Shown here one piece after another: positions 1-64,000 of a stretch of DNA of 64,000 nucleotides. The DNA lies in contig CAJFQI010000001.1 in NCBI GenBank assembly GCA_904419005.1, forward strand, positions 1-64,000. Direction: 5' to 3'. How positions within the stretch are numbered: the stretch's first letter is position 1; the number at the start of each line of letters is the position of its first letter. The translations under genes were made by a program, and so were the position numbers. This DNA is from Candidatus Avimonas faecium. GTDB lineage: Bacteria; Bacillota; Clostridia; Oscillospirales; Acutalibacteraceae. The notes below the pieces were generated by a model. The model was not told the origin of the DNA and did no database searches. It was given only the letters and a program-made list of their open reading frames with translations.

Positions 1-657
1 CTCGCCGCCGCAAAGGTACTGGAGCCGATTGACCCGGCCCTCCATCCTCTTCCCGCTCGCAGCGGATTCGGCGGACATCATCTGCGTGGTCAGGTAAAGC
101 ATCCCCTCATGATCCTTGACGATCAGCTCGCAGGGATGCTCAAAGCCGCGGTTCGCCATAGAGAGGTTGGTATGGTTTTTCATCTGCTCGCGGTATACGA
201 TAAACGGAAAATGATAGCTTCCGTCCCCCAGATGGCTGCAAAGCTCGCCGCCGTGAAAGCTGCGACGCCCGGCAAAAATCTCCTTAAGCCGCATCCGGTG
301 CTCCTGTTCCTCCAGCCGGCTCATGAACTCGTCGGAAACGCCGGCCTCAAGGAGCGCCATCGCATCCTCCTTTGCCTGCGCGGGCGACAGATCAAGGTAC
401 TGCAGGTACTTCTCCAGGATCCTCCGGCGGTATTGCAGCTTTTGCGCCAGGCTCTTGCCCGCCGCCGTCAGCACCGATTTCCTCCCCGGCACCCGCTGCA
501 TCAGCGCCAGCCCGTCCAGGCTGTCCAGAATATGGGTAAGGGTGGATTTGGGCTTGTTCAGATGCCTTGCGGCGTCCGTCACGGTCCGTTTTTTGGGCTC
601 TGCCTCCAGAAAATACAGCAGCAGCCGGATTTGGACGGCGGACAGTTTTTCCGGCAT
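1..657 (-). CDS. DtxR/MarR-like winged-helix transcriptional regulator, 3' end cut by window edge
   Basis: Reverse complement from ATG at 657 reads MPEKLSAVQIRLLLYFLEAEPKKRTVTDAARHLNKPKSTLTHILDSLDGLALMQRVPGRKSVLTAAGKSLAQ..., open to position 1; HTH plus wing pattern. Absent from the ORF track because there is no stop inside the window. Confidence 0.7.
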   Translation of the reverse strand, partial: MPEKLSAVQIRLLLYFLEAEPKKRTVTDAARHLNKPKSTLTHILDSLDGLALMQRVPGRKSVLTAAGKSLAQKLQYRRRILEKYLQYLDLSPAQAKEDAMALLEAGVSDEFMSRLEEQEHRMRLKEIFAGRRSFHGGELCSHLGDGSYHFPFIVYREQMKNHTNLSMANRGFEHPCELIVKDHEGMLYLTTQMMSAESAASGKRMEGRVNRLQYLCGGE

Positions 658-1074
658 ATAGCTCCCCCTTTTCCTGCTGACCATATCCTGCAAAACGCCG
701 GCTGCGCCGGATTTTCCGGCTTTGGCGGCCCAGGCCTTTGCAAGATCCAGCTTTTTGAAGAATTAGTCACAGCTAACCTCGCGCATGGATTATGATACCG
801 CCGGCGCCGCGGCCTTGTCAAGCCCCATTCGGCCAGGACAGGAAGAGGGCTGCCGGCTGCGCCGCCCCTCTTTGAAGGCGTCCATGCCGCTCGGCGACAT
901 GGCTCCGGCATCTGAGAAGTACTGCAAGGAGGCCAAAAAGGGCGCTGCAGATGGGCACGAACCCGGCGATAACGGTTCTGCCGGACGCCATATCAAGCGG
1001 CACGGCGGCGGTTCAACGGCAAAGCCGCGGCGCGCCCCCTTCTTTTCCCATCGGTATCCTGGACCGCCTGGCTA

Positions 1075-1103
1075 TTGACTTTATATTCTAAAAATTTTAT
1101 AAT
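1075..1103 (+). promoter_or_regulatory. SigA-type promoter TTGACT-N17-TATAAT upstream of degV
   Basis: TTGACT 1075-1080, 17-nt spacer, TATAAT 1098-1103; followed by GCCAGGCG/CGCCTGGC leader hairpin (1122-1143). Confidence 0.7.
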
Positions 1104-1266
1104 CAAACAGTTACCGTTACCGCCAGGCGGCCGGGCGCCTGGCTTCTTCCCGGCGTCCCTGCCGAGCAATGCCGGCCGGCGCGCCGCCGCGTTCCCCTTC
1201 CGCCGCCGGCTTTCCGGCGGCTTGCTGCCCGGGGCTTACAACATAGAAATAGGAGTGGGATTCTGG

Positions 1267-2136
1267 ATGTCTGGTAAAATTGCGGTAGTCACCGACAGCA
1301 ACAGCGGTATAACCCAAGCGGCAGCCAAGGAACTCGGCATTTTTGTCGTCCCGATGCCGTTTGTCATCAATAAAGAGACGTACTATGAGGATATCAGCCT
1401 GACCCAAGGGCAGTTCTATGAGATGCTGCAGGGAGAGGCGGACATTTCCACCTCCCAGCCGACGGTGGGCCATGTGCTGGACCTGTGGGACAGCATCCTG
1501 CAGGATTATGACGAGCTGGTGCATATCCCCATGTCCAGCGGCCTGTCCGGCTCCTGCGCCACGGCGCTGGCGCTGTCCGCCGATTACGACGGCAGGGTGG
1601 CTGTGGTGAACAACCAGCGGATTTCTGTTACCCAGCGCCAATCGGTGATGGATGCCCTGGCGCTGGCCAAAGCGGGAAAATCGGCGGAGGAAATCCGGGA
1701 TATCCTGGAGCAGGTAAAATTCGAATCCAGCATTTACATCATGCTGGATACGCTGAAATACCTCAAAAAGGGCGGGCGCGTCACCCCGGCGGCAGCAGCT
1801 GTCGCCACTGTGCTGCGGATCAAGCCGGTGCTGCAGATCCAGGGGGAAAAGCTGGATGCGTTTGCGAAAGCCCGCAGCGAAAGGATCGGAAGGGGCATCA
1901 TGATTGACGCGATGCGCAAGGACATCAACGAGCGCTTCGGCGGGAACGAGCAAGTACAGGTTTTTGTGGCGCATACCAATAACGAAGAGGCCGCCCACGA
2001 TTTTGCCCGCCTCGCAGAACAGGAATTGGGGATCGCGGTCACCTACTGCGACCCACTGTCGCTCAGCGTATCCTGCCACATTGGACCCGGTGCGCTTGCA
2101 ATCGCCTGTTCCAAAAAAATCGACCGCTTTCTATAA
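1267..2136 (+). CDS. DegV family (fatty-acid binding) protein
   Basis: MSGKIAVVTDSNSGITQAAAKELGIFVVPMPFVINKETYYEDISLTQGQFYEML..., typical DegV N-terminus (TDS, SQPT, SSGLSG). ATG at 1267 preferred over the 1075 ORF start. Confidence 0.92.
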   Translation: MSGKIAVVTDSNSGITQAAAKELGIFVVPMPFVINKETYYEDISLTQGQFYEMLQGEADISTSQPTVGHVLDLWDSILQDYDELVHIPMSSGLSGSCATALALSADYDGRVAVVNNQRISVTQRQSVMDALALAKAGKSAEEIRDILEQVKFESSIYIMLDTLKYLKKGGRVTPAAAAVATVLRIKPVLQIQGEKLDAFAKARSERIGRGIMIDAMRKDINERFGGNEQVQVFVAHTNNEEAAHDFARLAEQELGIAVTYCDPLSLSVSCHIGPGALAIACSKKIDRFL

Positions 2137-2158
2137 GCGGTCAAATCCTCGGCGCGCA

Positions 2159-2190
2159 GCCGGGCCCGGACGACTCGGGCCCGGCTTTTT
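2159..2190 (+). terminator. Rho-independent terminator after degV
   Basis: GCCGGGCCCG (2159-2168) / CGGGCCCGGC (2176-2185) followed by T5. Confidence 0.85.
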
Positions 2191-2377
2191 CGTCCTGCAC
2201 AGGAGCAGAGCGCCGCGCCCAAGCCGCGCGCCGTGCCAAAGAGGGAGGCGGCCGCTTTCCGGATTACTGCATTATTTTATTTTTGTCGCCTTTCTCTTTC
2301 CCCGCCTTATGTAAACGAAAGGGCTGTTCCTGCCGGGGGCAATCCGCTGAAAAAGTTGAATTTTCAGCCGGCGATCC

Positions 2378-2406
2378 TTGTTTTTCTCTGTATATTATGC
2401 TAGTAT
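2378..2406 (+). promoter_or_regulatory. Putative extended -10 promoter for the SipW-type secreted protein
   Basis: TTGTTT-N17-TAGTAT with TGn immediately upstream of the -10 (TATGCTAGTAT). Confidence 0.45.
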
Positions 2407-2728
2407 AAGGAGCAAGGGCGATATCCGGAATCCCGGGTATGAAGGAGCGCCGGTTTTCCATCGCCCGCTTCTCATCCAGGCAAAGGAAGCGGGATGGGCG
2501 CCCAAAGATTTTCATAATGTTTATTTTGTTGCGCTCTCTCCGTCGGGCGATGCGCCAAGCAACGGTAGAGCCTGCCGGCCTGCCCGCTCCGCCGCCTTCT
2601 TTCGGCAGAGCGCACGCAGCCTCCGCCGGCAGCCCCTCTCCCGATCTGTTCTCTTCCCCCGTATCCGTTGGCCGGGGCGGCTGCCCCGCCGAAAACATAT
2701 CGTTCATCTGCTTAGAGGAGGAAAAACC

Positions 2729-4786
2729 ATGGGCAACGCAAAAAAATCCTTGATAGCATGCGGGCTGGCGGTCCTGGCCAGCACCGCTTTGCTGATCGGG
2801 TCCACCTTTGCATGGTTTACCGACAGTGTAACCAACCAGGGCAATACGATCGAATCCGGCGTGCTTGAGATTGCCTTAAACGGCGGGGATGAAACGCCCT
2901 TGTTCCAAGGCGGCGGCTTTCTTTGGGAGCCGGGCAGTTCGCAGAAAGCGTCGGCTGCCCTGTCCAATGAAGGGAGCCTTTGGCTTAAATACACGGTTGC
3001 TGTCGACAACCTGACCACGGACGATACCATCGCCCCGGCGGCGGACATCACGGAGGTCCTGGATGTCTACCGGGTGGAAGGGAAAGCGTCCGGGGAGGTT
3101 TCCGGCGCCGACCTGACGGACGCCAACAAGCTGGGCACCTTGGCCGAGCTGACGGCCGAGGGCGGTACGCTCGGGACGGGGGTGCTCGCGCCGAAAGGCT
3201 ATACCGGCCAGGACGGCAGCCCGAACGCCACCTTTACCCTGGTAATCAAAATGCAGGAATCCGCGGGCAACGAATACCAGGGGGCGCAGGTCGGCTTTGA
3301 CATCGTGGTCAGGGCTACCCAATACGCCCACGAAGCAGACGGCTTCGGCAACTCGCAATACGACGCCGCTGCCGGCGTAGAAACCCAGGAGGAATTCCTG
3401 GCTGCGGCGGAAAAGGGCGGCAATATCGCGCTCTGGGACGACATTGACCTGGACAACGGGCTGGACATCACCCAGGATACGACGATCGACCTCGGCGGGA
3501 ATACAATTACCTTTGACGGGGCTGGCATTATTGACGTCAGCGGCGACGCGACACTGACCATCAAGGGCGACGGCGCTTTGGAACAGCAGATGACCTCCGA
3601 GCTTGGGTACCTCATCCGCGCGGAGGAAAACGCCAAGGTAGTCATTGAAGACGGGCTGTTCGCCGGCGGCCTGACCTGCGTACAGGCCGGGGACAATGCC
3701 GTTGTGGAGATCTACGGCGGCCGGTTTGAGTCGCTGGTCGGATACAACGGCACCAACTGGCATTTGAACCTGATTGACAACTCCAATGCGTCAATCATCG
3801 TTTACGGCGGCTCCTTCCTCAACTTCGACCCGTCAAACAGCAGGACGGAAAACCCCGCCGCCAATTTTGTCGCGGATGGCTGTGCGGCCGTCTCCCAGGA
3901 TCTGGGCAACGGCGATATCCTGTATACTGTCGTCCCGTCCCAAGCCATCGCCGGCGAGGACGACCTCCTCGCCGCTATTTCCGGCGATGCAGCGGACGTC
4001 TCCCATCTGGTGCTGGGCGGCAGTATCGCCTCAAACGGGAATATTGACTTCAAGGCTGGCAAAACCATCGCTGTGGATTTTGCCGGCAACACGCTGGAGA
4101 GCAGCAACGGCAACATTGCCCTGCGCGTAAACGGCAGCACGGGCAACGGCTACGTTACCCTTTCCAACGGCACCATCGTGGCCGACGACTCCACCTTTTG
4201 CACCGTTGGCTTGGCCGGCGGCGTGCTGAACCTGAACGATATGTCGCTGCGCAACAGCCGGAGCTACGGCGTCAGCGTCAAAGCCTTCGGCGGCACCATC
4301 AACCTAAATAACGTCGATTCCGTCTCCGTCCTGGGCGGCGGCATGGAAGCGTGCGGCGGCACCATCAACGTCAACGGCGGCACCTTCACACAGACGGGCT
4401 TTTATGACTGGAACAGCTGCATCGGCGCCGCCTCCGGGGACACCGGCACGCTGAACCTGCGGGACGTCACGGCAGAAAGCGAAAATTACGGCCTGTATAT
4501 CTTCTCCTCCGGCGGTACCATCAACGTATACTCCGGCAGCTATAAGGCCGGAAAAGCGGTGCTGAAGGGCGATCTGGATTTAAACTCCTATCCCACGGCG
4601 TCCGGCGCCTTTAATATCTACGGCGGTTCGTTTGACGGCAAACTGGAGATCAACTCCAAGATCGCGGTCAACATCTACGAAGGCACCTTCGCCAACACCG
4701 GCCTGACGCTCGAGCAGTTTGAGGCCTATGTCGCGGACGGCTCCACTGTCAGTGAGAGCAACGGCGTCTTCACCGTTACAAAATAA
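2729..4786 (+). CDS. SipW-type signal peptide protein with C-terminal parallel beta-helix repeats
   Basis: SD GAGGAGG then MGNAKKSLIACGLAVLASTALLIGSTFAWFTDSVTNQGNTIESGVLEI (SipW-cognate/TasA-CalY-like N-terminus, FAWFTDSVTN). C-terminal half has repeated GGTINVNGGTF-type rungs. Confidence 0.85.
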   Translation: MGNAKKSLIACGLAVLASTALLIGSTFAWFTDSVTNQGNTIESGVLEIALNGGDETPLFQGGGFLWEPGSSQKASAALSNEGSLWLKYTVAVDNLTTDDTIAPAADITEVLDVYRVEGKASGEVSGADLTDANKLGTLAELTAEGGTLGTGVLAPKGYTGQDGSPNATFTLVIKMQESAGNEYQGAQVGFDIVVRATQYAHEADGFGNSQYDAAAGVETQEEFLAAAEKGGNIALWDDIDLDNGLDITQDTTIDLGGNTITFDGAGIIDVSGDATLTIKGDGALEQQMTSELGYLIRAEENAKVVIEDGLFAGGLTCVQAGDNAVVEIYGGRFESLVGYNGTNWHLNLIDNSNASIIVYGGSFLNFDPSNSRTENPAANFVADGCAAVSQDLGNGDILYTVVPSQAIAGEDDLLAAISGDAADVSHLVLGGSIASNGNIDFKAGKTIAVDFAGNTLESSNGNIALRVNGSTGNGYVTLSNGTIVADDSTFCTVGLAGGVLNLNDMSLRNSRSYGVSVKAFGGTINLNNVDSVSVLGGGMEACGGTINVNGGTFTQTGFYDWNSCIGAASGDTGTLNLRDVTAESENYGLYIFSSGGTINVYSGSYKAGKAVLKGDLDLNSYPTASGAFNIYGGSFDGKLEINSKIAVNIYEGTFANTGLTLEQFEAYVADGSTVSESNGVFTVTK

Positions 4787-4804
4787 GAGCCGTTCGGCTT
4801 CTGT

Positions 4805-4850
4805 AAAAAGGCGGCCATCCTCCCGATTGGGCAGGGCGGTCGCCTTTTTC
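4805..4850 (+). terminator. Rho-independent terminator (potentially bidirectional)
   Basis: AAAAAGGCG (4805-4813) / CGCCTTTTT (4841-4849). Confidence 0.75.
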
Positions 4851-5094
4851 CCAAGTCCCAATTCGACTTTGTGTTCCCGGCCATGGACTAATGAATATCT
4901 GGTGAATATACCCCATAAATATACAGAGACGCTCAGAAATGAGTGCCTCTATTCTTTGGAGCAGACCAGATATTTTTGCCATCCATTTATTGTGAATATA
5001 TACAAAATTATAATATCAAATAGATTTGTCCAGCGTCTTGTGTTATACTTTTCGCAAAGAAACAGGGCGACAAACAAGAAGTTGAGGAAAAAAG

Positions 5095-5343
5095 ATGGAA
5101 GATAAACATGTATTACTTGATAATATTGATAAAATTCATACAACTGAAATGGGAAGTGAAAGAATTAAAAGAAATCTAAAAATAGATACAGCAGATGTTG
5201 TTGAGTATTGTGTCAATAAGGTGTTGGCCCCAAATTGCAACATATACAAACAGGGTAAAAATTGGTATTGTGAGGTTGAAAATATCAGAATTACTATCAA
5301 TTCATACAGCTATACAATTATTACAGCACATATTGCTAAGTAA
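5095..5343 (+). CDS. DUF3781 family protein
   Basis: MEDKHVLLDNIDKIHTTEMGSERIKRNLKIDTADVVEYCVNKVLAPNCNIYKQGKNWYCEVENIRITINSYSYTIITAHIAK; matches the remembered DUF3781 pattern (KIHTTxxGxERIKxNL ... GKNWYxxxxNxxITxNxxSYTIITAH). Confidence 0.8.
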   Translation: MEDKHVLLDNIDKIHTTEMGSERIKRNLKIDTADVVEYCVNKVLAPNCNIYKQGKNWYCEVENIRITINSYSYTIITAHIAK

Positions 5344-5394
5344 ATCCTAGCTTACTAAGCAGTGCACAGCAAAACTAAATAAATTACCAACAAG

Positions 5395-5428
5395 GGCAGC
5401 CGAGCAAGTTGACTGCCGTTTTTACGTC
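5395..5428 (+). terminator. Weak intrinsic-terminator-like hairpin in AT-rich island
   Basis: GGCAG ... CTGCC followed by GTTTTTA. Confidence 0.4.
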
Positions 5429-5824
5429 AACGAGCAGAAAGGAGTAATCGGCCAAAACGGAGATGCGAAAAAAGCTGATAGAAAATAACCGATAAGATTT
5501 AGGCAGAGACTCTTATCGTTATCGAAAGAATAAATCTACATTATCTTCTGGTTTTAGTCTCCGGGAACACAAAAGGGAATTGGGAGTTTCCCAAAGCCAT
5601 GCAGCATACGGTCGGGCGGTATATGCCAGGGATCTCGGCCGCTGCCCCTATGTCCTTGAGTTCCCTTTGGACAAAGCGCGGAAATGCATCGGCTTTTCTT
5701 GCTTTTTTCCCTGGAGGACGGTATAATAAGGTCACGGCACGCGGGGGCAACGATCGCTCCCCGGCCTATTACATAGGGGATCGGCCCGTTTCCCGGCCGC
5801 GCCCCTGGAAAGGCATGGACAACC

Positions 5825-6673
5825 ATGGCGAAAGAAAAGCACAACGCCGCCGAAATATCGGAAAAAGCGGCGGCCTCAGAGGCGGCAGACGCCGCCGCGG
5901 AGGGAAGCGCGGCGCAAGCAAGGACAGACCACCCGCGTCATTCGCCCTTCCTGAAAAATATTACGGAGGAAAAAAGCCGGAACATCGTATTGGCCCTTTC
6001 CCTAGTGCAGCTGGTGCTGGCGATATTGATGTACATGCTGCCGTCCATACGGCTGAGTCTCCTTCTGGTGGAAGCGGCGACCGCCGTGGCGCTTGGCCTG
6101 TTCGTCCACTTCGGCCCGCAGGAGAGCCGGGCCTTCCGCGGGATCCTCCGCACGGTTTTTATCCTTCTGTTCTCTGTCCCCCTGGTATTCTCGGTAGCTG
6201 CGGCGATTTGGACCAACTCGCTGCGGTCTTTGGACAGCAGCGAAGCGACCCAGGCGATGCTGACGCTGAGCAATTGGTTCCTGCTGGCCGACGTCGCCTT
6301 GCCCCCTCTGCTCTTTTTGCAGCCGGTTTTGGCGTTAAATACGCGGGGCGGCCGCAGCTTTGACCGCGTATTGCTGCGCATCCTGTCGATCCTGGCTTTG
6401 GCCGGTACAATCCTTCTCTGCTTCTTTGCGCTGGAATACACCACCCCGGACGGCAGCGAAATTCTCACCCAGACCACCTATTTCCCCGTCCTTTTCGGCC
6501 ATACATTCACCATTCCGATCGCTTTTGAAAATGTGATCACCCGGATTCTCCTCTGTGTGCTGGGAGCGGGGGCGACGGTCTTTTCCTTCCTTTCCGCCCG
6601 GCATCCCGAAAAGAGAGAGGCGGCCGCGGGGAAAGAAGCACGCAGCCGCAGAGCTACAAAAAAAGCAGGATAA
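5825..6673 (+). CDS. Multi-pass membrane protein, function unknown
   Basis: MAKEKHNAAEISEKAAASEAADAAAEGS... charged/Ala-rich N-terminus then about 6-7 hydrophobic segments; Lys/Arg-rich C-terminus. Confidence 0.7.
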   Translation: MAKEKHNAAEISEKAAASEAADAAAEGSAAQARTDHPRHSPFLKNITEEKSRNIVLALSLVQLVLAILMYMLPSIRLSLLLVEAATAVALGLFVHFGPQESRAFRGILRTVFILLFSVPLVFSVAAAIWTNSLRSLDSSEATQAMLTLSNWFLLADVALPPLLFLQPVLALNTRGGRSFDRVLLRILSILALAGTILLCFFALEYTTPDGSEILTQTTYFPVLFGHTFTIPIAFENVITRILLCVLGAGATVFSFLSARHPEKREAAAGKEARSRRATKKAG

Positions 6674-6683
6674 GCATACCAAT

Positions 6684-6718
6684 GCCCGCCCCCAGCACAA
6701 GCGGGGCGGGCAATTTCT
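6684..6718 (+). terminator. Rho-independent terminator
   Basis: GCCCGCCCC (6684-6692) / GGGGCGGGC (6703-6711) followed by AATTTCTT. Confidence 0.65.
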
Positions 6719-6820
6719 TACCTATCTACGAGGTTCGTGTCCCTCTATGATGTGCGCGGCGCCGTGCGCCGCGGAAAAAGGGCCGGCGGTCTTGCTCCCC
6801 GCCCCGGGCCCTACGCCTCC

Positions 6821-7507
6821 CTATTTTAAACGGGTTTCCGCGTTTTTCAGCAGGTTGAACAGGGAGGAAGCAAAAAGCGGATAATCGGCCGCCAGTGTAT
6901 CGGAGGAAATCAGCGGCGCATCCTCCGCCGCCAGTCCCTGCTCCCCATCCACCGCATGGCCGGATGCCAGCCGGCTGATCACCGCCGCCGTCCGGCCGAG
7001 CTCCCCCGTCAGGGCGGGCTGGAAGAGGTAGCCAGGGACGGAATACAGCGCCTCCGGGTTTTTCGGGTTTGCCGAATACAGCTGCCGGAACACCGAATAG
7101 ACCGCCAAGGTCAAATATGCCGAAACCTCGGTGGTCAGCGCCTTATTGTTGCATCGCTGAAGCAGGTCAAAGATGATATTCAGCGAATTGACCACCAGCT
7201 TTTTATTCAGCACCGGCAGGATGCTGCCGCGCATCCGGTTGTCCTTGGCGGCCGGGTCGTTTTCGGGGATTTCCTCAACCGTGATCACGGCGCCCGTTTT
7301 ATCGGCCGTCCGCCCCAGCAGGTAATCGCAGGAAACCTGGTAAAAATCCGCTGCGCGCACCACAAAATCCAACCCGCATTCCCGGATCCCCTTTTCATAG
7401 TGGGAAAGGAGCGCCTGCGAAACCTTCAGCTCCATAGACGCTTGTTTCTGGCTGATGCCGCGCTCCTTGCGAAGCAGTGTAAGGATCCTGGGGAAAGCGG
7501 AATTCAT
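6821..7507 (-). CDS. XRE-family HTH transcriptional regulator
   Basis: MNSAFPRILTLLRKERGISQKQASMELKVSQALLSHYEKGIRECGLDFVVRAADFYQVSCDYLLGRT: classic XRE HTH. Confidence 0.9.
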   Translation of the reverse strand: MNSAFPRILTLLRKERGISQKQASMELKVSQALLSHYEKGIRECGLDFVVRAADFYQVSCDYLLGRTADKTGAVITVEEIPENDPAAKDNRMRGSILPVLNKKLVVNSLNIIFDLLQRCNNKALTTEVSAYLTLAVYSVFRQLYSANPKNPEALYSVPGYLFQPALTGELGRTAAVISRLASGHAVDGEQGLAAEDAPLISSDTLAADYPLFASSLFNLLKNAETRLK

Positions 7508-7655
7508 ATGGCCTGCACCTCAAAACCTCAATTTCGCCGGAGAAATCCTGCCGGCGGAGAAAACGGACGGACAAAAAAGCATTCCGCCCGAACCCAACGT
7601 CCGATGCCAAGGGCAAGAAAGAACGGAATGTGTCGAAATATACTGTCTGTTAACG

Positions 7656-7685
7656 ATTATACCGCATGGCGATACGGTTTGTAAA
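7656..7685 (-). promoter_or_regulatory. Promoter TTTACA-N18-TATAAT for the XRE regulator
   Basis: Minus strand TTTACA (7680-7685), TATAAT (7656-7661). Confidence 0.5.
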
Positions 7686-7718
7686 TCGTCAAATTGTGAT
7701 TTTTAAGGAGAAAATTTA

Positions 7719-8342
7719 ATGAAAACTTACAAAATTCACCTGATACGGCACGGGCTTACCGACGCGAACGAACGGGGAATTTATATCGGACGGACAGACC
7801 TGCCCCTGTCCCCCGCCGGGCTTTCCCGCCTGCTGGCGATGAAAAAGGCCGGCGGCTATCCGCCGGCCCGCCGCTTCTTTACCAGCCCCCTCCTGCGCTG
7901 CCGGCAGACGCTGGAGGTGCTCTATCCCGGCTGCCATGCGGAAATCCTGCCCGGCCTAGCGGAATGCAATTTCGGGGAATGGGAGGGAAAAAGCGTCCGC
8001 AAGCTGAAGGCGGACGACCGCTTTCAGGATTGGATCGCCGGCCGGCGCGCGGAAATCCCCGGCGGCGAAAGCGCGCAGGAGTTCCAAAGCCGGGTCACGG
8101 CGGAGTTTGAGCGGCTGGTAGAACAATTGATGCGCGCGGGGGATACCGATGCGGTGGTTTGCACCCACGGCGGCGTCGTGATGATGCTGATGGCGCGGTA
8201 TGCCCTGCCCCGGCAGCCGATCGCAGCATGGGCCGGGCCGGACGGCGGCGGCTTTACCCTGCGGATCACCCCCGGCATCTGGATGCGGGAGCCGGTCGCC
8301 GAGGCCGCCGGGGAACTGCCGGTTCCCTCCGCCGCCAGCTGA
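7719..8342 (+). CDS. Histidine phosphatase family protein (phosphoglycerate mutase/CobC-like)
   Basis: MKTYKIHLIRHGLTDANERGIYIGRTDLPLSPAGLSRL (RHG motif); SD AAGGAG upstream. Confidence 0.9.
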   Translation: MKTYKIHLIRHGLTDANERGIYIGRTDLPLSPAGLSRLLAMKKAGGYPPARRFFTSPLLRCRQTLEVLYPGCHAEILPGLAECNFGEWEGKSVRKLKADDRFQDWIAGRRAEIPGGESAQEFQSRVTAEFERLVEQLMRAGDTDAVVCTHGGVVMMLMARYALPRQPIAAWAGPDGGGFTLRITPGIWMREPVAEAAGELPVPSAAS

Positions 8343-8639
8343 AGCCGCCTGTTTCCGCGAACTCTCCACCCCCTCGCGGAAAGGCGCGGCGAACCGCAAA
8401 AGGAGGGGAAACGCCGGCCTAGGGAAGGCCGGCAGGCCCTTTAGAGGCGCGGGATGCGCCGGACGGCTTCTCCCTACGGCTTCCCACTACGGCTCCTCAC
8501 TTCCCGCTCCGATCCCTCATAAGCGAAAAAGCCGCCGTCGCCCTAAACAGGCCCCTTTCCGGTTTGCGGTTTCCTGCCCTTGAGCCGCTCCCCGCGCAAA
8601 GCCCTTTATTCGCCCCCGCCTTGCCGGAAGGCCAAAGCA

Positions 8640-8683
8640 AAAAGCGGCGGGGCCCTCAATAAGCCGAGGGTTCCGCCGCTTTT
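8640..8683. terminator. Bidirectional intrinsic terminator between convergent genes
   Basis: AAAAGCGGCGG ... CCGCCGCTTTT stem with inner CCCTC/GAGGG pairing. Confidence 0.8.
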
Positions 8684-8768
8684 GATAAGCCTTTCGCTTG
8701 TGAAGGGACACCCCCCTCGTCAAGCCCAGGAAAACGGGCAAACAGGCGGCCGCGGAAGCCGTTTTCCC

Positions 8769-9509
8769 CTACCGGCAGTCGGGCAGGGACGCCGCCCAAT
8801 CCCGGAAATCCCCCATGCTGCCCCGCAGGGAAAGCGCCCCTTGCATCGGAGCCGCCGGGACGTCCTCCCCATGCTCAAGGCAATCGGTCACCAAGTAGGT
8901 GCCGCAGCCGAGCTCCGCCGCGCAGAGGTCCTCCCGGACGTCGTTGCCGACCATCAGGCTTTCCCTGGGGTCCGCGCCGGTCAGTTCAAAGATCTCGCGG
9001 TAATAGGCGGGGTTCGGCTTGCAGTAGCGGGAGTTTCCGTAGTGGGTAATCCGCTCAAAATCCGCCGGATCCAGGCCCGCCCAGGCCATCCGCGACTCCA
9101 CGCCCACCAGCGGGAACAGGGGGTTGGTGGCCAGGATTAGGCGGTAGCCCTTGGCCTTGAGAAGCGCCACGCATTCCGCCGCCAGCGGGGTCGGCTGGGT
9201 CGCCGCCTTGGCGCCGTGGAACTCCCCGCCGTAAAAACGGTCAAACGCGGGCTCCAGGGCCCGGACATGCTCACCCATCGCCGCGGCGAAGGTGTCCCAA
9301 AAGCGGTCGTGGTTGAGCACGGCGCCGTCGTTCTTCACCATCGCCTCGGTCCCCGCCCAGACGGCGGGGATCAGCTTCTCCTTGTCAAGGCCGAGCGGGG
9401 CGCAGGCCTTCGCCAGCAATCCAAAATACAGCTTGATAAACGGCCCCTGCTGCATGGGCAGAAGGGTACCGTCCAGGTCAAACAAAACGGTGTTCAGTCT
9501 CTGTGGCAT
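8769..9509 (-). CDS. HAD family hydrolase
   Basis: MPQRLNTVLFDLDGTLLPMQQG (DxDGT), ATNPLFP, SLMVGNDVREDL. Confidence 0.92.
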   Translation of the reverse strand: MPQRLNTVLFDLDGTLLPMQQGPFIKLYFGLLAKACAPLGLDKEKLIPAVWAGTEAMVKNDGAVLNHDRFWDTFAAAMGEHVRALEPAFDRFYGGEFHGAKAATQPTPLAAECVALLKAKGYRLILATNPLFPLVGVESRMAWAGLDPADFERITHYGNSRYCKPNPAYYREIFELTGADPRESLMVGNDVREDLCAAELGCGTYLVTDCLEHGEDVPAAPMQGALSLRGSMGDFRDWAASLPDCR

Positions 9510-9602
9510 ATTGGAATATTCCTTTCCCTTGTTAATCCGCCGCGGAGGGGCGCACCGATCCCGTCCGGCTTCCCGCGTGCCGGGAAAACGCCCGGCGTCC
9601 GC

Positions 9603-10508
9603 TTACAGCGGGGCATCCTCCGGCAGTATCTGGATCCCCGCGCCGATCAGGTGGGGCCCGACGTGGGAAGCCAGCGTGCAGTCAATGACCCCCTCGTAAA
9701 AGCGGTGGCTGCCGGCAATTTCCGGCGCAAGCAGCTCCTTCAAAGCCTGCACGTCCTCCGGGCAGCCGCCGTTGGCCACCGCGAGGTTATAGGGCTTGCC
9801 GGCGGGGACCAGTTCGCGGACGCGGCGGGCCAGCTCCTCCATCGATTTCGCGCGGCCGCGCACCTTGCCCACGCTGGCCAGCTGCCCGTCCTCCGCAAAG
9901 GAGATGATCGGCTTGATCTGGAGCATGGTGCCCGCCATACAGGTTATCCGCCCGATCCGTCCGCCCCTCTGGAGATATTCCAGGGTATCGAGGCTGAAAA
10001 AGATGGATGTCCCGTCAATCAGCGCGGGGATGCGGGAGAGCAGCTCCTGCCAGCCCATCCCCGCGCGGATATAGTCCCACACCTGCAGGGCCATGGTCCC
10101 AAGCCCCAGGCTGGCGGATTTGGTGTCAAACACCGCGATTTCCAGATCCTTATAGTCCTGCGCCATCATCTTTATGGCGCTGTAGGTCCCGCTGATCCCG
10201 CTGGAAAAAATCAGCGCGACCGCCTTTTCATATCCGGCATCCCGGATCCGGTCAAAGGCGGCCAGGACGGTTTCCCCCATCGGCAGGGAGGTTTTCGGCA
10301 CCTCCTGCGGCATCCGCCGGTAAACCTCCTCGGGCGTGATGTCCACCCCGTCCTGGTAATCCCCCTCGGGATACCCCACCCGGAGAGGGATGACCGTGAT
10401 ATCCCGTTCCCTGGCCAGCTCCGGCGGGATGTCGGCGCAGGTATCGGTCAGCACCGCGATCCTTTCGCGGTCTGTCCTTGGCAATGTTGCGTGCGGTTGC
10501 AGCGGCAT
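9603..10508 (-). CDS. DegV family protein (second paralogue)
   Basis: RIAVLTDTCADIPPELARERDITVIPLRVGYPEGDYQDGVDITPEEVYRRMPQEVPKTSLP ... FSSGISGTYSAIKMMA ... SLDTLEYLQRGGRIGR. Confidence 0.93.
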   Translation of the reverse strand: MPLQPHATLPRTDRERIAVLTDTCADIPPELARERDITVIPLRVGYPEGDYQDGVDITPEEVYRRMPQEVPKTSLPMGETVLAAFDRIRDAGYEKAVALIFSSGISGTYSAIKMMAQDYKDLEIAVFDTKSASLGLGTMALQVWDYIRAGMGWQELLSRIPALIDGTSIFFSLDTLEYLQRGGRIGRITCMAGTMLQIKPIISFAEDGQLASVGKVRGRAKSMEELARRVRELVPAGKPYNLAVANGGCPEDVQALKELLAPEIAGSHRFYEGVIDCTLASHVGPHLIGAGIQILPEDAPL

Positions 10509-10554
10509 AAACGTAAGCCTCTTTCCCAGCCGTCAAGGGACGGCAGAGTACGGG

Positions 10555-10587
10555 TAATCGTCACATAACGGCATTATGTGACGATTA
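10555..10587. promoter_or_regulatory. 14-bp perfect inverted repeat (candidate operator) over degV-2 transcription start region
   Basis: TAATCGTCACATAA-CGGCA-TTATGTGACGATTA; overlaps the -10 box. Confidence 0.75.
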
Positions 10588-10612
10588 TACGCGCCGCCGG
10601 CCCGCTTGTCAA
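10584..10612 (-). promoter_or_regulatory. Perfect consensus SigA promoter TTGACA-N17-TATAAT for degV-2
   Basis: Minus strand: TTGACA (10607-10612), 17-nt spacer, TATAAT (10584-10589). Confidence 0.85.
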
Positions 10613-10785
10613 GGAAGCCCGCCCCTCCGAGCCGAAGCTGGGGATGCGGCTTCCAGGAAAGGCGGAGGAGGATGCTCTATTCCAGTTATAGACAACGGCA
10701 ATAAAATATAGGGTTGAATCCAATAAAATCTGCGTGAGTTCCCCTTACGCGCTCAAACGGCCCTGGTGCCCAAGCGCAAGGTGTC

Positions 10786-10816
10786 AAAAAGCGGCTCTGA
10801 AAACAGAGCCGCTTTT
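10786..10816 (-). terminator. Intrinsic terminator downstream of DUF4432 gene
   Basis: AAAAAGCGGCTCTG-AAAA-CAGAGCCGCTTTT. Confidence 0.85.
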
Positions 10817-10907
10817 GATATAGACGCGACAGGCCGATACCGGGCGCTCGGTCAAAAGCAGGCCGCAAAACGCGCAGCGGGCAGGCGCCCTCCCCTTCCG
10901 CTCTCTT

Positions 10908-11900
10908 TTATACGGCTGGGTACGCTCCCCCGTCTTCCACCGCAAAGCAGAGGCGGGTATGCTTGACCTGGCCGGGCTCGAGATACTCCGCGTCCGGCGA
11001 GGCGAGGTAAGCCGCGCGCCCCACCGGATGGCAGTTGCCCGGCTCCAGCCCCAGGACATATTCGCCCTGGCCGAACATATTCCACTGGGTGAAGCAGGGC
11101 AGAGCCTCCGCGTCCCAGCTCATGCGCACCGCCGCCGCCGGCGAACGCAGGGACGCCTGGTCGGCGCCTTTGTGAAAGAACACCTGCTCGGCATAGCCCG
11201 GCTGCGGGGGAAGCATCGTAAACATCGTCTTTTCCCCCTTGGCGGCTTCCTCGTCCCGCGGGAGGCTCTGGGCCGCGTTGACCGACAGGACGGCTTGCTC
11301 GCTGAGCAGGGGATAGCCGTAATTGCAATGGTACATCAGCATCAGCGGCGCCCGCTCAAAGGCGTTGTTGCACACGTCGTCTTCCACTTCAATGACATTT
11401 TTGCGGGTGTAAGTACGGATCCTCCGGCGCAGCGTAAAGTTTTCGCCGAAAATGCCCCCCTGCCGCATCAGGCCGCGCACCTCAAGGATGTCCCCGTCCG
11501 GGCCGTCCTGCGGGATCCGCTCCAGGCAGACCTGCTCCGCCGTCAGGGAGGTATACCGCCCGTGCTGGCCGTAGGCCACGCCGTCTTCCATCACCCCGTC
11601 CGGGCCGACGTTGCAGAGCCCGCAGGTATACAACAGCCCGCCGGTAAAGCTGTGCTTCCACTCCTTGCCGCCGTTTTGGTAATAGACGGCCGAGGTCATC
11701 CCCGAAGCGGCCAAATAGGACAGGTTGAGCCCTTTATACGAGGCCGGGCCGATATCCATGCCGCGGCCCAAAAGGACGGTAAAGCGTAAGCCGGTTTCGT
11801 TGTACACCTCCACGGCCTCCAGGCCGTCCATCGCCCCCTCGGTAAAGCGGTAGCGCAGAAAGCCGGCAAGCTGGCCGGGATGCCCGATATACGCGTCCAT
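10908..11900 (-). CDS. DUF4432 / aldose 1-epimerase-like family protein
   Basis: MDAYIGHPGQLAGFLRYRFTEGAMDGLEAVEVYNETGLRFTVLLGRGMDIGPASYKGLNLSYLAASG..., DUF4432 pattern. Start chosen at 11900. Confidence 0.85.
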   Translation of the reverse strand: MDAYIGHPGQLAGFLRYRFTEGAMDGLEAVEVYNETGLRFTVLLGRGMDIGPASYKGLNLSYLAASGMTSAVYYQNGGKEWKHSFTGGLLYTCGLCNVGPDGVMEDGVAYGQHGRYTSLTAEQVCLERIPQDGPDGDILEVRGLMRQGGIFGENFTLRRRIRTYTRKNVIEVEDDVCNNAFERAPLMLMYHCNYGYPLLSEQAVLSVNAAQSLPRDEEAAKGEKTMFTMLPPQPGYAEQVFFHKGADQASLRSPAAAVRMSWDAEALPCFTQWNMFGQGEYVLGLEPGNCHPVGRAAYLASPDAEYLEPGQVKHTRLCFAVEDGGAYPAV

Positions 11901-12100
11901 AGCGGTTCCTTCCTTTCCAGGGCAGGCGACGGGGCTCCCGCGCAATCCGCCCTCTATACCGATTGCGTTTTGTTCATTGTAGTCCAATTCGCTGGGATAG
12001 GCAAGAGGAATACCTGGGATTTTTGCATTATCCTGCCTTTGCCTGCCTATCCGCCCCGCCTGTTTTGGCTCCGGAACCCGCCCGCCTTCCGGCCGGGATA

Positions 12101-12136
12101 AGAAGGGCCCCTCCATGGTTCAACACGGAAGGGCCC
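12101..12136 (-). terminator. Intrinsic terminator downstream of Dph6-like gene
   Basis: Minus strand GGGCCCTTCC ... GGAGGGGCCC then TTCTTA. Confidence 0.65.
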
Positions 12137-12156
12137 GTCAGGCGGCGGGGAAGCGC

Positions 12157-12810
12157 TCACGCCTGCTTATGCACAATGTTGATGGCCGAAATGTTGCCAA
12201 AATCCAGGATTTCCCGGCATTCGTAGGGGACGGGGAAGCGGAAGAGAGGGCCGTCCAGCACCACCATATGGTATTCGCCGTTTTCGCCGCAGACGTCAAT
12301 CCCCCGCGCCGCCATCTGGCGCAGGAGGCCTTCATTCAGCGCACGGCCCAGAAAGCTCTGCGGCAGGTCCCGGTTGCGAACGCATTTGATGACGCAGCGA
12401 TATCCGAGGGAAACGGCCTCCCTCGTGTTTTCCAGGCGGTCGCAGTGCCACAGGGGGAACAGCGGCTTGAGCCCTGCCGCCTCACAGCGGGCACGGCACC
12501 ACGCCGCGTTGCCTGCGGCGTCAATGTCCCCGAACGCGCAGGCCTCCGCGCCCTGCGCGGCGGCGAGCCGCAGGCCCTTTTCCATCGCCAGGTGGTAATC
12601 GTGCCCCTCCGATTCGCAGGGCAGCAGCGGAAGGCCGAGGGAATCCGCGATGGCCGCCAGCAGCTCCGGATCCACCCCGTGGAACCAGGAACGGCCCTGC
12701 TCCCGGTTCATCATCACCAGCAGGCCGGCCGGCTTATGCCCCGCCCGGCAAAGCTTATGCAGGGTTAGGACGCTGTCCTTGCCCGCGCTGAAGGAAACGA
12801 CCACTTTCAT
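12157..12810 (-). CDS. DUF71/COG2102 Dph6-related ATP pyrophosphatase (PP-loop)
   Basis: MKVVVSFSAGKDSVLTLHKLCRAGHKPAGLLVMMN (SxGKDS PP-loop) ... GEYHMVVLDGPLF, typical of diphthine-ammonia ligase-like proteins. Confidence 0.87.
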   Translation of the reverse strand: MKVVVSFSAGKDSVLTLHKLCRAGHKPAGLLVMMNREQGRSWFHGVDPELLAAIADSLGLPLLPCESEGHDYHLAMEKGLRLAAAQGAEACAFGDIDAAGNAAWCRARCEAAGLKPLFPLWHCDRLENTREAVSLGYRCVIKCVRNRDLPQSFLGRALNEGLLRQMAARGIDVCGENGEYHMVVLDGPLFRFPVPYECREILDFGNISAINIVHKQA

Positions 12811-12833
12811 CCGTCAAGCAACCTTCCCGCCCC

Positions 12834-13709
12834 TCAGCGCTGGAAATCGTCCCAGGTGCCGGTCCGGCCGATATCGTAGCCCAAATCGCAGGTATACAGC
12901 CATTCAATCCGGTCCCCCTGCTTGAGCTGGTAGCGGCTGCATCCATAATTGGGGAACCAGCCGTTCACCTTGTACATCCAGCCGCTTCCCTCGCCGCAGT
13001 CCATCTCGTACAGGTTGTTAATCCCCTCAATATAATTGCTGTTGTAGAGGGGCGTGCGCACAAATTCCATATGGATGCGGTTTTTCTTGGTTTCCCGGAG
13101 CAGGACGTCAAACGCCGATTCCCCTTCGTAGAAGGTAACGGTGCGCTCCGCGTAGATCACGCCGTCCTCCGGCAGGACTCCCAGCTTATCCTTGTTGAAG
13201 AGGTCCATATTGTCCAGGATGGTATCGCAGCGGATGGACAGGGTGCAGGTCAGGCGGGTGTCCTCGTCAATCTCCGCATCCTCGGGCTCCACCGGCTTGG
13301 GCGTGGTGGCCGCCGCGGCCGGCTTGGATGTGGTGGTCGTAGTCGATTTCCCGGCGGTAGAGGAAGGGGCGGAGGATCCGGCCTTCCCGGAGTCCGTCCC
13401 GCCCTGGCCGGCGGTTTCCTGCGTGTCCGGCGATTCCGCCGTACCCTGTGTCTCCTGAGCCCCCTGCGCTTCCGGCTGCGTCCCCTCCGCATCCGGGGAT
13501 GTTTCCCCGGATGCGGCCGGGGCCGTCGTGCCGCCGGTGCTGCCGGCGTCCTGCGTCTCCTGGACCAGCAAGGCGTCGTCCGCTACCTCGTCCGGGAATT
13601 CAATGGTACAGCCGCTCAAGCCGATCAAAACGGCAAACAGCAGGGCAAGCAGGCCAAGCCCTGCCGAAAGCCCCCGTTTCCCGCCTGTCTTTTTATCCAT
13701 TCGTTTCAT
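12834..13709 (-). CDS. DUF4430 (transcobalamin-like C-terminal domain) lipoprotein
   Basis: MKRMDKKTGGKRGLSAGLGLLALLFAVLIGLSGC lipobox; T/A/P-rich linker; C-terminus YNSNYIEGINNLYEMDCGEGSGWMYKVNGWFPNYGCSRYQLKQGDRIEWLYTCDLGYDIG = DUF4430. Confidence 0.85.
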   Translation of the reverse strand: MKRMDKKTGGKRGLSAGLGLLALLFAVLIGLSGCTIEFPDEVADDALLVQETQDAGSTGGTTAPAASGETSPDAEGTQPEAQGAQETQGTAESPDTQETAGQGGTDSGKAGSSAPSSTAGKSTTTTTSKPAAAATTPKPVEPEDAEIDEDTRLTCTLSIRCDTILDNMDLFNKDKLGVLPEDGVIYAERTVTFYEGESAFDVLLRETKKNRIHMEFVRTPLYNSNYIEGINNLYEMDCGEGSGWMYKVNGWFPNYGCSRYQLKQGDRIEWLYTCDLGYDIGRTGTWDDFQR

Positions 13710-13802
13710 CGCCGTATTCCCCGCCTTTATTGGCGGGAGACAAAGGCCCGGTTTCCCGCGCCTTTGTCTCCCCATTTTCCATCCGCAGTATCTAGGAACG
13801 CG

Positions 13803-16769
13803 CTACCGGCGTCCCTTTTTGGTTGCCGCGACGCCGGCCAGGGCCGCCAACGCCAGGACAAACAGCCCCGTCGCCGCCGTTTCCCCGGTGGAAGGCGAGG
13901 CGGTTCCCTCCCCGTTGGAAGGCGTTTCCTCCTGGGCGGGAGGCACCGCACCCGTCCCGCCGTCCTTCAGGCCGGAGGCCAGGAAGTATTCGCCGCCCTC
14001 CTCCACCGTCAGGACCGCTTTGCCGTCCTCCACCGTAACCGTCTGCAGCTTTTCGGCCGCGCCCGTATCGGGATCAAAGCGGTACAGGGTCCGCTGGCCG
14101 TCTTGGCCGCCGACCTCCAGCGTCAGCGCCGCTTTGCCCGGGAAGGCCCCGCTCTGAGCGAAAGCAAAGGCAAAGGGATCCTCCGCCAGGGCGGCGATGG
14201 CCGCCTGGTTCGCCGTATCGCCCAGAGCCAGCCCATAGGCGAAGTCCGCCGGCCGGGTAATATCCAGCCCGTTGAAGGTCAGGGTATACCCCTCGCCGGA
14301 GACGCTGTAATCCCGGTCGTCGTCCCGGATCAGCTCAAACACCAGCTCCGGGATCACGCCCTTTTCAAGCGAAGCGATGATCGCCTGCGCATCGGCCACG
14401 TCCGAATAATACTGCACATACTCTTTTTCCGAATCCCGCAGGGCGTCGTATTTCGCCAGGATCGCCTGCACGGTTTCCTTGTCCGCCAGGGTGATGTTCC
14501 GGGGATCAAGTTCGTTCCAGATCCGCTCGTCAATTTCGTCCACCGCCGCGCGGTAGCCGGTCACCGCCTGATAGACGGCCTCGAGCTTTTCGCGGCCCTG
14601 CACCTGCGCCTGCACGTTCGGATGCAGGGCGGCAAAATCCGCGTACGCCGCTTGGACGGCGGCCTCGTGGGCCAGCGTCACCTCCTGCGCCGAAGGCAGC
14701 GCGGCAATCAGCGCTTCAACCCCCGGTACAAGGGCCGCGTCGTCGAGCTCCTTAATCTTATCCTTGGCGGCCAGCAGCCGGTCCGCATTTTCCACCTCGG
14801 CGCGGTCCGCTTCGCTGAGCGCCTGGTACGCCGCCCACAGCTCGTTGACCGTCGCTTTGTCCTCCAGCGTCACGTCCGCGGCGTCGGGCAGGAGCGCGAT
14901 CTTTTCAACCAGCCCGTCAATCGAGCCCTTCAGGTCATACAGCGCATCCACCGCCTCGGCGAGCTTTTCCCGCCCCTGCACGAGCAGCTTATCCTCGTCA
15001 AGCAGGCTGCCGTAGAGGAAATAGGCGGCTTCAATCGCCTCTTCGTCAGCCAGCGTCACGTTTTCGGAAATCCTCGCGATCCCTGTCTCTGCCTGCGCAA
15101 CCAGGGAATCGGTCAGCTCCTGCATTTTGCCGGTGAGCGCGGTGAGCTTGCCGGCGTTGCCTACCTCGGCCTGCTCGGCGGCCGTCAGCCCGTCGTACCG
15201 CTTCTGCGCGGCGAGGATCGTCTTCTTATCGGCATAGGCGGCGTCCTGCTCGTCGGGGAGGATGCTCACCGCGTTTTCCACGTCCTCGGCGGTAAACGCC
15301 GCGTTTTTGTTGCGGAAGATGGTCAGCGCATAGGTGGTGGCGCCTTGTTCGCGATTCGGGTCAGAAGCAATGCCAAAATAGGAGCTGCTGCCGCCGATCA
15401 TGTACAGGTTGCCGTATTGGTCGGCCTTGAAGGAGGCGGAATTGTAGGTGGTGCCGCGGTACCGCTCCCCGCCGATCTGCACATCGGTGCCGATCTGGAA
15501 GGCCTCCTTGTACTGCGTCTGGCCCGGCTGGTCCTCAAAGACATAGCCGACGCCGGACATGTAGTCAATCGCATAAACGTAAACCTTGTAATTGTTCTCC
15601 TCACTGGCGTAGGCCGTGCAGATCAGCGGCACGCTCTGGGAGCTCAGCCCCTCAATGGTATAAGCCGGCTCCAGCGTATCGGCGTCCAGCACGGTAAAGC
15701 CGCCCGAAACGTGCATCCCGCCCGAGGGGACGTAAATCCGCCCGTTATAGGCGCTCACGCCGCCGGTCACGCCGCCGCCGATGGCATCCGCCGCCGATTC
15801 CTGGACGGTTTGGTGGTTAAAGGTGCCGTCCGCATTGAGCTCAATGGTAAAAAGCTGCGCGGTATACTTGGTCGCCACGATCAGGCGGTTGGTGGTCGCG
15901 TCGTAAATCAGGTTGGAACGCACCTGGTCGCCCAGATCAAGGGTATCGTACACCACATCCTTGGTCAGGTGGTGGGAATACAGGACGCCGGAATCCCCGA
16001 CAAAATAGATCCGGCTGCCGACCACCACGCCGCCGGCCCAGTAATAGCCGCCGGTTTCGGACTTCCAGACATAGTCCTTGACTTCATAGGGATCGGACAG
16101 GTCCTCGTCTTCGGTTGAAACGCAGACATAGGCCCCCTGGGTTGCCCCGGTGCCGCCCCCGCCGCCGTTGGTGTAGCCGGTATAAATATAGCCGTCGTTA
16201 TAGGTGATGGTGCAGAGCATCTGCTTTTCCGCCGGCGTCAGCCAGAGCGGCTCCATCGTTTCGGCGTCGAACGCCTGGATCCGGTTGCTGAGCAGCACGA
16301 AAAGCTTCCCGTCGCCATAGCACATACGGGAGAAAAAGCCGGTTTTATCCACGCTATCGCCGTCGCCGTCGCCGAGCTTGACCTCCTTGAGCCGCTCGCC
16401 CGTCACGATGTCGTAGCAGACCAGGGTATCGTAGGTATAGGTGCTCCCGCTGGTCGTGGTAAAGTACATCTTGTCGCCGACGATCACCGGGTCCTGGGCG
16501 GAAATGTTCTCCCCGCCTACCTTTTCCGCCTGCCCGTACAGCAGCATTTCCATCTCGTCCAGGGTGGTGGGCAGCTTGCTTTCCACCACGGCGGAATTGC
16601 CGCTGTCCTTGGCAAACGAGGACCAATACGCCTCCTGCGCCGCCGTTTCCTCCGCCGGCGCGGCCAGGGCGCCGGTGCTGAGGAGCGTCCCCAGCATTGC
16701 CAGCGTCAGGACGCCTGAAAGCAGCCGCCGGCCGGCCCCCGGGCAGCCCGTCGTCTTTGGTTTGTTCAT
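13803..16769 (-). CDS. Secreted PQQ-like beta-propeller protein with five ~52-aa helical repeats and a C-terminal cell-wall sorting-like signal
   Basis: Signal peptide (LLSGVLTLAMLGTLLSTGALAAPA); propeller-like VIVGDKMYFTTTSGSTYTYDTLVCYDIVTGERL... GDGKLFVLLSNRIQAFDAETMEPLW; repeats such as VEKIALLPDAADVTLEDKATVNELWAAYQALSEADRAEVENADRL; ends SPSTGETAATGLFVLALAALAGVAATKKGRR. Confidence 0.85.
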   Translation of the reverse strand: MNKPKTTGCPGAGRRLLSGVLTLAMLGTLLSTGALAAPAEETAAQEAYWSSFAKDSGNSAVVESKLPTTLDEMEMLLYGQAEKVGGENISAQDPVIVGDKMYFTTTSGSTYTYDTLVCYDIVTGERLKEVKLGDGDGDSVDKTGFFSRMCYGDGKLFVLLSNRIQAFDAETMEPLWLTPAEKQMLCTITYNDGYIYTGYTNGGGGGTGATQGAYVCVSTEDEDLSDPYEVKDYVWKSETGGYYWAGGVVVGSRIYFVGDSGVLYSHHLTKDVVYDTLDLGDQVRSNLIYDATTNRLIVATKYTAQLFTIELNADGTFNHQTVQESAADAIGGGVTGGVSAYNGRIYVPSGGMHVSGGFTVLDADTLEPAYTIEGLSSQSVPLICTAYASEENNYKVYVYAIDYMSGVGYVFEDQPGQTQYKEAFQIGTDVQIGGERYRGTTYNSASFKADQYGNLYMIGGSSSYFGIASDPNREQGATTYALTIFRNKNAAFTAEDVENAVSILPDEQDAAYADKKTILAAQKRYDGLTAAEQAEVGNAGKLTALTGKMQELTDSLVAQAETGIARISENVTLADEEAIEAAYFLYGSLLDEDKLLVQGREKLAEAVDALYDLKGSIDGLVEKIALLPDAADVTLEDKATVNELWAAYQALSEADRAEVENADRLLAAKDKIKELDDAALVPGVEALIAALPSAQEVTLAHEAAVQAAYADFAALHPNVQAQVQGREKLEAVYQAVTGYRAAVDEIDERIWNELDPRNITLADKETVQAILAKYDALRDSEKEYVQYYSDVADAQAIIASLEKGVIPELVFELIRDDDRDYSVSGEGYTLTFNGLDITRPADFAYGLALGDTANQAAIAALAEDPFAFAFAQSGAFPGKAALTLEVGGQDGQRTLYRFDPDTGAAEKLQTVTVEDGKAVLTVEEGGEYFLASGLKDGGTGAVPPAQEETPSNGEGTASPSTGETAATGLFVLALAALAGVAATKKGRR

Positions 16770-16810
16770 AGTCCCTCTCCTTCTTCCTCTTTGTTTTCAT
16801 CCGGGAAGGA

Positions 16811-16843
16811 ACAGAAAAGGGAGCCGAAATGCTTCGGCTCCCT
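16811..16843 (-). terminator. Intrinsic terminator between cobalamin riboswitch and propeller gene (expression platform)
   Basis: Minus strand AGGGAGCCGAA-GCAT-TTCGGCTCCCT (11 bp perfect stem) then TTTCTGT. Confidence 0.8.
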
Positions 16844-16945
16844 GCTTGATAAAGTGGACGGGAGGCCCCTTCAGGCCCGGCGCCGGGCCAAAAGACGGCT
16901 TCCCCCGCAATTTATCCTCTGTTTCCGCCGAAAAGATTGATAAAC

Positions 16946-17142
16946 ATGCAAGGCAGGTCTCCTGGCTCGAAATCGTCCTACCGGCGCGGCCCTTCCCAGA
17001 GGCGGAAATCCGTCTCCAGTGGCTCCCACGGGAAAACCCGTGTCCACGCTTTCGTCCTTCTCACAGTAGCGGGCGGCTGCCGCGGCTTTTCACCGCGTTC
17101 CCTTTTCATCCGCCGCGCGGGGGCGCGGCGGCAACCATTGCA
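16946..17142 (-). ncRNA. Cobalamin (B12) riboswitch
   Basis: Minus strand GCAATGGTTGCC...AAAAGGGAACGCGGTGAAAAGCCGCGGCAGCCGCCCGCTACTGTGAGAAGGACGAAAGCGTGG...GCCACTGG...GGGAAGG...CCGGTAGGACGATTTCGAGCCAGGAGACCTGCCTTGCATG: canonical core incl. B12 box. Confidence 0.96.
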
Positions 17143-17176
17143 TCTGCGCTTTATGCAATTGTCAAATTGCGGTTAT

Positions 17177-17205
17177 ATTGTAGCCTGCCTAACGCCAAAA
17201 GTCAA
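17177..17205 (-). promoter_or_regulatory. Promoter of riboswitch transcript, TTGACT-N17-TACAAT
   Basis: Minus strand TTGACT (17200-17205), TACAAT (17177-17182), just upstream of the aptamer. Confidence 0.8.
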
Positions 17206-17391
17206 CGGCTTCGGGAGGAACCGGCGGTAAAATTCCAGAATTCCCGAATTATTACCAAGCCGGCAGGCGCATGTCCCCGCCAGGGCGTTGGCCTCCCGCC
17301 AAGGGAGGAGACGGCGGATAGGGCCGCCCCCCCACGCACGCGGCACCGCCCCCTGCACACGACCGCTTTTGCGATATTTCCCGCGGCTTCC

Positions 17392-18291
17392 CTACGGCTC
17401 GAGCATCCCGTATTTGACCTTGATCCGGTCAAGGATCTCAATCACCGGCTTGGAGAAAAACAGGAGGAAAAAGGCGGTGGCCACCGCATGGGTCAAATCA
17501 AACCGGAAGGCAGAGACATACGTGGCAATCACGGTCGGCCAGGTCAGCGGGTTCCCGGAGCTGAGCAGCGTCCCCAGGTTGATGATCCCCCCGTAGATCA
17601 GGAAGGTGGCCAGGGTTCCATAGATGCACAGCGGGATCCGCTTTTTGGGCAGCAGACCCTTTTTGAACAATATTCCCGCCAGGAAGCCCACGATCCCGAA
17701 GCAGAACATCTGCCAGGGGGTGTAGATGCCCTGGCCGAAGAAGAAGTTGGAAACAAACCCGGTCACCGCGCCGACCAGGAAGCCCGACTCCGCCCCGAAG
17801 CAGACCCCCGCGATGATCACGATGGCGCACACCGGCTTGAATTGGGGCAGCATATAGAAAGCGGCCCGGCCCGCCACCGCCAGCGCGGCCAGGGTGGCGA
17901 TCACAATCAGCTCCCGCGCCTGGGGCTTCCGTTTTTCAAACACCATGAAAAACGGGATCATGGTGCAGATGATAATCAGCAGGGAAACCGCGTAATACAG
18001 CCGCCAGACCACGGTGGTCCCGAAAAGGGAAAATTCCCATTTCATGGTCTGCATCCGGCTGCCCAGCACAACCAGCACGACCGGGATCAGGACGACGATA
18101 AAAAACAGCGACACCCGCGTCCGCTTGCTCAGCTTATGTTTGCTTTTTTCCTTCGGCGGCCGCTTTCCCGGAGCCTCCGGCGTCGGAGCCGGGCAGGAGG
18201 GGGATGCGTTCCCGGGTTGGATTCCCCCGCCCTGCGGGGCGGGCGCCGAAGGCGCTGTATGCGGGTCCGGGGTCACAAATTCCGTTGGCAC
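17392..18291 (-). CDS. ECF transporter S component, CbrT-like (putative cobalamin)
   Basis: GRAAFYMLPQFKPVCAIVIIAGVCFGAESGFLVGAVTGFVSNFFFGQGIYTPWQMFCFGIVGFLAG, typical of CbrT-type S components; Pro-rich N-terminal extension. Confidence 0.82.
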   Translation of the reverse strand: MPTEFVTPDPHTAPSAPAPQGGGIQPGNASPSCPAPTPEAPGKRPPKEKSKHKLSKRTRVSLFFIVVLIPVVLVVLGSRMQTMKWEFSLFGTTVVWRLYYAVSLLIIICTMIPFFMVFEKRKPQARELIVIATLAALAVAGRAAFYMLPQFKPVCAIVIIAGVCFGAESGFLVGAVTGFVSNFFFGQGIYTPWQMFCFGIVGFLAGILFKKGLLPKKRIPLCIYGTLATFLIYGGIINLGTLLSSGNPLTWPTVIATYVSAFRFDLTHAVATAFFLLFFSKPVIEILDRIKVKYGMLEP

Positions 18292-19973
18292 AGCGCAATA
18301 ACCTCCTCCTCTGTCACGGCATCCGGGAAAAGCCGGCGGGCCATCCGGTTGGCCGCGGTGGTATAAAAGCTGTTGCCCGCGAAGAATGCGCGGGTGGGCC
18401 CGGAGGAAACCACGCTGCCGCCGAAGAACATGGCGCAGGTGTCGGCATACCGGGCGCAGAATTCCACGTCGTGGGAGACCATCACGATGGTTACCCCCTG
18501 CCCCTGGAGCTTTTTCAGGATGCCGGCCAGCGTCCGCTTAAAGTAGCCGTCAATCCCCTTGGTCGGCTCATCAAGCAGCAGCAGGCGCGGCTCGAGCAGG
18601 AGCACCTTGGCCAGCGCGGCGCGCTGCTGCTCCCCGCCGCTGAGGTCGTAGGGGTGCATCGGCAGCAGATCCTCAATCTCGGTCAGGGCGGCCATTTCCC
18701 GCGCTTTGCCCCGCTTCTCCTCCGCGGTCATCCGGCGGCCGGAGAACATCTCCATTAGGTCAAGCTCCACCGTCTTTTTGACAAAAAGGGCCTGCGGGTT
18801 CTGGGGGAGCACCCCCAGGTTATGGTGAAACAATTCCTCGTCGGTGTATTTGGAAAGCTCCCGGCCGTGGAGCTTGATTTTCCCGCGGTAGGGCCGGCTC
18901 AGGCGGCTCATCAGGTTCAGGGTGGTGGTTTTCCCGGTGCCGTTGCCGCCGACGATGGCCATCCACTCGCCGCTTTGCACCGTGAGGTTCAGATCCCGGA
19001 TCACGTCGGGGGCGCTCTTTTCGTATTTGAACCACACGTCCTTCATCTCAATGGCGGGAGCCGCCCCGTCCGCCGCCTTGCCTTCCGTCCCCTCCCCGGC
19101 GGGAAGGGCCGTCTGGGCGGGCGCCTTGTCCCGGAACAGCTCATCCAGCCACTGGCGGCCGTCCCGCACGGTGAGGGGGCAGGGCAGGCGATTTTCCACC
19201 CCCGCGTGAATCCGGATGGGCGCGGGAAGGGCCCAGAACATATCGTGCTTTTTCTCTTTGAGGATCCGCCCTACCTCCGCCGGCCGGTCGTAGCAGAGCA
19301 GCCTGCCCTGGTCAAGCACCGCCACCCGGTCCGCCGCGGGAAAGATCTCGTCCAGCCGATGCTCCGAAATCAGGATGGTGGTGCCCAGCTCCCGGTTGAT
19401 CTTCTTGACCGTCTCAAGGAATTCGGAGGCGGCGATCGGGTCGAGCTGGGAGGTCGGCTCGTCCAGGATCAGCACGCCGGGCTGCATCGCCATGACCGAG
19501 GCAAGGTTGAGCAGCTGCTTCTGCCCGCCGGAAAGCTCGGTCACATTCCGCATAAACCAGCCCTGGATGCCGAAAAAGCTCGCCATCTCCGCCACCCGCA
19601 GCCGGATGGTCGCCTTATCGCAGCCCAGGCTTTCCAGACCGAAGGCAAGCTCGTGCCAGACCTTGTCGGTCACGATCTGGTTATCCGGGTTCTGCAGCAC
19701 ATACCCGATCCCGGACGCCTGAGCGCGCTGATCGGCCTCCTCAAGGGGACGCCCGTTGTACAGGATAACGCCCTCCCGCGTCCCATGCGGGGTTAAAACG
19801 GTTTTGAGATGGCGCAGGAGGGTGCTTTTCCCGCAGCCCGAACGGCCGCAGAGGGCGACAAACTCCCCCTCCCGCACCGTCATGGTCAAATGATCCAGCG
19901 CCTTTTTGGTCTGTTCGGGATAGGAAAAGGTCAGATTTTCGATTGCAAACGAGCCCATTTGGCGTCCTCCCAC
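18273..19973 (-). CDS. ECF transporter ATPase, two ABC domains fused in one chain
   Basis: Two Walker A motifs (GRSGCGKST, GGNGTGKTT) and two signature motifs (LSGGQKQ, LSGGEQQR). Confidence 0.92.
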   Translation of the reverse strand: MGGRQMGSFAIENLTFSYPEQTKKALDHLTMTVREGEFVALCGRSGCGKSTLLRHLKTVLTPHGTREGVILYNGRPLEEADQRAQASGIGYVLQNPDNQIVTDKVWHELAFGLESLGCDKATIRLRVAEMASFFGIQGWFMRNVTELSGGQKQLLNLASVMAMQPGVLILDEPTSQLDPIAASEFLETVKKINRELGTTILISEHRLDEIFPAADRVAVLDQGRLLCYDRPAEVGRILKEKKHDMFWALPAPIRIHAGVENRLPCPLTVRDGRQWLDELFRDKAPAQTALPAGEGTEGKAADGAAPAIEMKDVWFKYEKSAPDVIRDLNLTVQSGEWMAIVGGNGTGKTTTLNLMSRLSRPYRGKIKLHGRELSKYTDEELFHHNLGVLPQNPQALFVKKTVELDLMEMFSGRRMTAEEKRGKAREMAALTEIEDLLPMHPYDLSGGEQQRAALAKVLLLEPRLLLLDEPTKGIDGYFKRTLAGILKKLQGQGVTIVMVSHDVEFCARYADTCAMFFGGSVVSSGPTRAFFAGNSFYTTAANRMARRLFPDAVTEEEVIALCQRNL

Positions 19974-20818
19974 AAATCCATGATCAGCGGCATCAGGCAG
20001 AGCCCCGCGTATCCGAGGTAAACCGTCAGGCTGAAGGGCGAAAAAGGCTTGACAACAAGCGCGGGGAAATACACGATGTTGTTTTCCCCCGCCGCCGCGC
20101 CGGCCAGCACCACCGCGATCAGCAGCAGCAGCACAACGAGGCCCAGCACGTCCCGCCGGTCAAAACGGTAATTGGAGAAGCTGGTCCGCCCCTTCAGCCC
20201 GTAGCCGCGCGATTTCATCGAGTCTGCCGTGTCAATCGCGTTTTCCAGCGCCCAGGTAATCAGGATCAGCAGGATCTTCATCCCGTTTTTCGCACGCTGA
20301 ATAACGCCGCCGTTGCTGACATCCCGCCCGATGCACTTCTGCGCGTTTGAGATCACCCGCGCCTGCGCCTTGAACCGCGGCACCAGGCGCAGCGTCATCG
20401 ACAGCACCAGGGACAGGGCGGGGATCACCCGCCCAAACAGATAGATAAATTTATCCGAGGTCATCACCGCATTGTAGCAGGAGAACCAGATGATGACCGA
20501 GACGAACATGGTCGCCGCCGCAAAGCCGTAAATAATGGATTCGGCCGTGACCGGATTGTCGTTGACGTAAACCAGGATGGTCGCCCCTTCGTGGTTGAAC
20601 ACGGGATTCATCACGGCAAAAAGCAGCAGGACGGGAAGCATCATCAGGTTGAACCGCACCGCTTTCCCCCGGTTGAGATAGGTGGAGTAGGCCATGCCGC
20701 ACAGCAGGGAAATCCCCAGGAAAACGGGGTGGAGGAAGAACATGCTGAACAGGATGACCGCCAGGAAATACAGGAAATTCACCACCGGGTGAAAGGACGA
20801 AAAGCTATCCTTCAACAT
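19931..20818 (-). CDS. ecfT: ECF transporter transmembrane component EcfT
   Basis: MLKDSFSSFHPVVNFLYFLAVILFSMFFLHPVFLGISLLCG ... DTADSMKSRGYGLKGRTSFSNYRF (Ala/Ser-Arg-Gly coupling motif SRGYG). Confidence 0.88.
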   Translation of the reverse strand: MLKDSFSSFHPVVNFLYFLAVILFSMFFLHPVFLGISLLCGMAYSTYLNRGKAVRFNLMMLPVLLLFAVMNPVFNHEGATILVYVNDNPVTAESIIYGFAAATMFVSVIIWFSCYNAVMTSDKFIYLFGRVIPALSLVLSMTLRLVPRFKAQARVISNAQKCIGRDVSNGGVIQRAKNGMKILLILITWALENAIDTADSMKSRGYGLKGRTSFSNYRFDRRDVLGLVVLLLLIAVVLAGAAAGENNIVYFPALVVKPFSPFSLTVYLGYAGLCLMPLIMDLWEDAKWARLQSKI

Positions 20819-20871
20819 CGCTCCCCCTCTCAATACGGGCGCCGGCCAGGCCCGGCTTCACCGTTCTCTTT

Positions 20872-20900
20872 AGCTTAATATACGCCTTTGCCCCTGTCAA
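20872..20900 (-). promoter_or_regulatory. Promoter TTGACA-N17-TAAGCT for ecfT operon
   Basis: Minus strand TTGACA (20895-20900), TAAGCT (20872-20877). Confidence 0.55.
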
Positions 20901-20931
20901 GGACAGGGGGCGAAATTCGCCGAAAATTACG

Positions 20932-20969
20932 AAAAAAGCCGCCTTCCTCCCAAAGGGACGGAAAGCGGC
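20932..20969 (-). terminator. Intrinsic terminator downstream of Rsm22-like gene
   Basis: Minus strand GCCGCTTTCC...GGAAGGCGGC followed by T6. Confidence 0.75.
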
Positions 20970-21102
20970 CTCCGGCCGAAGCAAGGCAAACGAGCGGCTT
21001 TCCCCGGCCGTCTCGGGAGGCTGCCGCCGGCTGCGGCGTCTTGCGTGTGCGTCTTGCCGCAGCCGCCGGAAAACGGGCGCTTCGCTTTCACGCCCGGCAG
21101 CC

Positions 21103-22083
21103 TTATCCATCGGCCGGGAGGAGCCGGTCGCCGCATTTCGCCCCCCGCGCCTGCCGGAAGGCCGCCGGGTCGCGGCGGGTGGCCAGCCGCTTCTCCAGCC
21201 CCTGCGCCGTACACAGCGTCAGCGCAATCCGCCCCTTAGCCACCTGCGGGTGGCGGAGCACCCGCGCGCCGCCGGGTTCGCCGGCAAGAAGCGCCGGCCG
21301 GCAAAGGGCCAGATACGCGAATTTTTCGTCCTCGTAAGGGGCCTCTCCCCCCTTGAGCTGCCGGTGAAGGCGGCTGCGGGCCACCCGGCAGGTAAAATGG
21401 CACCAGTCGGGCCCCGTCATCGGGCAGGGGCCGCTGTGCGGGCAGGGGGCCGCTATCCGCGCGCCCAGCCCCGTCAGCCGCTCCCGCACCTGCCGCAAAA
21501 CAGCGAACCCGGCCGGGGTGCCCGGCTCCACCACCAGAAGCAGCCCCCGCGCCGCCTGCCACAGCCGCTCCGCCGCCGTTTGCAGCACCGCGGGGGGCAG
21601 CTCGTTCAAAACGTAGGCCGCCGTCACCAGCTCCGCCTGGGGCAGCGGGCCCGCCGTCAGGTCCGCCGCCTGCCAGCGGGCGGACTGGAGGGCGGGAGGC
21701 CCCGCCTGCGCCAGCCGCTGGCCGAGCTCCCGCATGGCCGGCTCCCGCTCCAGGCAGAGGATGCTTTCCGGATGGAAAACCGCCTCCGCCGCCCAGGCGG
21801 CCGCGCCGGTCCCCGCCCCGGCATCCAGCAGGGTATGGGGCCGGAAATCCGGCAAAACCTCCGCCGCGTACTGCATGGCCGCCGCGCAGGCCCCGAAGGT
21901 GGCGGGCATCCGGGCGGCGGCATAAGCCGTCGCCTCCGCCCCCTGGGTAAGCAGGCGGCGCCCCCGCCCGCTCTCCTTCCGGTACCGCCGGGACAAGGCC
22001 TGCGCCTGGGACAGCAGGCGGGATGCCCCTTCCTTCTCCGCCTCCTGCTCAACCGCTGCCCGCAGCGCCGTTGGAAATTCCAT
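21103..22083 (-). CDS. Rsm22 family small ribosomal subunit methyltransferase-like protein
   Basis: LLDAGAGTGAAAWAA SAM motif; CPHSGPCPMTGPDWCHFTCRVARSRLHRQLKGGEAPYEDEKFAYLAL matches Rsm22 family. Confidence 0.87.
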   Translation of the reverse strand: MEFPTALRAAVEQEAEKEGASRLLSQAQALSRRYRKESGRGRRLLTQGAEATAYAAARMPATFGACAAAMQYAAEVLPDFRPHTLLDAGAGTGAAAWAAEAVFHPESILCLEREPAMRELGQRLAQAGPPALQSARWQAADLTAGPLPQAELVTAAYVLNELPPAVLQTAAERLWQAARGLLLVVEPGTPAGFAVLRQVRERLTGLGARIAAPCPHSGPCPMTGPDWCHFTCRVARSRLHRQLKGGEAPYEDEKFAYLALCRPALLAGEPGGARVLRHPQVAKGRIALTLCTAQGLEKRLATRRDPAAFRQARGAKCGDRLLPADG

Positions 22084-22119
22084 CGCTTTCCCTCTTTCGC
22101 TCCGTGGCGCTTTGACCGG

Positions 22120-22490
22120 CTATGTATGCCCGTCAGCGCACAGAATAACAATCACCAAGGATAATTTGCCCTTTTCATCCGGCGCGGTAAAGCAGAGCTG
22201 CCGCACCGTTCCAACGACCAGAGAGCGCCGTCCGCGGCCGTGAGGATCTCCATCCCCGCCCCGGCCGGCTTCCCGGCGCATTCGTCCACAAGGCTCCAAT
22301 CTCCTCCGTCCCGTACAGCCAGCATACGTCCAACGCGCCGGCAGGGATGCCGACAACGGCGAAGCCCTCGGGCGGCTGCGTGCCGGCCGGGGCGAATTCG
22401 CCGATCCAGCAGGCAAACGGCTCCCCCTCCTTGAAGCGTCTCAGCCCCAGGTATGCGCCGCCGTCCCCATATACGGCGTGCGCCGCAGGC
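22120..22490 (-). pseudogene. Possible degraded GyrI-like/AraC effector-binding domain gene
   Basis: One frame reads VYGDGGAYLGLRRFKEGEPFACWIGEFAPAGTQPPEGFAVVGIPAGALDVCWLYGTEEIG, without a start codon. The similarity then seems to shift frame (SLVDECAGKPAGAGMEILTAADGALWSLERC; QLCFTAPDEKGKLSLVIVILC). Confidence 0.4.
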
Positions 22491-22503
22491 TCCGTTTTTC
22501 TTT

Positions 22504-22532
22504 ATATTAGCATGGCGCTTGGGGGAATACAA
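22504..22532 (-). promoter_or_regulatory. Promoter TTGTAT-N17-TAATAT preceding the degraded ORF
   Basis: Minus strand TTGTAT (22527-22532), TAATAT (22504-22509). Confidence 0.4.
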
Positions 22533-22624
22533 GGCCGAAACGCGGAGCGCCGGCCGCGTTTGCGGCCGGCGCAAAAGCCATATCGACGTTTTGGGGAAGG
22601 CCGTAGGCGCGCCTTCCCCCCGCC

Positions 22625-23668
22625 TCATCCCTTCGGGAGCACCGACAGGGCGAATACCGCCAGGCCGGCGGCGGCCAGCCAGACCGGCAGCGGCCGGAAG
22701 GAGGGCGGCAGGTGGGGGTTGCCGGCAGGCTCCAGGCGCGGGGCCGCCGCCGCAATCAGCGCGCACCCCAGCCCCAGGATCAGCGCCGCCGCCGCGATCC
22801 CCCCATACAGGGGAAGGGCCGCCGCTTCGGGCAGGCGCCGGTCGGCCGCGAGCACGGCCAAGGCCGCCAGAGCCGGCAGAGTGCCGTCCGAAAAAACGGC
22901 GCGCAGGGCTGCCTTGACCGGCGCTTCGTTGGGCTTCTGCCGGAGCGCCGCACCCGCCGCGAGGGCCAGCAGCCCGGCCAAGGCGGCGGCGAAGAAGGGC
23001 CTCCAAACCGATGGGAGGGGGAACCGCCTGGTCAGCGGGGCGAACAGAGCCCCGGCCGCCGCCGTCAGGCCCGCCGCGCACGCCGCATACAGCAACCCCT
23101 CCGGAACCCGGTAGCCGCTCAGCCGGCCCTTCCCGCGCACGCGCACCAGCGCCAGCAGCAGGGCGGCTGCAACCAGGCCCGCCCCGCCGAAGGCAAAGGA
23201 AGCGGACAGCGGGAACCCGTCCGGCAGGAGCCGCACCCCGGCCAGCGTGCCGGCCGACAGCAGCTCCCGCACCCCGCCGGTCAACAGAAGGGCCGCGGCG
23301 CAGCCCACCGGCTGCCCGGCGGGCAGGGGCGGCTTTTCGTCCAGGGACAGGGCCGCCGGGGCGCTGAACAGCAGCAGGGCCGCCGACAGACCCTCCGGCC
23401 CCATCGCATCCCGCCAGGCAGGGCGCCAGGCGGAAAGCGCCAGCGACAGGGCGGTATACAGCGCCGCGGCAAAGAGAAGGGAGGCCGCGTTTTTGGCCGG
23501 GCCGGCAAGGGGCCGGAAAATCCGCAGCATCAGCAGATTGAGCAGCAGGAGCAGCCCGCCGCCGGCAATAGCCAGCAGCGCCGCGGTCAGGGAGCCGCAG
23601 CCCGCGGCCAGCAGGCAAAAGAATACCGCCGCGCCGTCTACCGACGGACGCCGTTTCACGGGGGCCAT
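22625..23668 (-). CDS. Fused RnfE/RnfA-like membrane protein, divergent
   Basis: N-half has RnfE-like VRELLSAGTLAGVRLLPDG; C-terminus PPSFRPLPVWLAAAGLAVFALSVL resembles RnfA/E tail (vPkafrGlPialitaGlmaLaF). Follows rnfG directly. Confidence 0.6.
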   Translation of the reverse strand: MAPVKRRPSVDGAAVFFCLLAAGCGSLTAALLAIAGGGLLLLLNLLMLRIFRPLAGPAKNAASLLFAAALYTALSLALSAWRPAWRDAMGPEGLSAALLLFSAPAALSLDEKPPLPAGQPVGCAAALLLTGGVRELLSAGTLAGVRLLPDGFPLSASFAFGGAGLVAAALLLALVRVRGKGRLSGYRVPEGLLYAACAAGLTAAAGALFAPLTRRFPLPSVWRPFFAAALAGLLALAAGAALRQKPNEAPVKAALRAVFSDGTLPALAALAVLAADRRLPEAAALPLYGGIAAAALILGLGCALIAAAAPRLEPAGNPHLPPSFRPLPVWLAAAGLAVFALSVLPKG

Positions 23669-23669
23669 C

Positions 23670-24677
23670 CTACCGGCTCTCCCGGGCCAGGGCCGCCGCC
23701 AACACATACGCGCGGTTGGCGGCCCTGACCACCGCCCTCGAGGAAACCGTCGCGCCGGTTACGCCGTCCACTTCCCCGTTGCCGGCGGCCGCGTTATCCA
23801 CGCCGCCCTCCGTGCCGCCTTCCTGCCCCTGTGGAGGCGCTTCCCGCAGCGCTTCGGCCGCCAGCCGGACGAATTCCGACACACTCACCGACACCCCGGT
23901 ATAGGCGTCGGTCTTGCCCGTGTCCGCATCGTATACCAACGCCGCCGGATCCTGCACGGCAATCAGCGCGTCCTGCATAACCGCGGCCTGTTCATGCCAC
24001 AGCAGGCCGTCCTCTGTCATGACGTATTCGCCCGCCTGCGACTCCTGCTTCTTTGTCCGGTCGGAGCCTTCCTTCCGGGCGTCCCAATTGACCGCCGTAA
24101 TCCGGCCGCCCTGCACCGTGATTTCCACAAAGGCGCGGTAGCCGTCCACATAGTCCTCCTGCTCGGCGCGGTAGCTGCCGTCCTTCCACATCTCCGGCAC
24201 AGAGGACGCGCCGCTCGGCGCCCCATCGTCCATACCAGTGTAGCCATCCAGGGAAGCGGGGGCCGCCAGGGAATCAAACTGGCGGTAAAACGCCTCCTCC
24301 GTCACGCGGGAGCCGTAGCCCTGCGTTTCCTGGTTGTCGCCGACGCGCAGCCCTAAGAAGCGGGAGGCGTCGGCCGAGAGGGCGGTATGCACCTGCATCT
24401 CCCCGCCGTAGCCTTTGACCGCGACGGTGACGGCGTAGCCGAGCAGGGCGCCGTCTGCATCCAGTACCCGGTATGCGGCTTTTATATCGGATTCCCCCGC
24501 CGTGTCCACCGCCTGCCAGGTATCGCCCGAAATCACGCCGGAAAATGCGTCCTGCACCGCCTGAAGCTCCTGCTTCTCAATGACGCGGCGGGTGACGGCG
24601 TCCATTCCAAAAAGCAGCGCTGCCGAAACCGCGGTCACCGCCAGCAGGCTCAGCAGCGGCTTAAGCCATTGTTTCAT
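23670..24677 (-). CDS. rnfG: RnfG-like FMN-binding protein, with an internal duplicated FMN-binding-like region
   Basis: MKQWLKPLLSLLAVTAVSAALLFGMDAVTRRVI ... VKGYGGEMQVHTALSADASRFLGLRVGDNQETQGYG...; C-terminal VDGVTGATVSSRAVVRAANRAY. Confidence 0.82.
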   Translation of the reverse strand: MKQWLKPLLSLLAVTAVSAALLFGMDAVTRRVIEKQELQAVQDAFSGVISGDTWQAVDTAGESDIKAAYRVLDADGALLGYAVTVAVKGYGGEMQVHTALSADASRFLGLRVGDNQETQGYGSRVTEEAFYRQFDSLAAPASLDGYTGMDDGAPSGASSVPEMWKDGSYRAEQEDYVDGYRAFVEITVQGGRITAVNWDARKEGSDRTKKQESQAGEYVMTEDGLLWHEQAAVMQDALIAVQDPAALVYDADTGKTDAYTGVSVSVSEFVRLAAEALREAPPQGQEGGTEGGVDNAAAGNGEVDGVTGATVSSRAVVRAANRAYVLAAALARESR

Positions 24678-24825
24678 AGTCCACATCCTACCCCTTCCTT
24701 GTTCCGCCGCGGCGCACAGCGCCGGCCCGGCGATGCCTTTTCCACACCCCGTGCGCCGTCTGTCCGGCTGCCCGGGCGGAAATCCCTGTTTCTACTCCTG
24801 ATGAGATCCAAAGGCCGCCGGCGGC

Positions 24826-25770
24826 TCACCGCTTGGCCGGGTCGGGCGCCGCCGCATGGGACGGCCGCGTACCGTAGACCGGCGGGCGGGTGAGATACTC
24901 TATCAGCGGGGTGGCCAGGTTCATCAGCAGGATGGCAAAGCACATCCCCTCCGGGTACGGGCCCCAAAGGCGGAGCGCCGCCGTCAATATCCCCACCCCG
25001 GCGGCGAAAACCAGCTCGCCGGCAAAGGTGGTGGGCTTGCCGGTAAAATCGGTCGCCATATAAAAGGCGCCCAGCAGCAGCCCGCCGGATAAGACCTGCG
25101 CCGCCGCCTTGCCGGTAAACAGGGGCTCCCCGCCGAAAATCCAATAAAAGAGGGCGAAGCTCCACACGCAGACGGCCGGCACCCGCAGCCGGATGCATCC
25201 GGTTGCCAGAAGATATGCCCCGCCCAAGAGGATCAGCAGCGCCGAGGTTTCCCCCAGGCTGCCGTTTTCCCCACCCCAGAGCATCGGCCAAAGATCCCCG
25301 CCCGCCGCAAGCGGGGTGGCGGAGGAAACGGCATCCGCCCATTCGTACCCGCGCAGGCTGGACGGCCATACCGCCATCAGCATGGCGCGGCCCGCCATCG
25401 CGGGGTTGAGCAGGTTGTGCCCGATCCCCCCGAAAAGCTGCTTGACCACCGCGATGGCGAAAACGCCGGCCGCCGCCGCGGCAAGCAGGCTGGTCCCCGC
25501 CGGCAGGGAAAGGGCCAGCAGCAGCCCGGTCACGACCGCGCTGCCGTCAAACGCCGCCCTGTCCCGGCGGAGCCTGAGGCACAGCCACTCGCTGGCCGCG
25601 CAGGCCGCCACCGTCACCAGCAGCAGCCACAGCGCCCGGAGCCGGAAAAACCAAAGCGCGGCGGCCACCGGCGGGATGAGGCCGATGCAGACGTCCCGCA
25701 TGATGCCCCGCGTGTCCCGCGGACGGCGGATATAAGGAGCGGACAGCGCGATATTCGGTTTCTGGTTCAA
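24826..25770 (-). CDS. rnfD: RnfD-like electron transport complex membrane subunit
   Basis: MNQKPNIALSAPYIRRPRDTRGIMRDVCIGLIPP ... GGIGHNLLNPAMAGRAML ... SSATPL flavinylation-like motif ... YMATDFTGKPTTFAG. Confidence 0.9.
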   Translation of the reverse strand: MNQKPNIALSAPYIRRPRDTRGIMRDVCIGLIPPVAAALWFFRLRALWLLLVTVAACAASEWLCLRLRRDRAAFDGSAVVTGLLLALSLPAGTSLLAAAAAGVFAIAVVKQLFGGIGHNLLNPAMAGRAMLMAVWPSSLRGYEWADAVSSATPLAAGGDLWPMLWGGENGSLGETSALLILLGGAYLLATGCIRLRVPAVCVWSFALFYWIFGGEPLFTGKAAAQVLSGGLLLGAFYMATDFTGKPTTFAGELVFAAGVGILTAALRLWGPYPEGMCFAILLMNLATPLIEYLTRPPVYGTRPSHAAAPDPAKR

Positions 25771-25822
25771 CGGATTTCCCTCCTCTGCGTGACGGCCCGG
25801 CGGCTTCCCAGCCCCCGCGCGG

Positions 25823-27133
25823 TCAGGCGCGCTTGGCCCGGTTTTCCAGGAAAGCGGAGCGGGCCATCGTCACCCGATGGGCCAGCGGCCGCTTGGCCGG
25901 GCAGATATAGGAACAGCAGCCGCAGGAAATGCACTGGTCGGCCCGGTAGGCCGCGCAGGCCGCCATATCCCCGGCGATCACCGCCGCGTCAATAGCGAAG
26001 GGGAGCAGGGACGAGGGGCAGACCCTCGCGCAGCCCCCGCAGCGGATGCAGTTGCTTTCCTTAAATTCCGGCCGGTCGAGCACCACCAGGCCGGTTGTGC
26101 CTTTGGTGACCGGGGCCTCCAGGGACGGCATGGCCGCGCCGGTCATCGGCCCGCCGGCAATCCAAAGCAAGCGGGCCTCCCCGGTCGCCCCGCCGCAGTA
26201 ATCCAGCAGCTCCGACAGGCGGGTGCCGATCGGGACATAGAGGTTGGCGGGCCGGGCCACCCGGCCGGAAACGGTCACCACCCGATGGGTGAGGGGGCGC
26301 CCCTGCAGCGCGTCGGCCAGGGCTGCCGCCGTCCCTACGTTGCTGACGACCGCCCCGCAGTCGGCGGGCAGGCCGCCGGCCGGGACCTCCCGCCCCAGGA
26401 CGGCCCGGATGAGCTGGCGCTCGCCCCCCTGCGGGTACTTGGCCGGGAGGCGGACCACCGCCATCCCTTCCCGGCCGCGGACGGCCTCCTCAAGCAGGGC
26501 GGCGGCATCCGGCTTGTTGGACTCCACGCACAGGAACACCTGCGCGCCGCCCGCCGCCGTTTGCAGCGCCGCGGCCCCGGCGACCACCCGCTCCGGCTGC
26601 TCCGCCATCAGGCGGTGGTCGCCGGTGAGATAGGGCTCGCATTCCGCGCCGTTGACCAGCACATACCGGATCGGCTTGTTGGTTTGATATTTTAGAAAGG
26701 TGGGAAAGCCCGCGCCGCCCAGGCCGGCCAGCCCCGCCTCCCGCATCAGGGCGCGGATGCCGTCCCGGGTATCCTCGTGGGCCAGCGGCGGCGCCGCCTC
26801 CCCCTTCCCGTCGCTGTCCACCACCACGGCGAGGGTCTCTCCCGCTGCCGAAGGGCGGGGCTCCACCGCACGGACAACCCCCGATACGCCGCAGTGGATG
26901 GGCGCGGCAAAGGCCGGGCGGCCGTCCTTGCCCTCGGGCGGGACGGCCACGGCCTGGCCGGCCAGCACCCGCTCCCCCGGCTTTACGATGGGGAGGCACT
27001 CCGCCCCGACGCCCTGCCGCATCAACAGCACCAGCCGCGCCGGGGTAAAGGGGCGGATGGAGCTCTGCGAGGTGGGATCCTTATGCTCTGCGGCGTGGCC
27101 GAACACCACGCCGCCCCGAAAAGGCAGAGGCAT
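25823..27133 (-). CDS. rnfC: RnfC-like electron transport complex subunit
   Basis: GLGGAGFPTFLKY, VNGAECEPYLTGDHRLM, ESNCIRCGGCARVCP and DQCISCGCCSYICPAKRPL (two 4Fe-4S motifs). Confidence 0.92.
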   Translation of the reverse strand: MPLPFRGGVVFGHAAEHKDPTSQSSIRPFTPARLVLLMRQGVGAECLPIVKPGERVLAGQAVAVPPEGKDGRPAFAAPIHCGVSGVVRAVEPRPSAAGETLAVVVDSDGKGEAAPPLAHEDTRDGIRALMREAGLAGLGGAGFPTFLKYQTNKPIRYVLVNGAECEPYLTGDHRLMAEQPERVVAGAAALQTAAGGAQVFLCVESNKPDAAALLEEAVRGREGMAVVRLPAKYPQGGERQLIRAVLGREVPAGGLPADCGAVVSNVGTAAALADALQGRPLTHRVVTVSGRVARPANLYVPIGTRLSELLDYCGGATGEARLLWIAGGPMTGAAMPSLEAPVTKGTTGLVVLDRPEFKESNCIRCGGCARVCPSSLLPFAIDAAVIAGDMAACAAYRADQCISCGCCSYICPAKRPLAHRVTMARSAFLENRAKRA

Positions 27134-27228
27134 TCTTTTTCCTCCTTGCTATCAAATCAAAACGGGCTCTCCGCCCGCGCCGGGGCAACGGGGCGGCCCC
27201 GTGCAGGCGGCCCCCGGCGCGGGAGCCG

Positions 27229-28284
27229 TCACGCCGCCGGCTGAAGGCCGAAGCCGGGGGTCGCCGCGGTGGTTCCGTCCGCAAAGACCCAGAGCGCCTC
27301 AAGCCCGGAGATTCCCTCCGCCAGCTCCCGCGCCTGCTCGTACGGCTGGGCGTAAAGCGCCGTGGAGTAAAAGTCCGCGGCCCCCGCATCCGGCGCGATC
27401 ACCGTAACCGCCCGGACATACGCGGCGGGGCGGCCGGTGGAGGCGTCAAGGATATGGGGATAGAGTACCCCGTTTTGAACAAAATATTTCTGGTAGTCCC
27501 CGCTGGTGCCGACGCAGCCGTCCCGGAGCGTGAGCTGTCCCAGCGCCTCGGGCGGGTCCTCCGCGCCCGATCGGTTGAGGGAGGCGTCCGGGTTGCGCAC
27601 GGCGACCGTCCAGCCGTCCCTGCCCGGCGGCGCGCCCGCGCACACCAGCGTGCTGGTCCCGCAGTCCAGCAGGAAGCACCCGACCCCGCTCTGACGGAGC
27701 TTTTCGGCAATCCCCTGCGCCGCCAGCCCCTTGGCCGTGCTGCCCAGGTCAAGGGACATCGCCGGATCGGCCAGCTCCACCCAGGCCTGTCCCCCGTCCC
27801 GGGTCACGCGGACGGCGGACGGCGACACATGCCCCATCGCCTCGCGGATGGCCGCGGCGTCCGGCGGAGAGCCCTCCTCCCTGGCCGTATGCCAGAGGGA
27901 AAGGACGCTGCCCATCGCGATGTTTACCGCGGGCGTCGTTTCCTGCCAGGCCAGGCTGGCCTCCACCGCGTCCGCCAGCGCCGGCTCCACCGCCACCGGC
28001 CCCTGCCCCGCTCCCTCGTTGACGCGGGACAGCTCGCTGTCCGGGCGGTAGAGGTTATACAGCCGGTCAGCCTGCTCCAGCTCCGCCCGGACCAGCTCGC
28101 AGGCGCGGTCAAACGCCGCGCTGTCCTCGCAGTAGGCGGTAAAGCGCACCACGGTATCCAGCGACCCTAGGAAGGCCGTCTGGTAGCGGGCCGGCTCCGC
28201 CGTCCCATCCCGCCCGCAGCCGGACAGCAGCAGCGCGGCGGCAAGGCCGGAAAGCCGCCAAGCCGCCCGGCGGATTGTCCGCAT
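27229..28284 (-). CDS. apbE: FAD:protein FMN transferase (ApbE) lipoprotein
   Basis: LLLSGCGRDG lipobox; LGSLDTVVRFTAYCED; SLDLGSTAKGLAAQGIAEKLRQSGV; YPHILDASTGRPA. Confidence 0.92.
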   Translation of the reverse strand: MRTIRRAAWRLSGLAAALLLSGCGRDGTAEPARYQTAFLGSLDTVVRFTAYCEDSAAFDRACELVRAELEQADRLYNLYRPDSELSRVNEGAGQGPVAVEPALADAVEASLAWQETTPAVNIAMGSVLSLWHTAREEGSPPDAAAIREAMGHVSPSAVRVTRDGGQAWVELADPAMSLDLGSTAKGLAAQGIAEKLRQSGVGCFLLDCGTSTLVCAGAPPGRDGWTVAVRNPDASLNRSGAEDPPEALGQLTLRDGCVGTSGDYQKYFVQNGVLYPHILDASTGRPAAYVRAVTVIAPDAGAADFYSTALYAQPYEQARELAEGISGLEALWVFADGTTAATPGFGLQPAA

Positions 28285-28554
28285 ACCGTCCCCTCCCCTC
28301 GCCGCCGGTCCTGCCGGCCGCCGTTTGTCGAAGGCGGCCGGCGGCCTATTTTGCGCCCGCCGCGGAAGGGGCCGGCCCTTTGCCGCGCCCTGCCCTTGCT
28401 TAAGGAAATTTTTGCCCGGCGATTTTGGCAATTTCGGCGATTTGAATTTTTTGTAATCCGGCTTTTATTCTTTGCGGAATTGTGGTAAAATACTCCCGAT
28501 ATCTGTTTTTGGAAGGAAAAAGGGAATCCCGAATCTTTGCAGGAGATGATCGCT

Positions 28555-29031
28555 ATGTTCGCTATAAAAAACGACCGTTCCCTTGCGCAGAAAGCCCTCC
28601 GCCTGGGCGTGGCGGCGCTGGCCGCCGCGGCCGCGCTGGCTTTGACCGCCTGCGGCCCCCAGAATGAAGTGGGAATACAAAGCGGCGGCACCACCACGGC
28701 GGCGGAGACGACGGCGGCGACGACCACAGCGGCAACGACGACGGCCGCCACGACGACGGCGCCGCACCCCGACGGCATGACGACCGGCTGGTCCACCGAT
28801 TCGGTCAACATCCGCACCGGCCCGGGTACGGACTATTACGCCATCGGCGGCCTTCATGTGGGCGAGCAGGTCACCATCCTGGGCAAGGAGGGCGATTGGT
28901 ACCAGATCCGCTTTGCGAACGGGCCGGACGGCGTCGGCTATGTCAACGCCCAATATATCTCCGCCACGCTGGTCGCCACCACCGTGCCCCCCGCTACCGC
29001 CCCGGAAACCACGACGACGGCCGCGCAGTAA
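28555..29031 (+). CDS. SH3-domain lipoprotein with Thr/Ala-rich linker
   Basis: AALALTACGPQ lipobox; TTTAATTTAATTTA linker; VNIRTGPGTDYYAIGGLHVGEQVTILGKEGDWYQIRFANGPDGVGYVNAQYI bacterial SH3. Confidence 0.87.
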   Translation: MFAIKNDRSLAQKALRLGVAALAAAAALALTACGPQNEVGIQSGGTTTAAETTAATTTAATTTAATTTAPHPDGMTTGWSTDSVNIRTGPGTDYYAIGGLHVGEQVTILGKEGDWYQIRFANGPDGVGYVNAQYISATLVATTVPPATAPETTTTAAQ

Positions 29032-29146
29032 GCCGCGGCGTCCCAGACATCCAAACAGAACCGCCGGGAGGAAGGGCCGCGCTCTTCCTCCCTTTTTGCT
29101 GTATGGGGCGGCTGGTCGCCGCCCTCAGCCGTTGGGAGGAAATGCC

Positions 29147-30352
29147 ATGAAACAGCAGCGCCCCTATCCCTGCTTTACCGTCACCCACAAAGCCCAGCTC
29201 GCCTGCGAGGCGGGGCATCCCTGGATTTACGATACCGAGGTCCTAGAGGCCGGCGAGCACGAAAACGGGGGGATCGTCGACGTATTCAGCACCCGGGGCC
29301 GGTATATCGGCACGGGGCTGGTCAGCGACCATTCCAAAATCCGGATCCGCCTGCTCACCCGCAACGCATCCGACCGGGTGGACGAGGCGTTTTGGCAGCG
29401 GCGGGTGCGCTATGCCTGGGAGTACCGCAAGACGGTGATGGGGGACGACTGCAACGCCTGCCGGGTTATTTTCGGGGAAGCCGACCAATTCCCCGGCCTG
29501 ACGGTCGACCGCTTTGAAAACGTGCTGGTGACGCAGACCCTCTCCTTAGGCATTGAACGGCTTAAGCCGGTGATTTTCCCCCTCCTGCTGCAGGTGCTGC
29601 GGGAGGACGGGCAGGCCGTGGACGGGATCTTTGAGCGCAACGACGTGGGCATCCGCCGCCTTGAGGGGCTCGCGGAAGGCAAGGGCTGGTTCGGCGAGCC
29701 GCTCCCTTCCACCCGGCTGACCCTGACCGAAAACGGCGTAAAATACCGGGTGGATTTTGAAAACGGGCAGAAAACCGGCTTCTTCCTTGACCAGAAATAC
29801 AACCGCCGGGCCACCGCCAGGCTGGCCGCCGGACGCCGGGTGCTGGACTGCTTTACCCACACCGGCTCCTTTGCGCTTAACGCCGCTTTGGCCGGCGCGG
29901 CGCACGTTACGGCGGTCGATATTTCGGCTGACGCGGTCGCTTTGGCGCAGGAAAACGCCCGGCTGAACGGGCTGGAGGACCGGATGGACTTCCGGTGCGA
30001 AAACGTCTTTGACCTGCTTCCCTCCCTCAAGGGCAAGCCCTACGATTTCATTATCCTTGACCCGCCCGCCTTTACCAAATCCCGCTCCGCCACCCAGAAC
30101 GCGATCCGCGGGTATAAGGAAATCAACCTCCGCGCCATGAAGCTGCTTCCCCGCGGCGGGTATCTCGCGACCTGCTCCTGCTCCCACTTTATGACCGACG
30201 CCCTTTTCCGGGAGATGCTCCGGGCCGCGGCGGCGGACGCCGGCGTTTGCCTGCGCCAGATCGAGACGCGTCAGCAGGCGCCCGACCATCCCGTGCTTTG
30301 GAACGTGCCGGAAACCGATTACCTCAAGTTCTATCTGTTCCAGATTGTATAA
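29147..30352 (+). CDS. Class I SAM-dependent rRNA methyltransferase (RlmI/PUA-type)
   Basis: GHPWIYDTEV..., NGVKYRVDFENGQKTGFFLDQKYNRR, VLDCFTHTGSFALNAALAGAAHVTAVDIS, FIILDPPAFTKS. Confidence 0.93.
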   Translation: MKQQRPYPCFTVTHKAQLACEAGHPWIYDTEVLEAGEHENGGIVDVFSTRGRYIGTGLVSDHSKIRIRLLTRNASDRVDEAFWQRRVRYAWEYRKTVMGDDCNACRVIFGEADQFPGLTVDRFENVLVTQTLSLGIERLKPVIFPLLLQVLREDGQAVDGIFERNDVGIRRLEGLAEGKGWFGEPLPSTRLTLTENGVKYRVDFENGQKTGFFLDQKYNRRATARLAAGRRVLDCFTHTGSFALNAALAGAAHVTAVDISADAVALAQENARLNGLEDRMDFRCENVFDLLPSLKGKPYDFIILDPPAFTKSRSATQNAIRGYKEINLRAMKLLPRGGYLATCSCSHFMTDALFREMLRAAAADAGVCLRQIETRQQAPDHPVLWNVPETDYLKFYLFQIV

Positions 30353-30644
30353 CGGCGGGACAGCATCGGGCGGCGCTGATTTCACGAGCCGCCGCACGGG
30401 GGGAAGCGCCGGCCGAACCGGCATAGTCAATAAAGCGTGAAATGTGCTACACAGAAGATACGGGATCAAGGGAGCGGCAGCGCGCTGCGTTTTGCCGTTC
30501 CCGCGATTCCGTGTCTTTTTTCGCGGTTTTCGCCCCTGCTCCGCCCGTTCCGCCGCCGGGAATCGTATGGGAGCGTATACTTTGTCCCCGGGCGGCATAT
30601 ACTTTACGATAAGAATCCGCTGCGGAAACGGGAGGAGGGACCGC

Positions 30645-31124
30645 ATGTATCCGCTCGCCTTCGCCGCCGATAAACGCAGCGAAAGGGTGCTGGCGCTATG
30701 GATATCCGCCGCCGGGATCCTCCTGACCGGGCTGTCCGGCTGCCTGGCCGGGCTGCTCACCCCCTGGCTGCTGATCCTGGCCGCCCTGACCGGGGCGGCC
30801 ACGGTGGCCGCTGCGCTGTGGTACCCGCCCCGGTATGCCGCCTGCCTGCAGGGCAGCTTTGACGGGACTGCCGTCCGGGCGGTCAAGGGGGTGCTCTTCA
30901 AGCGGGAGCTCTACGTCCCCGCCTCCGCCCTGCGGACCGTGGAGTCGGGCTCCACCCCCCTGCAGCGGCGGCTGCGCTGCAGGACCATGGTGCTGCGCTT
31001 TGCCGGAGGCGCCGTGCTCATCCCCCTCCTGCCCGAAGACGAGGCCGAGCGGCTCTCCCAGGCGCTGGAAGCGGTCTGCGCGCCGGAGGGGGGGCCGCCG
31101 GACGGCCGAACGGACGGCAGCTAA
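30645..31124 (+). CDS. PH domain (YdbS-like) membrane protein
   Basis: Two N-terminal TM segments, then FDGTAVRAVKGVLFKRELYVPASALRTVESGSTPLQRRLRCRTMVLRFAGGAVLIPLLP; SD GGAGGAGGG. Confidence 0.75.
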   Translation: MYPLAFAADKRSERVLALWISAAGILLTGLSGCLAGLLTPWLLILAALTGAATVAAALWYPPRYAACLQGSFDGTAVRAVKGVLFKRELYVPASALRTVESGSTPLQRRLRCRTMVLRFAGGAVLIPLLPEDEAERLSQALEAVCAPEGGPPDGRTDGS

Positions 31125-31368
31125 CCGCCGGGCAGGGCTCAGCCGCCAAAGGCCCGCGGCGTACCCAGGCCCGTCCTTCGCATAGACGCCCGCCCCGCGC
31201 CGGGCAGAAAACGTACGCGCTTCCGCCGGCCCGCCGAAAGAGCCGGGAACCGCTGCCGGTCCCGCTCCGCCGGGATGCCCTCCTCCGCCTCTGAAAACCG
31301 GCGGCGGAGGACAGGTTCCCGCTCCGGGCGCGTTCATCCCCGAAAAGGGCCGAAAAGGAGTATCCGCC

Positions 31369-32757
31369 ATGTTCCGCCCCCACCCCCTCTATTGCTATTA
31401 CGACTCCAAAAAGTGGATACTCCTTCTCCTGCTGCCCGTGCTGCGGGCAGTCTTTTCGCCGCGGGATATCGTATTTATCCTTCTCGCCTCCCTGCGGGAC
31501 GTCGTCCTGGCCGCGCTGCTGATCGGCTACTCCGTAATGAAGTGGAAAGAAGCACGGTATTCCCTGCACGGCGGGCTGACGCTGCGGCAGGGCCTGGTTT
31601 ACCGCCGGACGCTGCGCATTTCGGCGGAGGATGCCGCCTCGGTCGAAACGGAGCGCACCCCGCTGATGTGGCTGGCCCGCGGGCGGCGGGTGCGGATCAA
31701 TACCGCCGGCCTGCGCCGGCGGGCGGACGCGACGATTTACCTTCCCGCTTCCGCCACGCGGGGGACGCTTCAGAAGGGGGCCGGCCGGCCATGGCGCCGG
31801 TACGCGGCCCGCGCTTTCCCCGTAGCGGTGATGTCCGCGTCCAGCTCAAACGCGGCGCTTGGGCTGCTGACGCTGGCCCCGGCGGTGCGGCAGGCAGGGC
31901 AGATCCTGGGCCGGGAGATGACCGGCGAAGTGTACAACCTGATGGACCGCCTGCTTTCCATCAGCCTGCCCCCGCTGTTCAACACGCTGACCAACGTCCT
32001 GATCCTGGGCTGGGCCTATGCCTTTATGCACATGTTTATCCGGACGGCCGGGTTTTACGCCGAGCGGGACGGGGAGCAGCTGCACGTCACCTCCGGCCTG
32101 CTGACGCGGCGGGACGTCTATATCGACTGCAGCCGGATCACCGCCCTTGAGCTCCGCCAGACCCTGTTCATGCGGCTTTTCAGCCTGCATACCGTCACGA
32201 TAACGGCAGCCGGCTACGGCCGGGAAAAGGGGGCACGCCCTCTCATCATCCCCGCCGCGCGGCCGAAGGAGCTCTGCGCCGCGCTGGATGTACTGCTGCC
32301 GGAATACCCCATCTGTGCAGGGTCCCTCCGTCCGGCCAAAAGCGCGCTGTGGCGGTATGTCTGGCCTCCCCTCCTGCTGACGGCGGGGAGCTTCCTGCCC
32401 CTGCTCCTGGGCGGGGTATGGGGGACGCTGGCCGCCGTGTGGTTCCTGGCCGGGACGTGGTGGCTGTTCATCCGGCTGACCGGCTATTTCCGGGCGGGCT
32501 TCGGCGTAGGGCGGGGCGCGGTCACCATGCGGTATCCCCGCGGGCTGGCCCTGTATGAAATCCACGTCCCCTGCGAGGTGGCGGACTGCCTGATTATCAC
32601 CCGGAACCCGTGGGAACGGCGCAACGGCACCTGCACGGTAGAGCTCCGCTGCTTTGGGGAGAAACGCCGGCGCCACCGGGTGCGCGCCCTGCCCTATGAG
32701 CCGGCAGCCAGGCTGGCCGGCTGCCTGATTGCTATGGACGCTGCTGCAAAGCAGTAG
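31369..32757 (+). CDS. PH domain (YdbT-like) membrane protein
   Basis: Repeated PH-like blocks (GGLTLRQGLVYRRTLRISAEDAASVETERTPLMWL; TSGLLTRRDVYIDCSRITALELRQTLFMRLFSLHTVTITAAGYGREKG) between TM segments. Confidence 0.75.
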   Translation: MFRPHPLYCYYDSKKWILLLLLPVLRAVFSPRDIVFILLASLRDVVLAALLIGYSVMKWKEARYSLHGGLTLRQGLVYRRTLRISAEDAASVETERTPLMWLARGRRVRINTAGLRRRADATIYLPASATRGTLQKGAGRPWRRYAARAFPVAVMSASSSNAALGLLTLAPAVRQAGQILGREMTGEVYNLMDRLLSISLPPLFNTLTNVLILGWAYAFMHMFIRTAGFYAERDGEQLHVTSGLLTRRDVYIDCSRITALELRQTLFMRLFSLHTVTITAAGYGREKGARPLIIPAARPKELCAALDVLLPEYPICAGSLRPAKSALWRYVWPPLLLTAGSFLPLLLGGVWGTLAAVWFLAGTWWLFIRLTGYFRAGFGVGRGAVTMRYPRGLALYEIHVPCEVADCLIITRNPWERRNGTCTVELRCFGEKRRRHRVRALPYEPAARLAGCLIAMDAAAKQ

Positions 32758-33037
32758 CAGCCACCCCCAGGAGCCCGCCTCTTGCGTTCTTGCAGGCGGC
32801 TTCCGCAGGAGGAGTCCCGCGGGAGCCGCCTGTGCGCTTTTCCACAGCCGCCCCCTTTCCGCCGTCTGCAGCGCACGGAGGAAAATCCCCGAAAAAGCAT
32901 TGAATCGGACGCCGAATCATGCTATTCTAAAAAAGAGGATGTCCCTGCGGCGGGGAGAACGTTTTCTCACCACGTCTGCCGGCACAGGGGACAAGTCCTG
33001 CTGCGCCCGCATAACGGGCAGAGAAAGGATGAGGCAG

Positions 33038-34144
33038 ATGCAGTATCGCCAATTCGGGAAAACCGGGGAGACGGTTTCGGTCCTCGGCTTCGGCGCGATG
33101 CGTTTCCCGTATAAGGACGGCAAGGTGGACGTGGACGAAGCCGTCGCTATGATGCGCCACGCCATGGATCAAGGGCTCACCTACATTGACACGGCCTATT
33201 TCTACCACGATGGGGAAAGCGAAAAAATCGTAGGGAAGGCCGTCAAGGACGGCTACCGCGAAAAGGTACATATCGCCACCAAGCTGCCGATGAGCCTGGT
33301 GGAAAAGGAAGAGGATTTTGAGCGGTTCCTCTCAACCCAGCTGGGGCGGCTGGAGCTTCCCTACGTCGATTTCTATCTTCTGCACGCCCTGGACCGCCGG
33401 GAGTGGGATAAGGCCAAGCGCCTGCATATCCCCGAAAAGATGGAACAGGCCAAGCGGGACGGGCGGATCCGCCATATCGGCTTTTCCTTTCACGACGATT
33501 ACGAAATCTTCCAGCAGATCCTTGACGAATACAACGGCTGGGAATTCTGCCAAATCCAGCTCAACTATGTCGGCACCGACTACCAGGCGGGGCTGCGCGG
33601 CTTGGAGTACGCGGCGTCCAAGGGGCTGGGCGTCGTGATCATGGAGCCGCTGTTAGGCGGCAAGCTCGCCGTCCCGCCCCGCGGCGTGCAGGCGGCGCTT
33701 GATCCGGCCAAGTCGCCGGTGGAATGGGCGCTGGACTACCTGTGGAACCGGCCGGAGGTCACCCTGCTCCTCAGCGGGATGAGCACCATGCAGCAGGCCC
33801 AGGACAACCTGGCCTACGCCGACCGGGCCCGGGTTGGGATGCTCAGCCAAGCGGACCTCGCGATGCTGGCCGAGGCCAAGCGGGTCTATGACACCACCGC
33901 CCTGGTCCCCTGCACCCAATGCCGGTATTGTATGCCCTGCCCCTTCGGCGTGGAGATCCCCAACGTATTTGAGGCGTACAACCGGACTGTCTCCCAGGGG
34001 AAGGACGCGGCCAAGGCCTACTACGCGGAAGTGCAGGGCAAGGCGGACCTCTGCCGCGCCTGCCATAAATGCGAAAAGGTATGTCCCCAGCATATCCCAA
34101 TCAGCGAGATGATGGGCGAGGTGCGGGCGGCATTCGCGGAATAA
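33038..34144 (+). CDS. Aldo/keto reductase with C-terminal 4Fe-4S ferredoxin-like segment
   Basis: MQYRQFGKTGETVSVLGFGAMRFPYKDGKVD ... YIDTAYFYHDGESE ... CTQCRYCMPCPFGV ... CRACHKCEKVCPQHIPI. Confidence 0.92.
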   Translation: MQYRQFGKTGETVSVLGFGAMRFPYKDGKVDVDEAVAMMRHAMDQGLTYIDTAYFYHDGESEKIVGKAVKDGYREKVHIATKLPMSLVEKEEDFERFLSTQLGRLELPYVDFYLLHALDRREWDKAKRLHIPEKMEQAKRDGRIRHIGFSFHDDYEIFQQILDEYNGWEFCQIQLNYVGTDYQAGLRGLEYAASKGLGVVIMEPLLGGKLAVPPRGVQAALDPAKSPVEWALDYLWNRPEVTLLLSGMSTMQQAQDNLAYADRARVGMLSQADLAMLAEAKRVYDTTALVPCTQCRYCMPCPFGVEIPNVFEAYNRTVSQGKDAAKAYYAEVQGKADLCRACHKCEKVCPQHIPISEMMGEVRAAFAE

Positions 34145-34192
34145 GCCCGCCTTACGCCCTTTATAAAAAACACAGCAAAGGATTTTTCTGCC

Positions 34193-34768
34193 ATGACGCA
34201 ACATAAGGATCGTTTCTATCAAGTCAATCTCCGGCAGGTGGTCTGCGCAGGGCTGCTGCTCGCCATCGGCGTGGTGCTGCCCCAGCTGTTCCACGCCGTG
34301 GGCGGTCCGACGATGGGTAAAATATTCCTGCCCCTGCATATCGCCGTGCTGATGGCCGGGCTGCTGCTCGGGCCGATGCTCGGGCTCCTGGTCGGCATCC
34401 TGCTGCCGGTCGCCAGCTTCCTGGCCAGCGGGATGCCCGCGCCCCCTGCCCTCTTTTTTATGCTGTTTGAGCTGGCTGCTTATGGCTTTTTCACCGGCCT
34501 GTTCTATCAGAAGCTGCCGCTGGTGCCCAGCCTGATCCTGGCCATGCTGGCCGGGCGGGCGGTCAACGCGCTGGCGCTGCTCGCCGGCGTCGGGCTGCTG
34601 GGGATCCCCTACCCGGGCCTGGGCACAGGCGCGCTGCTGCCTGCCGTGCTCGGCACGGTGGCAGGGGTTGCCGTGACCGGCCTGCCGGGGATCCTGCTTC
34701 AGCTGATCGTGATTCCCGTGCTGGTGACGGCATTAAAGAGGAGCGGGGTGCTGTATGGACGGGATTGA
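34193..34768 (+). CDS. ECF transporter S component
   Basis: Small hydrophobic protein: VVLPQLFHAVGGPTMGKIFLPLHIAVLMAGLLLGPMLGLLVGILLPVASFLASGMP. Confidence 0.8.
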   Translation: MTQHKDRFYQVNLRQVVCAGLLLAIGVVLPQLFHAVGGPTMGKIFLPLHIAVLMAGLLLGPMLGLLVGILLPVASFLASGMPAPPALFFMLFELAAYGFFTGLFYQKLPLVPSLILAMLAGRAVNALALLAGVGLLGIPYPGLGTGALLPAVLGTVAGVAVTGLPGILLQLIVIPVLVTALKRSGVLYGRD

Positions 34769-35165
34769 CGCGCTGTACGCGCTTTTGAAAAACGAGGGGC
34801 TGACCTGCGTCGTCTCGCGGGGCGGCGCCCTTTACCGCTCGGAAGAGCACGGCATCCGCCCGCTGATGCATTGGCTGCGCGCCGAACCGGATTTCTGCCG
34901 GGGCGGGCTGGCGGCTGACCGCGTGATCGGCAAGGCGGCCGCGATGCTCTTTGTCTACGGCGGAATCCGCGCGGTGCGCGCCGGGGTGATCAGCGAGCTT
35001 GCCTTGGCCGTCTTTCAGAAGGCGGGGGTGGAAGCGGAATACGAGACGCTCGTCCCCCACATCATCAACCGCGACCATACCGGCTACTGCCCGATGGAGA
35101 CGCTGGTGGCCGATCTGGACGATCCGGCGGAAGCGTTCGCGCGGCTTGGCGAAAAGGTGCGGTAA
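34755..35165 (+). CDS. DUF1893 domain-containing protein
   Basis: MDGIDALYALLKNEGLTCVVSRGGALYRSEEHGIRPLMHWL ... DRVIGKAAAMLFVYGGIRAVRAGVISELALAVFQKAGVEAEYETLVPHIINRD. Confidence 0.85.
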   Translation: MDGIDALYALLKNEGLTCVVSRGGALYRSEEHGIRPLMHWLRAEPDFCRGGLAADRVIGKAAAMLFVYGGIRAVRAGVISELALAVFQKAGVEAEYETLVPHIINRDHTGYCPMETLVADLDDPAEAFARLGEKVR

Positions 35166-35291
35166 TCGGGGACGGCCGCCGTCACGCGGGCTTCCGGCCG
35201 CCATGCCGCCGGCTCCTTTTGTCCGGTAGCCATCTTCTCCCGCGCATTTCCGCCCCGGCTTTTGTCCCCGGCGTGGCTGCTCTTGACGCTG

Positions 35292-35328
35292 AAAAGCCGC
35301 CTGCTTAAACAGCAGGCGGCTTTTTTTT
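35292..35328. terminator. Bidirectional intrinsic terminator between DUF1893 and convergent UroD gene
   Basis: AAAAGCCGCCTGCT-TAAAC-AGCAGGCGGCTTTTTTTT. Confidence 0.9.
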
Positions 35329-35497
35329 GCCGTTTTGTGGTAAGCGAAGGCCCGCCGCATCCTGCCCCCTCCGCGGGGCAAAACAAGGAGCGGACACGTT
35401 CAGCGCGGAGCAAAGGCCTCAGGAGGCTTTCCAAGTTCGGCGGGAGATTGGTGGCAGCAGGCATTCGGCGGGCAAGCGCCCCGCCTTCTGCGCAGGC

Positions 35498-36733
35498 TTA
35501 CTCGTAGCGGCAGGCTTCCTCCAAAGCGATCTCCTGCCAGCGCCACAGATTCTGCGGGCGGTGATTGACCGTGGTGATATCCTTAAGGATAATGTCGCAG
35601 TTGGTATGGTTGCGGCGGCAGGCCTCGACAATGCGGCGGATTTCTCCGCGGATCACCTCTTCATCCAGGGAGTCCGTCGCCACAAACGCGGGATTGGGCT
35701 TGGCGGCGATCACATAATCGCCGGCGATCGCATCCGCCGCCACGTCCACATCCGCCCATGGGGAGATCGAGATTTTCCGCAGGTGCGGGATCTGCCGCAG
35801 GATGTCGATTTTGCGGTCAAGCGCCTCGCAGCACCCGTAATAGACCAGCCCGAAAGGCGCCATCGCCCTTTTCATATATTGGATGTCAAATTCGTCGTGC
35901 ATCGCCGGGGAAACCGAAGACAGGATCTGGGCCAGGCCCCGCCCCCACACCTGGTCAAGCTTGACATGGCGGGGGTCGGGATGGAGCACATGGTTGAGCG
36001 AGGAGGCGCAGTTCATCTCATAGGCGTCGCCGTTGAGCAGGTTCAGCTCCTCAAACTGGTACATCATATCCAGGAAGATGTCGGTCAGCTTGGAAACCAG
36101 GCCGTGCATCAGCTCCGGCCGGTCTACCAGGTCAATCAGCAGGTTGTCCACGCCGCAGATCTGCGCAATATCGTCCCAGGTTTTGCAGCCCAGCCAGTAG
36201 CCGGTATTTTCGCCGGTGAGACGGACCGGCACCAGGTCGCCGATCATGGCGGAAATCTTCTCCGCCCTTTCCACCGAGGCCTTGGCGTCATAGGTCACCT
36301 TGACGTTGTGCAGCTTGGCGAGATCCTCCGGCTCCTGGATCTGGTTGACGAATTTTACCGTCTGTGCGTTTTCCGGGACGCCCTCCGCCCGTTTCTCCGC
36401 CTGCCAGATGATGCCGTAATCCGACACCGAAAACACCTTATGGATCGGCACATAGGGGATCAGCACCATGTCGGCCCTCATATGCGTCCACTTATACAGG
36501 TTGGTGCGGAAAAAGGCCTCGATATCCCGGCAGTCCGGATCCTTGCAGCGGATCGTCAGCTCGCCTTCCCCGTCCAGCTCCTCCCAGGGCAGCTCCTCAA
36601 TCAACACGATCGGCCGGGTCCTGACCAGGTCGTTGACCTGCCGGTGCATCAGAATATGCCGCAGGTTGTCGTCGCTTACGGCCGCCTCGGCATAGCGTCC
36701 GGCCAGGCTGCGCAGAATCTCGCGATCATCCAT
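35498..36733 (-). CDS. Uroporphyrinogen decarboxylase (UroD/MtaA-like) family protein 1
   Basis: MDDREILRSLAGRYAEAAVSDDNLRHILMHRQVNDL... VVYYGCCEALDRKIDILRQIPHLRKISISPWADVD; SD AAGGAGG 8 nt before ATG at 36733. Confidence 0.75.
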   Translation of the reverse strand: MDDREILRSLAGRYAEAAVSDDNLRHILMHRQVNDLVRTRPIVLIEELPWEELDGEGELTIRCKDPDCRDIEAFFRTNLYKWTHMRADMVLIPYVPIHKVFSVSDYGIIWQAEKRAEGVPENAQTVKFVNQIQEPEDLAKLHNVKVTYDAKASVERAEKISAMIGDLVPVRLTGENTGYWLGCKTWDDIAQICGVDNLLIDLVDRPELMHGLVSKLTDIFLDMMYQFEELNLLNGDAYEMNCASSLNHVLHPDPRHVKLDQVWGRGLAQILSSVSPAMHDEFDIQYMKRAMAPFGLVYYGCCEALDRKIDILRQIPHLRKISISPWADVDVAADAIAGDYVIAAKPNPAFVATDSLDEEVIRGEIRRIVEACRRNHTNCDIILKDITTVNHRPQNLWRWQEIALEEACRYE

Positions 36734-36840
36734 AACCATATCCTCCTTATCCATTTGCCGTGTACCCGCGTCCGCCCCGGCCGCGCCGGAGAGAGCCCCG
36801 TCCCGCTGCGCGCCCGAAATTCCCCGGGCGCCGTCGCCGC

Positions 36841-37623
36841 TCAGATGCGGACGGTTTCCCCCGCATCCTGCCGGCCGCCGACAAAGGTATGCACCGTTTG
36901 CCGAATCACCGTCAGGAGCTCCTCCTCGGCCGCGGGGCCCTGCGGATCGCACGGCACAAAGGGATTGCAGCGGATATCCTTGCCAAAAAGCGTCTCATAC
37001 CAGGCGGCGGCAACGGCATAACGGCCGTAGGTCCAGCCCATATGGAACCCGTCCCGGCAGAGGGAGAGGCCGCCCTTCGCATAGCAGAAGGCCGGCGTCC
37101 CCCGCAGCGCCTGGATCACATCGCCGCTGGGGATCAGCGGCAGGCCCAGGTCGGCGGCAGCTTGGCTATAAGCGTCCTTAAGCCGGATGTACATTTCGTT
37201 CTGATTGCGGTGGTACAGGGGGAACGCCCCGTGGTCGCTGTCGGTTTCATAAGCCCATGTCTCGTGAAGGTATATCCCGGCATGGGGCGCCAGCGCCTTG
37301 ACAAAGCCGACCAGCTGCGCCAGGTAGGGCTCATAGGTTTCCGGCTGGCCGCTGAAATGGCTGGCCTGCTGCAGCGTCACCACATCCCAGGCCTCCTCCG
37401 CCAGGCTGTCCCGCAGGGAAACCATCTCGCCGGTATCCCTCCCATTGCATTCGCGGCAGTAGGCCGCGCCGCCGCTGAGGACATTTTCCCAGTGGGTCTC
37501 AAGCGAGCAGCCGGGAATAAACAAATTGACGATCTTGCTTTCCGCCCCGCCCGCCTCTGCCAGGTCGTGCAGATAGGCGGTGGCATCCTGGGAAAAGCTG
37601 TTGCCGATGGCCAAAATCTTCAT
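36841..37623 (-). CDS. DUF4886 (SGNH-hydrolase-like) protein
   Basis: MKILAIGNSFSQDATAYLHDLAEAGGAESKIVNLFIPGCSLETHWEN ... DVVTLQQASHFSG. Confidence 0.85.
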   Translation of the reverse strand: MKILAIGNSFSQDATAYLHDLAEAGGAESKIVNLFIPGCSLETHWENVLSGGAAYCRECNGRDTGEMVSLRDSLAEEAWDVVTLQQASHFSGQPETYEPYLAQLVGFVKALAPHAGIYLHETWAYETDSDHGAFPLYHRNQNEMYIRLKDAYSQAAADLGLPLIPSGDVIQALRGTPAFCYAKGGLSLCRDGFHMGWTYGRYAVAAAWYETLFGKDIRCNPFVPCDPQGPAAEEELLTVIRQTVHTFVGGRQDAGETVRI

Positions 37624-37628
37624 TTTCT

Positions 37629-40472
37629 TCAGCCTCCAAAAACCACTTTGACCGTTCGCAGCGAATAGGGGGACAGGGGGACGGAAATACGCTCCCCCTC
37701 TGCCGGCAGCCGGCAGTCCGGCTCCTGCTCCAGCAAATCGGTGAGCACCGCCCGCTCCACCGGACGGCGGAAAGCGACCGACGCCGTGCCGGCGCGGCCC
37801 TGCGTCTCATGCAGCCGCAGGATCAAGGCGCCGCCGTCCTCGGCCAGCTTGACGCTGTCCACCACGGCGCCGTCCGCCTCCACCTCCATCAGGGAGCCGG
37901 CAGCGGGCAGGGAGCCGGGATGGGCGGTGTCGGCGACGGCCTGGATGGGGCTGTCGTACCGCTCCGCCTGACGGCACATGGCCGCGGGATCGGCCGTATC
38001 CGCCGGCGCCAGCTTCAAAACAAAGGGCGTCTCCCCCGCCTCCGGACAGGGATCCGGATTGTAGGAGGAACGGATCAGGGTAACGCCGAGGCTTCCCGCA
38101 AACCCGCGGAAGCCGTGCCTGGAATCCGACCACAGCATCAGGGCGTCTCCCTCGCTGTCCGGGCGCGAGGCGGCAAAGGAACAGGCCGGCTGATCCAGGT
38201 CCGCCTCCTGGCGGGCGATCAGCCCCATCGGCACGTCATAGCAGTAGCTCCGGCTGCCGTCCGCCAGCGCGGCATCAAACCGGAGCTGCGGGATCCCGTG
38301 CTCCGGGCTGCCGTATTCCCGCCAATCCGCCCTGCCGGCAAAGGTCAGCGCCGGGCTGCCGTCGTCCAGGGAAACCTCTATCTCAAGGCGGGAGTTCCCG
38401 ACGGCGGCCTGCATCCGGATGGCCTGGCGCAGCGGGCCGTCCGCCGTTTTCCGAATACGGACGTTTTCTATCGCCGTTTCCGACATCCAGCGCCCGTCAA
38501 TCCAGGCGGTCATCCCCTTGTCGGTATCCTCATACAGGAAACGAAAGCCGGCGCCTCCCCGGGAGGCATCAAGGTACTCATGGCCGTCCCTAAGCCGCAC
38601 CAGGGACAGCAGCCTGCCGTCCCGCGGGGAAAACGAGGCCCGTACCAGGGCGTTTTCCAGGACAAAGACGTCCGGACGCGCCAGCCGCTCGCAGCCGTCG
38701 GCCAGCCGGCCTCCCCGCACCGGCAGGTCGTCCTTGTCCCGGATCCCCAGGACACGGTAGCCAAAGGCCGGGATTTCCGTCTGTACCAGCGCCGTCACAT
38801 ACGAATGGCTCCAATAGCTGTTGAACCCGCCTGTCAGGACCTGGCAGGGCACCAGCTGCCCCTTCTCGTCGTAAAAGGCCAGCAGCCCCACGTCCCGGGG
38901 GCTCCAATCCCAAACGGTGATCTCCACCGTCTCCCGCCGTGCAAAGGCGGAAGGGTTCCACAAGAAGACCGTGCGTCCCGCGCCCGCCCGGAGGACAGCC
39001 TGGGACGTCTGCCCCTTTTCCGCGCCGGAACCGGCTCCAGCGCCCAGAAGCAGCGGGTTCGCGGGCCCGGCGTCGGCAAAGCAGGCCGTGTCCGCCTTTT
39101 CCGCCAGAGAGCGCAGCGCCCGCTGCCGCACCGTATTGGCCAGGGCGCCCGCCTGCTGCAGGCACCCCAAAGCGTATTCCCGGCTTTCCCGCACGCAGGA
39201 GCCGGGGAGGATGTCGTGGAACTGCTGGAACAGCAGCTTTTCCCAGCCGCGGGCTAAGGCGCGGCGGTCATAGGCCTCCCCGCCCGCCAAATAATCCAGC
39301 GCCGCGGAGCACTCGGCCTGCTGCAGCATCCGCTGGGTGCGGCGGGCCGCGGCCTTGATGCGGGTCTGGGTGGTATAGCAGCCGGTATACACCGGGTTGC
39401 GCTCACCGCACAGGACGGGAAGCCCGACGGCGTCCCGGTCAAGGGTCTCGTAGAATTCCCGCAGCGTGCCGAACCGCAGCCGGGGATACAGCGGCCAGCT
39501 CATGCAGTCCCGGAGCCGGTCCAGATCCCGCCGGGTAGGCCCGCCGCCGTGATCCCCCACGCCGTAAAGCTTCAGCATCGTTTTCTGGCCGGAAGCCGCG
39601 CAGTCCGCCAGCTTGCCCGCCAAGAGGCTGTGATCCACAATCGCGCTGTAGAAGGCGGAATCCATATAGGAAAGCACCTGCGCGCCGGACGGGGCCTGCC
39701 ACCGGGAGATCGCCGGCCCGGCCCAGCCCCGGTTGAAATAATAATACCGGATCCCCGCGGCGGCGAGAATCTCCGGCGTATGGAGGGGGTGCCCGAAGGT
39801 ATCCGGCTCAAAATCTATGCACAAATCCTCCTCCCGAAGGGAGAGCAGCCGGGAAAGGTACCGCTTGGTATACAGGATCTGCCGCGCCTGGCTTTCGGCA
39901 TTGGGCAGGTTCTTATCCGCCTCCACCCAGGTGGAAGCGGTCACCTCCAGCCGCCCCTCCTGAACCCGGCGGCGCAGCTCATCCAGCATGGCAGGGGGGC
40001 CGTATTCCTCCACGATGCGGTAAACCGACGCCTGGGACTGGCTGAAGCGGAAATCCGGGTACTCCCGCATCAGGGCCAGCACGGTGGACAGGGTGTCCAG
40101 CACCACCTGCACCGTCTCCTCAAAGCCCCAGGTCCAGTTCATATCAATATGGGCGTGGCCGATGCAGAGGACTTGGTATTCCTTGGCGGGGATGCCGATT
40201 TTCAGGGCTTCCTGCTCCGCTTGCAGGCAGTCCTCCCGCGCAACGTACCCGTTTGCCCGGTAGCGCTCCGCCGCCTCCCGCACAATGGGAAGCAGCTCCG
40301 CGTCATAACGGCCGTCCTGCTGCGCGGACAGCTCCGTCAAAAACTGCATCTGGGCAAACAGCCGGGACTGCCAGTAAAGAGGGCGCTCCTCTATATAGGT
40401 GGGATACTGCGAGGAAAAGCTGTTTCCGGACGGCACCTCAAGCCGGTGCAGGGCGGCGGCCAGTTGACTCAT
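37629..40472 (-). CDS. GH38 family alpha-mannosidase
   Basis: LCIGHAHIDMNWTWGFEETVQVVLDTLSTVLALMREYPDFRFSQSQASVYRIVEEY ... WVEADKNLPNAESQARQILY; start at MSQLAAAL (40472). Confidence 0.93.
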   Translation of the reverse strand: MSQLAAALHRLEVPSGNSFSSQYPTYIEERPLYWQSRLFAQMQFLTELSAQQDGRYDAELLPIVREAAERYRANGYVAREDCLQAEQEALKIGIPAKEYQVLCIGHAHIDMNWTWGFEETVQVVLDTLSTVLALMREYPDFRFSQSQASVYRIVEEYGPPAMLDELRRRVQEGRLEVTASTWVEADKNLPNAESQARQILYTKRYLSRLLSLREEDLCIDFEPDTFGHPLHTPEILAAAGIRYYYFNRGWAGPAISRWQAPSGAQVLSYMDSAFYSAIVDHSLLAGKLADCAASGQKTMLKLYGVGDHGGGPTRRDLDRLRDCMSWPLYPRLRFGTLREFYETLDRDAVGLPVLCGERNPVYTGCYTTQTRIKAAARRTQRMLQQAECSAALDYLAGGEAYDRRALARGWEKLLFQQFHDILPGSCVRESREYALGCLQQAGALANTVRQRALRSLAEKADTACFADAGPANPLLLGAGAGSGAEKGQTSQAVLRAGAGRTVFLWNPSAFARRETVEITVWDWSPRDVGLLAFYDEKGQLVPCQVLTGGFNSYWSHSYVTALVQTEIPAFGYRVLGIRDKDDLPVRGGRLADGCERLARPDVFVLENALVRASFSPRDGRLLSLVRLRDGHEYLDASRGGAGFRFLYEDTDKGMTAWIDGRWMSETAIENVRIRKTADGPLRQAIRMQAAVGNSRLEIEVSLDDGSPALTFAGRADWREYGSPEHGIPQLRFDAALADGSRSYCYDVPMGLIARQEADLDQPACSFAASRPDSEGDALMLWSDSRHGFRGFAGSLGVTLIRSSYNPDPCPEAGETPFVLKLAPADTADPAAMCRQAERYDSPIQAVADTAHPGSLPAAGSLMEVEADGAVVDSVKLAEDGGALILRLHETQGRAGTASVAFRRPVERAVLTDLLEQEPDCRLPAEGERISVPLSPYSLRTVKVVFGG

Positions 40473-40485
40473 AGAAGGTTCCTCC

Positions 40486-41739
40486 CTACGTTTCCTCTGG
40501 GGAAACGGTGTCTTGGCAATAGGATTTCCAGCGGCGCACACCGGCGGCGCAGAAGGCCAGCCCCGCCACCGCCATCAGCGACCAGGAAAGGATGGTCGCC
40601 TGCCAGCCGTACCGCTGCGCCAGCACGACAATGCCGTAAGAGGACAGCGCGCTGCCGAGATGGGTACAGGTGTTCAGGACCCCCGACACGGTGGAAGCCC
40701 GGCCAAAGCGGGCCAGGCGGGCCGGCACCATGCAGATCAGCAGCAGGTTCACGCCGTTGGAGCAGGCGGTCACCACCGCCGCCAGCAGCACCGCCGCCAG
40801 CGGGCTGTCAATGGGCAGAAGCCCGAGGGCCAGCGCGGCCGCGGCGCTCCCGCCGAACAGCAGGGCGGAAAAGCCCAATTCATTGTGCAGCCAGCGGCGG
40901 TACAGGACCGAAACCAGCAGGTAGCTCAGGATGTTGAACAGCGGCAAAACCACCGAGCTGAAAATCGACAGCGAGGTGCCCAGATGGAAGGTATCCACCA
41001 GATAGCTGGGAACCCAGGTGATCACGCCGTCCCGCAGCGCGCCCTGGAAAACGATGGCCAGCATGATGCAGAGCAGCTCCGCCGAAAGCAGCAGCTTCCA
41101 GGCCGAGCCCGCGCTTTGCTTTTGCTGTACGGCTTCCTCCTCCGCCGGCACGGCCGTCCTTTCCAGCCGGGGCAGCCACAGGGCCCAGAGCAACGCCACC
41201 CCTGCCGTCAGCAGCGCCGAGAAATAAAACACATACCGCCAGCTTCCCAGCAGGATCCCCAGCGGCGCAATCAGGTAAATCGCCATCGAAGCCGCCATGC
41301 TGGCGATGGACACCTGCACCGAAACCCGCTGGAAATCCCCGATTTTCAGCAGGCCCGTCAGGATCTTGACCATCGGCGGCCAGATCATGGCCAGCGCCAG
41401 CCCGTTGCACCCCCAGATCACCGCCATCAGGGCGGCGGAGTGGACCAAGGGCATCAGCAGATTGGTCAGGGCGCCGACCAGCAGGCCGCCGGTGATCAGC
41501 CGGCGGGGGTCCAGCCGGTCGCCCAGCACGCCGCTGAGCAGCTGCCCGGAGCAATAGGTGACCTGCTGGACCACTACCACCAGGGAAACGGCGGTGGCCG
41601 CCATGTTTTCCGACCGCACGATCTCCGCCACCACGGTGGAGAAGGTCAGCCGCGCCATATAGTTGCAAAAATAGACGGCGCTGCACAGCAGCGATAAAAA
41701 GCAGATTGAAGATTTCGATGTCAGCTTATAGGCGGCCAT
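40486..41739 (-). CDS. MFS transporter (UhpC/GlpT-like)
   Basis: 12-TM pattern MAAYKLTSKSSICFLSLLCSAVYFCNYMARLTFSTVVAEIV... ; start at 41739. Confidence 0.88.
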   Translation of the reverse strand: MAAYKLTSKSSICFLSLLCSAVYFCNYMARLTFSTVVAEIVRSENMAATAVSLVVVVQQVTYCSGQLLSGVLGDRLDPRRLITGGLLVGALTNLLMPLVHSAALMAVIWGCNGLALAMIWPPMVKILTGLLKIGDFQRVSVQVSIASMAASMAIYLIAPLGILLGSWRYVFYFSALLTAGVALLWALWLPRLERTAVPAEEEAVQQKQSAGSAWKLLLSAELLCIMLAIVFQGALRDGVITWVPSYLVDTFHLGTSLSIFSSVVLPLFNILSYLLVSVLYRRWLHNELGFSALLFGGSAAAALALGLLPIDSPLAAVLLAAVVTACSNGVNLLLICMVPARLARFGRASTVSGVLNTCTHLGSALSSYGIVVLAQRYGWQATILSWSLMAVAGLAFCAAGVRRWKSYCQDTVSPEET

Positions 41740-41752
41740 ACATACGCCTTCC

Positions 41753-43006
41753 TTACCTTTGGCAATACGGAGGCTTATCGCCCTCCTGGCTGTGATGCTG
41801 CCGGCAGCCCCTGCAATCGCCGTGGTTCTCGCAGTCCTCCGAAGGGCAGGGGCATTCCGCCGGGGCCGGATAGGTGCAGCGGTGCGCTTCCTCCACAAAG
41901 GCCTGGATCAAGCGGTGCTCGCCGTCAAAGAAGTGGTCGGAAGGGCAGAGGATATACCCGCCCCCCTCGCCGGCCTGCTCAAAGCACCGCCGCACCGCCG
42001 CGCGGGTCTCCTCCTCGGAACAGCCCACGAAATAATGGCCCTGGTCAAAGCCGCCGATCATGCACACCCTGTCGCCGATGCGGCGCTTGGCTTCGGCAAG
42101 GTCCACGTCGGCCCCCATCCCCGGCGGGGTAAAGGTCTCCATCGCGTCCGGACCCATCCCCGCCAAATCCTCAAGGATCGGCATCATGCCCCCGCAGGTA
42201 TGGTACGTCACCCGCTGCCCGCATTCGTGAAGGAGCGCAATCAGCGGCTGGTCAAAGGGGATGACAAATTCCCGCAGCATAGCCGGGGAAATCACCGTTG
42301 AGGAGGCGTCTCCCCCGCCCAGCTCAATCAGGTCGTACCGCACCCCTTTGAGGGAGCGGATGTATTCCTTTTTGCCTTCCTGCAGGACGCCGCAGGCATA
42401 TTTCACCCACGCAGGGTCGTCAAAGCTCTCAAGGATCAAATTTTCAATGCCGAACAGGCAGGCAAGATCCTGGAAGCAGCCGGGCTGGCCGAAGGGGGCC
42501 GAGCTGACCACCGAGCCGCGCACCAGCGCTTCCTGCCCCACCTCGTCGGCGATGCGGTTGATGGCCTGCCCGTCGCAGCGATAGCGGGGCGCATAGCGTT
42601 CAACCAGCTCGATATCCCGCTTGTTTTTCAGCAGATGCTCCTTGACCCAGGAGGTAAACGGGTTTTCCTGCAAAACCGTGGTCAGGTCCCCTCCGGGGGT
42701 ATGCATGGTATAACGGAAGGTGCGGTACTGCGGGTCGGGGAGCTCCTCTACCTCTACGCGCCAATCCGGCGTGCACAGCAGGCCCTTGACCGGTTCCAGG
42801 TATTCCCCCGCCGCTTCCTCCACCCGGAAGGCCTGGGGCCAGACGATGGGGTCAAAGCCCATCGCCTTATGGTAGGAAAGGGGATCCATCCCGCCCTCGT
42901 AGGTATTCAGGTAATACGGCATCAGATGGTGCGTGGTAACCGGTAGCCGGTCGGTGGGCCGGCGCTCAAGGGCGGCGATCAGCCGCTGTTTAGCCGTCAT
43001 AATCAT
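41753..43006 (-). CDS. UroD family protein 2 with Cys-rich C-terminal tail (DUF6485-like)
   Basis: MTAKQRLIAALERRPTDRLPVTTHHL ... LLHECGQRVTYHTCGGMMPIL ... tail ECPCPSEDCENHGDCRGCRQHHSQEGDKPPYCQR. Confidence 0.85.
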   Translation of the reverse strand: MIMTAKQRLIAALERRPTDRLPVTTHHLMPYYLNTYEGGMDPLSYHKAMGFDPIVWPQAFRVEEAAGEYLEPVKGLLCTPDWRVEVEELPDPQYRTFRYTMHTPGGDLTTVLQENPFTSWVKEHLLKNKRDIELVERYAPRYRCDGQAINRIADEVGQEALVRGSVVSSAPFGQPGCFQDLACLFGIENLILESFDDPAWVKYACGVLQEGKKEYIRSLKGVRYDLIELGGGDASSTVISPAMLREFVIPFDQPLIALLHECGQRVTYHTCGGMMPILEDLAGMGPDAMETFTPPGMGADVDLAEAKRRIGDRVCMIGGFDQGHYFVGCSEEETRAAVRRCFEQAGEGGGYILCPSDHFFDGEHRLIQAFVEEAHRCTYPAPAECPCPSEDCENHGDCRGCRQHHSQEGDKPPYCQR

Positions 43007-43029
43007 AAAGCGCGTCCTCCTGTCCCCTT

Positions 43030-44175
43030 TTATTCATATCGGCCGAATTCCCGGCCCGCCTCGTACAAGGCCCACATGTTTTCCAGCGTGGTGCCCGGCG
43101 GAATATCGTTCCCCTCCCGGAAGACAAACTGCTTGGACAGGGGCTTGACCGATTCTATGACCGTCCGGGAGGCCGCGCGGATCTCCTCCGGCGTCCCCCG
43201 CAGGACCAGCTCCGCCGGCACGCCGCCCTGGATCACCGTCCCCGGGCGCAGCTGCCGGATCAACGCGGCATGGTCAACGGGGAAGCCGGTGTCAAAGGTG
43301 CCGATATGCAGTTCCTCCTGGATCAGCGGGTAATGCCGCGTGGCGTTCCCGCACAGATGGCAGAAGCCCGGCTCGTCCCCCGTGCTCAGCGCCGCCCGCA
43401 GCCTTTTGTGGTAGGGGAGGACAAATTCCCGGTACATCTCCACGCTGAGCAGCTGGATGCTGTCGTCGGCAAAGCCGAAAAAGGGCGACACTTCCGGCTC
43501 GCCCGCATACCGCCGCCACGCCTTGAGGCGCTGGATGGTCGCCTCGGTCAGGTAATCCATCAGCTGATGGAAATAATCCGGGGATTCCAGCATGTCGACA
43601 CAGGCCTCCGCCGCGCCCCGCAGCTCACAGGCCAGGGTAAACATGCCGTCCGTCCACAAAAAAGGCATCCCGATATGGGTGACCGGCAGCCCGTCAATCA
43701 CGGTTTCCCGGGCCAGCTCCGTAAAGCGCTCATGAAAGCGGCGCACCGTCGCCATAAACCCGCCGAACGGGTCGGGGATCCCCCTCTCAAACAGCTCGTT
43801 TTTGTTGTCCTCCCGCAGGAAGGGCAGCGCATAGGGCACCTCGTTGTCGGGGAAGGCAACCTCCGCCCCCAGCCAGGCCGCCTCGTAATAGTTCTGGAAA
43901 TCAAGGTTGACGTTCCAGCCCTCCTCCGGCGGCCCCATGGCGTGATCGCCCGGGATCCGCGTCCGGTAATACGGCTCAAACCCGCACTGAAGCCGGAACA
44001 TGACGTCGGGATCCCGGCTGTACTCCCGGAAGGAGACCCCAGCGGGGTTGGTCGCCGGGCTTTGCACATAATAGCGGTCGGAAACCCCGACGATCACCGG
44101 CATACGCACCGGGTCGCCTGTGCGGAACCGGGCCCAGACCTCCTCCACTTCCCGGTTATGCGCCGCAAAGTCCAT
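43030..44175 (-). CDS. UroD family protein 3
   Basis: MDFAAHNREVEEVWARFRTGDPVRMPVIVGVSDRYYV... GFCHLCGNATRHYPLIQEELHIGTFDTGFPVDHAALIRQL. Confidence 0.78.
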   Translation of the reverse strand: MDFAAHNREVEEVWARFRTGDPVRMPVIVGVSDRYYVQSPATNPAGVSFREYSRDPDVMFRLQCGFEPYYRTRIPGDHAMGPPEEGWNVNLDFQNYYEAAWLGAEVAFPDNEVPYALPFLREDNKNELFERGIPDPFGGFMATVRRFHERFTELARETVIDGLPVTHIGMPFLWTDGMFTLACELRGAAEACVDMLESPDYFHQLMDYLTEATIQRLKAWRRYAGEPEVSPFFGFADDSIQLLSVEMYREFVLPYHKRLRAALSTGDEPGFCHLCGNATRHYPLIQEELHIGTFDTGFPVDHAALIRQLRPGTVIQGGVPAELVLRGTPEEIRAASRTVIESVKPLSKQFVFREGNDIPPGTTLENMWALYEAGREFGRYE

Positions 44176-44212
44176 AGCCGTTCCCCCTTTATCGCATCAA
44201 TTTGGCCGGCGG

Positions 44213-46072
44213 TTATTTCCATTCCACCGCCGGATACGGCCGCACCGGGAAATACACGGTATAGGTTTCCCTGCCGATCTGGTACAGCGGCTTGAGGTAA
44301 AAGCCCACCGGCTGGTTGAAGGTGCGGTAGCCCGGGTTCCACATAGACCAGACCCGTTCGTTGGCCGGCTTCAGGAATTCCTCCGGATGCGACGGATCCC
44401 CGAACAGCATCCGTTCCTCCCCCACCAGGCCGGCCAGCACCACTGGGCCGTCCAGGAACGCCATAGTCCCCGGCTCGTCCGGCAGCGGCCAGCAGTGCAG
44501 CTTTTTCGGCAGCCGCAGCCGGATCCGGTCGCCCGCCGCAGCCCGCAGGGAGGCCCAGCCGCCGGCGGATGCGAGAGGGACCTCCTCCCCGTTTTTCCAG
44601 CAGACCGGCGGCCCCGCCAGCCACCAGGGCAGGCGGAATTCCAGCGTCAGCTCCACCGGGTCCGCCGCCGTGACCGTATAATCAAAGCTCCAGTATGCCG
44701 GACGTTCCAGGCCGTTCAGCGCCGTGTCGTTGATCTGGTTGCAGCTGCCGCCCAAATCGGTTTCGGCCTGTTCCACCGTCACCTCCGTCCCACCGACGCG
44801 CAGGTTCACGCGGCAGGGCTGATACTGTGCGACGCGCAGGCGGTCCTCCTGCTGGTAAAACACCCACTCCTGCAGGCGGGAATGGGCCTGCATCAGGGTG
44901 CAGTGGCAGCACCAGCAATGCTCCGTCTCCGAGCCCCAAGCCTTATGGGCCCCGGCGTGCAGCGGCAGATAATAGGCGATCAGCCCGCGGTCCGGCTCAT
45001 ACGGCTCGGCGCACTGATCCAAGGCCCGGCCCTCCCAATGCCCTTGGGCGAACAGGCCGTTCCAGATATTGCGCTCAATGTAATCGGCGTACTCCTTATC
45101 GCCGGTCCAGCGGAAAAGATAATCGGCCAGCCGGATCATGTTGTATACCACACAGTGCTCCTGCGTCTGATCCCCCAGCCGGTTCGCCTGCCGGTTCATC
45201 GGCGTCCAGACCTCGCCGCTGGTCTGGCCGCCGGTCGCAAACTGCCCCCGGTCAGTGACCGCCAAACGCCAATATTCCTGCACGATCTTCCGGTAGCGCT
45301 CCTCGCCGGTGACCTCGTAAGCCCGCGCCGCGCCGTGGATCTCGGGAATGGTGGTGTTGGCGTGCATATTGGTGAGGACGTCCTCCCCGCGGTACAGCGG
45401 CTCAAACAGGCGGGGGCGCTCGTACAGCCGCATCAGCCGGGCGTAGCGCTCTTCGCCGGTGAACCCATACAGGTCCGCCCAAAGCTCCATCAGCCCGCCG
45501 GTTTCCTGCCGGTCCATCATATCCGAAAGGAGCTCCCGGGGGGTCTGCTCGGCAAAGGCTTCAAACCAGCCGGCGGCGTCGCGGATCACCTCCGCGGCCT
45601 CCGGAATGCCGGCCATCCGCCAAGCGTCGAGCATCCCCATCAGCACCTTATGGCAGACGTACAGCGGCGCCCAGTAGTATCGGCCGTCCCGCACGCCGGT
45701 GACATAGGAAGGCGGGATCGGGAAGCACCAGCCGTCCCCGGATTCGAGCTGGCAGCGGCGGATTTCCTTTACCACATACTCCAGCTTGGCCCGCAGCCGT
45801 ATGTCCTCCTGGCTTTGGACGGTGTAGGCGGCCGCGCTGATCCAGTGCGCGGTAAAGGTGCCCCGGATATGGCTGGTCTGGGAATCCCAGCCCCCGTGCA
45901 GATCGTTCCGCTTGGTATTGACGCTGCCGGTAAGCCCTGCCTGCCACCAATAGGGGAACAGGAGGTTTTCCTCTTTCAGCCGGTGCAGATAGGCGACATT
46001 GCGCATCCGCTTCGCCAGCCCCTCGCCGGGCAGAAGCATAGCGCTGCTGCCCAGCGGCTTCCAATTTTCCAT
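44213..46072 (-). CDS. GH127-type beta-L-arabinofuranosidase domain protein
   Basis: GWDSQTSHIRGTFTAHWISAAAYTVQ... TTIPEIHGAARAYEVTGEERYRKI ... TQEHCVVYNMIRLADYLFRWTGDKEYADYIERNIWNGLFAQ. Confidence 0.87.
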   Translation of the reverse strand: MENWKPLGSSAMLLPGEGLAKRMRNVAYLHRLKEENLLFPYWWQAGLTGSVNTKRNDLHGGWDSQTSHIRGTFTAHWISAAAYTVQSQEDIRLRAKLEYVVKEIRRCQLESGDGWCFPIPPSYVTGVRDGRYYWAPLYVCHKVLMGMLDAWRMAGIPEAAEVIRDAAGWFEAFAEQTPRELLSDMMDRQETGGLMELWADLYGFTGEERYARLMRLYERPRLFEPLYRGEDVLTNMHANTTIPEIHGAARAYEVTGEERYRKIVQEYWRLAVTDRGQFATGGQTSGEVWTPMNRQANRLGDQTQEHCVVYNMIRLADYLFRWTGDKEYADYIERNIWNGLFAQGHWEGRALDQCAEPYEPDRGLIAYYLPLHAGAHKAWGSETEHCWCCHCTLMQAHSRLQEWVFYQQEDRLRVAQYQPCRVNLRVGGTEVTVEQAETDLGGSCNQINDTALNGLERPAYWSFDYTVTAADPVELTLEFRLPWWLAGPPVCWKNGEEVPLASAGGWASLRAAAGDRIRLRLPKKLHCWPLPDEPGTMAFLDGPVVLAGLVGEERMLFGDPSHPEEFLKPANERVWSMWNPGYRTFNQPVGFYLKPLYQIGRETYTVYFPVRPYPAVEWK

Positions 46073-46077
46073 CTCTT

Positions 46078-47424
46078 TTATCCCTCCGCCGGAACGCCGA
46101 AGCAGGCCCGCTGGAAGCGGGGCACCCGGCCCTTTAACCCCGCCAGCTTCTCGTACGCGTCCGGTTCGCTCTCGGCTACCAGCGCCTTCATCAGCCGGCC
46201 CTCCTCATAGCAGAGCTCATCGTGCAGGGGAAAATATTCCGACAGCAGGAAAAGGGCGTAGCTGACCAGCCGGAATTCACCGTACACCCGGGGATAGGTG
46301 TCCTGGGTGTATTTTTCCACCGCCACGGAATAATGCGCCTTGACGGCGTCAACCAGCGCCTGCTTCTCGTTGGCCGGGGCGAACGCAATGGTCTGGAACT
46401 CGTTGAAGCCGTGGGGATTGTCAACCGGGTTGTTGTACCAGCTGCCCTCAAAGGGCTCGGGCGTGGTGCCGTGGGAATCGCTGCTTCCCACCACCGCCGC
46501 CCGGCTTTCCCCATGGGCGAGGATGTCCATATACAGCGACACCTGCATATTGTTCTCCTTGGGATACAGGCCGCCGACCAGCTCAAACGCGTCAAAAATG
46601 CCGTTCTTGAACTGGTAGCGCACCATATCCTCGCTGACGTGATAGGCGTCCACCGTCCAATAGGGATGGGCGAAGATGGCCAGCCCGTTCCCCTCCTGGA
46701 TATGCCGGTAGACCCACAGGCAGGAGGCGTACTCAAACGCGTTGACCCGGCCCGCCTCCGGCGGGATGGCGAGGGTGCTTTCCAGCTCGCGGACCTCCCT
46801 GTAATAGCGCTCTTCGTCCTCCTGGAAAAGCGTATTGACGCTGAAATCCCCGCCGAAGTTCACGATATGGATATGGTTGTCGGGCGCGTGCACCTCTTCG
46901 CCGTGAACCACCGTCAGGTCGGTCGGACGCCCGGACCAATAGTCATACGCCGCCACCGAGCCGCCGTATTCGCTGTGGTCGGACACCACCATAAAGTCAA
47001 AGCCCGCGCGGCGGTAGTTGGCCGCCACCTCCTCGGGGGCCTCCGCCCCGTCGGAAAAGGTGGAATGCACATGCAGATCCCCCCGCAGCGGCAGGCGGCC
47101 GTATAGGTCCGGCTTCAGGCAGTAGACCGACAGGTTGATGAAATGCTGCTCCGCGTCAACGGTAAACCAGATGTTGTATTCCTGTTCCCGGGTAAAGGTA
47201 TGGGAAAAGGTCAGCGCGTTGTCATGCGCCGCCACATCGTAGGATGGGTATTTTTCCTGCTCCAGCGCGCAGGCCGGTTCCGTCATCGGGATGACCGTCA
47301 CATGGTGGACGCTGCCTTCGGCAAAGCGCATATGCGGCGAGCGGGGGCGGATGGTGATCCGGCTCTCCGCTCCCTCCAATACGGTTTTCGGCATAATCGA
47401 AAAATAGTGCAATTCACGGCGCAT
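46078..47424 (-). CDS. CehA/McbA-type PHP-domain metallohydrolase
   Basis: LRGDLHVHSTFSDGAEAPEEVAANYRRAGFDFMVVSDHSEYGGS ... AIFAHPYW ... VVGSSDSHG. Confidence 0.87.
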   Translation of the reverse strand: MRRELHYFSIMPKTVLEGAESRITIRPRSPHMRFAEGSVHHVTVIPMTEPACALEQEKYPSYDVAAHDNALTFSHTFTREQEYNIWFTVDAEQHFINLSVYCLKPDLYGRLPLRGDLHVHSTFSDGAEAPEEVAANYRRAGFDFMVVSDHSEYGGSVAAYDYWSGRPTDLTVVHGEEVHAPDNHIHIVNFGGDFSVNTLFQEDEERYYREVRELESTLAIPPEAGRVNAFEYASCLWVYRHIQEGNGLAIFAHPYWTVDAYHVSEDMVRYQFKNGIFDAFELVGGLYPKENNMQVSLYMDILAHGESRAAVVGSSDSHGTTPEPFEGSWYNNPVDNPHGFNEFQTIAFAPANEKQALVDAVKAHYSVAVEKYTQDTYPRVYGEFRLVSYALFLLSEYFPLHDELCYEEGRLMKALVAESEPDAYEKLAGLKGRVPRFQRACFGVPAEG

Positions 47425-47463
47425 AAACGCGATCCTCCCTTCAAAATCGAGCGGGAACCCGCT

Positions 47464-49095
47464 TTAGTCCTGCTGCATCTGCATCGCCAGGCAGCAGGCG
47501 CCAAGCGCCCCCGCCCGGTTGTGGTAATCGGAGATCTCCAGCTGGGTGGGGATCGGGTTGTACTGGGCGACCTTCTCCCTAATCAGCGGCAGCAGCCGAT
47601 CCAGGGATTCCGATACGCCGCCGCCCAAAATCACCTTTTGGGGATTGAGCAGCGAAATGATGTTGGCGATAGTCACCGCCAGCGCCCGGATAAACGCATC
47701 AACCGCCTGCTTTTCCTCGCCGGCCAGCCGGTCGTATTGCAGCAGCAGCTCCCGCGGCGTCTTATCCGCCGACAGCTTTTGCAGGGCGGAGCCGGAAACC
47801 TTTTCCTCCAGGGGGCCGAAATGCCCTTCCTGGTTGACCCGCTCCTCCGCGGCATCCTGCACGCTCATCCAGTACCCGATCTCCCCAGCGCTGCCGGTGC
47901 TGCCCTCGACGATCCGGCCGTTGGACAGGATGGCGCAGCCCAGGCCGGTCCCGATGGCAAGGAATACCACGTCGCTGGCGCCGCGGGCTTTGCCGATGCT
48001 CCTTTCCGCGATCAAGGCCATGGTGATGTCGTTGCGCACGCCGCAGGGGAAGGGGAAGCGGCCAAACAGCTTCTCCTTCAGGCAGAGGCTCTTCCAGCCC
48101 AGCCCCGGCGCGTCCTGCACGACCTCCGTTTCGGCGTTGACCAGCCCGGGGATGCCCATGGCCAGCGCCTTGACCTCCTGCTTTTCCAAGCCGGCCTTCG
48201 CGATAGCCGACTCAATAAAATCCCCCAGCCCCTCGGGCGTTTTGGGCGAATCCGTCCACTCCTCCGCGAGGATCTCCCCGTCGGGCTGCTGAATGATCAG
48301 CAGCGTTTTGGTGCCGCCGACATCCACGCCGACCACCGGGCCCTGGGCCGGCTTTCGGCAAAGGTTGAGCCCTTCCGGCTTCTCAACGCAAGCCCACTCG
48401 GTCACGATCTCCGCGTTGGGGGCCGATTTCAGCACAGTGGCCGGAAAGCTTGTGGTCACCGGCAGCCGCAGCAGCTCGGACAGGACGGGGCGTTTATGCT
48501 CCCCGTTGATGAGGAGGACAATTCGCCGGGAATCCAGGATATTGCGGATGCCCAGCGTGATCCCGCCGGCCAGCGCCGTTTGCTCGGCGAAATATTTCTG
48601 CCCGACGGTTTTGGTCGTCTCGGACAGCTCCGTCTCATGCGCTCCCCAGGCAAAGGGGGTGCCCGGCTCGTTGAGCGCCAGATGGCCGTTCATGCCGATC
48701 CCCAGCAGCATATAGTCTATGCCGCCGCGCTCTTCTATGTATCGCTCCACGGCGCGGCACTCGGCTTTGGCGTCGGTATACCGGCCGTCAAACAAGCGAA
48801 TGTGGTCCGGCGGGATCGGCAGCCGGTCAAAGCAGTTGCGGTGCAAAAAGCCGCTGCAGCTCCCGTCGTCCGCCTCCGCTTTCCCGCTCCACTCGTCCAG
48901 CCCGACGATATATACATGGGAGAAATCCGCCTCACGGGATTCCTGCATGGCCGCCATGGCGTCAAAGACGCCGAGGGAGCTGTGCCCGGCTGCCAGGCAC
49001 AGCAGCGCCTCCGGCTTCCTGGAAGTCAGCGCCGCCAATTCTCCCGCTATGCGTGCACAGCACTTTTCATAGTCGTCAAGAATGGTAATGTTCAT
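47464..49095 (-). CDS. Fusion protein: N-terminal glucosamine-6-phosphate deaminase (NagB)-like domain and C-terminal ROK sugar kinase domain
   Basis: N: YIVGLDEWSGKAEADDGSCSGFLHRNCFDRL ... DYMLLGIGMNGHLALNEPG. C: VVGVDVGGTKTLLIIQQPDGEILAEEW ... FLAIGTGLGCAILSNGRIVEGSTGSAGEIGYW. One uninterrupted 543-aa ORF. Confidence 0.9.
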   Translation of the reverse strand: MNITILDDYEKCCARIAGELAALTSRKPEALLCLAAGHSSLGVFDAMAAMQESREADFSHVYIVGLDEWSGKAEADDGSCSGFLHRNCFDRLPIPPDHIRLFDGRYTDAKAECRAVERYIEERGGIDYMLLGIGMNGHLALNEPGTPFAWGAHETELSETTKTVGQKYFAEQTALAGGITLGIRNILDSRRIVLLINGEHKRPVLSELLRLPVTTSFPATVLKSAPNAEIVTEWACVEKPEGLNLCRKPAQGPVVGVDVGGTKTLLIIQQPDGEILAEEWTDSPKTPEGLGDFIESAIAKAGLEKQEVKALAMGIPGLVNAETEVVQDAPGLGWKSLCLKEKLFGRFPFPCGVRNDITMALIAERSIGKARGASDVVFLAIGTGLGCAILSNGRIVEGSTGSAGEIGYWMSVQDAAEERVNQEGHFGPLEEKVSGSALQKLSADKTPRELLLQYDRLAGEEKQAVDAFIRALAVTIANIISLLNPQKVILGGGVSESLDRLLPLIREKVAQYNPIPTQLEISDYHNRAGALGACCLAMQMQQD

Positions 49096-49122
49096 GTTGC
49101 ATCCCTTCTCCTGCTACGAGAA

Positions 49123-50409
49123 CTATTTGCTCGCCTGGCAAGGATGAATATAGGGCTCGTTGATAGCGAACAGTTCGTCGTTGATCTTTTCGGCGGCTAT
49201 CGTTGAGTTGATGACCGGGTCCACCAGCAGCGCTTGGTACGCCATCTCCTTGGAGCCGTGGAAAGCCGCCCGCACGGACATCCTCTGGGCCGAAACCTGG
49301 TTGTTCAGCATCGCGATGATGGCGTCCGGCAGCTCGGGCACCTGCAGCTTATGCACGCCGGAGGCATCCGCCACGACCGGCACCTCCACCGCCACGTCGT
49401 CGGGCAGCTGCGGGATGGCGCCGCCGTTGTAGACGATCGCAGAGGGCAGCACCGTCTGCTTGTTGAAGTGGAGGGCGACCAGGAGCTGTATGGCGCGCTC
49501 CCCCGACGGGGAAAGCCATTTGTCCGCCGGCTCCTTGCCGCTGATTACCTCTTCAATCTCCTTCTTCATGCGCACGCGGTCCTGCTCATCCCACGCGAAG
49601 TTGTAGCCTTCCTCCCCGGCCTCGTAGCCGTAGGCCTGGTACTCGCCGAAATGGTCGTCCGAGCAGGTGGGATACAGGCCGAAAATATGGAACATCTTGC
49701 GCAGGTACGGCATGAATTTGGGGTCGTAGGTTGCTTCCTTTTCCCGGAATTCCGGATACAGGTCCTCCCCCGTCTCCACATCCCGGATGCTGGTAATCCA
49801 CTGGAAGTGATTCATCCCCGCGCCAAACAGCTCAATGCTGGTATGGTCCTTGCGGCCGAGGATGTCGCAGATCTGGTCCCGGGCCATAAAGATCCCGTGG
49901 CACAGCCCGACGCACTTGATCCGGGTGTACATATTCACGCCCAGCACCAGGCGCGTTTCGGGGTTGGAGAAGTTGAGGAAATAGGCGTCGGGGCACAGCT
50001 CCTCCATATCATGCGCAATGTCAATAATCAAAGGCAGGGTGCGCATGGTGAAGTACAGGCCGCCGGGGCCGCCGTTTTCGCCCAGGCAATGCCGGATGCC
50101 GTATTTTTTCGGGATGGCGAAGTCCTGCTTCCACAGCTCGCAGCGGTCAATGGCCAGGCTGTTGATGACGAAATCCGCCCCGGCCAGGACCTCCCGGCGC
50201 TCGGTGGTGGCGAGGATGGTCAGCTCCTGCCCCGAAACCTGGTTCATCTTCAGGGCAAGGCGGTGCATCCGGTCAAGGTTTTCCTCGTCAATATCAACCA
50301 GGCAGAGCGTCGCCCCCTTTAAAAGCGGCTGGCTGAAAATATCCCGGAAGGTCGGGATGCCGAAGGACATGCTGCCGGCGCCGATGTAAACGATTTTTGG
50401 TGCTCTCAT
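49123..50409 (-). CDS. GH4 family NAD-dependent glycosidase (alpha-galactosidase/glucosidase-like)
   Basis: [21 protein letters not shown] ... [12 protein letters not shown] ... [10 protein letters not shown] ... GMNHFQWI. Confidence 0.92.
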
Positions 50410-50468
50410 GATACACTCTCTCCTTTACGCTTTTGGTTTTATATGGAACAGTCGAATAATGGGCTTGG

Positions 50469-51626
50469 TTACGATACCGCCGGGGGGTCGTTCAGCAGGG
50501 ACGGCACCGCTTCCTCAAGGGCGATGGCGCCCACGCCGTAGCAAGCTGCGGACGGGAGGGTTTCATACAGAATCCTCACCGGATTCAAGCAATACCGCCC
50601 GGCCTTTTCCTGCACCATGGGGACGACAAGGTCCCGCAGCGCTTCAATGACATAGCCTCCCAAAACGAAATAATCCACATCCAGACAGACGGACATGTTC
50701 TGCACGCACAGGGCGAGGTAATCGGAGATCCGCTCCGCCGCCCGCACCCGGTCGGCCAGCGGCGGATTCGCCTCTTCGCCGAAGAGGCGGCATCCCAGCA
50801 GGTTTTCCATTGTCTCGCCGGAAAGGCGTTTTTCCAGCGAGACCTCCGCATCCGGCTCCAGCCAGTTATGCGGGCTTGTACGCATATAGCCGATTTCCCC
50901 GGCGGCCGCATGAGGGCCGCTGCGCAGCTTGCCGTCCAGGATAATGCCGCTGCCCACGCCGCTGCCGACGATAATATAAATCAGATCCTTGACCGTACTG
51001 TTCTGGTATTCCCCCAGGGCCGCCGCGTTCACGTCGTTCTCAAGGAAGACCGGGCAGCCCATCTTCTCCTCAAGGCCCCGGCAGTACGGCTCAAAGTCAA
51101 AGGCGGTTTCCAGGCCGATGCGGGGCGCAGGGAAATCCGTGCGCCAGCTGGTCTTATCCAGGATGACCGGGAGCGCCAGGCCGACGCCCAGCAGCTGCGG
51201 CGAAGCCATCCCGCTGTCCGCCAAAACGGTATTCAGCGCCCGGGGCAGGTCCTCCCGGAACAGCGAGACCAGGTCCTTGACCGCAAAGCGGCGGGATACC
51301 CGTACCCGGCGCCACAGATTGATGAGGTTGACATCCAGATGGCTGCCGTCGTAGGAGCAGCCAGCCGCGATGCCCGCCTCGGGATTGAATTGGAAAAGCA
51401 CCGGCGGCCTGCCCACGGTGGATACCGGCGCATGGTCAACCTCCCGGAGCAGCCCCTGTGAAAGGAAAAACTCGATAATCTTGGTCGCCGTCGGCACAGA
51501 CAGGCCCGTCCTCTGGGCAATGTCCGAGCAGGAAAAGGGCATCTCCCGGCAGTTGGAGACGAATTCATAGACCGACTGCCGGTTCCGATACTTCAAATCA
51601 TACGATACATAGCCTCTGCCATTCAT
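50469..51626 (-). CDS. ROK family transcriptional regulator
   Basis: N-terminal wHTH (SDIAQRTGLSVPTATKIIEFFLSQGLLREV) plus ROK domain (YIIVGSGVGSGIILDGKLRSGPHAAAGEIGYM). Confidence 0.9.
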   Translation of the reverse strand: MNGRGYVSYDLKYRNRQSVYEFVSNCREMPFSCSDIAQRTGLSVPTATKIIEFFLSQGLLREVDHAPVSTVGRPPVLFQFNPEAGIAAGCSYDGSHLDVNLINLWRRVRVSRRFAVKDLVSLFREDLPRALNTVLADSGMASPQLLGVGLALPVILDKTSWRTDFPAPRIGLETAFDFEPYCRGLEEKMGCPVFLENDVNAAALGEYQNSTVKDLIYIIVGSGVGSGIILDGKLRSGPHAAAGEIGYMRTSPHNWLEPDAEVSLEKRLSGETMENLLGCRLFGEEANPPLADRVRAAERISDYLALCVQNMSVCLDVDYFVLGGYVIEALRDLVVPMVQEKAGRYCLNPVRILYETLPSAACYGVGAIALEEAVPSLLNDPPAVS

Positions 51627-51711
51627 GCGCTTTCCCCCTGTATACCCCAATTTTTAAATCTACTTTAATATTAGCAAAAGTCCAGCCAAATGTATAGGGG
51701 GATATTCCAAT

Positions 51712-53136
51712 TTAATCCCGGCAGTATTTGTCAACGTCAACGCCCATTTCCTCGGCCGCCGCCCGGCGGATCCGCTTGAGCTCCTCGTATTTGGACGGCT
51801 CAATCACCGGCTCCATGCTCTGATAGCCCTTGGTCACGTCCTCGACATATTCGTGGGCGCGGTCAAGCGCGGTCTTCTTGCCGCCGTTTGCCCAGGCATC
51901 AAAATCAAAGCGCTCAAAGATCTGGCTGGGCCAATAGCTGTCCTCAATATGCTCCACCGTGTGGCTTTCCCCGATGAAGTTCCCGTTGATCCCCACTTCC
52001 TTCAAGACATCAAAGGCCAGAGTCTCCTCGTTGACCTCAAAGCCGCTCATGATATAGTTGTACGCCTTGATGAATTCGTTATCAAGCACCAGCTGCTCCA
52101 GGCTGACGCCCTGGTCGGCGCCGACGATCCCCATGCCGCCCATCCCGCCGCAGCCGGCCAGGAGGGAGAAGATCGCGTTGCTGGCTTTTTCCATCCCGCA
52201 TTGGTAGTCGGCGGCCAAGGCGTCGGTCAGGCCGTTGTTCGAAACGCCCCAAATCCCGTAATACCGGGCCATCTGCGCGGCGGCCATGCCCAAAAGCGCC
52301 TGGTTGGGCGAGCCGAAGGAGCAGAGCATGGAGCGCATATCCATGGTGTGGTTGAAGGAGCCGTAGCCGAAGCCGAGCTGCCCCGTCAGCGCATGGCCTA
52401 CAAACATGCTCCCGAGGATTTCCGCATTCTGCAGGGAGCAGTTGCCGGCGATCGTCATCGGGCCCAGGGCGCCGCCGATCACCATCGGGCCGATCGAAAC
52501 CGGGCAGCCCATCTTGGTCATGATCAGCGCCATTTCAAGGCTCTCCTTGCGGTATTGGAGGGGGCTGACCGTCTCAAGGAAATACCCGCAGTCCCGTCCC
52601 ATGAGGCGGGACATTTCCACGATATACTTCGCGCTGGTAGCGGAGAGGATGAAGGTGCCGCCTTCCTTTTTGGCATAGGAATACACGGTAAAGAAGGAAG
52701 CCACATCGGCAAAGTTGTGCGGCACGTCGCTCGGCAGCGTCACCACGCCGGAGCCGGGGAAGCGGTCAAGGTTCTCCAGCAGCTTGATGCCCTTCATGAC
52801 ATCGTCCATCACGCCGTACCGCCGGGTTTTTGTGGCGTAGTCAAAGAAGAACACCTGGGTGGAAATGCCGGCGCAGAGGCTGTTGCGCTGCACCGTATCG
52901 TAATCAAGCCGGCTGTGGGCCTTCACCTTCTCCAGCAGCGATTCCATCACCTTGGCCGGGATCCGGAGCACCTGCTTGCCAGTATCCACTTCCCCGCCCT
53001 GCTCCCGGCAGAGGGCGAGCACCTCGTCGTTCGGGATATGCAGCCCGATCTCCGACAGGATACGCAGGGAATTGCGGTGGATCTGCTCCACCTCGTCATC
53101 GGTCATCACATTGATATAGGTGGCAATGCGTTTCAT
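51712..53136 (-). CDS. Trimethylamine methyltransferase (MttB) family protein, non-pyrrolysine type
   Basis: MKRIATYINVMTDDEVEQIHRNSLRILSEIGLHIPNDEVLALC ... GVVTLPSDVPHN ... CPVSIGPMVIGGALGPMTIAGN; no in-frame amber codon. Confidence 0.9.
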   Translation of the reverse strand: MKRIATYINVMTDDEVEQIHRNSLRILSEIGLHIPNDEVLALCREQGGEVDTGKQVLRIPAKVMESLLEKVKAHSRLDYDTVQRNSLCAGISTQVFFFDYATKTRRYGVMDDVMKGIKLLENLDRFPGSGVVTLPSDVPHNFADVASFFTVYSYAKKEGGTFILSATSAKYIVEMSRLMGRDCGYFLETVSPLQYRKESLEMALIMTKMGCPVSIGPMVIGGALGPMTIAGNCSLQNAEILGSMFVGHALTGQLGFGYGSFNHTMDMRSMLCSFGSPNQALLGMAAAQMARYYGIWGVSNNGLTDALAADYQCGMEKASNAIFSLLAGCGGMGGMGIVGADQGVSLEQLVLDNEFIKAYNYIMSGFEVNEETLAFDVLKEVGINGNFIGESHTVEHIEDSYWPSQIFERFDFDAWANGGKKTALDRAHEYVEDVTKGYQSMEPVIEPSKYEELKRIRRAAAEEMGVDVDKYCRD

Positions 53137-53141
53137 AGGCC

Positions 53142-54209
53142 TTATTCCTTTCCGCGATAGTAAGCGTCTACCTGTTCCTCAATTTCGTGCGCCTGCTTTT
53201 CCGTTTCCGCCCAGGCCTTGATAAACAGCCCTTCCGGCCGCAGGTTCTCGATCAGCTCCAGCACCTCTGCGCCGTTGCGCGCCTCAATCCAGGTACACTT
53301 CCCGGCCGCCTGGATGGTTTTGATGTGCGGGATCCAGAATTCCGCCGACTGGCGGTACGGGGTGGCCTGGACCTGGATGCCCGTGAGCTCGGGGATCGCG
53401 TTGAGCGCGGGCAGGTGCCGCACCACGTTTTCGCCGTCCAGATGGAAAAGCACCCGGCCGCAGAAGCGGGCCATTTCCGCAATGGGCTCCCGGCAGAACT
53501 CGTCAAAGGCGTCGGAGGACATCATGACCTCAAAATCGTTGGAGATGAAATACGCCGGCTTTTCGCTGTAAACGCTTAACCAGTTGGTGTTGCCCTTCTG
53601 ATACCGGGTGGTGATATCGTAGTACTGGGTATAGATATCCTTGAACAGCTCCAGATGCTCCTTGAGCACCCTCTTGACGTCGTCGGGGTTGTCAAGCATC
53701 TCATAGCACAGCTGCTCCGGCCCGATCAGCCCCGACAGCCCGTCCATGAGGGTGTTCATGTCGACCGTGCCCACGATATAATCGCCGTTTTTGGCGTCCT
53801 CGGTATACACCTCCGTGATATGCTTCATAGTCTTGTAGTAAAAATTGTCCTTGCTGTAGGGGAAGCCATGGTATTCCGACAGCGGCTTGTCGCTGTGCAC
53901 CACCCACTCGCTGGTTTCGTTGTAGCAAAGCTCCATGCCGATGATGCCGGGGAGCAGATCCGGGCCGATCGACAGCGCCACATGCGGATACGCCTCAAGC
54001 CCGTAGTAGGTGTTTTTCATGCTGTGGCGCGCGCTCCCCACGCCCCATTCGGGATTGAACCAGAAGTCCTCGGAGGAGGGGGGCGGCGGATAATCGTAGC
54101 TGCCGCCATCCAGCGGGGCGCACAGGTAAATCAGCGCCCGCTTATTCTTTAGCTGCCAATAGTCTTCGTAACGCGCTTTCCGCTCTTCCCAGTCGGGGAC
54201 GTTAATCAC
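53142..54209 (-). CDS. UroD family protein 4
   Basis: MINVPDWEERKARYEDYWQLKNKRALIYLCAPLD ... GRVLFHLDGENVVRHLPALNAIPELTGIQVQATP. Confidence 0.72.
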   Translation of the reverse strand: MINVPDWEERKARYEDYWQLKNKRALIYLCAPLDGGSYDYPPPPSSEDFWFNPEWGVGSARHSMKNTYYGLEAYPHVALSIGPDLLPGIIGMELCYNETSEWVVHSDKPLSEYHGFPYSKDNFYYKTMKHITEVYTEDAKNGDYIVGTVDMNTLMDGLSGLIGPEQLCYEMLDNPDDVKRVLKEHLELFKDIYTQYYDITTRYQKGNTNWLSVYSEKPAYFISNDFEVMMSSDAFDEFCREPIAEMARFCGRVLFHLDGENVVRHLPALNAIPELTGIQVQATPYRQSAEFWIPHIKTIQAAGKCTWIEARNGAEVLELIENLRPEGLFIKAWAETEKQAHEIEEQVDAYYRGKE

Positions 54210-54227
54210 ACTGCATTTCTCCCTTCC

Positions 54228-55202
54228 TTATTCGCCGGTAATACCGCTCCGGTCAATGCTTTCAACCAGCTTGCGCTCTACCAGGACGTACAGCAGCATC
54301 AGCGGCAGGATCGAAATCAAGGTCCCCGCCATCTGGATCCCTTCGGATAATTGGGTTTCAAGGTTGGATACGTTGGTCCCTTGGTTATTGCTGGGGAACA
54401 GCATTGAGTACCGCGTGACAAAGTTATCCAACGCGACCGGCAGGGTGGTGATTTCATTGCCGAAGTAGGAGCTGGTCAGGTTGGTTTCGTTCCAGTTCCA
54501 GACAAAGGCGAAGATCAGCACCACCACCAGCGCCGGCGTAGCCATGCAGAAATTGATCTTCCAGAAAATCTTGAGAGGGCCGGCGCCGTCTATAGAAGCC
54601 GCCTCGTCAAGCGACGGCGGGCTCATGCGGTAAAACTGGTAAAAGATCAGGATAAACAGCGCCTGCCGGATCCCCTGCCCGAAAATGGAGGGGATCAAGA
54701 TGGGGAAAATCGACTGCAGCATCCCGTATTTATTGAACATCACATAGTTGGGCAGGAAGGTAATCTGCGACGGGATCAGGAAGGTGCTCAGCATCAGCAC
54801 GAACAGGATCATCCGTCCGCGGAACTCAAATTTTGCGAAGCCGTAAGCAATGACGGCCGACGACAGGGTTTCCACGACGGCGATCAGCAGCATCACGCCG
54901 ATGGAAACCAGGATGGTCTTATAGCCGCCCAGCACCTGATACGCCCGGGAAAAATTGCTCAGATACAGGGAGGTGGGGATCCAGTCAACCAGCGGGTTGG
55001 CGGAGTCATACGGCCCCATCAGGCTTCGGGACAGCATTTTGAGGATGGGGTACAGAAACACAAAACTGATGGCGATCAGCAGTATATAGGTCACAATCCG
55101 CATAAGCAGGCCTTCCCGCTCGCCGTTTCCGACCATGAGCTTGCGGATCTTCGCCTTATTTATCCGGTGTTTTCGGCGGGTAATCGTCATGATTGCGTTC
55201 AC
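54228..55202 (-). CDS. Carbohydrate ABC transporter permease (MalG/AraQ-like), pair 1
   Basis: LIPSQITFLPNYVMFNKYGMLQSIFPILIPSIFGQGIRQALFILIFYQFYRMSPPSLDEAASIDGAGPLKIFWKI (EAA motif). Confidence 0.92.
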   Translation of the reverse strand: MNAIMTITRRKHRINKAKIRKLMVGNGEREGLLMRIVTYILLIAISFVFLYPILKMLSRSLMGPYDSANPLVDWIPTSLYLSNFSRAYQVLGGYKTILVSIGVMLLIAVVETLSSAVIAYGFAKFEFRGRMILFVLMLSTFLIPSQITFLPNYVMFNKYGMLQSIFPILIPSIFGQGIRQALFILIFYQFYRMSPPSLDEAASIDGAGPLKIFWKINFCMATPALVVVLIFAFVWNWNETNLTSSYFGNEITTLPVALDNFVTRYSMLFPSNNQGTNVSNLETQLSEGIQMAGTLISILPLMLLYVLVERKLVESIDRSGITGE

Positions 55203-55211
55203 TCCTTTCCG

Positions 55212-56135
55212 CTAGGCTTGGCTTTTTGCCGCTCTTTTTGCCTTCGCCCGGCGTTTGGGCTTCGGCCTTTTCTCCGGCTTGGGACGGCGCTCCAGCATCC
55301 CCCGCCCCAGCAGCAGCACCGCCAGCAGGAGGATCAGCAGCATCACCAGGAAATAGAGGTAGCTGGCGGCAGCGGCAAAGCCGTATCCCTTGGTGGTTTG
55401 GAACATGCTTTCCTTGATCATGGCGGTTATGCTGTTGGTGGACGAGTTTGAAATATCCACAATGGCGTAAATCCCATTGATGAGGATGAAGGGCCGCAGG
55501 GTCGGCAGCGTGATCTTCCAGAACTGCTGCCATCGGCTGGCGCCGTCCACGCGGGCCGCCTCATACACGCTGCTGTCAACCTTCTGCAGGCCGGCCAGGA
55601 AGATCAGGATCTGCACGCCGCAGTACCACAAGATCATAATGATGTTGTCAAAAATATACAGCAGCGGGACGGCCAGGAATTCGGGGAAGGAGCGGTCAAT
55701 CAGCTGATAAAGGAAAAAGGTCTTCACACCGCTGAGGGTATCCGCATCCAGCGACTGGATGTTGGCGATCAACGGGCCGCTCATCAGCACAACCGGCAGG
55801 AAGAACAGCGCCCGGAACAGCTTCTTGCCGGCAAAAGCGCGGTTGAGGAGAAGGGACAGGATGATGGAAAACACCAGGGTCATCGGCACATAGAGCAGGA
55901 TCTGCTCCAGATAGCCGGGCAGGTCGGTCAGGAAGGCCGTGTCACCCATCAGGACCTGGACGTAATTGTCAAGCCCCACCCCGGTCATCCTGACGCCGCC
56001 TACCTGGACGCGGACATCGGAAAAGCTGTAGCGGATGGTTTCAATCAGCGGGTAAAGGGTAAACAGCAGGAAGCCGACGATCCAGGGCAGGACAAAAGCA
56101 AAGCCGATCAGCTTTTTTTTGGTACTCCACTTCAT
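55212..56135 (-). CDS. Sugar ABC transporter permease (MalF/UgpA-like), pair 1
   Basis: MKWSTKKKLIGFAFVLPWIVGFLLFTLYPLIETIRYSFSDV ... VYEAARVDGASRWQQFWKITLPTLRPFI. Confidence 0.92.
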   Translation of the reverse strand: MKWSTKKKLIGFAFVLPWIVGFLLFTLYPLIETIRYSFSDVRVQVGGVRMTGVGLDNYVQVLMGDTAFLTDLPGYLEQILLYVPMTLVFSIILSLLLNRAFAGKKLFRALFFLPVVLMSGPLIANIQSLDADTLSGVKTFFLYQLIDRSFPEFLAVPLLYIFDNIIMILWYCGVQILIFLAGLQKVDSSVYEAARVDGASRWQQFWKITLPTLRPFILINGIYAIVDISNSSTNSITAMIKESMFQTTKGYGFAAAASYLYFLVMLLILLLAVLLLGRGMLERRPKPEKRPKPKRRAKAKRAAKSQA

Positions 56136-56138
56136 GGC

Positions 56139-58439
56139 TTATCCCTCCGTCCAAACGGCCGACATGGCCGCCACTTCGCTGCCGCCGTAAGTATACGCCT
56201 CTTCGTTGTAGTTGATGATCAGCGTCACGCCGTTGTCGTAGGTGACGACGGACACGCCTTCCACCGGCACCGACCGGGATACCATGCTGCTTCCGCGGAC
56301 CCGGGACAGGCAGTCGTTGACAAATTCGTAAGAGGAAACGATGTCCTGCTTCCAGTCCTCATAGCGGGAGGAATAGATGTCGCTGCTGTTGGTATCCGCG
56401 AACTCCGACGAATACGCCTGCGTGAGGACAAAGGAGGGGCAGATGTTGTAATCAACCAGCATCAGCAGCATCTGCTCGGTGTTGCCGCCGTAGTTGATAA
56501 AGTCGGAGAAGCAGTCGACATACCCGCTGAGGACAATCTGCACGAACGGGACGGTGTCCGTCTCATACTTCATCATCGAATTGGCCATGGGCACATTGTA
56601 CACGGCGTCGGCATAGTTCAGCGCGTAGGCATTGGGGTTTTCAAGCATCAGGTAATCCGTGCTCTGCGCGGCGGCCTGCAAATCGCTGACCGCCTGCTCA
56701 AGCGCCTGCAAGCGGCTCTGGGTATGGCCGCTCTTATAGTCGCCGAAAAGGATATTGCCGATATCGTCCAGCGCCAGGCTCTTCTTATAAGCATCCAGAT
56801 CGGCCAGCTTTTCTATGTTTCTGGTCACGGCCGCCGCATTCAGGTAATAGCGGGTGGTGTAGAGGTTGTGTACCTCCGTGCGGCTGATCAGGTTGCTGGC
56901 GGCCGACATCCGCATATTGCGCTGGTTCATCTGGCCGGAAAATCCGGTGGAGAGGCTCGTCTGCAACGCCAGCCGGCCGCCGGCGGAGGACAGCTGCCCG
57001 AACAGGTCTTCAAGCTGCGACTCGGACCCTACCTTGCTTTCCAGGGAAAAGCTGCCGATCGTGTGGCCGCTGATGCCGCCCTTTTCAAAGCCTTCAAGCG
57101 TCATCAGGATATGGCTGACCCCCGATTGGCTGAGTTCCTCCACCCAGCCGGACACGTCCTCCAGGGTGGTCATCACCTTGGTGTAGTCCATCCAATACCC
57201 TTCGGCCCGTTCCGCCATGACGGCGTCCAGCTTGATCGGGATATTCTCGCCGCTGAGGGGCGTCGTTGTGAGCCTTCCTTCCTGCTGGAGCAGGCTCCGA
57301 TACCGGTTGGCCATGCCGGTGTAGTTGGCCTCTTCGCCGCCGAGGAAATAATAGCGGACCTCGGCGTCAAAGGTGTTGACATTCGGCTGGGTCGCGTTGA
57401 AGCCGGTGCTCGAGCCGGCCGGCTGCCAGTAGGTTTCCTGATAGATAAAGCGGGGGCAGGCCCAGCTAAAGTCAATGGTGGTGCCCGCCGCGCTGGCAAT
57501 CAGGTCGCAGGAACTGTCGCCCTGGGCAACCACCGCCAGGAACGCATCCTGGTTGCTCCCGTGGGCCATGCCGTACACCGGAAGGGTAACCTGCTGGTTG
57601 TCCACGGTGGGGATCGCCGCGCTCGTCGTAGCAGCGGCCGCTGCGGTAGAGGTGGAGGCGGCGGCACTGTTGCTGGGAAGGGACAGGTCGCTGCCGTATA
57701 TCCGTCCGCTGTAGTAGGAGCTGTAGCTACGGGGCTCCTGATACCGGATCAGCGCGCCGCAGCCGTCCGGGATAAAGATGTAGCCGTCAATGCTGTCGCT
57801 GTACACCGCGCCGAAAAACGGCATGACATACAGGGCGCTGAGGGTATAGGAGTCGCCGCAGGTCAGGCTGTCCTGCGGGATCACCACCTTGAGGCTGTCC
57901 TCTTCTAGGGTGATCTCCACCCGGCAGGAGGCCTGCGCCTCGCTGAAGGTGGCCTGGATGGCGATGCCGTTTTCAATATCGGAGATCACCGGCGCGCCGT
58001 CCCCTTCGTCCTCCATGCTCATCCGGCGGACCGAGCCGCTTGCCGAAGCGATGAAATCGCCGACCACAACCGAACGGGCAAACTGCTGCCAGGAATTGCT
58101 CAGGGTATCCAGTTCTTCCTCCCCGCTGACCGTGCTGCTCCAGACATAGCCGGTCTGGCGGTTTATCACCTTGATATTGGCGGTCGTACGGTCCACATAC
58201 AAACGGAGGCTTTCATTTTCGGCCACCAGCTCGTCGTTTTCGCCCAGCGGTTCAATCGGCGCTTTGCCGTCGGTGTCCGCCATTTGCAGCTGCATCGTCG
58301 TAGGCAGGCCGGACAGGGTCGGCGCGGCGTCATCGGCGGCGGCCGCGGTGTCTTGGCTGTCCTCGCCGATTCCGTGCAGCGCCAGGCAGGACAGCAGGAG
58401 GGCTGCCGCCGCCAGGACGGCCGTTGTCTTTTTACGCAC
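56139..58439 (-). CDS. DUF5696-type secreted lipoprotein/exported protein
   Basis: Signal with lipobox-like LLLSCLALHG; ENESLRLYVDRTTANIKVINRQTGYVWSSTV ... YSDSIDGYIFIPDGCGALIRYQEPRSYSSYYSGRIYGSDLSLP, characteristic of DUF5696 proteins in ABC glycan loci. Confidence 0.8.
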   Translation of the reverse strand: MRKKTTAVLAAAALLLSCLALHGIGEDSQDTAAAADDAAPTLSGLPTTMQLQMADTDGKAPIEPLGENDELVAENESLRLYVDRTTANIKVINRQTGYVWSSTVSGEEELDTLSNSWQQFARSVVVGDFIASASGSVRRMSMEDEGDGAPVISDIENGIAIQATFSEAQASCRVEITLEEDSLKVVIPQDSLTCGDSYTLSALYVMPFFGAVYSDSIDGYIFIPDGCGALIRYQEPRSYSSYYSGRIYGSDLSLPSNSAAASTSTAAAAATTSAAIPTVDNQQVTLPVYGMAHGSNQDAFLAVVAQGDSSCDLIASAAGTTIDFSWACPRFIYQETYWQPAGSSTGFNATQPNVNTFDAEVRYYFLGGEEANYTGMANRYRSLLQQEGRLTTTPLSGENIPIKLDAVMAERAEGYWMDYTKVMTTLEDVSGWVEELSQSGVSHILMTLEGFEKGGISGHTIGSFSLESKVGSESQLEDLFGQLSSAGGRLALQTSLSTGFSGQMNQRNMRMSAASNLISRTEVHNLYTTRYYLNAAAVTRNIEKLADLDAYKKSLALDDIGNILFGDYKSGHTQSRLQALEQAVSDLQAAAQSTDYLMLENPNAYALNYADAVYNVPMANSMMKYETDTVPFVQIVLSGYVDCFSDFINYGGNTEQMLLMLVDYNICPSFVLTQAYSSEFADTNSSDIYSSRYEDWKQDIVSSYEFVNDCLSRVRGSSMVSRSVPVEGVSVVTYDNGVTLIINYNEEAYTYGGSEVAAMSAVWTEG

Positions 58440-60450
58440 GCAGATTCACCTCCGTAATGATACTGGTGACAAAGTCGACCACCTGCTTAATCAGCAGGTA
58501 CGAGATGGAAAGGGCGAAAATCAGCACCGCCATAAAGAAAAGGGTAACCAGCACATTAAAGACGGTCTGCCGGAACGTATACTGCTGCGTCTCAATAATC
58601 GCCAGGAAGACGTATACCACGCACAGGGCGATCAGCACGCTGAGGACAGTATAGATCAGGTAGCCCTCATCCATGGTGGCGAAATTCGAAAGGATAATCA
58701 GCCAGGGCAGGAAGAGCACGATCGGCGACAGGCTGTAAGCCATCGCTATATAGGTGGAGCGGAAGGTGCTCTCGCCGTCGTTGATGGCGCTGATGAAATA
58801 GTGGCTCACCAGGAACAGCGCCAGAGCACAGACGTAAATCGTCACCGTATTGCCCAGCGAAAAGCTCCGCATGTCGGCTGAAAAGATGAAGCCGGCCGCC
58901 GTCTGGTCAAGAATAATCAGCAGCAGCACCGCCAGATAGATGACGGTCGCCGAAAGATAGGTGCCGGTCTCCCCCTTGCGGACATTGTAGCTGTTATCCA
59001 GCGGATGGCGGAAGGCGAAGGGGATCTGGCAGATGTCGTAGTAGAAGCGGCTTTTCTTCTTCAGGGAAGCCTGCACCGCCGCGACGCCGGCAAAAATATG
59101 CTTTTTCCGGTTGACGCGCCGGAGGATGTAAATGACAACCACCAGGGCCAAAAACGCCACCAGCACATACATCAGGTTGCTTTGCAGCCACTCGTTGCGG
59201 GACTCCCAATAGGCCTCCGAATACTGCTCCTTGGCGTTGGCCGTCCGGAAGTGGTCCTCCGCCGCCGCGTAATCGCCCTTCTGCATATAGTTCAGGCCCA
59301 GATAAAGGTGCGCGAAGTACGAGGAGTTGTTGTACTTCATCACGTCTGTCAGGATGGCAATGCTGTCGTCGTACTGGCCGTTGTTGTAGCGTTCCATGGC
59401 GGCGTGAATCTGGGACTGCACATGGGTGGGGGTAAATACCTGGATATAGTTTGAGGCCGAATCCAGCACATAGATATTGTCCTCGCTGTCGGCGGCGACG
59501 CCGCTGGGGGTGGAAAACAGCCCCACCTTTTCCGAACCGCCGGCGCTGCCGCCGAACCGGCAGAGCAGATACCCGTCAAACGAGATCTCGGTGATATACC
59601 CGGTGCTGTCTACGGCGATCATCCGGCCGTCGTCGGTAACGCAGAGGTCGGACAGCCGGTTGAGCTGCGGAAGATTGTCGTTGTTTTGCAGCATATCCAC
59701 GCCGTTGATGCTGTTTTTCTTAATGCGGCTCTGGTCGCCGCGGTTGATGGTATAAACCAGGCCGTCGCTGCCGCGGAAGATGTTCGCGAAGGAGGCGGCC
59801 TGGACCGAAGCCAGCTGCGCCTTCTGCTCTTCCGAAAAAACCAGATCGACGAAGATGTCGTACAGCGATCTGTTCACCGTATTGGAGGCGAAATAGCCCA
59901 GGAAGTCACCGGTAGCCCCCATATAAATGACGCCCGCCGAGGTCCCCTCGCTGACAATATAGCATCCGCCGTTGCCTGAGGCGGCGATCTTTACCGGGAT
60001 ATAGTTTTCCTCCACGCCAAAGTTGGGGGTGGTGGGCTTTGCGAAGGTCTGCTCCAGCGTGCCGTCCTGTGCAAAGCGGTAGGCCTCCCGTGTGCCGGAA
60101 TCCGCCACATAGATGCGGCCCTCTTCGTCGGCGGCCACGCCGGTGGGGCTGGAGAGGAGCTCCTCCCCCACCACGGTAATTTCCCCCGTGGCAATGTCCA
60201 CCACCAGCACCCGCTTATTGCCCGTATCGGCAATATACATCCGGTCGTTGGCAATGTAGAGGTCCTCCGCTTTGTTGAGCCCTAACCCCATATACAGCTT
60301 TGAAGGGGTGTAGGCGTCCTGCGAAACCTCTTCCTTCCCGTTGATCGTCAGGGTCACCGTATAGCTGGTGGACTGGGTGGCCGCCGCGGCCGTCAACCCC
60401 AGGCTCCCCGACAGGAGGAGGCCCAGCAGAAGGGTTCCTATCTTTTTCAT
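58432..60450 (-). CDS. Exported NHL beta-propeller + TPR + Yip1-type membrane protein
   Basis: LYIANDRMYIADTGNKRVLVVDIATGEITVV (NHL); NGQYDDSIAILTDVMKYNNSSYFAHLYLGLNYMQKGDYAAAEDHF (TPR); multi-TM C-terminus with FAFRHPLDNSYNVRKGETG. Overlaps DUF5696 gene by 8 nt. Confidence 0.85.
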   Translation of the reverse strand: MKKIGTLLLGLLLSGSLGLTAAAATQSTSYTVTLTINGKEEVSQDAYTPSKLYMGLGLNKAEDLYIANDRMYIADTGNKRVLVVDIATGEITVVGEELLSSPTGVAADEEGRIYVADSGTREAYRFAQDGTLEQTFAKPTTPNFGVEENYIPVKIAASGNGGCYIVSEGTSAGVIYMGATGDFLGYFASNTVNRSLYDIFVDLVFSEEQKAQLASVQAASFANIFRGSDGLVYTINRGDQSRIKKNSINGVDMLQNNDNLPQLNRLSDLCVTDDGRMIAVDSTGYITEISFDGYLLCRFGGSAGGSEKVGLFSTPSGVAADSEDNIYVLDSASNYIQVFTPTHVQSQIHAAMERYNNGQYDDSIAILTDVMKYNNSSYFAHLYLGLNYMQKGDYAAAEDHFRTANAKEQYSEAYWESRNEWLQSNLMYVLVAFLALVVVIYILRRVNRKKHIFAGVAAVQASLKKKSRFYYDICQIPFAFRHPLDNSYNVRKGETGTYLSATVIYLAVLLLIILDQTAAGFIFSADMRSFSLGNTVTIYVCALALFLVSHYFISAINDGESTFRSTYIAMAYSLSPIVLFLPWLIILSNFATMDEGYLIYTVLSVLIALCVVYVFLAIIETQQYTFRQTVFNVLVTLFFMAVLIFALSISYLLIKQVVDFVTSIITEVNLRA

Positions 60451-60461
60451 AGTGCCTCTCC

Positions 60462-61340
60462 TCACTTAATGCCGGAGTGTGCCAGCGTGTTCATAACCTT
60501 GCTCTGCATCACGATGAAAATAATCAGATTGGGGATAAACAGCACCAGGGAGGCGGCCGCCGCCATGCCCTGGGCAGCCACATTGGTCGTTGACCCGGAG
60601 GTCAGCGAAGTAATATAAAAGGCAAAGGTCTTCAGCTGGTCGTGATCGACATACAGCGTGGATTCCACGGCAGAGTTCCAGGAATTCTGGAAAGCCAATA
60701 TAGCGACCGTGACGATCGCCGGCTGGATGATCGGGACAATGATCCGGCGCACGATCGTAAAATCGTTGGCGCCGTCCATCCGGGCCGCCTCAATCAGCGC
60801 GTCCGGGATCTGATCCATAAACTGCTTGATGAGGAACAGCCCCACCGGCATGGCCAAAAGCGGGACAATATTGCTCCAGAAGGAATCCAGCAGGTTCAGC
60901 CGCTCCATAATCAGATAGCGGGGGATCTTCACCGCCGCCGGGACAAACATCAGCGCCACGGTGTTGAGCTCCAGCAGCAGCTTCTTGACGCGGAACCTCT
61001 TTTTCGCCAGCACATAGCCGGCGCTGACGGACATCAGGATGGTGCAGACTACCACAATCAGGGCCGAAGACAGGCTGTTGACAAGGTAGCGGGTCATGGG
61101 GATGCCGGATTCCTCCATAACCGCCTGGATCTGGGCGAAATTGCCCCAGGTTGGCCTGCGGACAAAAAAACGCGGAGGATAGGCGAACAGCTCGTTTGTC
61201 GGCTTGAACGCCGTGACAAAAATGTACACTATCGGCAGGCCCATCACAACGGCCAGCGGGATCAGCACCGCAAAGAATTTGATCTGGCTGCGGTCATACC
61301 GGGTCGGGTTGATCTTTGTACCCTGGAAACGGTTGCGCAT
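60462..61340 (-). CDS. Carbohydrate ABC transporter permease (MalG-like), pair 2
   Basis: MDQIPDALIEAARMDGANDFTIVRRIIVPIIQPAIVTVAILAFQNSWNS. Confidence 0.92.
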   Translation of the reverse strand: MRNRFQGTKINPTRYDRSQIKFFAVLIPLAVVMGLPIVYIFVTAFKPTNELFAYPPRFFVRRPTWGNFAQIQAVMEESGIPMTRYLVNSLSSALIVVVCTILMSVSAGYVLAKKRFRVKKLLLELNTVALMFVPAAVKIPRYLIMERLNLLDSFWSNIVPLLAMPVGLFLIKQFMDQIPDALIEAARMDGANDFTIVRRIIVPIIQPAIVTVAILAFQNSWNSAVESTLYVDHDQLKTFAFYITSLTSGSTTNVAAQGMAAAASLVLFIPNLIIFIVMQSKVMNTLAHSGIK

Positions 61341-61352
61341 AGCCGGCCCTCC

Positions 61353-62282
<930 letters not shown>

Positions 62283-62293
62283 TGTTCTCCTCC

Positions 62294-64000
62294 CTATTCC
62301 TTCCAGGCGTAAACCGTCTCTACCGTCGGCATGGTATATTCGGACACGACCTGGCCGTTATCGTCCAAGTAGCCGAATTCCTGCAGCTTCCTTGTAATAT
62401 CCCGGTTAATGGTCGTAATGGCATCATCCAAGGAGGTCCGGGGCGCATCCCCGTCAAACACCACGGCGTTCCAGGCATCGGAAATCGCCCGCTGCGCGAT
62501 GACGTAGGAGGGATGCAGCGTAATTTCCGCGCAGTTTTCAATCTGCTCCATGACCACCTGCAGATCCTCCTGGGAATACGCCGTCGTGCTGACAAACGCC
62601 TCAAGATTGGCCGACGCCCAGATGAATTCCGAGCCGAAGGTCAGCTGCATATTGTTGACATACTGGGTCTGGATTTCGGTGCTCATGAACCACTTGAGGT
62701 AATCCCAGGCCTCCTCTTTCATGTCGGAGCCCTCAAGCACCGAGCTTGCCGTATTGACCGCCCACATATTGTTGTTGACCGTCCCGTCCTCCTGCTCTAC
62801 GCCCACAACGGGAGCGATGCCCCACTGGCCGGCGATTTCCGGCGCGGCGTTGCGCAGAAGGATGTACACGGACATATCGCCGATGCCGATAGGCGTCGTG
62901 CCATTTTTAAAGCTGTTATAAAAATTGGCTACCGTCGTCGGCAGGCTGTACTTGGTGTAGAGGTCGCACATCAGGTTGAAGGCGGAAACGGCCTCCTCGC
63001 TGCCGAGGGCGCAGGACAAGCCGTCCTCCGAAAAGATTGAAGCGCCCATCTGGTCAAAATACGGGAAGGTGCTTCCCAGAGTTTTCAGGGAGCTGTCCGT
63101 CGCAATGCGGGTGCAGAAGCTCATCCCGTATTGGGACAGCACCGGAAGCATGTCCATAACGTCGTCCCAGCTTTGGGGGACCTCAAGGCCAAGCTGGCTG
63201 AGGATATCCTTGCGGTAAAACATCAGGTTGAAATTCAGCGCTTCCGGCAGCGCGTAGCAGGAATCCCCGATAATAAAGGGAATAAAGAATTCCTCGGCAT
63301 AATCGTCAAGGGCTTCCGTAAAGCCGTCAAACTGCCTCAAATCAGCCAGCGCACCGCGCAGGGCCAGCTGATAGGGCTGGTAATAGCTCAGCCCGATTGC
63401 CAGGTCCGGCGCGTTGCCCGCGGAAACCGCCAGGAGCAGCTTGGTTTCATCCGCCATAACCGAAAGGTTGACGTTGTAATCCACCCCGGGCAGATAGCTG
63501 GATTCGGTGAGCTGACGCATTACCTCCACGTTGGTGGTGGCATGGTTCACCCACACCGTCAGGGTTTCCTTATTCGGGTCGCCGTCCCCGGTGGTGTAGT
63601 CGTTAAAGAAGGAGAGGAACAGCTTTTTGATTTCCTCTATCAGCACGCGGAAGAAGCCCACCCCTACCTCCGGCAATTGGGAGGTGTCCGGCGTTATGTA
63701 GATTTGGTCAATCTCCAGCGGCTGGGCCAGCAGGTCCGCTACCACGGTGGAGATCAGGCCGCTCACCGAGTCGTCCCCGCTGGAGAATTGGCTCATGTGG
63801 TTGATCATATAATTGAGGTCGTCGGCGAAGCGCCTTAAGCGCCGGGCCGCCGTCCCCAAATCGGACAGCAGCACCGGATCGGACAGGCCCGACATCGCGC
63901 TGAGCTTCTCATATTCCGACTCGAGGATCTCGGCGCTGGCGAGCAGGTCCTCGCGGATATGGGGGATGTAATTCTCAATTTTCCAATCCCGGTTTTCGTC
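62294..64000 (-). CDS. Extracellular solute-binding protein with long N-terminal extension, truncated by window edge
   Basis: ETLTVWVNHATTNVEVMRQLTESSYLPG ... YALPEALNFNLMFYRKDILSQLGLEVPQSWDDVM. The frame stays open to position 64000 (DENRDWKIENYIPHIREDLLASAEILESEYEKLSAMSGLSD), so ATG 63895 is not the true start. Confidence 0.88.
   Translation of the reverse strand, partial: DENRDWKIENYIPHIREDLLASAEILESEYEKLSAMSGLSDPVLLSDLGTAARRLRRFADDLNYMINHMSQFSSGDDSVSGLISTVVADLLAQPLEIDQIYITPDTSQLPEVGVGFFRVLIEEIKKLFLSFFNDYTTGDGDPNKETLTVWVNHATTNVEVMRQLTESSYLPGVDYNVNLSVMADETKLLLAVSAGNAPDLAIGLSYYQPYQLALRGALADLRQFDGFTEALDDYAEEFFIPFIIGDSCYALPEALNFNLMFYRKDILSQLGLEVPQSWDDVMDMLPVLSQYGMSFCTRIATDSSLKTLGSTFPYFDQMGASIFSEDGLSCALGSEEAVSAFNLMCDLYTKYSLPTTVANFYNSFKNGTTPIGIGDMSVYILLRNAAPEIAGQWGIAPVVGVEQEDGTVNNNMWAVNTASSVLEGSDMKEEAWDYLKWFMSTEIQTQYVNNMQLTFGSEFIWASANLEAFVSTTAYSQEDLQVVMEQIENCAEITLHPSYVIAQRAISDAWNAVVFDGDAPRTSLDDAITTINRDITRKLQEFGYLDDNGQVVSEYTMPTVETVYAWKE

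Follow-up and report, generated by a model that had tools for sequence, protein, structure and literature searches.

What do a secreted beta-propeller and a DUF4430 lipoprotein do together under a cobalamin riboswitch, and do they serve the ECF importer encoded beside them? The locus lies in the window, the whole 64,000-nt stretch of contig CAJFQI010000001.1 analysed here. An earlier sequence-only reading had described a promoter, a full B12 aptamer, an attenuator and three minus-strand genes, all of which were confirmed (Table 1). The aptamer spans the full-length model (1–189), with a gathering score of 31.5 for comparison and an E value of 1.8e-23 over the window, and the genome (2.57 Mb, 95% complete) has no other match to RF00174. 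Two promoter-like sites were found against 0.2 in shuffled sequences, and the 3′ region folds at -70.1 kcal/mol (z -4.5). The riboswitch mechanism is taken from the known family; what is observed here are its parts. When cobamide is scarce, the riboswitch would let RNA polymerase past the terminator, and propeller, DUF4430 and DUF71 proteins would be made.

Table 1. Features of the riboswitch operon and of the adjoining ECF module (positions in the window)
Feature	Position	Strand	Evidence or content
EcfT transmembrane component (CbiQ family)	19931..20833	minus	PF02361 E 1.5e-9
Fused double ECF ATPase (EcfA-A')	18273..19973	minus	TIGR04520 E 2e-104, two stretches
CbrT-like ECF S-component	17392..18291	minus	family profile matches 6FNP chain A, E 4.9e-21
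Sigma-70-type promoter TTGACT-17-TACAAT	17177..17205	minus	10/12 consensus matches
Cobalamin riboswitch aptamer RF00174, complete	16935..17155	minus	98.8 bits
Intrinsic terminator of riboswitch expression platform	16818..16843	minus	11-bp AGGGAGCCGAAGCATTTCGGCTCCCT-TTTCTG
Secreted BamB/PQQ-type beta-propeller surface protein, 988 aa	13803..16769	minus	signal peptide, propeller, helical stalk, C-terminal domain, anchor
Propeller domain, about aa 36-480	15330..16664	minus	alignment, AF2 model, Foldseek
Alpha-helical repeat region, about aa 490-800 (probable stalk)	14370..15302	minus	reading of translation
Putative C-terminal anchor SPSTGE, hydrophobic segment, KKGRR	13806..13898	minus	translation
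DUF4430 lipoprotein	12834..13709	minus	lipobox LSGC, low-complexity linker, transcobalamin beta-domain-like C-terminus
DUF4430 domain as aligned and modelled	12846..13274	minus	AF2 pLDDT 95.3
DUF71/COG2102 PP-loop protein, DUF71-B12 subgroup	12157..12810	minus	Pfam E 1.9e-34; ENGEYH motif

The tight gene spacing described earlier probably does not extend to the first gap. The DUF4430 frame (13775-12834, Pfam E 1.9e-18) more probably starts at ATG 13709, the start with the lipobox LSGC, than at 13775, and with this start the gap after the propeller gene is about 93 nt, not about 27. This gap contains an inverted repeat without a T run (13735-13773, GGGAGACAAAGGC...GCCTTTGTCTCCC), perhaps a processing or attenuation hairpin that sets the propeller:DUF4430 protein ratio. 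Directly downstream of the DUF71 gene, on the same strand, lies a DUF4432 (aldose-epimerase-like) gene (10908-12116), probably unrelated since it is present in only one of 109 loci from the window's family. Probable genes of an Rnf-type complex (an FMN-binding protein, RnfC/RnfD-like frames) are found on the same strand upstream of the ECF module, at 22625-27133.

The EcfT-EcfA-EcfS module (20833-17392) is located just upstream of the riboswitch operon on the same strand, and its genes are therefore outside the cis control of the window's riboswitch. Among solved structures, the S-component family is closest to CbrT (6FNP, E 4.9e-21), followed by 4hzu (3.3e-5) and a riboflavin S-component (6.8e-5). 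CbrT transports cobalamin and cobinamide (PMC5997447), and by homology the EcfS of the window is a putative CbrT-type cobalamin S-component whose transport activity is predicted. One could also suppose that the module imports another cargo, such as cobalt or another vitamin, and that the riboswitch-controlled surface proteins are chance neighbours. The Pfam labels (CbiQ-type cobalt transporter for EcfT, generic or riboflavin-type S-component for EcfS) and the position of the ECF genes outside the riboswitch transcript would fit this explanation. We nevertheless consider it most improbable, as relatives carry the same ECF genes inside the riboswitch operon and as the CbrT match stands far from the next structure.

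Whether this arrangement is more than local was examined in two samples. The first comprised 150 genomes of the window's family, 90 of which have a cobalamin riboswitch above cut-off, mostly one each; 109 loci were cut out, 104 of them with a riboswitch. These 104 loci include DUF4430 in 70 cases, an alpha/alpha-toroid in 23, the propeller in 13 and BtuC-like genes in 9. The 18 propeller loci of the family carry DUF4430 (17), ECF genes (16) and the riboswitch (13), and every one has DUF4430, ECF genes or both. Their recurrent layout is riboswitch-propeller-DUF4430-EcfT-EcfA-EcfS (e.g. L055, L069, L100 and L161). The commonest riboswitch-controlled layout of the family is nonetheless riboswitch-DUF4430-small S-component; since many loci consist of DUF4430 and a small S-component alone, a minimal system can do without the propeller.

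For the second sample, a scan of 84,980 species yielded 142 propeller relatives, and the best 80 loci, all from named genomes, were taken, including those of Eubacterium barkeri, Caproiciproducens, Blautia, Dorea, Roseburia and Collinsella. The synteny anticipated from the window recurs in these 80 loci: DUF4430 is present in 70, ECF genes in 58 and the cobalamin riboswitch in 55, the opposite of what would be seen if homologous propellers consistently lacked a B12 riboswitch. Riboswitches were called with a profile trained on the family loci (E<1e-5). Its hits fall upstream of the propeller in 55 cases and downstream in 2, and shuffled DNA gave none. About 0.4 would be expected, given roughly one riboswitch per 2-3 Mb in family genomes and 1.02 Mb covered. 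In 50 of the 80 loci the riboswitch is on the same strand and within 2.5 kb of the propeller. A recheck of nine loci with Rfam confirmed the profile's result in each. At least one of riboswitch, DUF4430 and ECF genes accompanies the propeller in 78 loci; the other two propellers lie near a contig end. Because of the origin of the profile and of a few genomes common to both, the two samples are not fully independent. Taken together, these comparisons argue strongly for B12 regulation of the predicted gene set and for its service to a CbrT-type importer. Since the set recurs across gut Clostridia and Collinsella, it is very probably a route of external B12 uptake for many of them.

In 18 records a single open frame encodes both propeller and DUF4430; two records represent the same locus, leaving about 17 relatives, and the isolates E. 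barkeri and Collinsella intestinalis are included. Both fused domains are above the Pfam cut-off in L211, L176 and L203, and two of the 18 records carry a toroid as well. Natural fusion and conserved linkage argue for a physical partnership of propeller and DUF4430. Pfam finds S-layer homology domains in L176 and L247, another way of surface retention.

The DUF4430 protein, encoded by the sole PF14478 match in the genome, had been likened to the C-terminal domain of transcobalamin, and structural and sequence comparisons agree on this likeness. At E<=0.001 the model has 19 Foldseek matches in the PDB, every one of them to transcobalamin, intrinsic factor, haptocorrin or the bacterial relative 3u7z, with E values of 2.5e-6 to 2.8e-5 for the transcobalamin family. 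They include 5np4, the isolated human transcobalamin beta-domain with bound cyanocobalamin; against the isolated beta-domain (5no0, 5np4) the TM score normalised by target is 0.74. The DUF4430 sequence profile recovers transcobalamin-1, transcobalamin-2 and intrinsic factor weakly (E 0.005-0.23). Judged by modelled fold and context, DUF4430 likely binds corrinoid.

The propeller domain was modelled with pLDDT 81 and pTM 0.86. In Foldseek it comes closest to BamB and to the design Cake8, both of which we take to be eight-bladed propellers, and a profile of 18 sequences likewise gave BamB and designed PQQ-type propellers as best matches; PDB searches with single sequences returned no useful match. 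We know of no BamB/PQQ propeller that binds corrinoid. Homology with BtuG was rejected on the profile search: of 68 matches at E<=1, the 60 listed do not include the BtuG chain (3DSM), and BtuG is also absent from the top 50 Foldseek matches. The earlier proposal is supported as regards a B12-regulated extracellular pair serving the adjacent ECF importer; homology with BtuG is not supported. Residues at the blade starts are conserved at a mean of 2.74 bits against 2.07, which is weak evidence of function because such residues are also structural.

The helical repeats that follow the propeller, which match no Pfam family above cut-off, are probably a stalk through the wall. Compared with curated sorting motifs, the tail gives Rumino_NPXTG at E 0.015, below cut-off, and SPSTG, a transmembrane segment and a basic tail are present. 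From this tail and from the one sortase match in the genome, the protein would be wall-anchored.

No alpha/alpha-toroid was found by Pfam in the window locus. Sister loci do carry one: in many related loci a secreted toroid gene precedes DUF4430, often with the same kind of sorting tail. A toroid plus a DUF4430-type domain is the domain set of transcobalamin. The toroid profile itself, however, finds squalene-hopene cyclases instead of transcobalamin, and its matches include no cobalamin-binder family of animals; a direct pairing with the toroid of transcobalamin was rejected. The DUF4430 of the window is up to 69-73% identical to that of a toroid locus (L102), and the DUF4430 tree is suggestive of six partner changes, but its supported branches force only one. 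For this reason the exchange was assessed on the longer ECF alignment. In the EcfT+EcfA+EcfS tree a single origin of propeller loci is rejected (AU p 0.002), and the propeller locus L087 is sister to the toroid locus L127 with full support. This suggests that the toroid and the propeller are able to fill one and the same role. Strict mutual exclusion of the two was discarded: none of 41 family loci has both, but 9 of the 80 named propeller loci contain a toroid too.

Two loci of one genome, G101, deserve mention. By its ECF genes, L072 (G101:C4:356000-372000) is the closest to the window; it carries EcfT-A-S, riboswitch, DUF4430 and DUF71 but lacks a propeller. In L075 (G101:C4:312000-328000), a second riboswitch controls a 1220-aa wall-anchored toroid protein. 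In a sampled congeneric species (G104, L056) the single riboswitch precedes BtuF-, BtuC- and ABC-ATPase-like genes without propeller-DUF4430; as read from the two loci, this is an exchange of the whole system within one genus.

Operon conservation, fusions, the CbrT-like S-component, the transcobalamin-like fold and the repeated toroid exchange all bear on the role of the pair, which we regard with good confidence as the extracellular part of a B12 (cobamide) ECF importer. Direct contact of the propeller with corrinoid, suggested by the toroid exchange and by analogy with BtuG, is an evenly balanced matter. More tentatively, and a little short of an even chance, the propeller may be the second half of a corrinoid clamp, which together with DUF4430 would sandwich the cobamide at the wall, would have arisen independently of BtuG and would repeatedly have been exchanged for a transcobalamin-like toroid before the same ECF importer. 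Alternatively, the propeller might not touch corrinoid at all and instead be a wall-anchored scaffold that positions a corrinoid-binding DUF4430, or that docks B12-carrying proteins or cells. This is plausible, if on balance doubtful: BamB, its nearest fold, is an assembly scaffold, the commonest layout does without the propeller, and fusions and linkage indicate partnership, not ligand contact. However, repeated alternation with an alpha/alpha-toroid, a fold of the class that supplies one half of the corrinoid clamp in transcobalamin, would be harder to explain for a mere scaffold.

In the importer reading that we favour, we infer corrinoid binding, hand-over and wall anchoring as follows. 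The propeller protein would be exported and kept at the wall by its stalk and tail, and the DUF4430 lipoprotein tethered to the membrane via an N-terminal lipid and the long linker. DUF4430 would hold the corrinoid in the manner of the transcobalamin beta-domain. The propeller, in the role of the toroid of sister loci, would close the other face of the corrinoid, or catch it first and pass it on. The pair would then hand the corrinoid to the CbrT-like S-component, with uptake driven by EcfT-EcfA. In the cytoplasm, DUF71 probably aids cobamide salvage, which would feed MetH and a corrinoid methyltransferase protein.

The product of the third gene carries CGENGEYHMVV, i.e. the ENGEYH form of the motif ENGE(F/Y)H that replaces EGG(E/D)XE in the DUF71-B12 subgroup, for which a role in cobamide salvage is predicted (PMC3541065). 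DUF71 occurs in 2 of 109 family loci and in none of the 80 named propeller loci, and the supposed operon partner is thus sporadic, an occasional passenger that we reject as a core part of the system. These data bear also on another explanation, namely that the propeller or DUF71 acts at a different step and remodels or cleaves cobamides, capture being secondary. Quinoprotein and tetrathionate-hydrolase folds, among the Foldseek matches of the propeller model, would suit a quinoprotein-like enzyme, and the salvage role predicted for DUF71-B12 also speaks for this explanation. Almost all propeller loci lack DUF71, however, and the propeller's partners are a binding-type domain and an importer, which makes this explanation very unlikely.

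CbiB genomes carry DUF71-B12 or CbiZ (PMC3541065). The 95%-complete genome of the window has no match to CbiB (PF03186), and DUF71-B12 without CbiB departs from that co-occurrence pattern; either CbiB is encoded in the 5% that the assembly lacks, or the function of DUF71 is different in this genome. Given no CbiB match, the genome probably depends on imported cobamide. It has three B12-binding-domain matches; L171 is methionine synthase (metH E 2e-150) and L172 a glycine-betaine-type (MtgC-like) corrinoid protein adjoining a PocR-like regulator. Elsewhere in the genome are two FecCD permeases, one of which adjoins a distant BtuF-like binding protein (23% identity). They could be a second B12 route, and the genome's RF00174 search placed no cobalamin riboswitch at either locus.

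How does the capture module compare with known systems? With ECF-CbrT of Lactobacillus delbrueckii (6FNP; PMC5997447) it has in common the S-component family, ECF-type ATP-driven uptake and the B12 genetic context, whereas here dedicated EcfT-A-S genes are linked to propeller or toroid and DUF4430 under a B12 riboswitch. The work on CbrT included no extracytoplasmic partner, although its gene adjoins another, cbrS, whose product is not described there (PMC5997447). Transcobalamin, intrinsic factor and haptocorrin share with DUF4430 the fold of their C-terminal beta-domain, and the likeness is extended in sister loci by the toroid, sometimes fused to DUF4430. In contrast to transcobalamin, the window system is bacterial, predicted to be membrane- or wall-tethered, and split over two genes, with a beta-propeller where sister loci have a toroid. 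The BtuG (and BtuH) system of Bacteroidetes likewise has a surface beta-propeller that a B12 riboswitch controls, next to a B12 transporter. With its seven blades, BtuG is an outer-membrane lipoprotein and a partner of BtuB, and is reported only from Bacteroidetes (PMC6143338, PMC8941943), whereas the window propeller is of BamB/PQQ type, has a sorting-like tail, is accompanied by an ECF importer instead of BtuB and shows no detectable sequence similarity. The DUF71-B12 subgroup (PMC3541065) shares the ENGEYH motif and a site beside B12 transport genes and differs in the missing CbiB match.

The riboswitch, CbrT, DUF71-B12 and the resemblance of DUF4430 to transcobalamin are each already known. 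We found no description of a propeller/toroid, DUF4430 and ECF operon in the open-access literature, and an ECF importer for B12 whose extracellular capture module resembles transcobalamin is apparently undescribed. The operon provides named candidates across Roseburia, Blautia, Dorea, Eubacterium, Caproiciproducens and Collinsella, of relevance to B12 competition with Bacteroides and the host. It supplies extracellular partners for a class of ECF transporters in which the S-component is usually taken to suffice, and ties bacterial uptake proteins by fold to the animal B12 carriers. If the clamp reading is true, the modular design of these carriers would have a counterpart, perhaps a source, in bacterial uptake systems.

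Two further observations extend the survey. In L020 of G080, an AdoCbl-II riboswitch (RF01689, positions 65-137, 37.5 bits, just over cut-off) precedes by about 1.1 kb a propeller gene in whose vicinity RF00174 has no match. The best NCBIfam match of the toroid proteins of L060 and L061, far below cut-off, is the SCO2321 family, which hints at a possible toroid-type relative of the system in actinobacteria.
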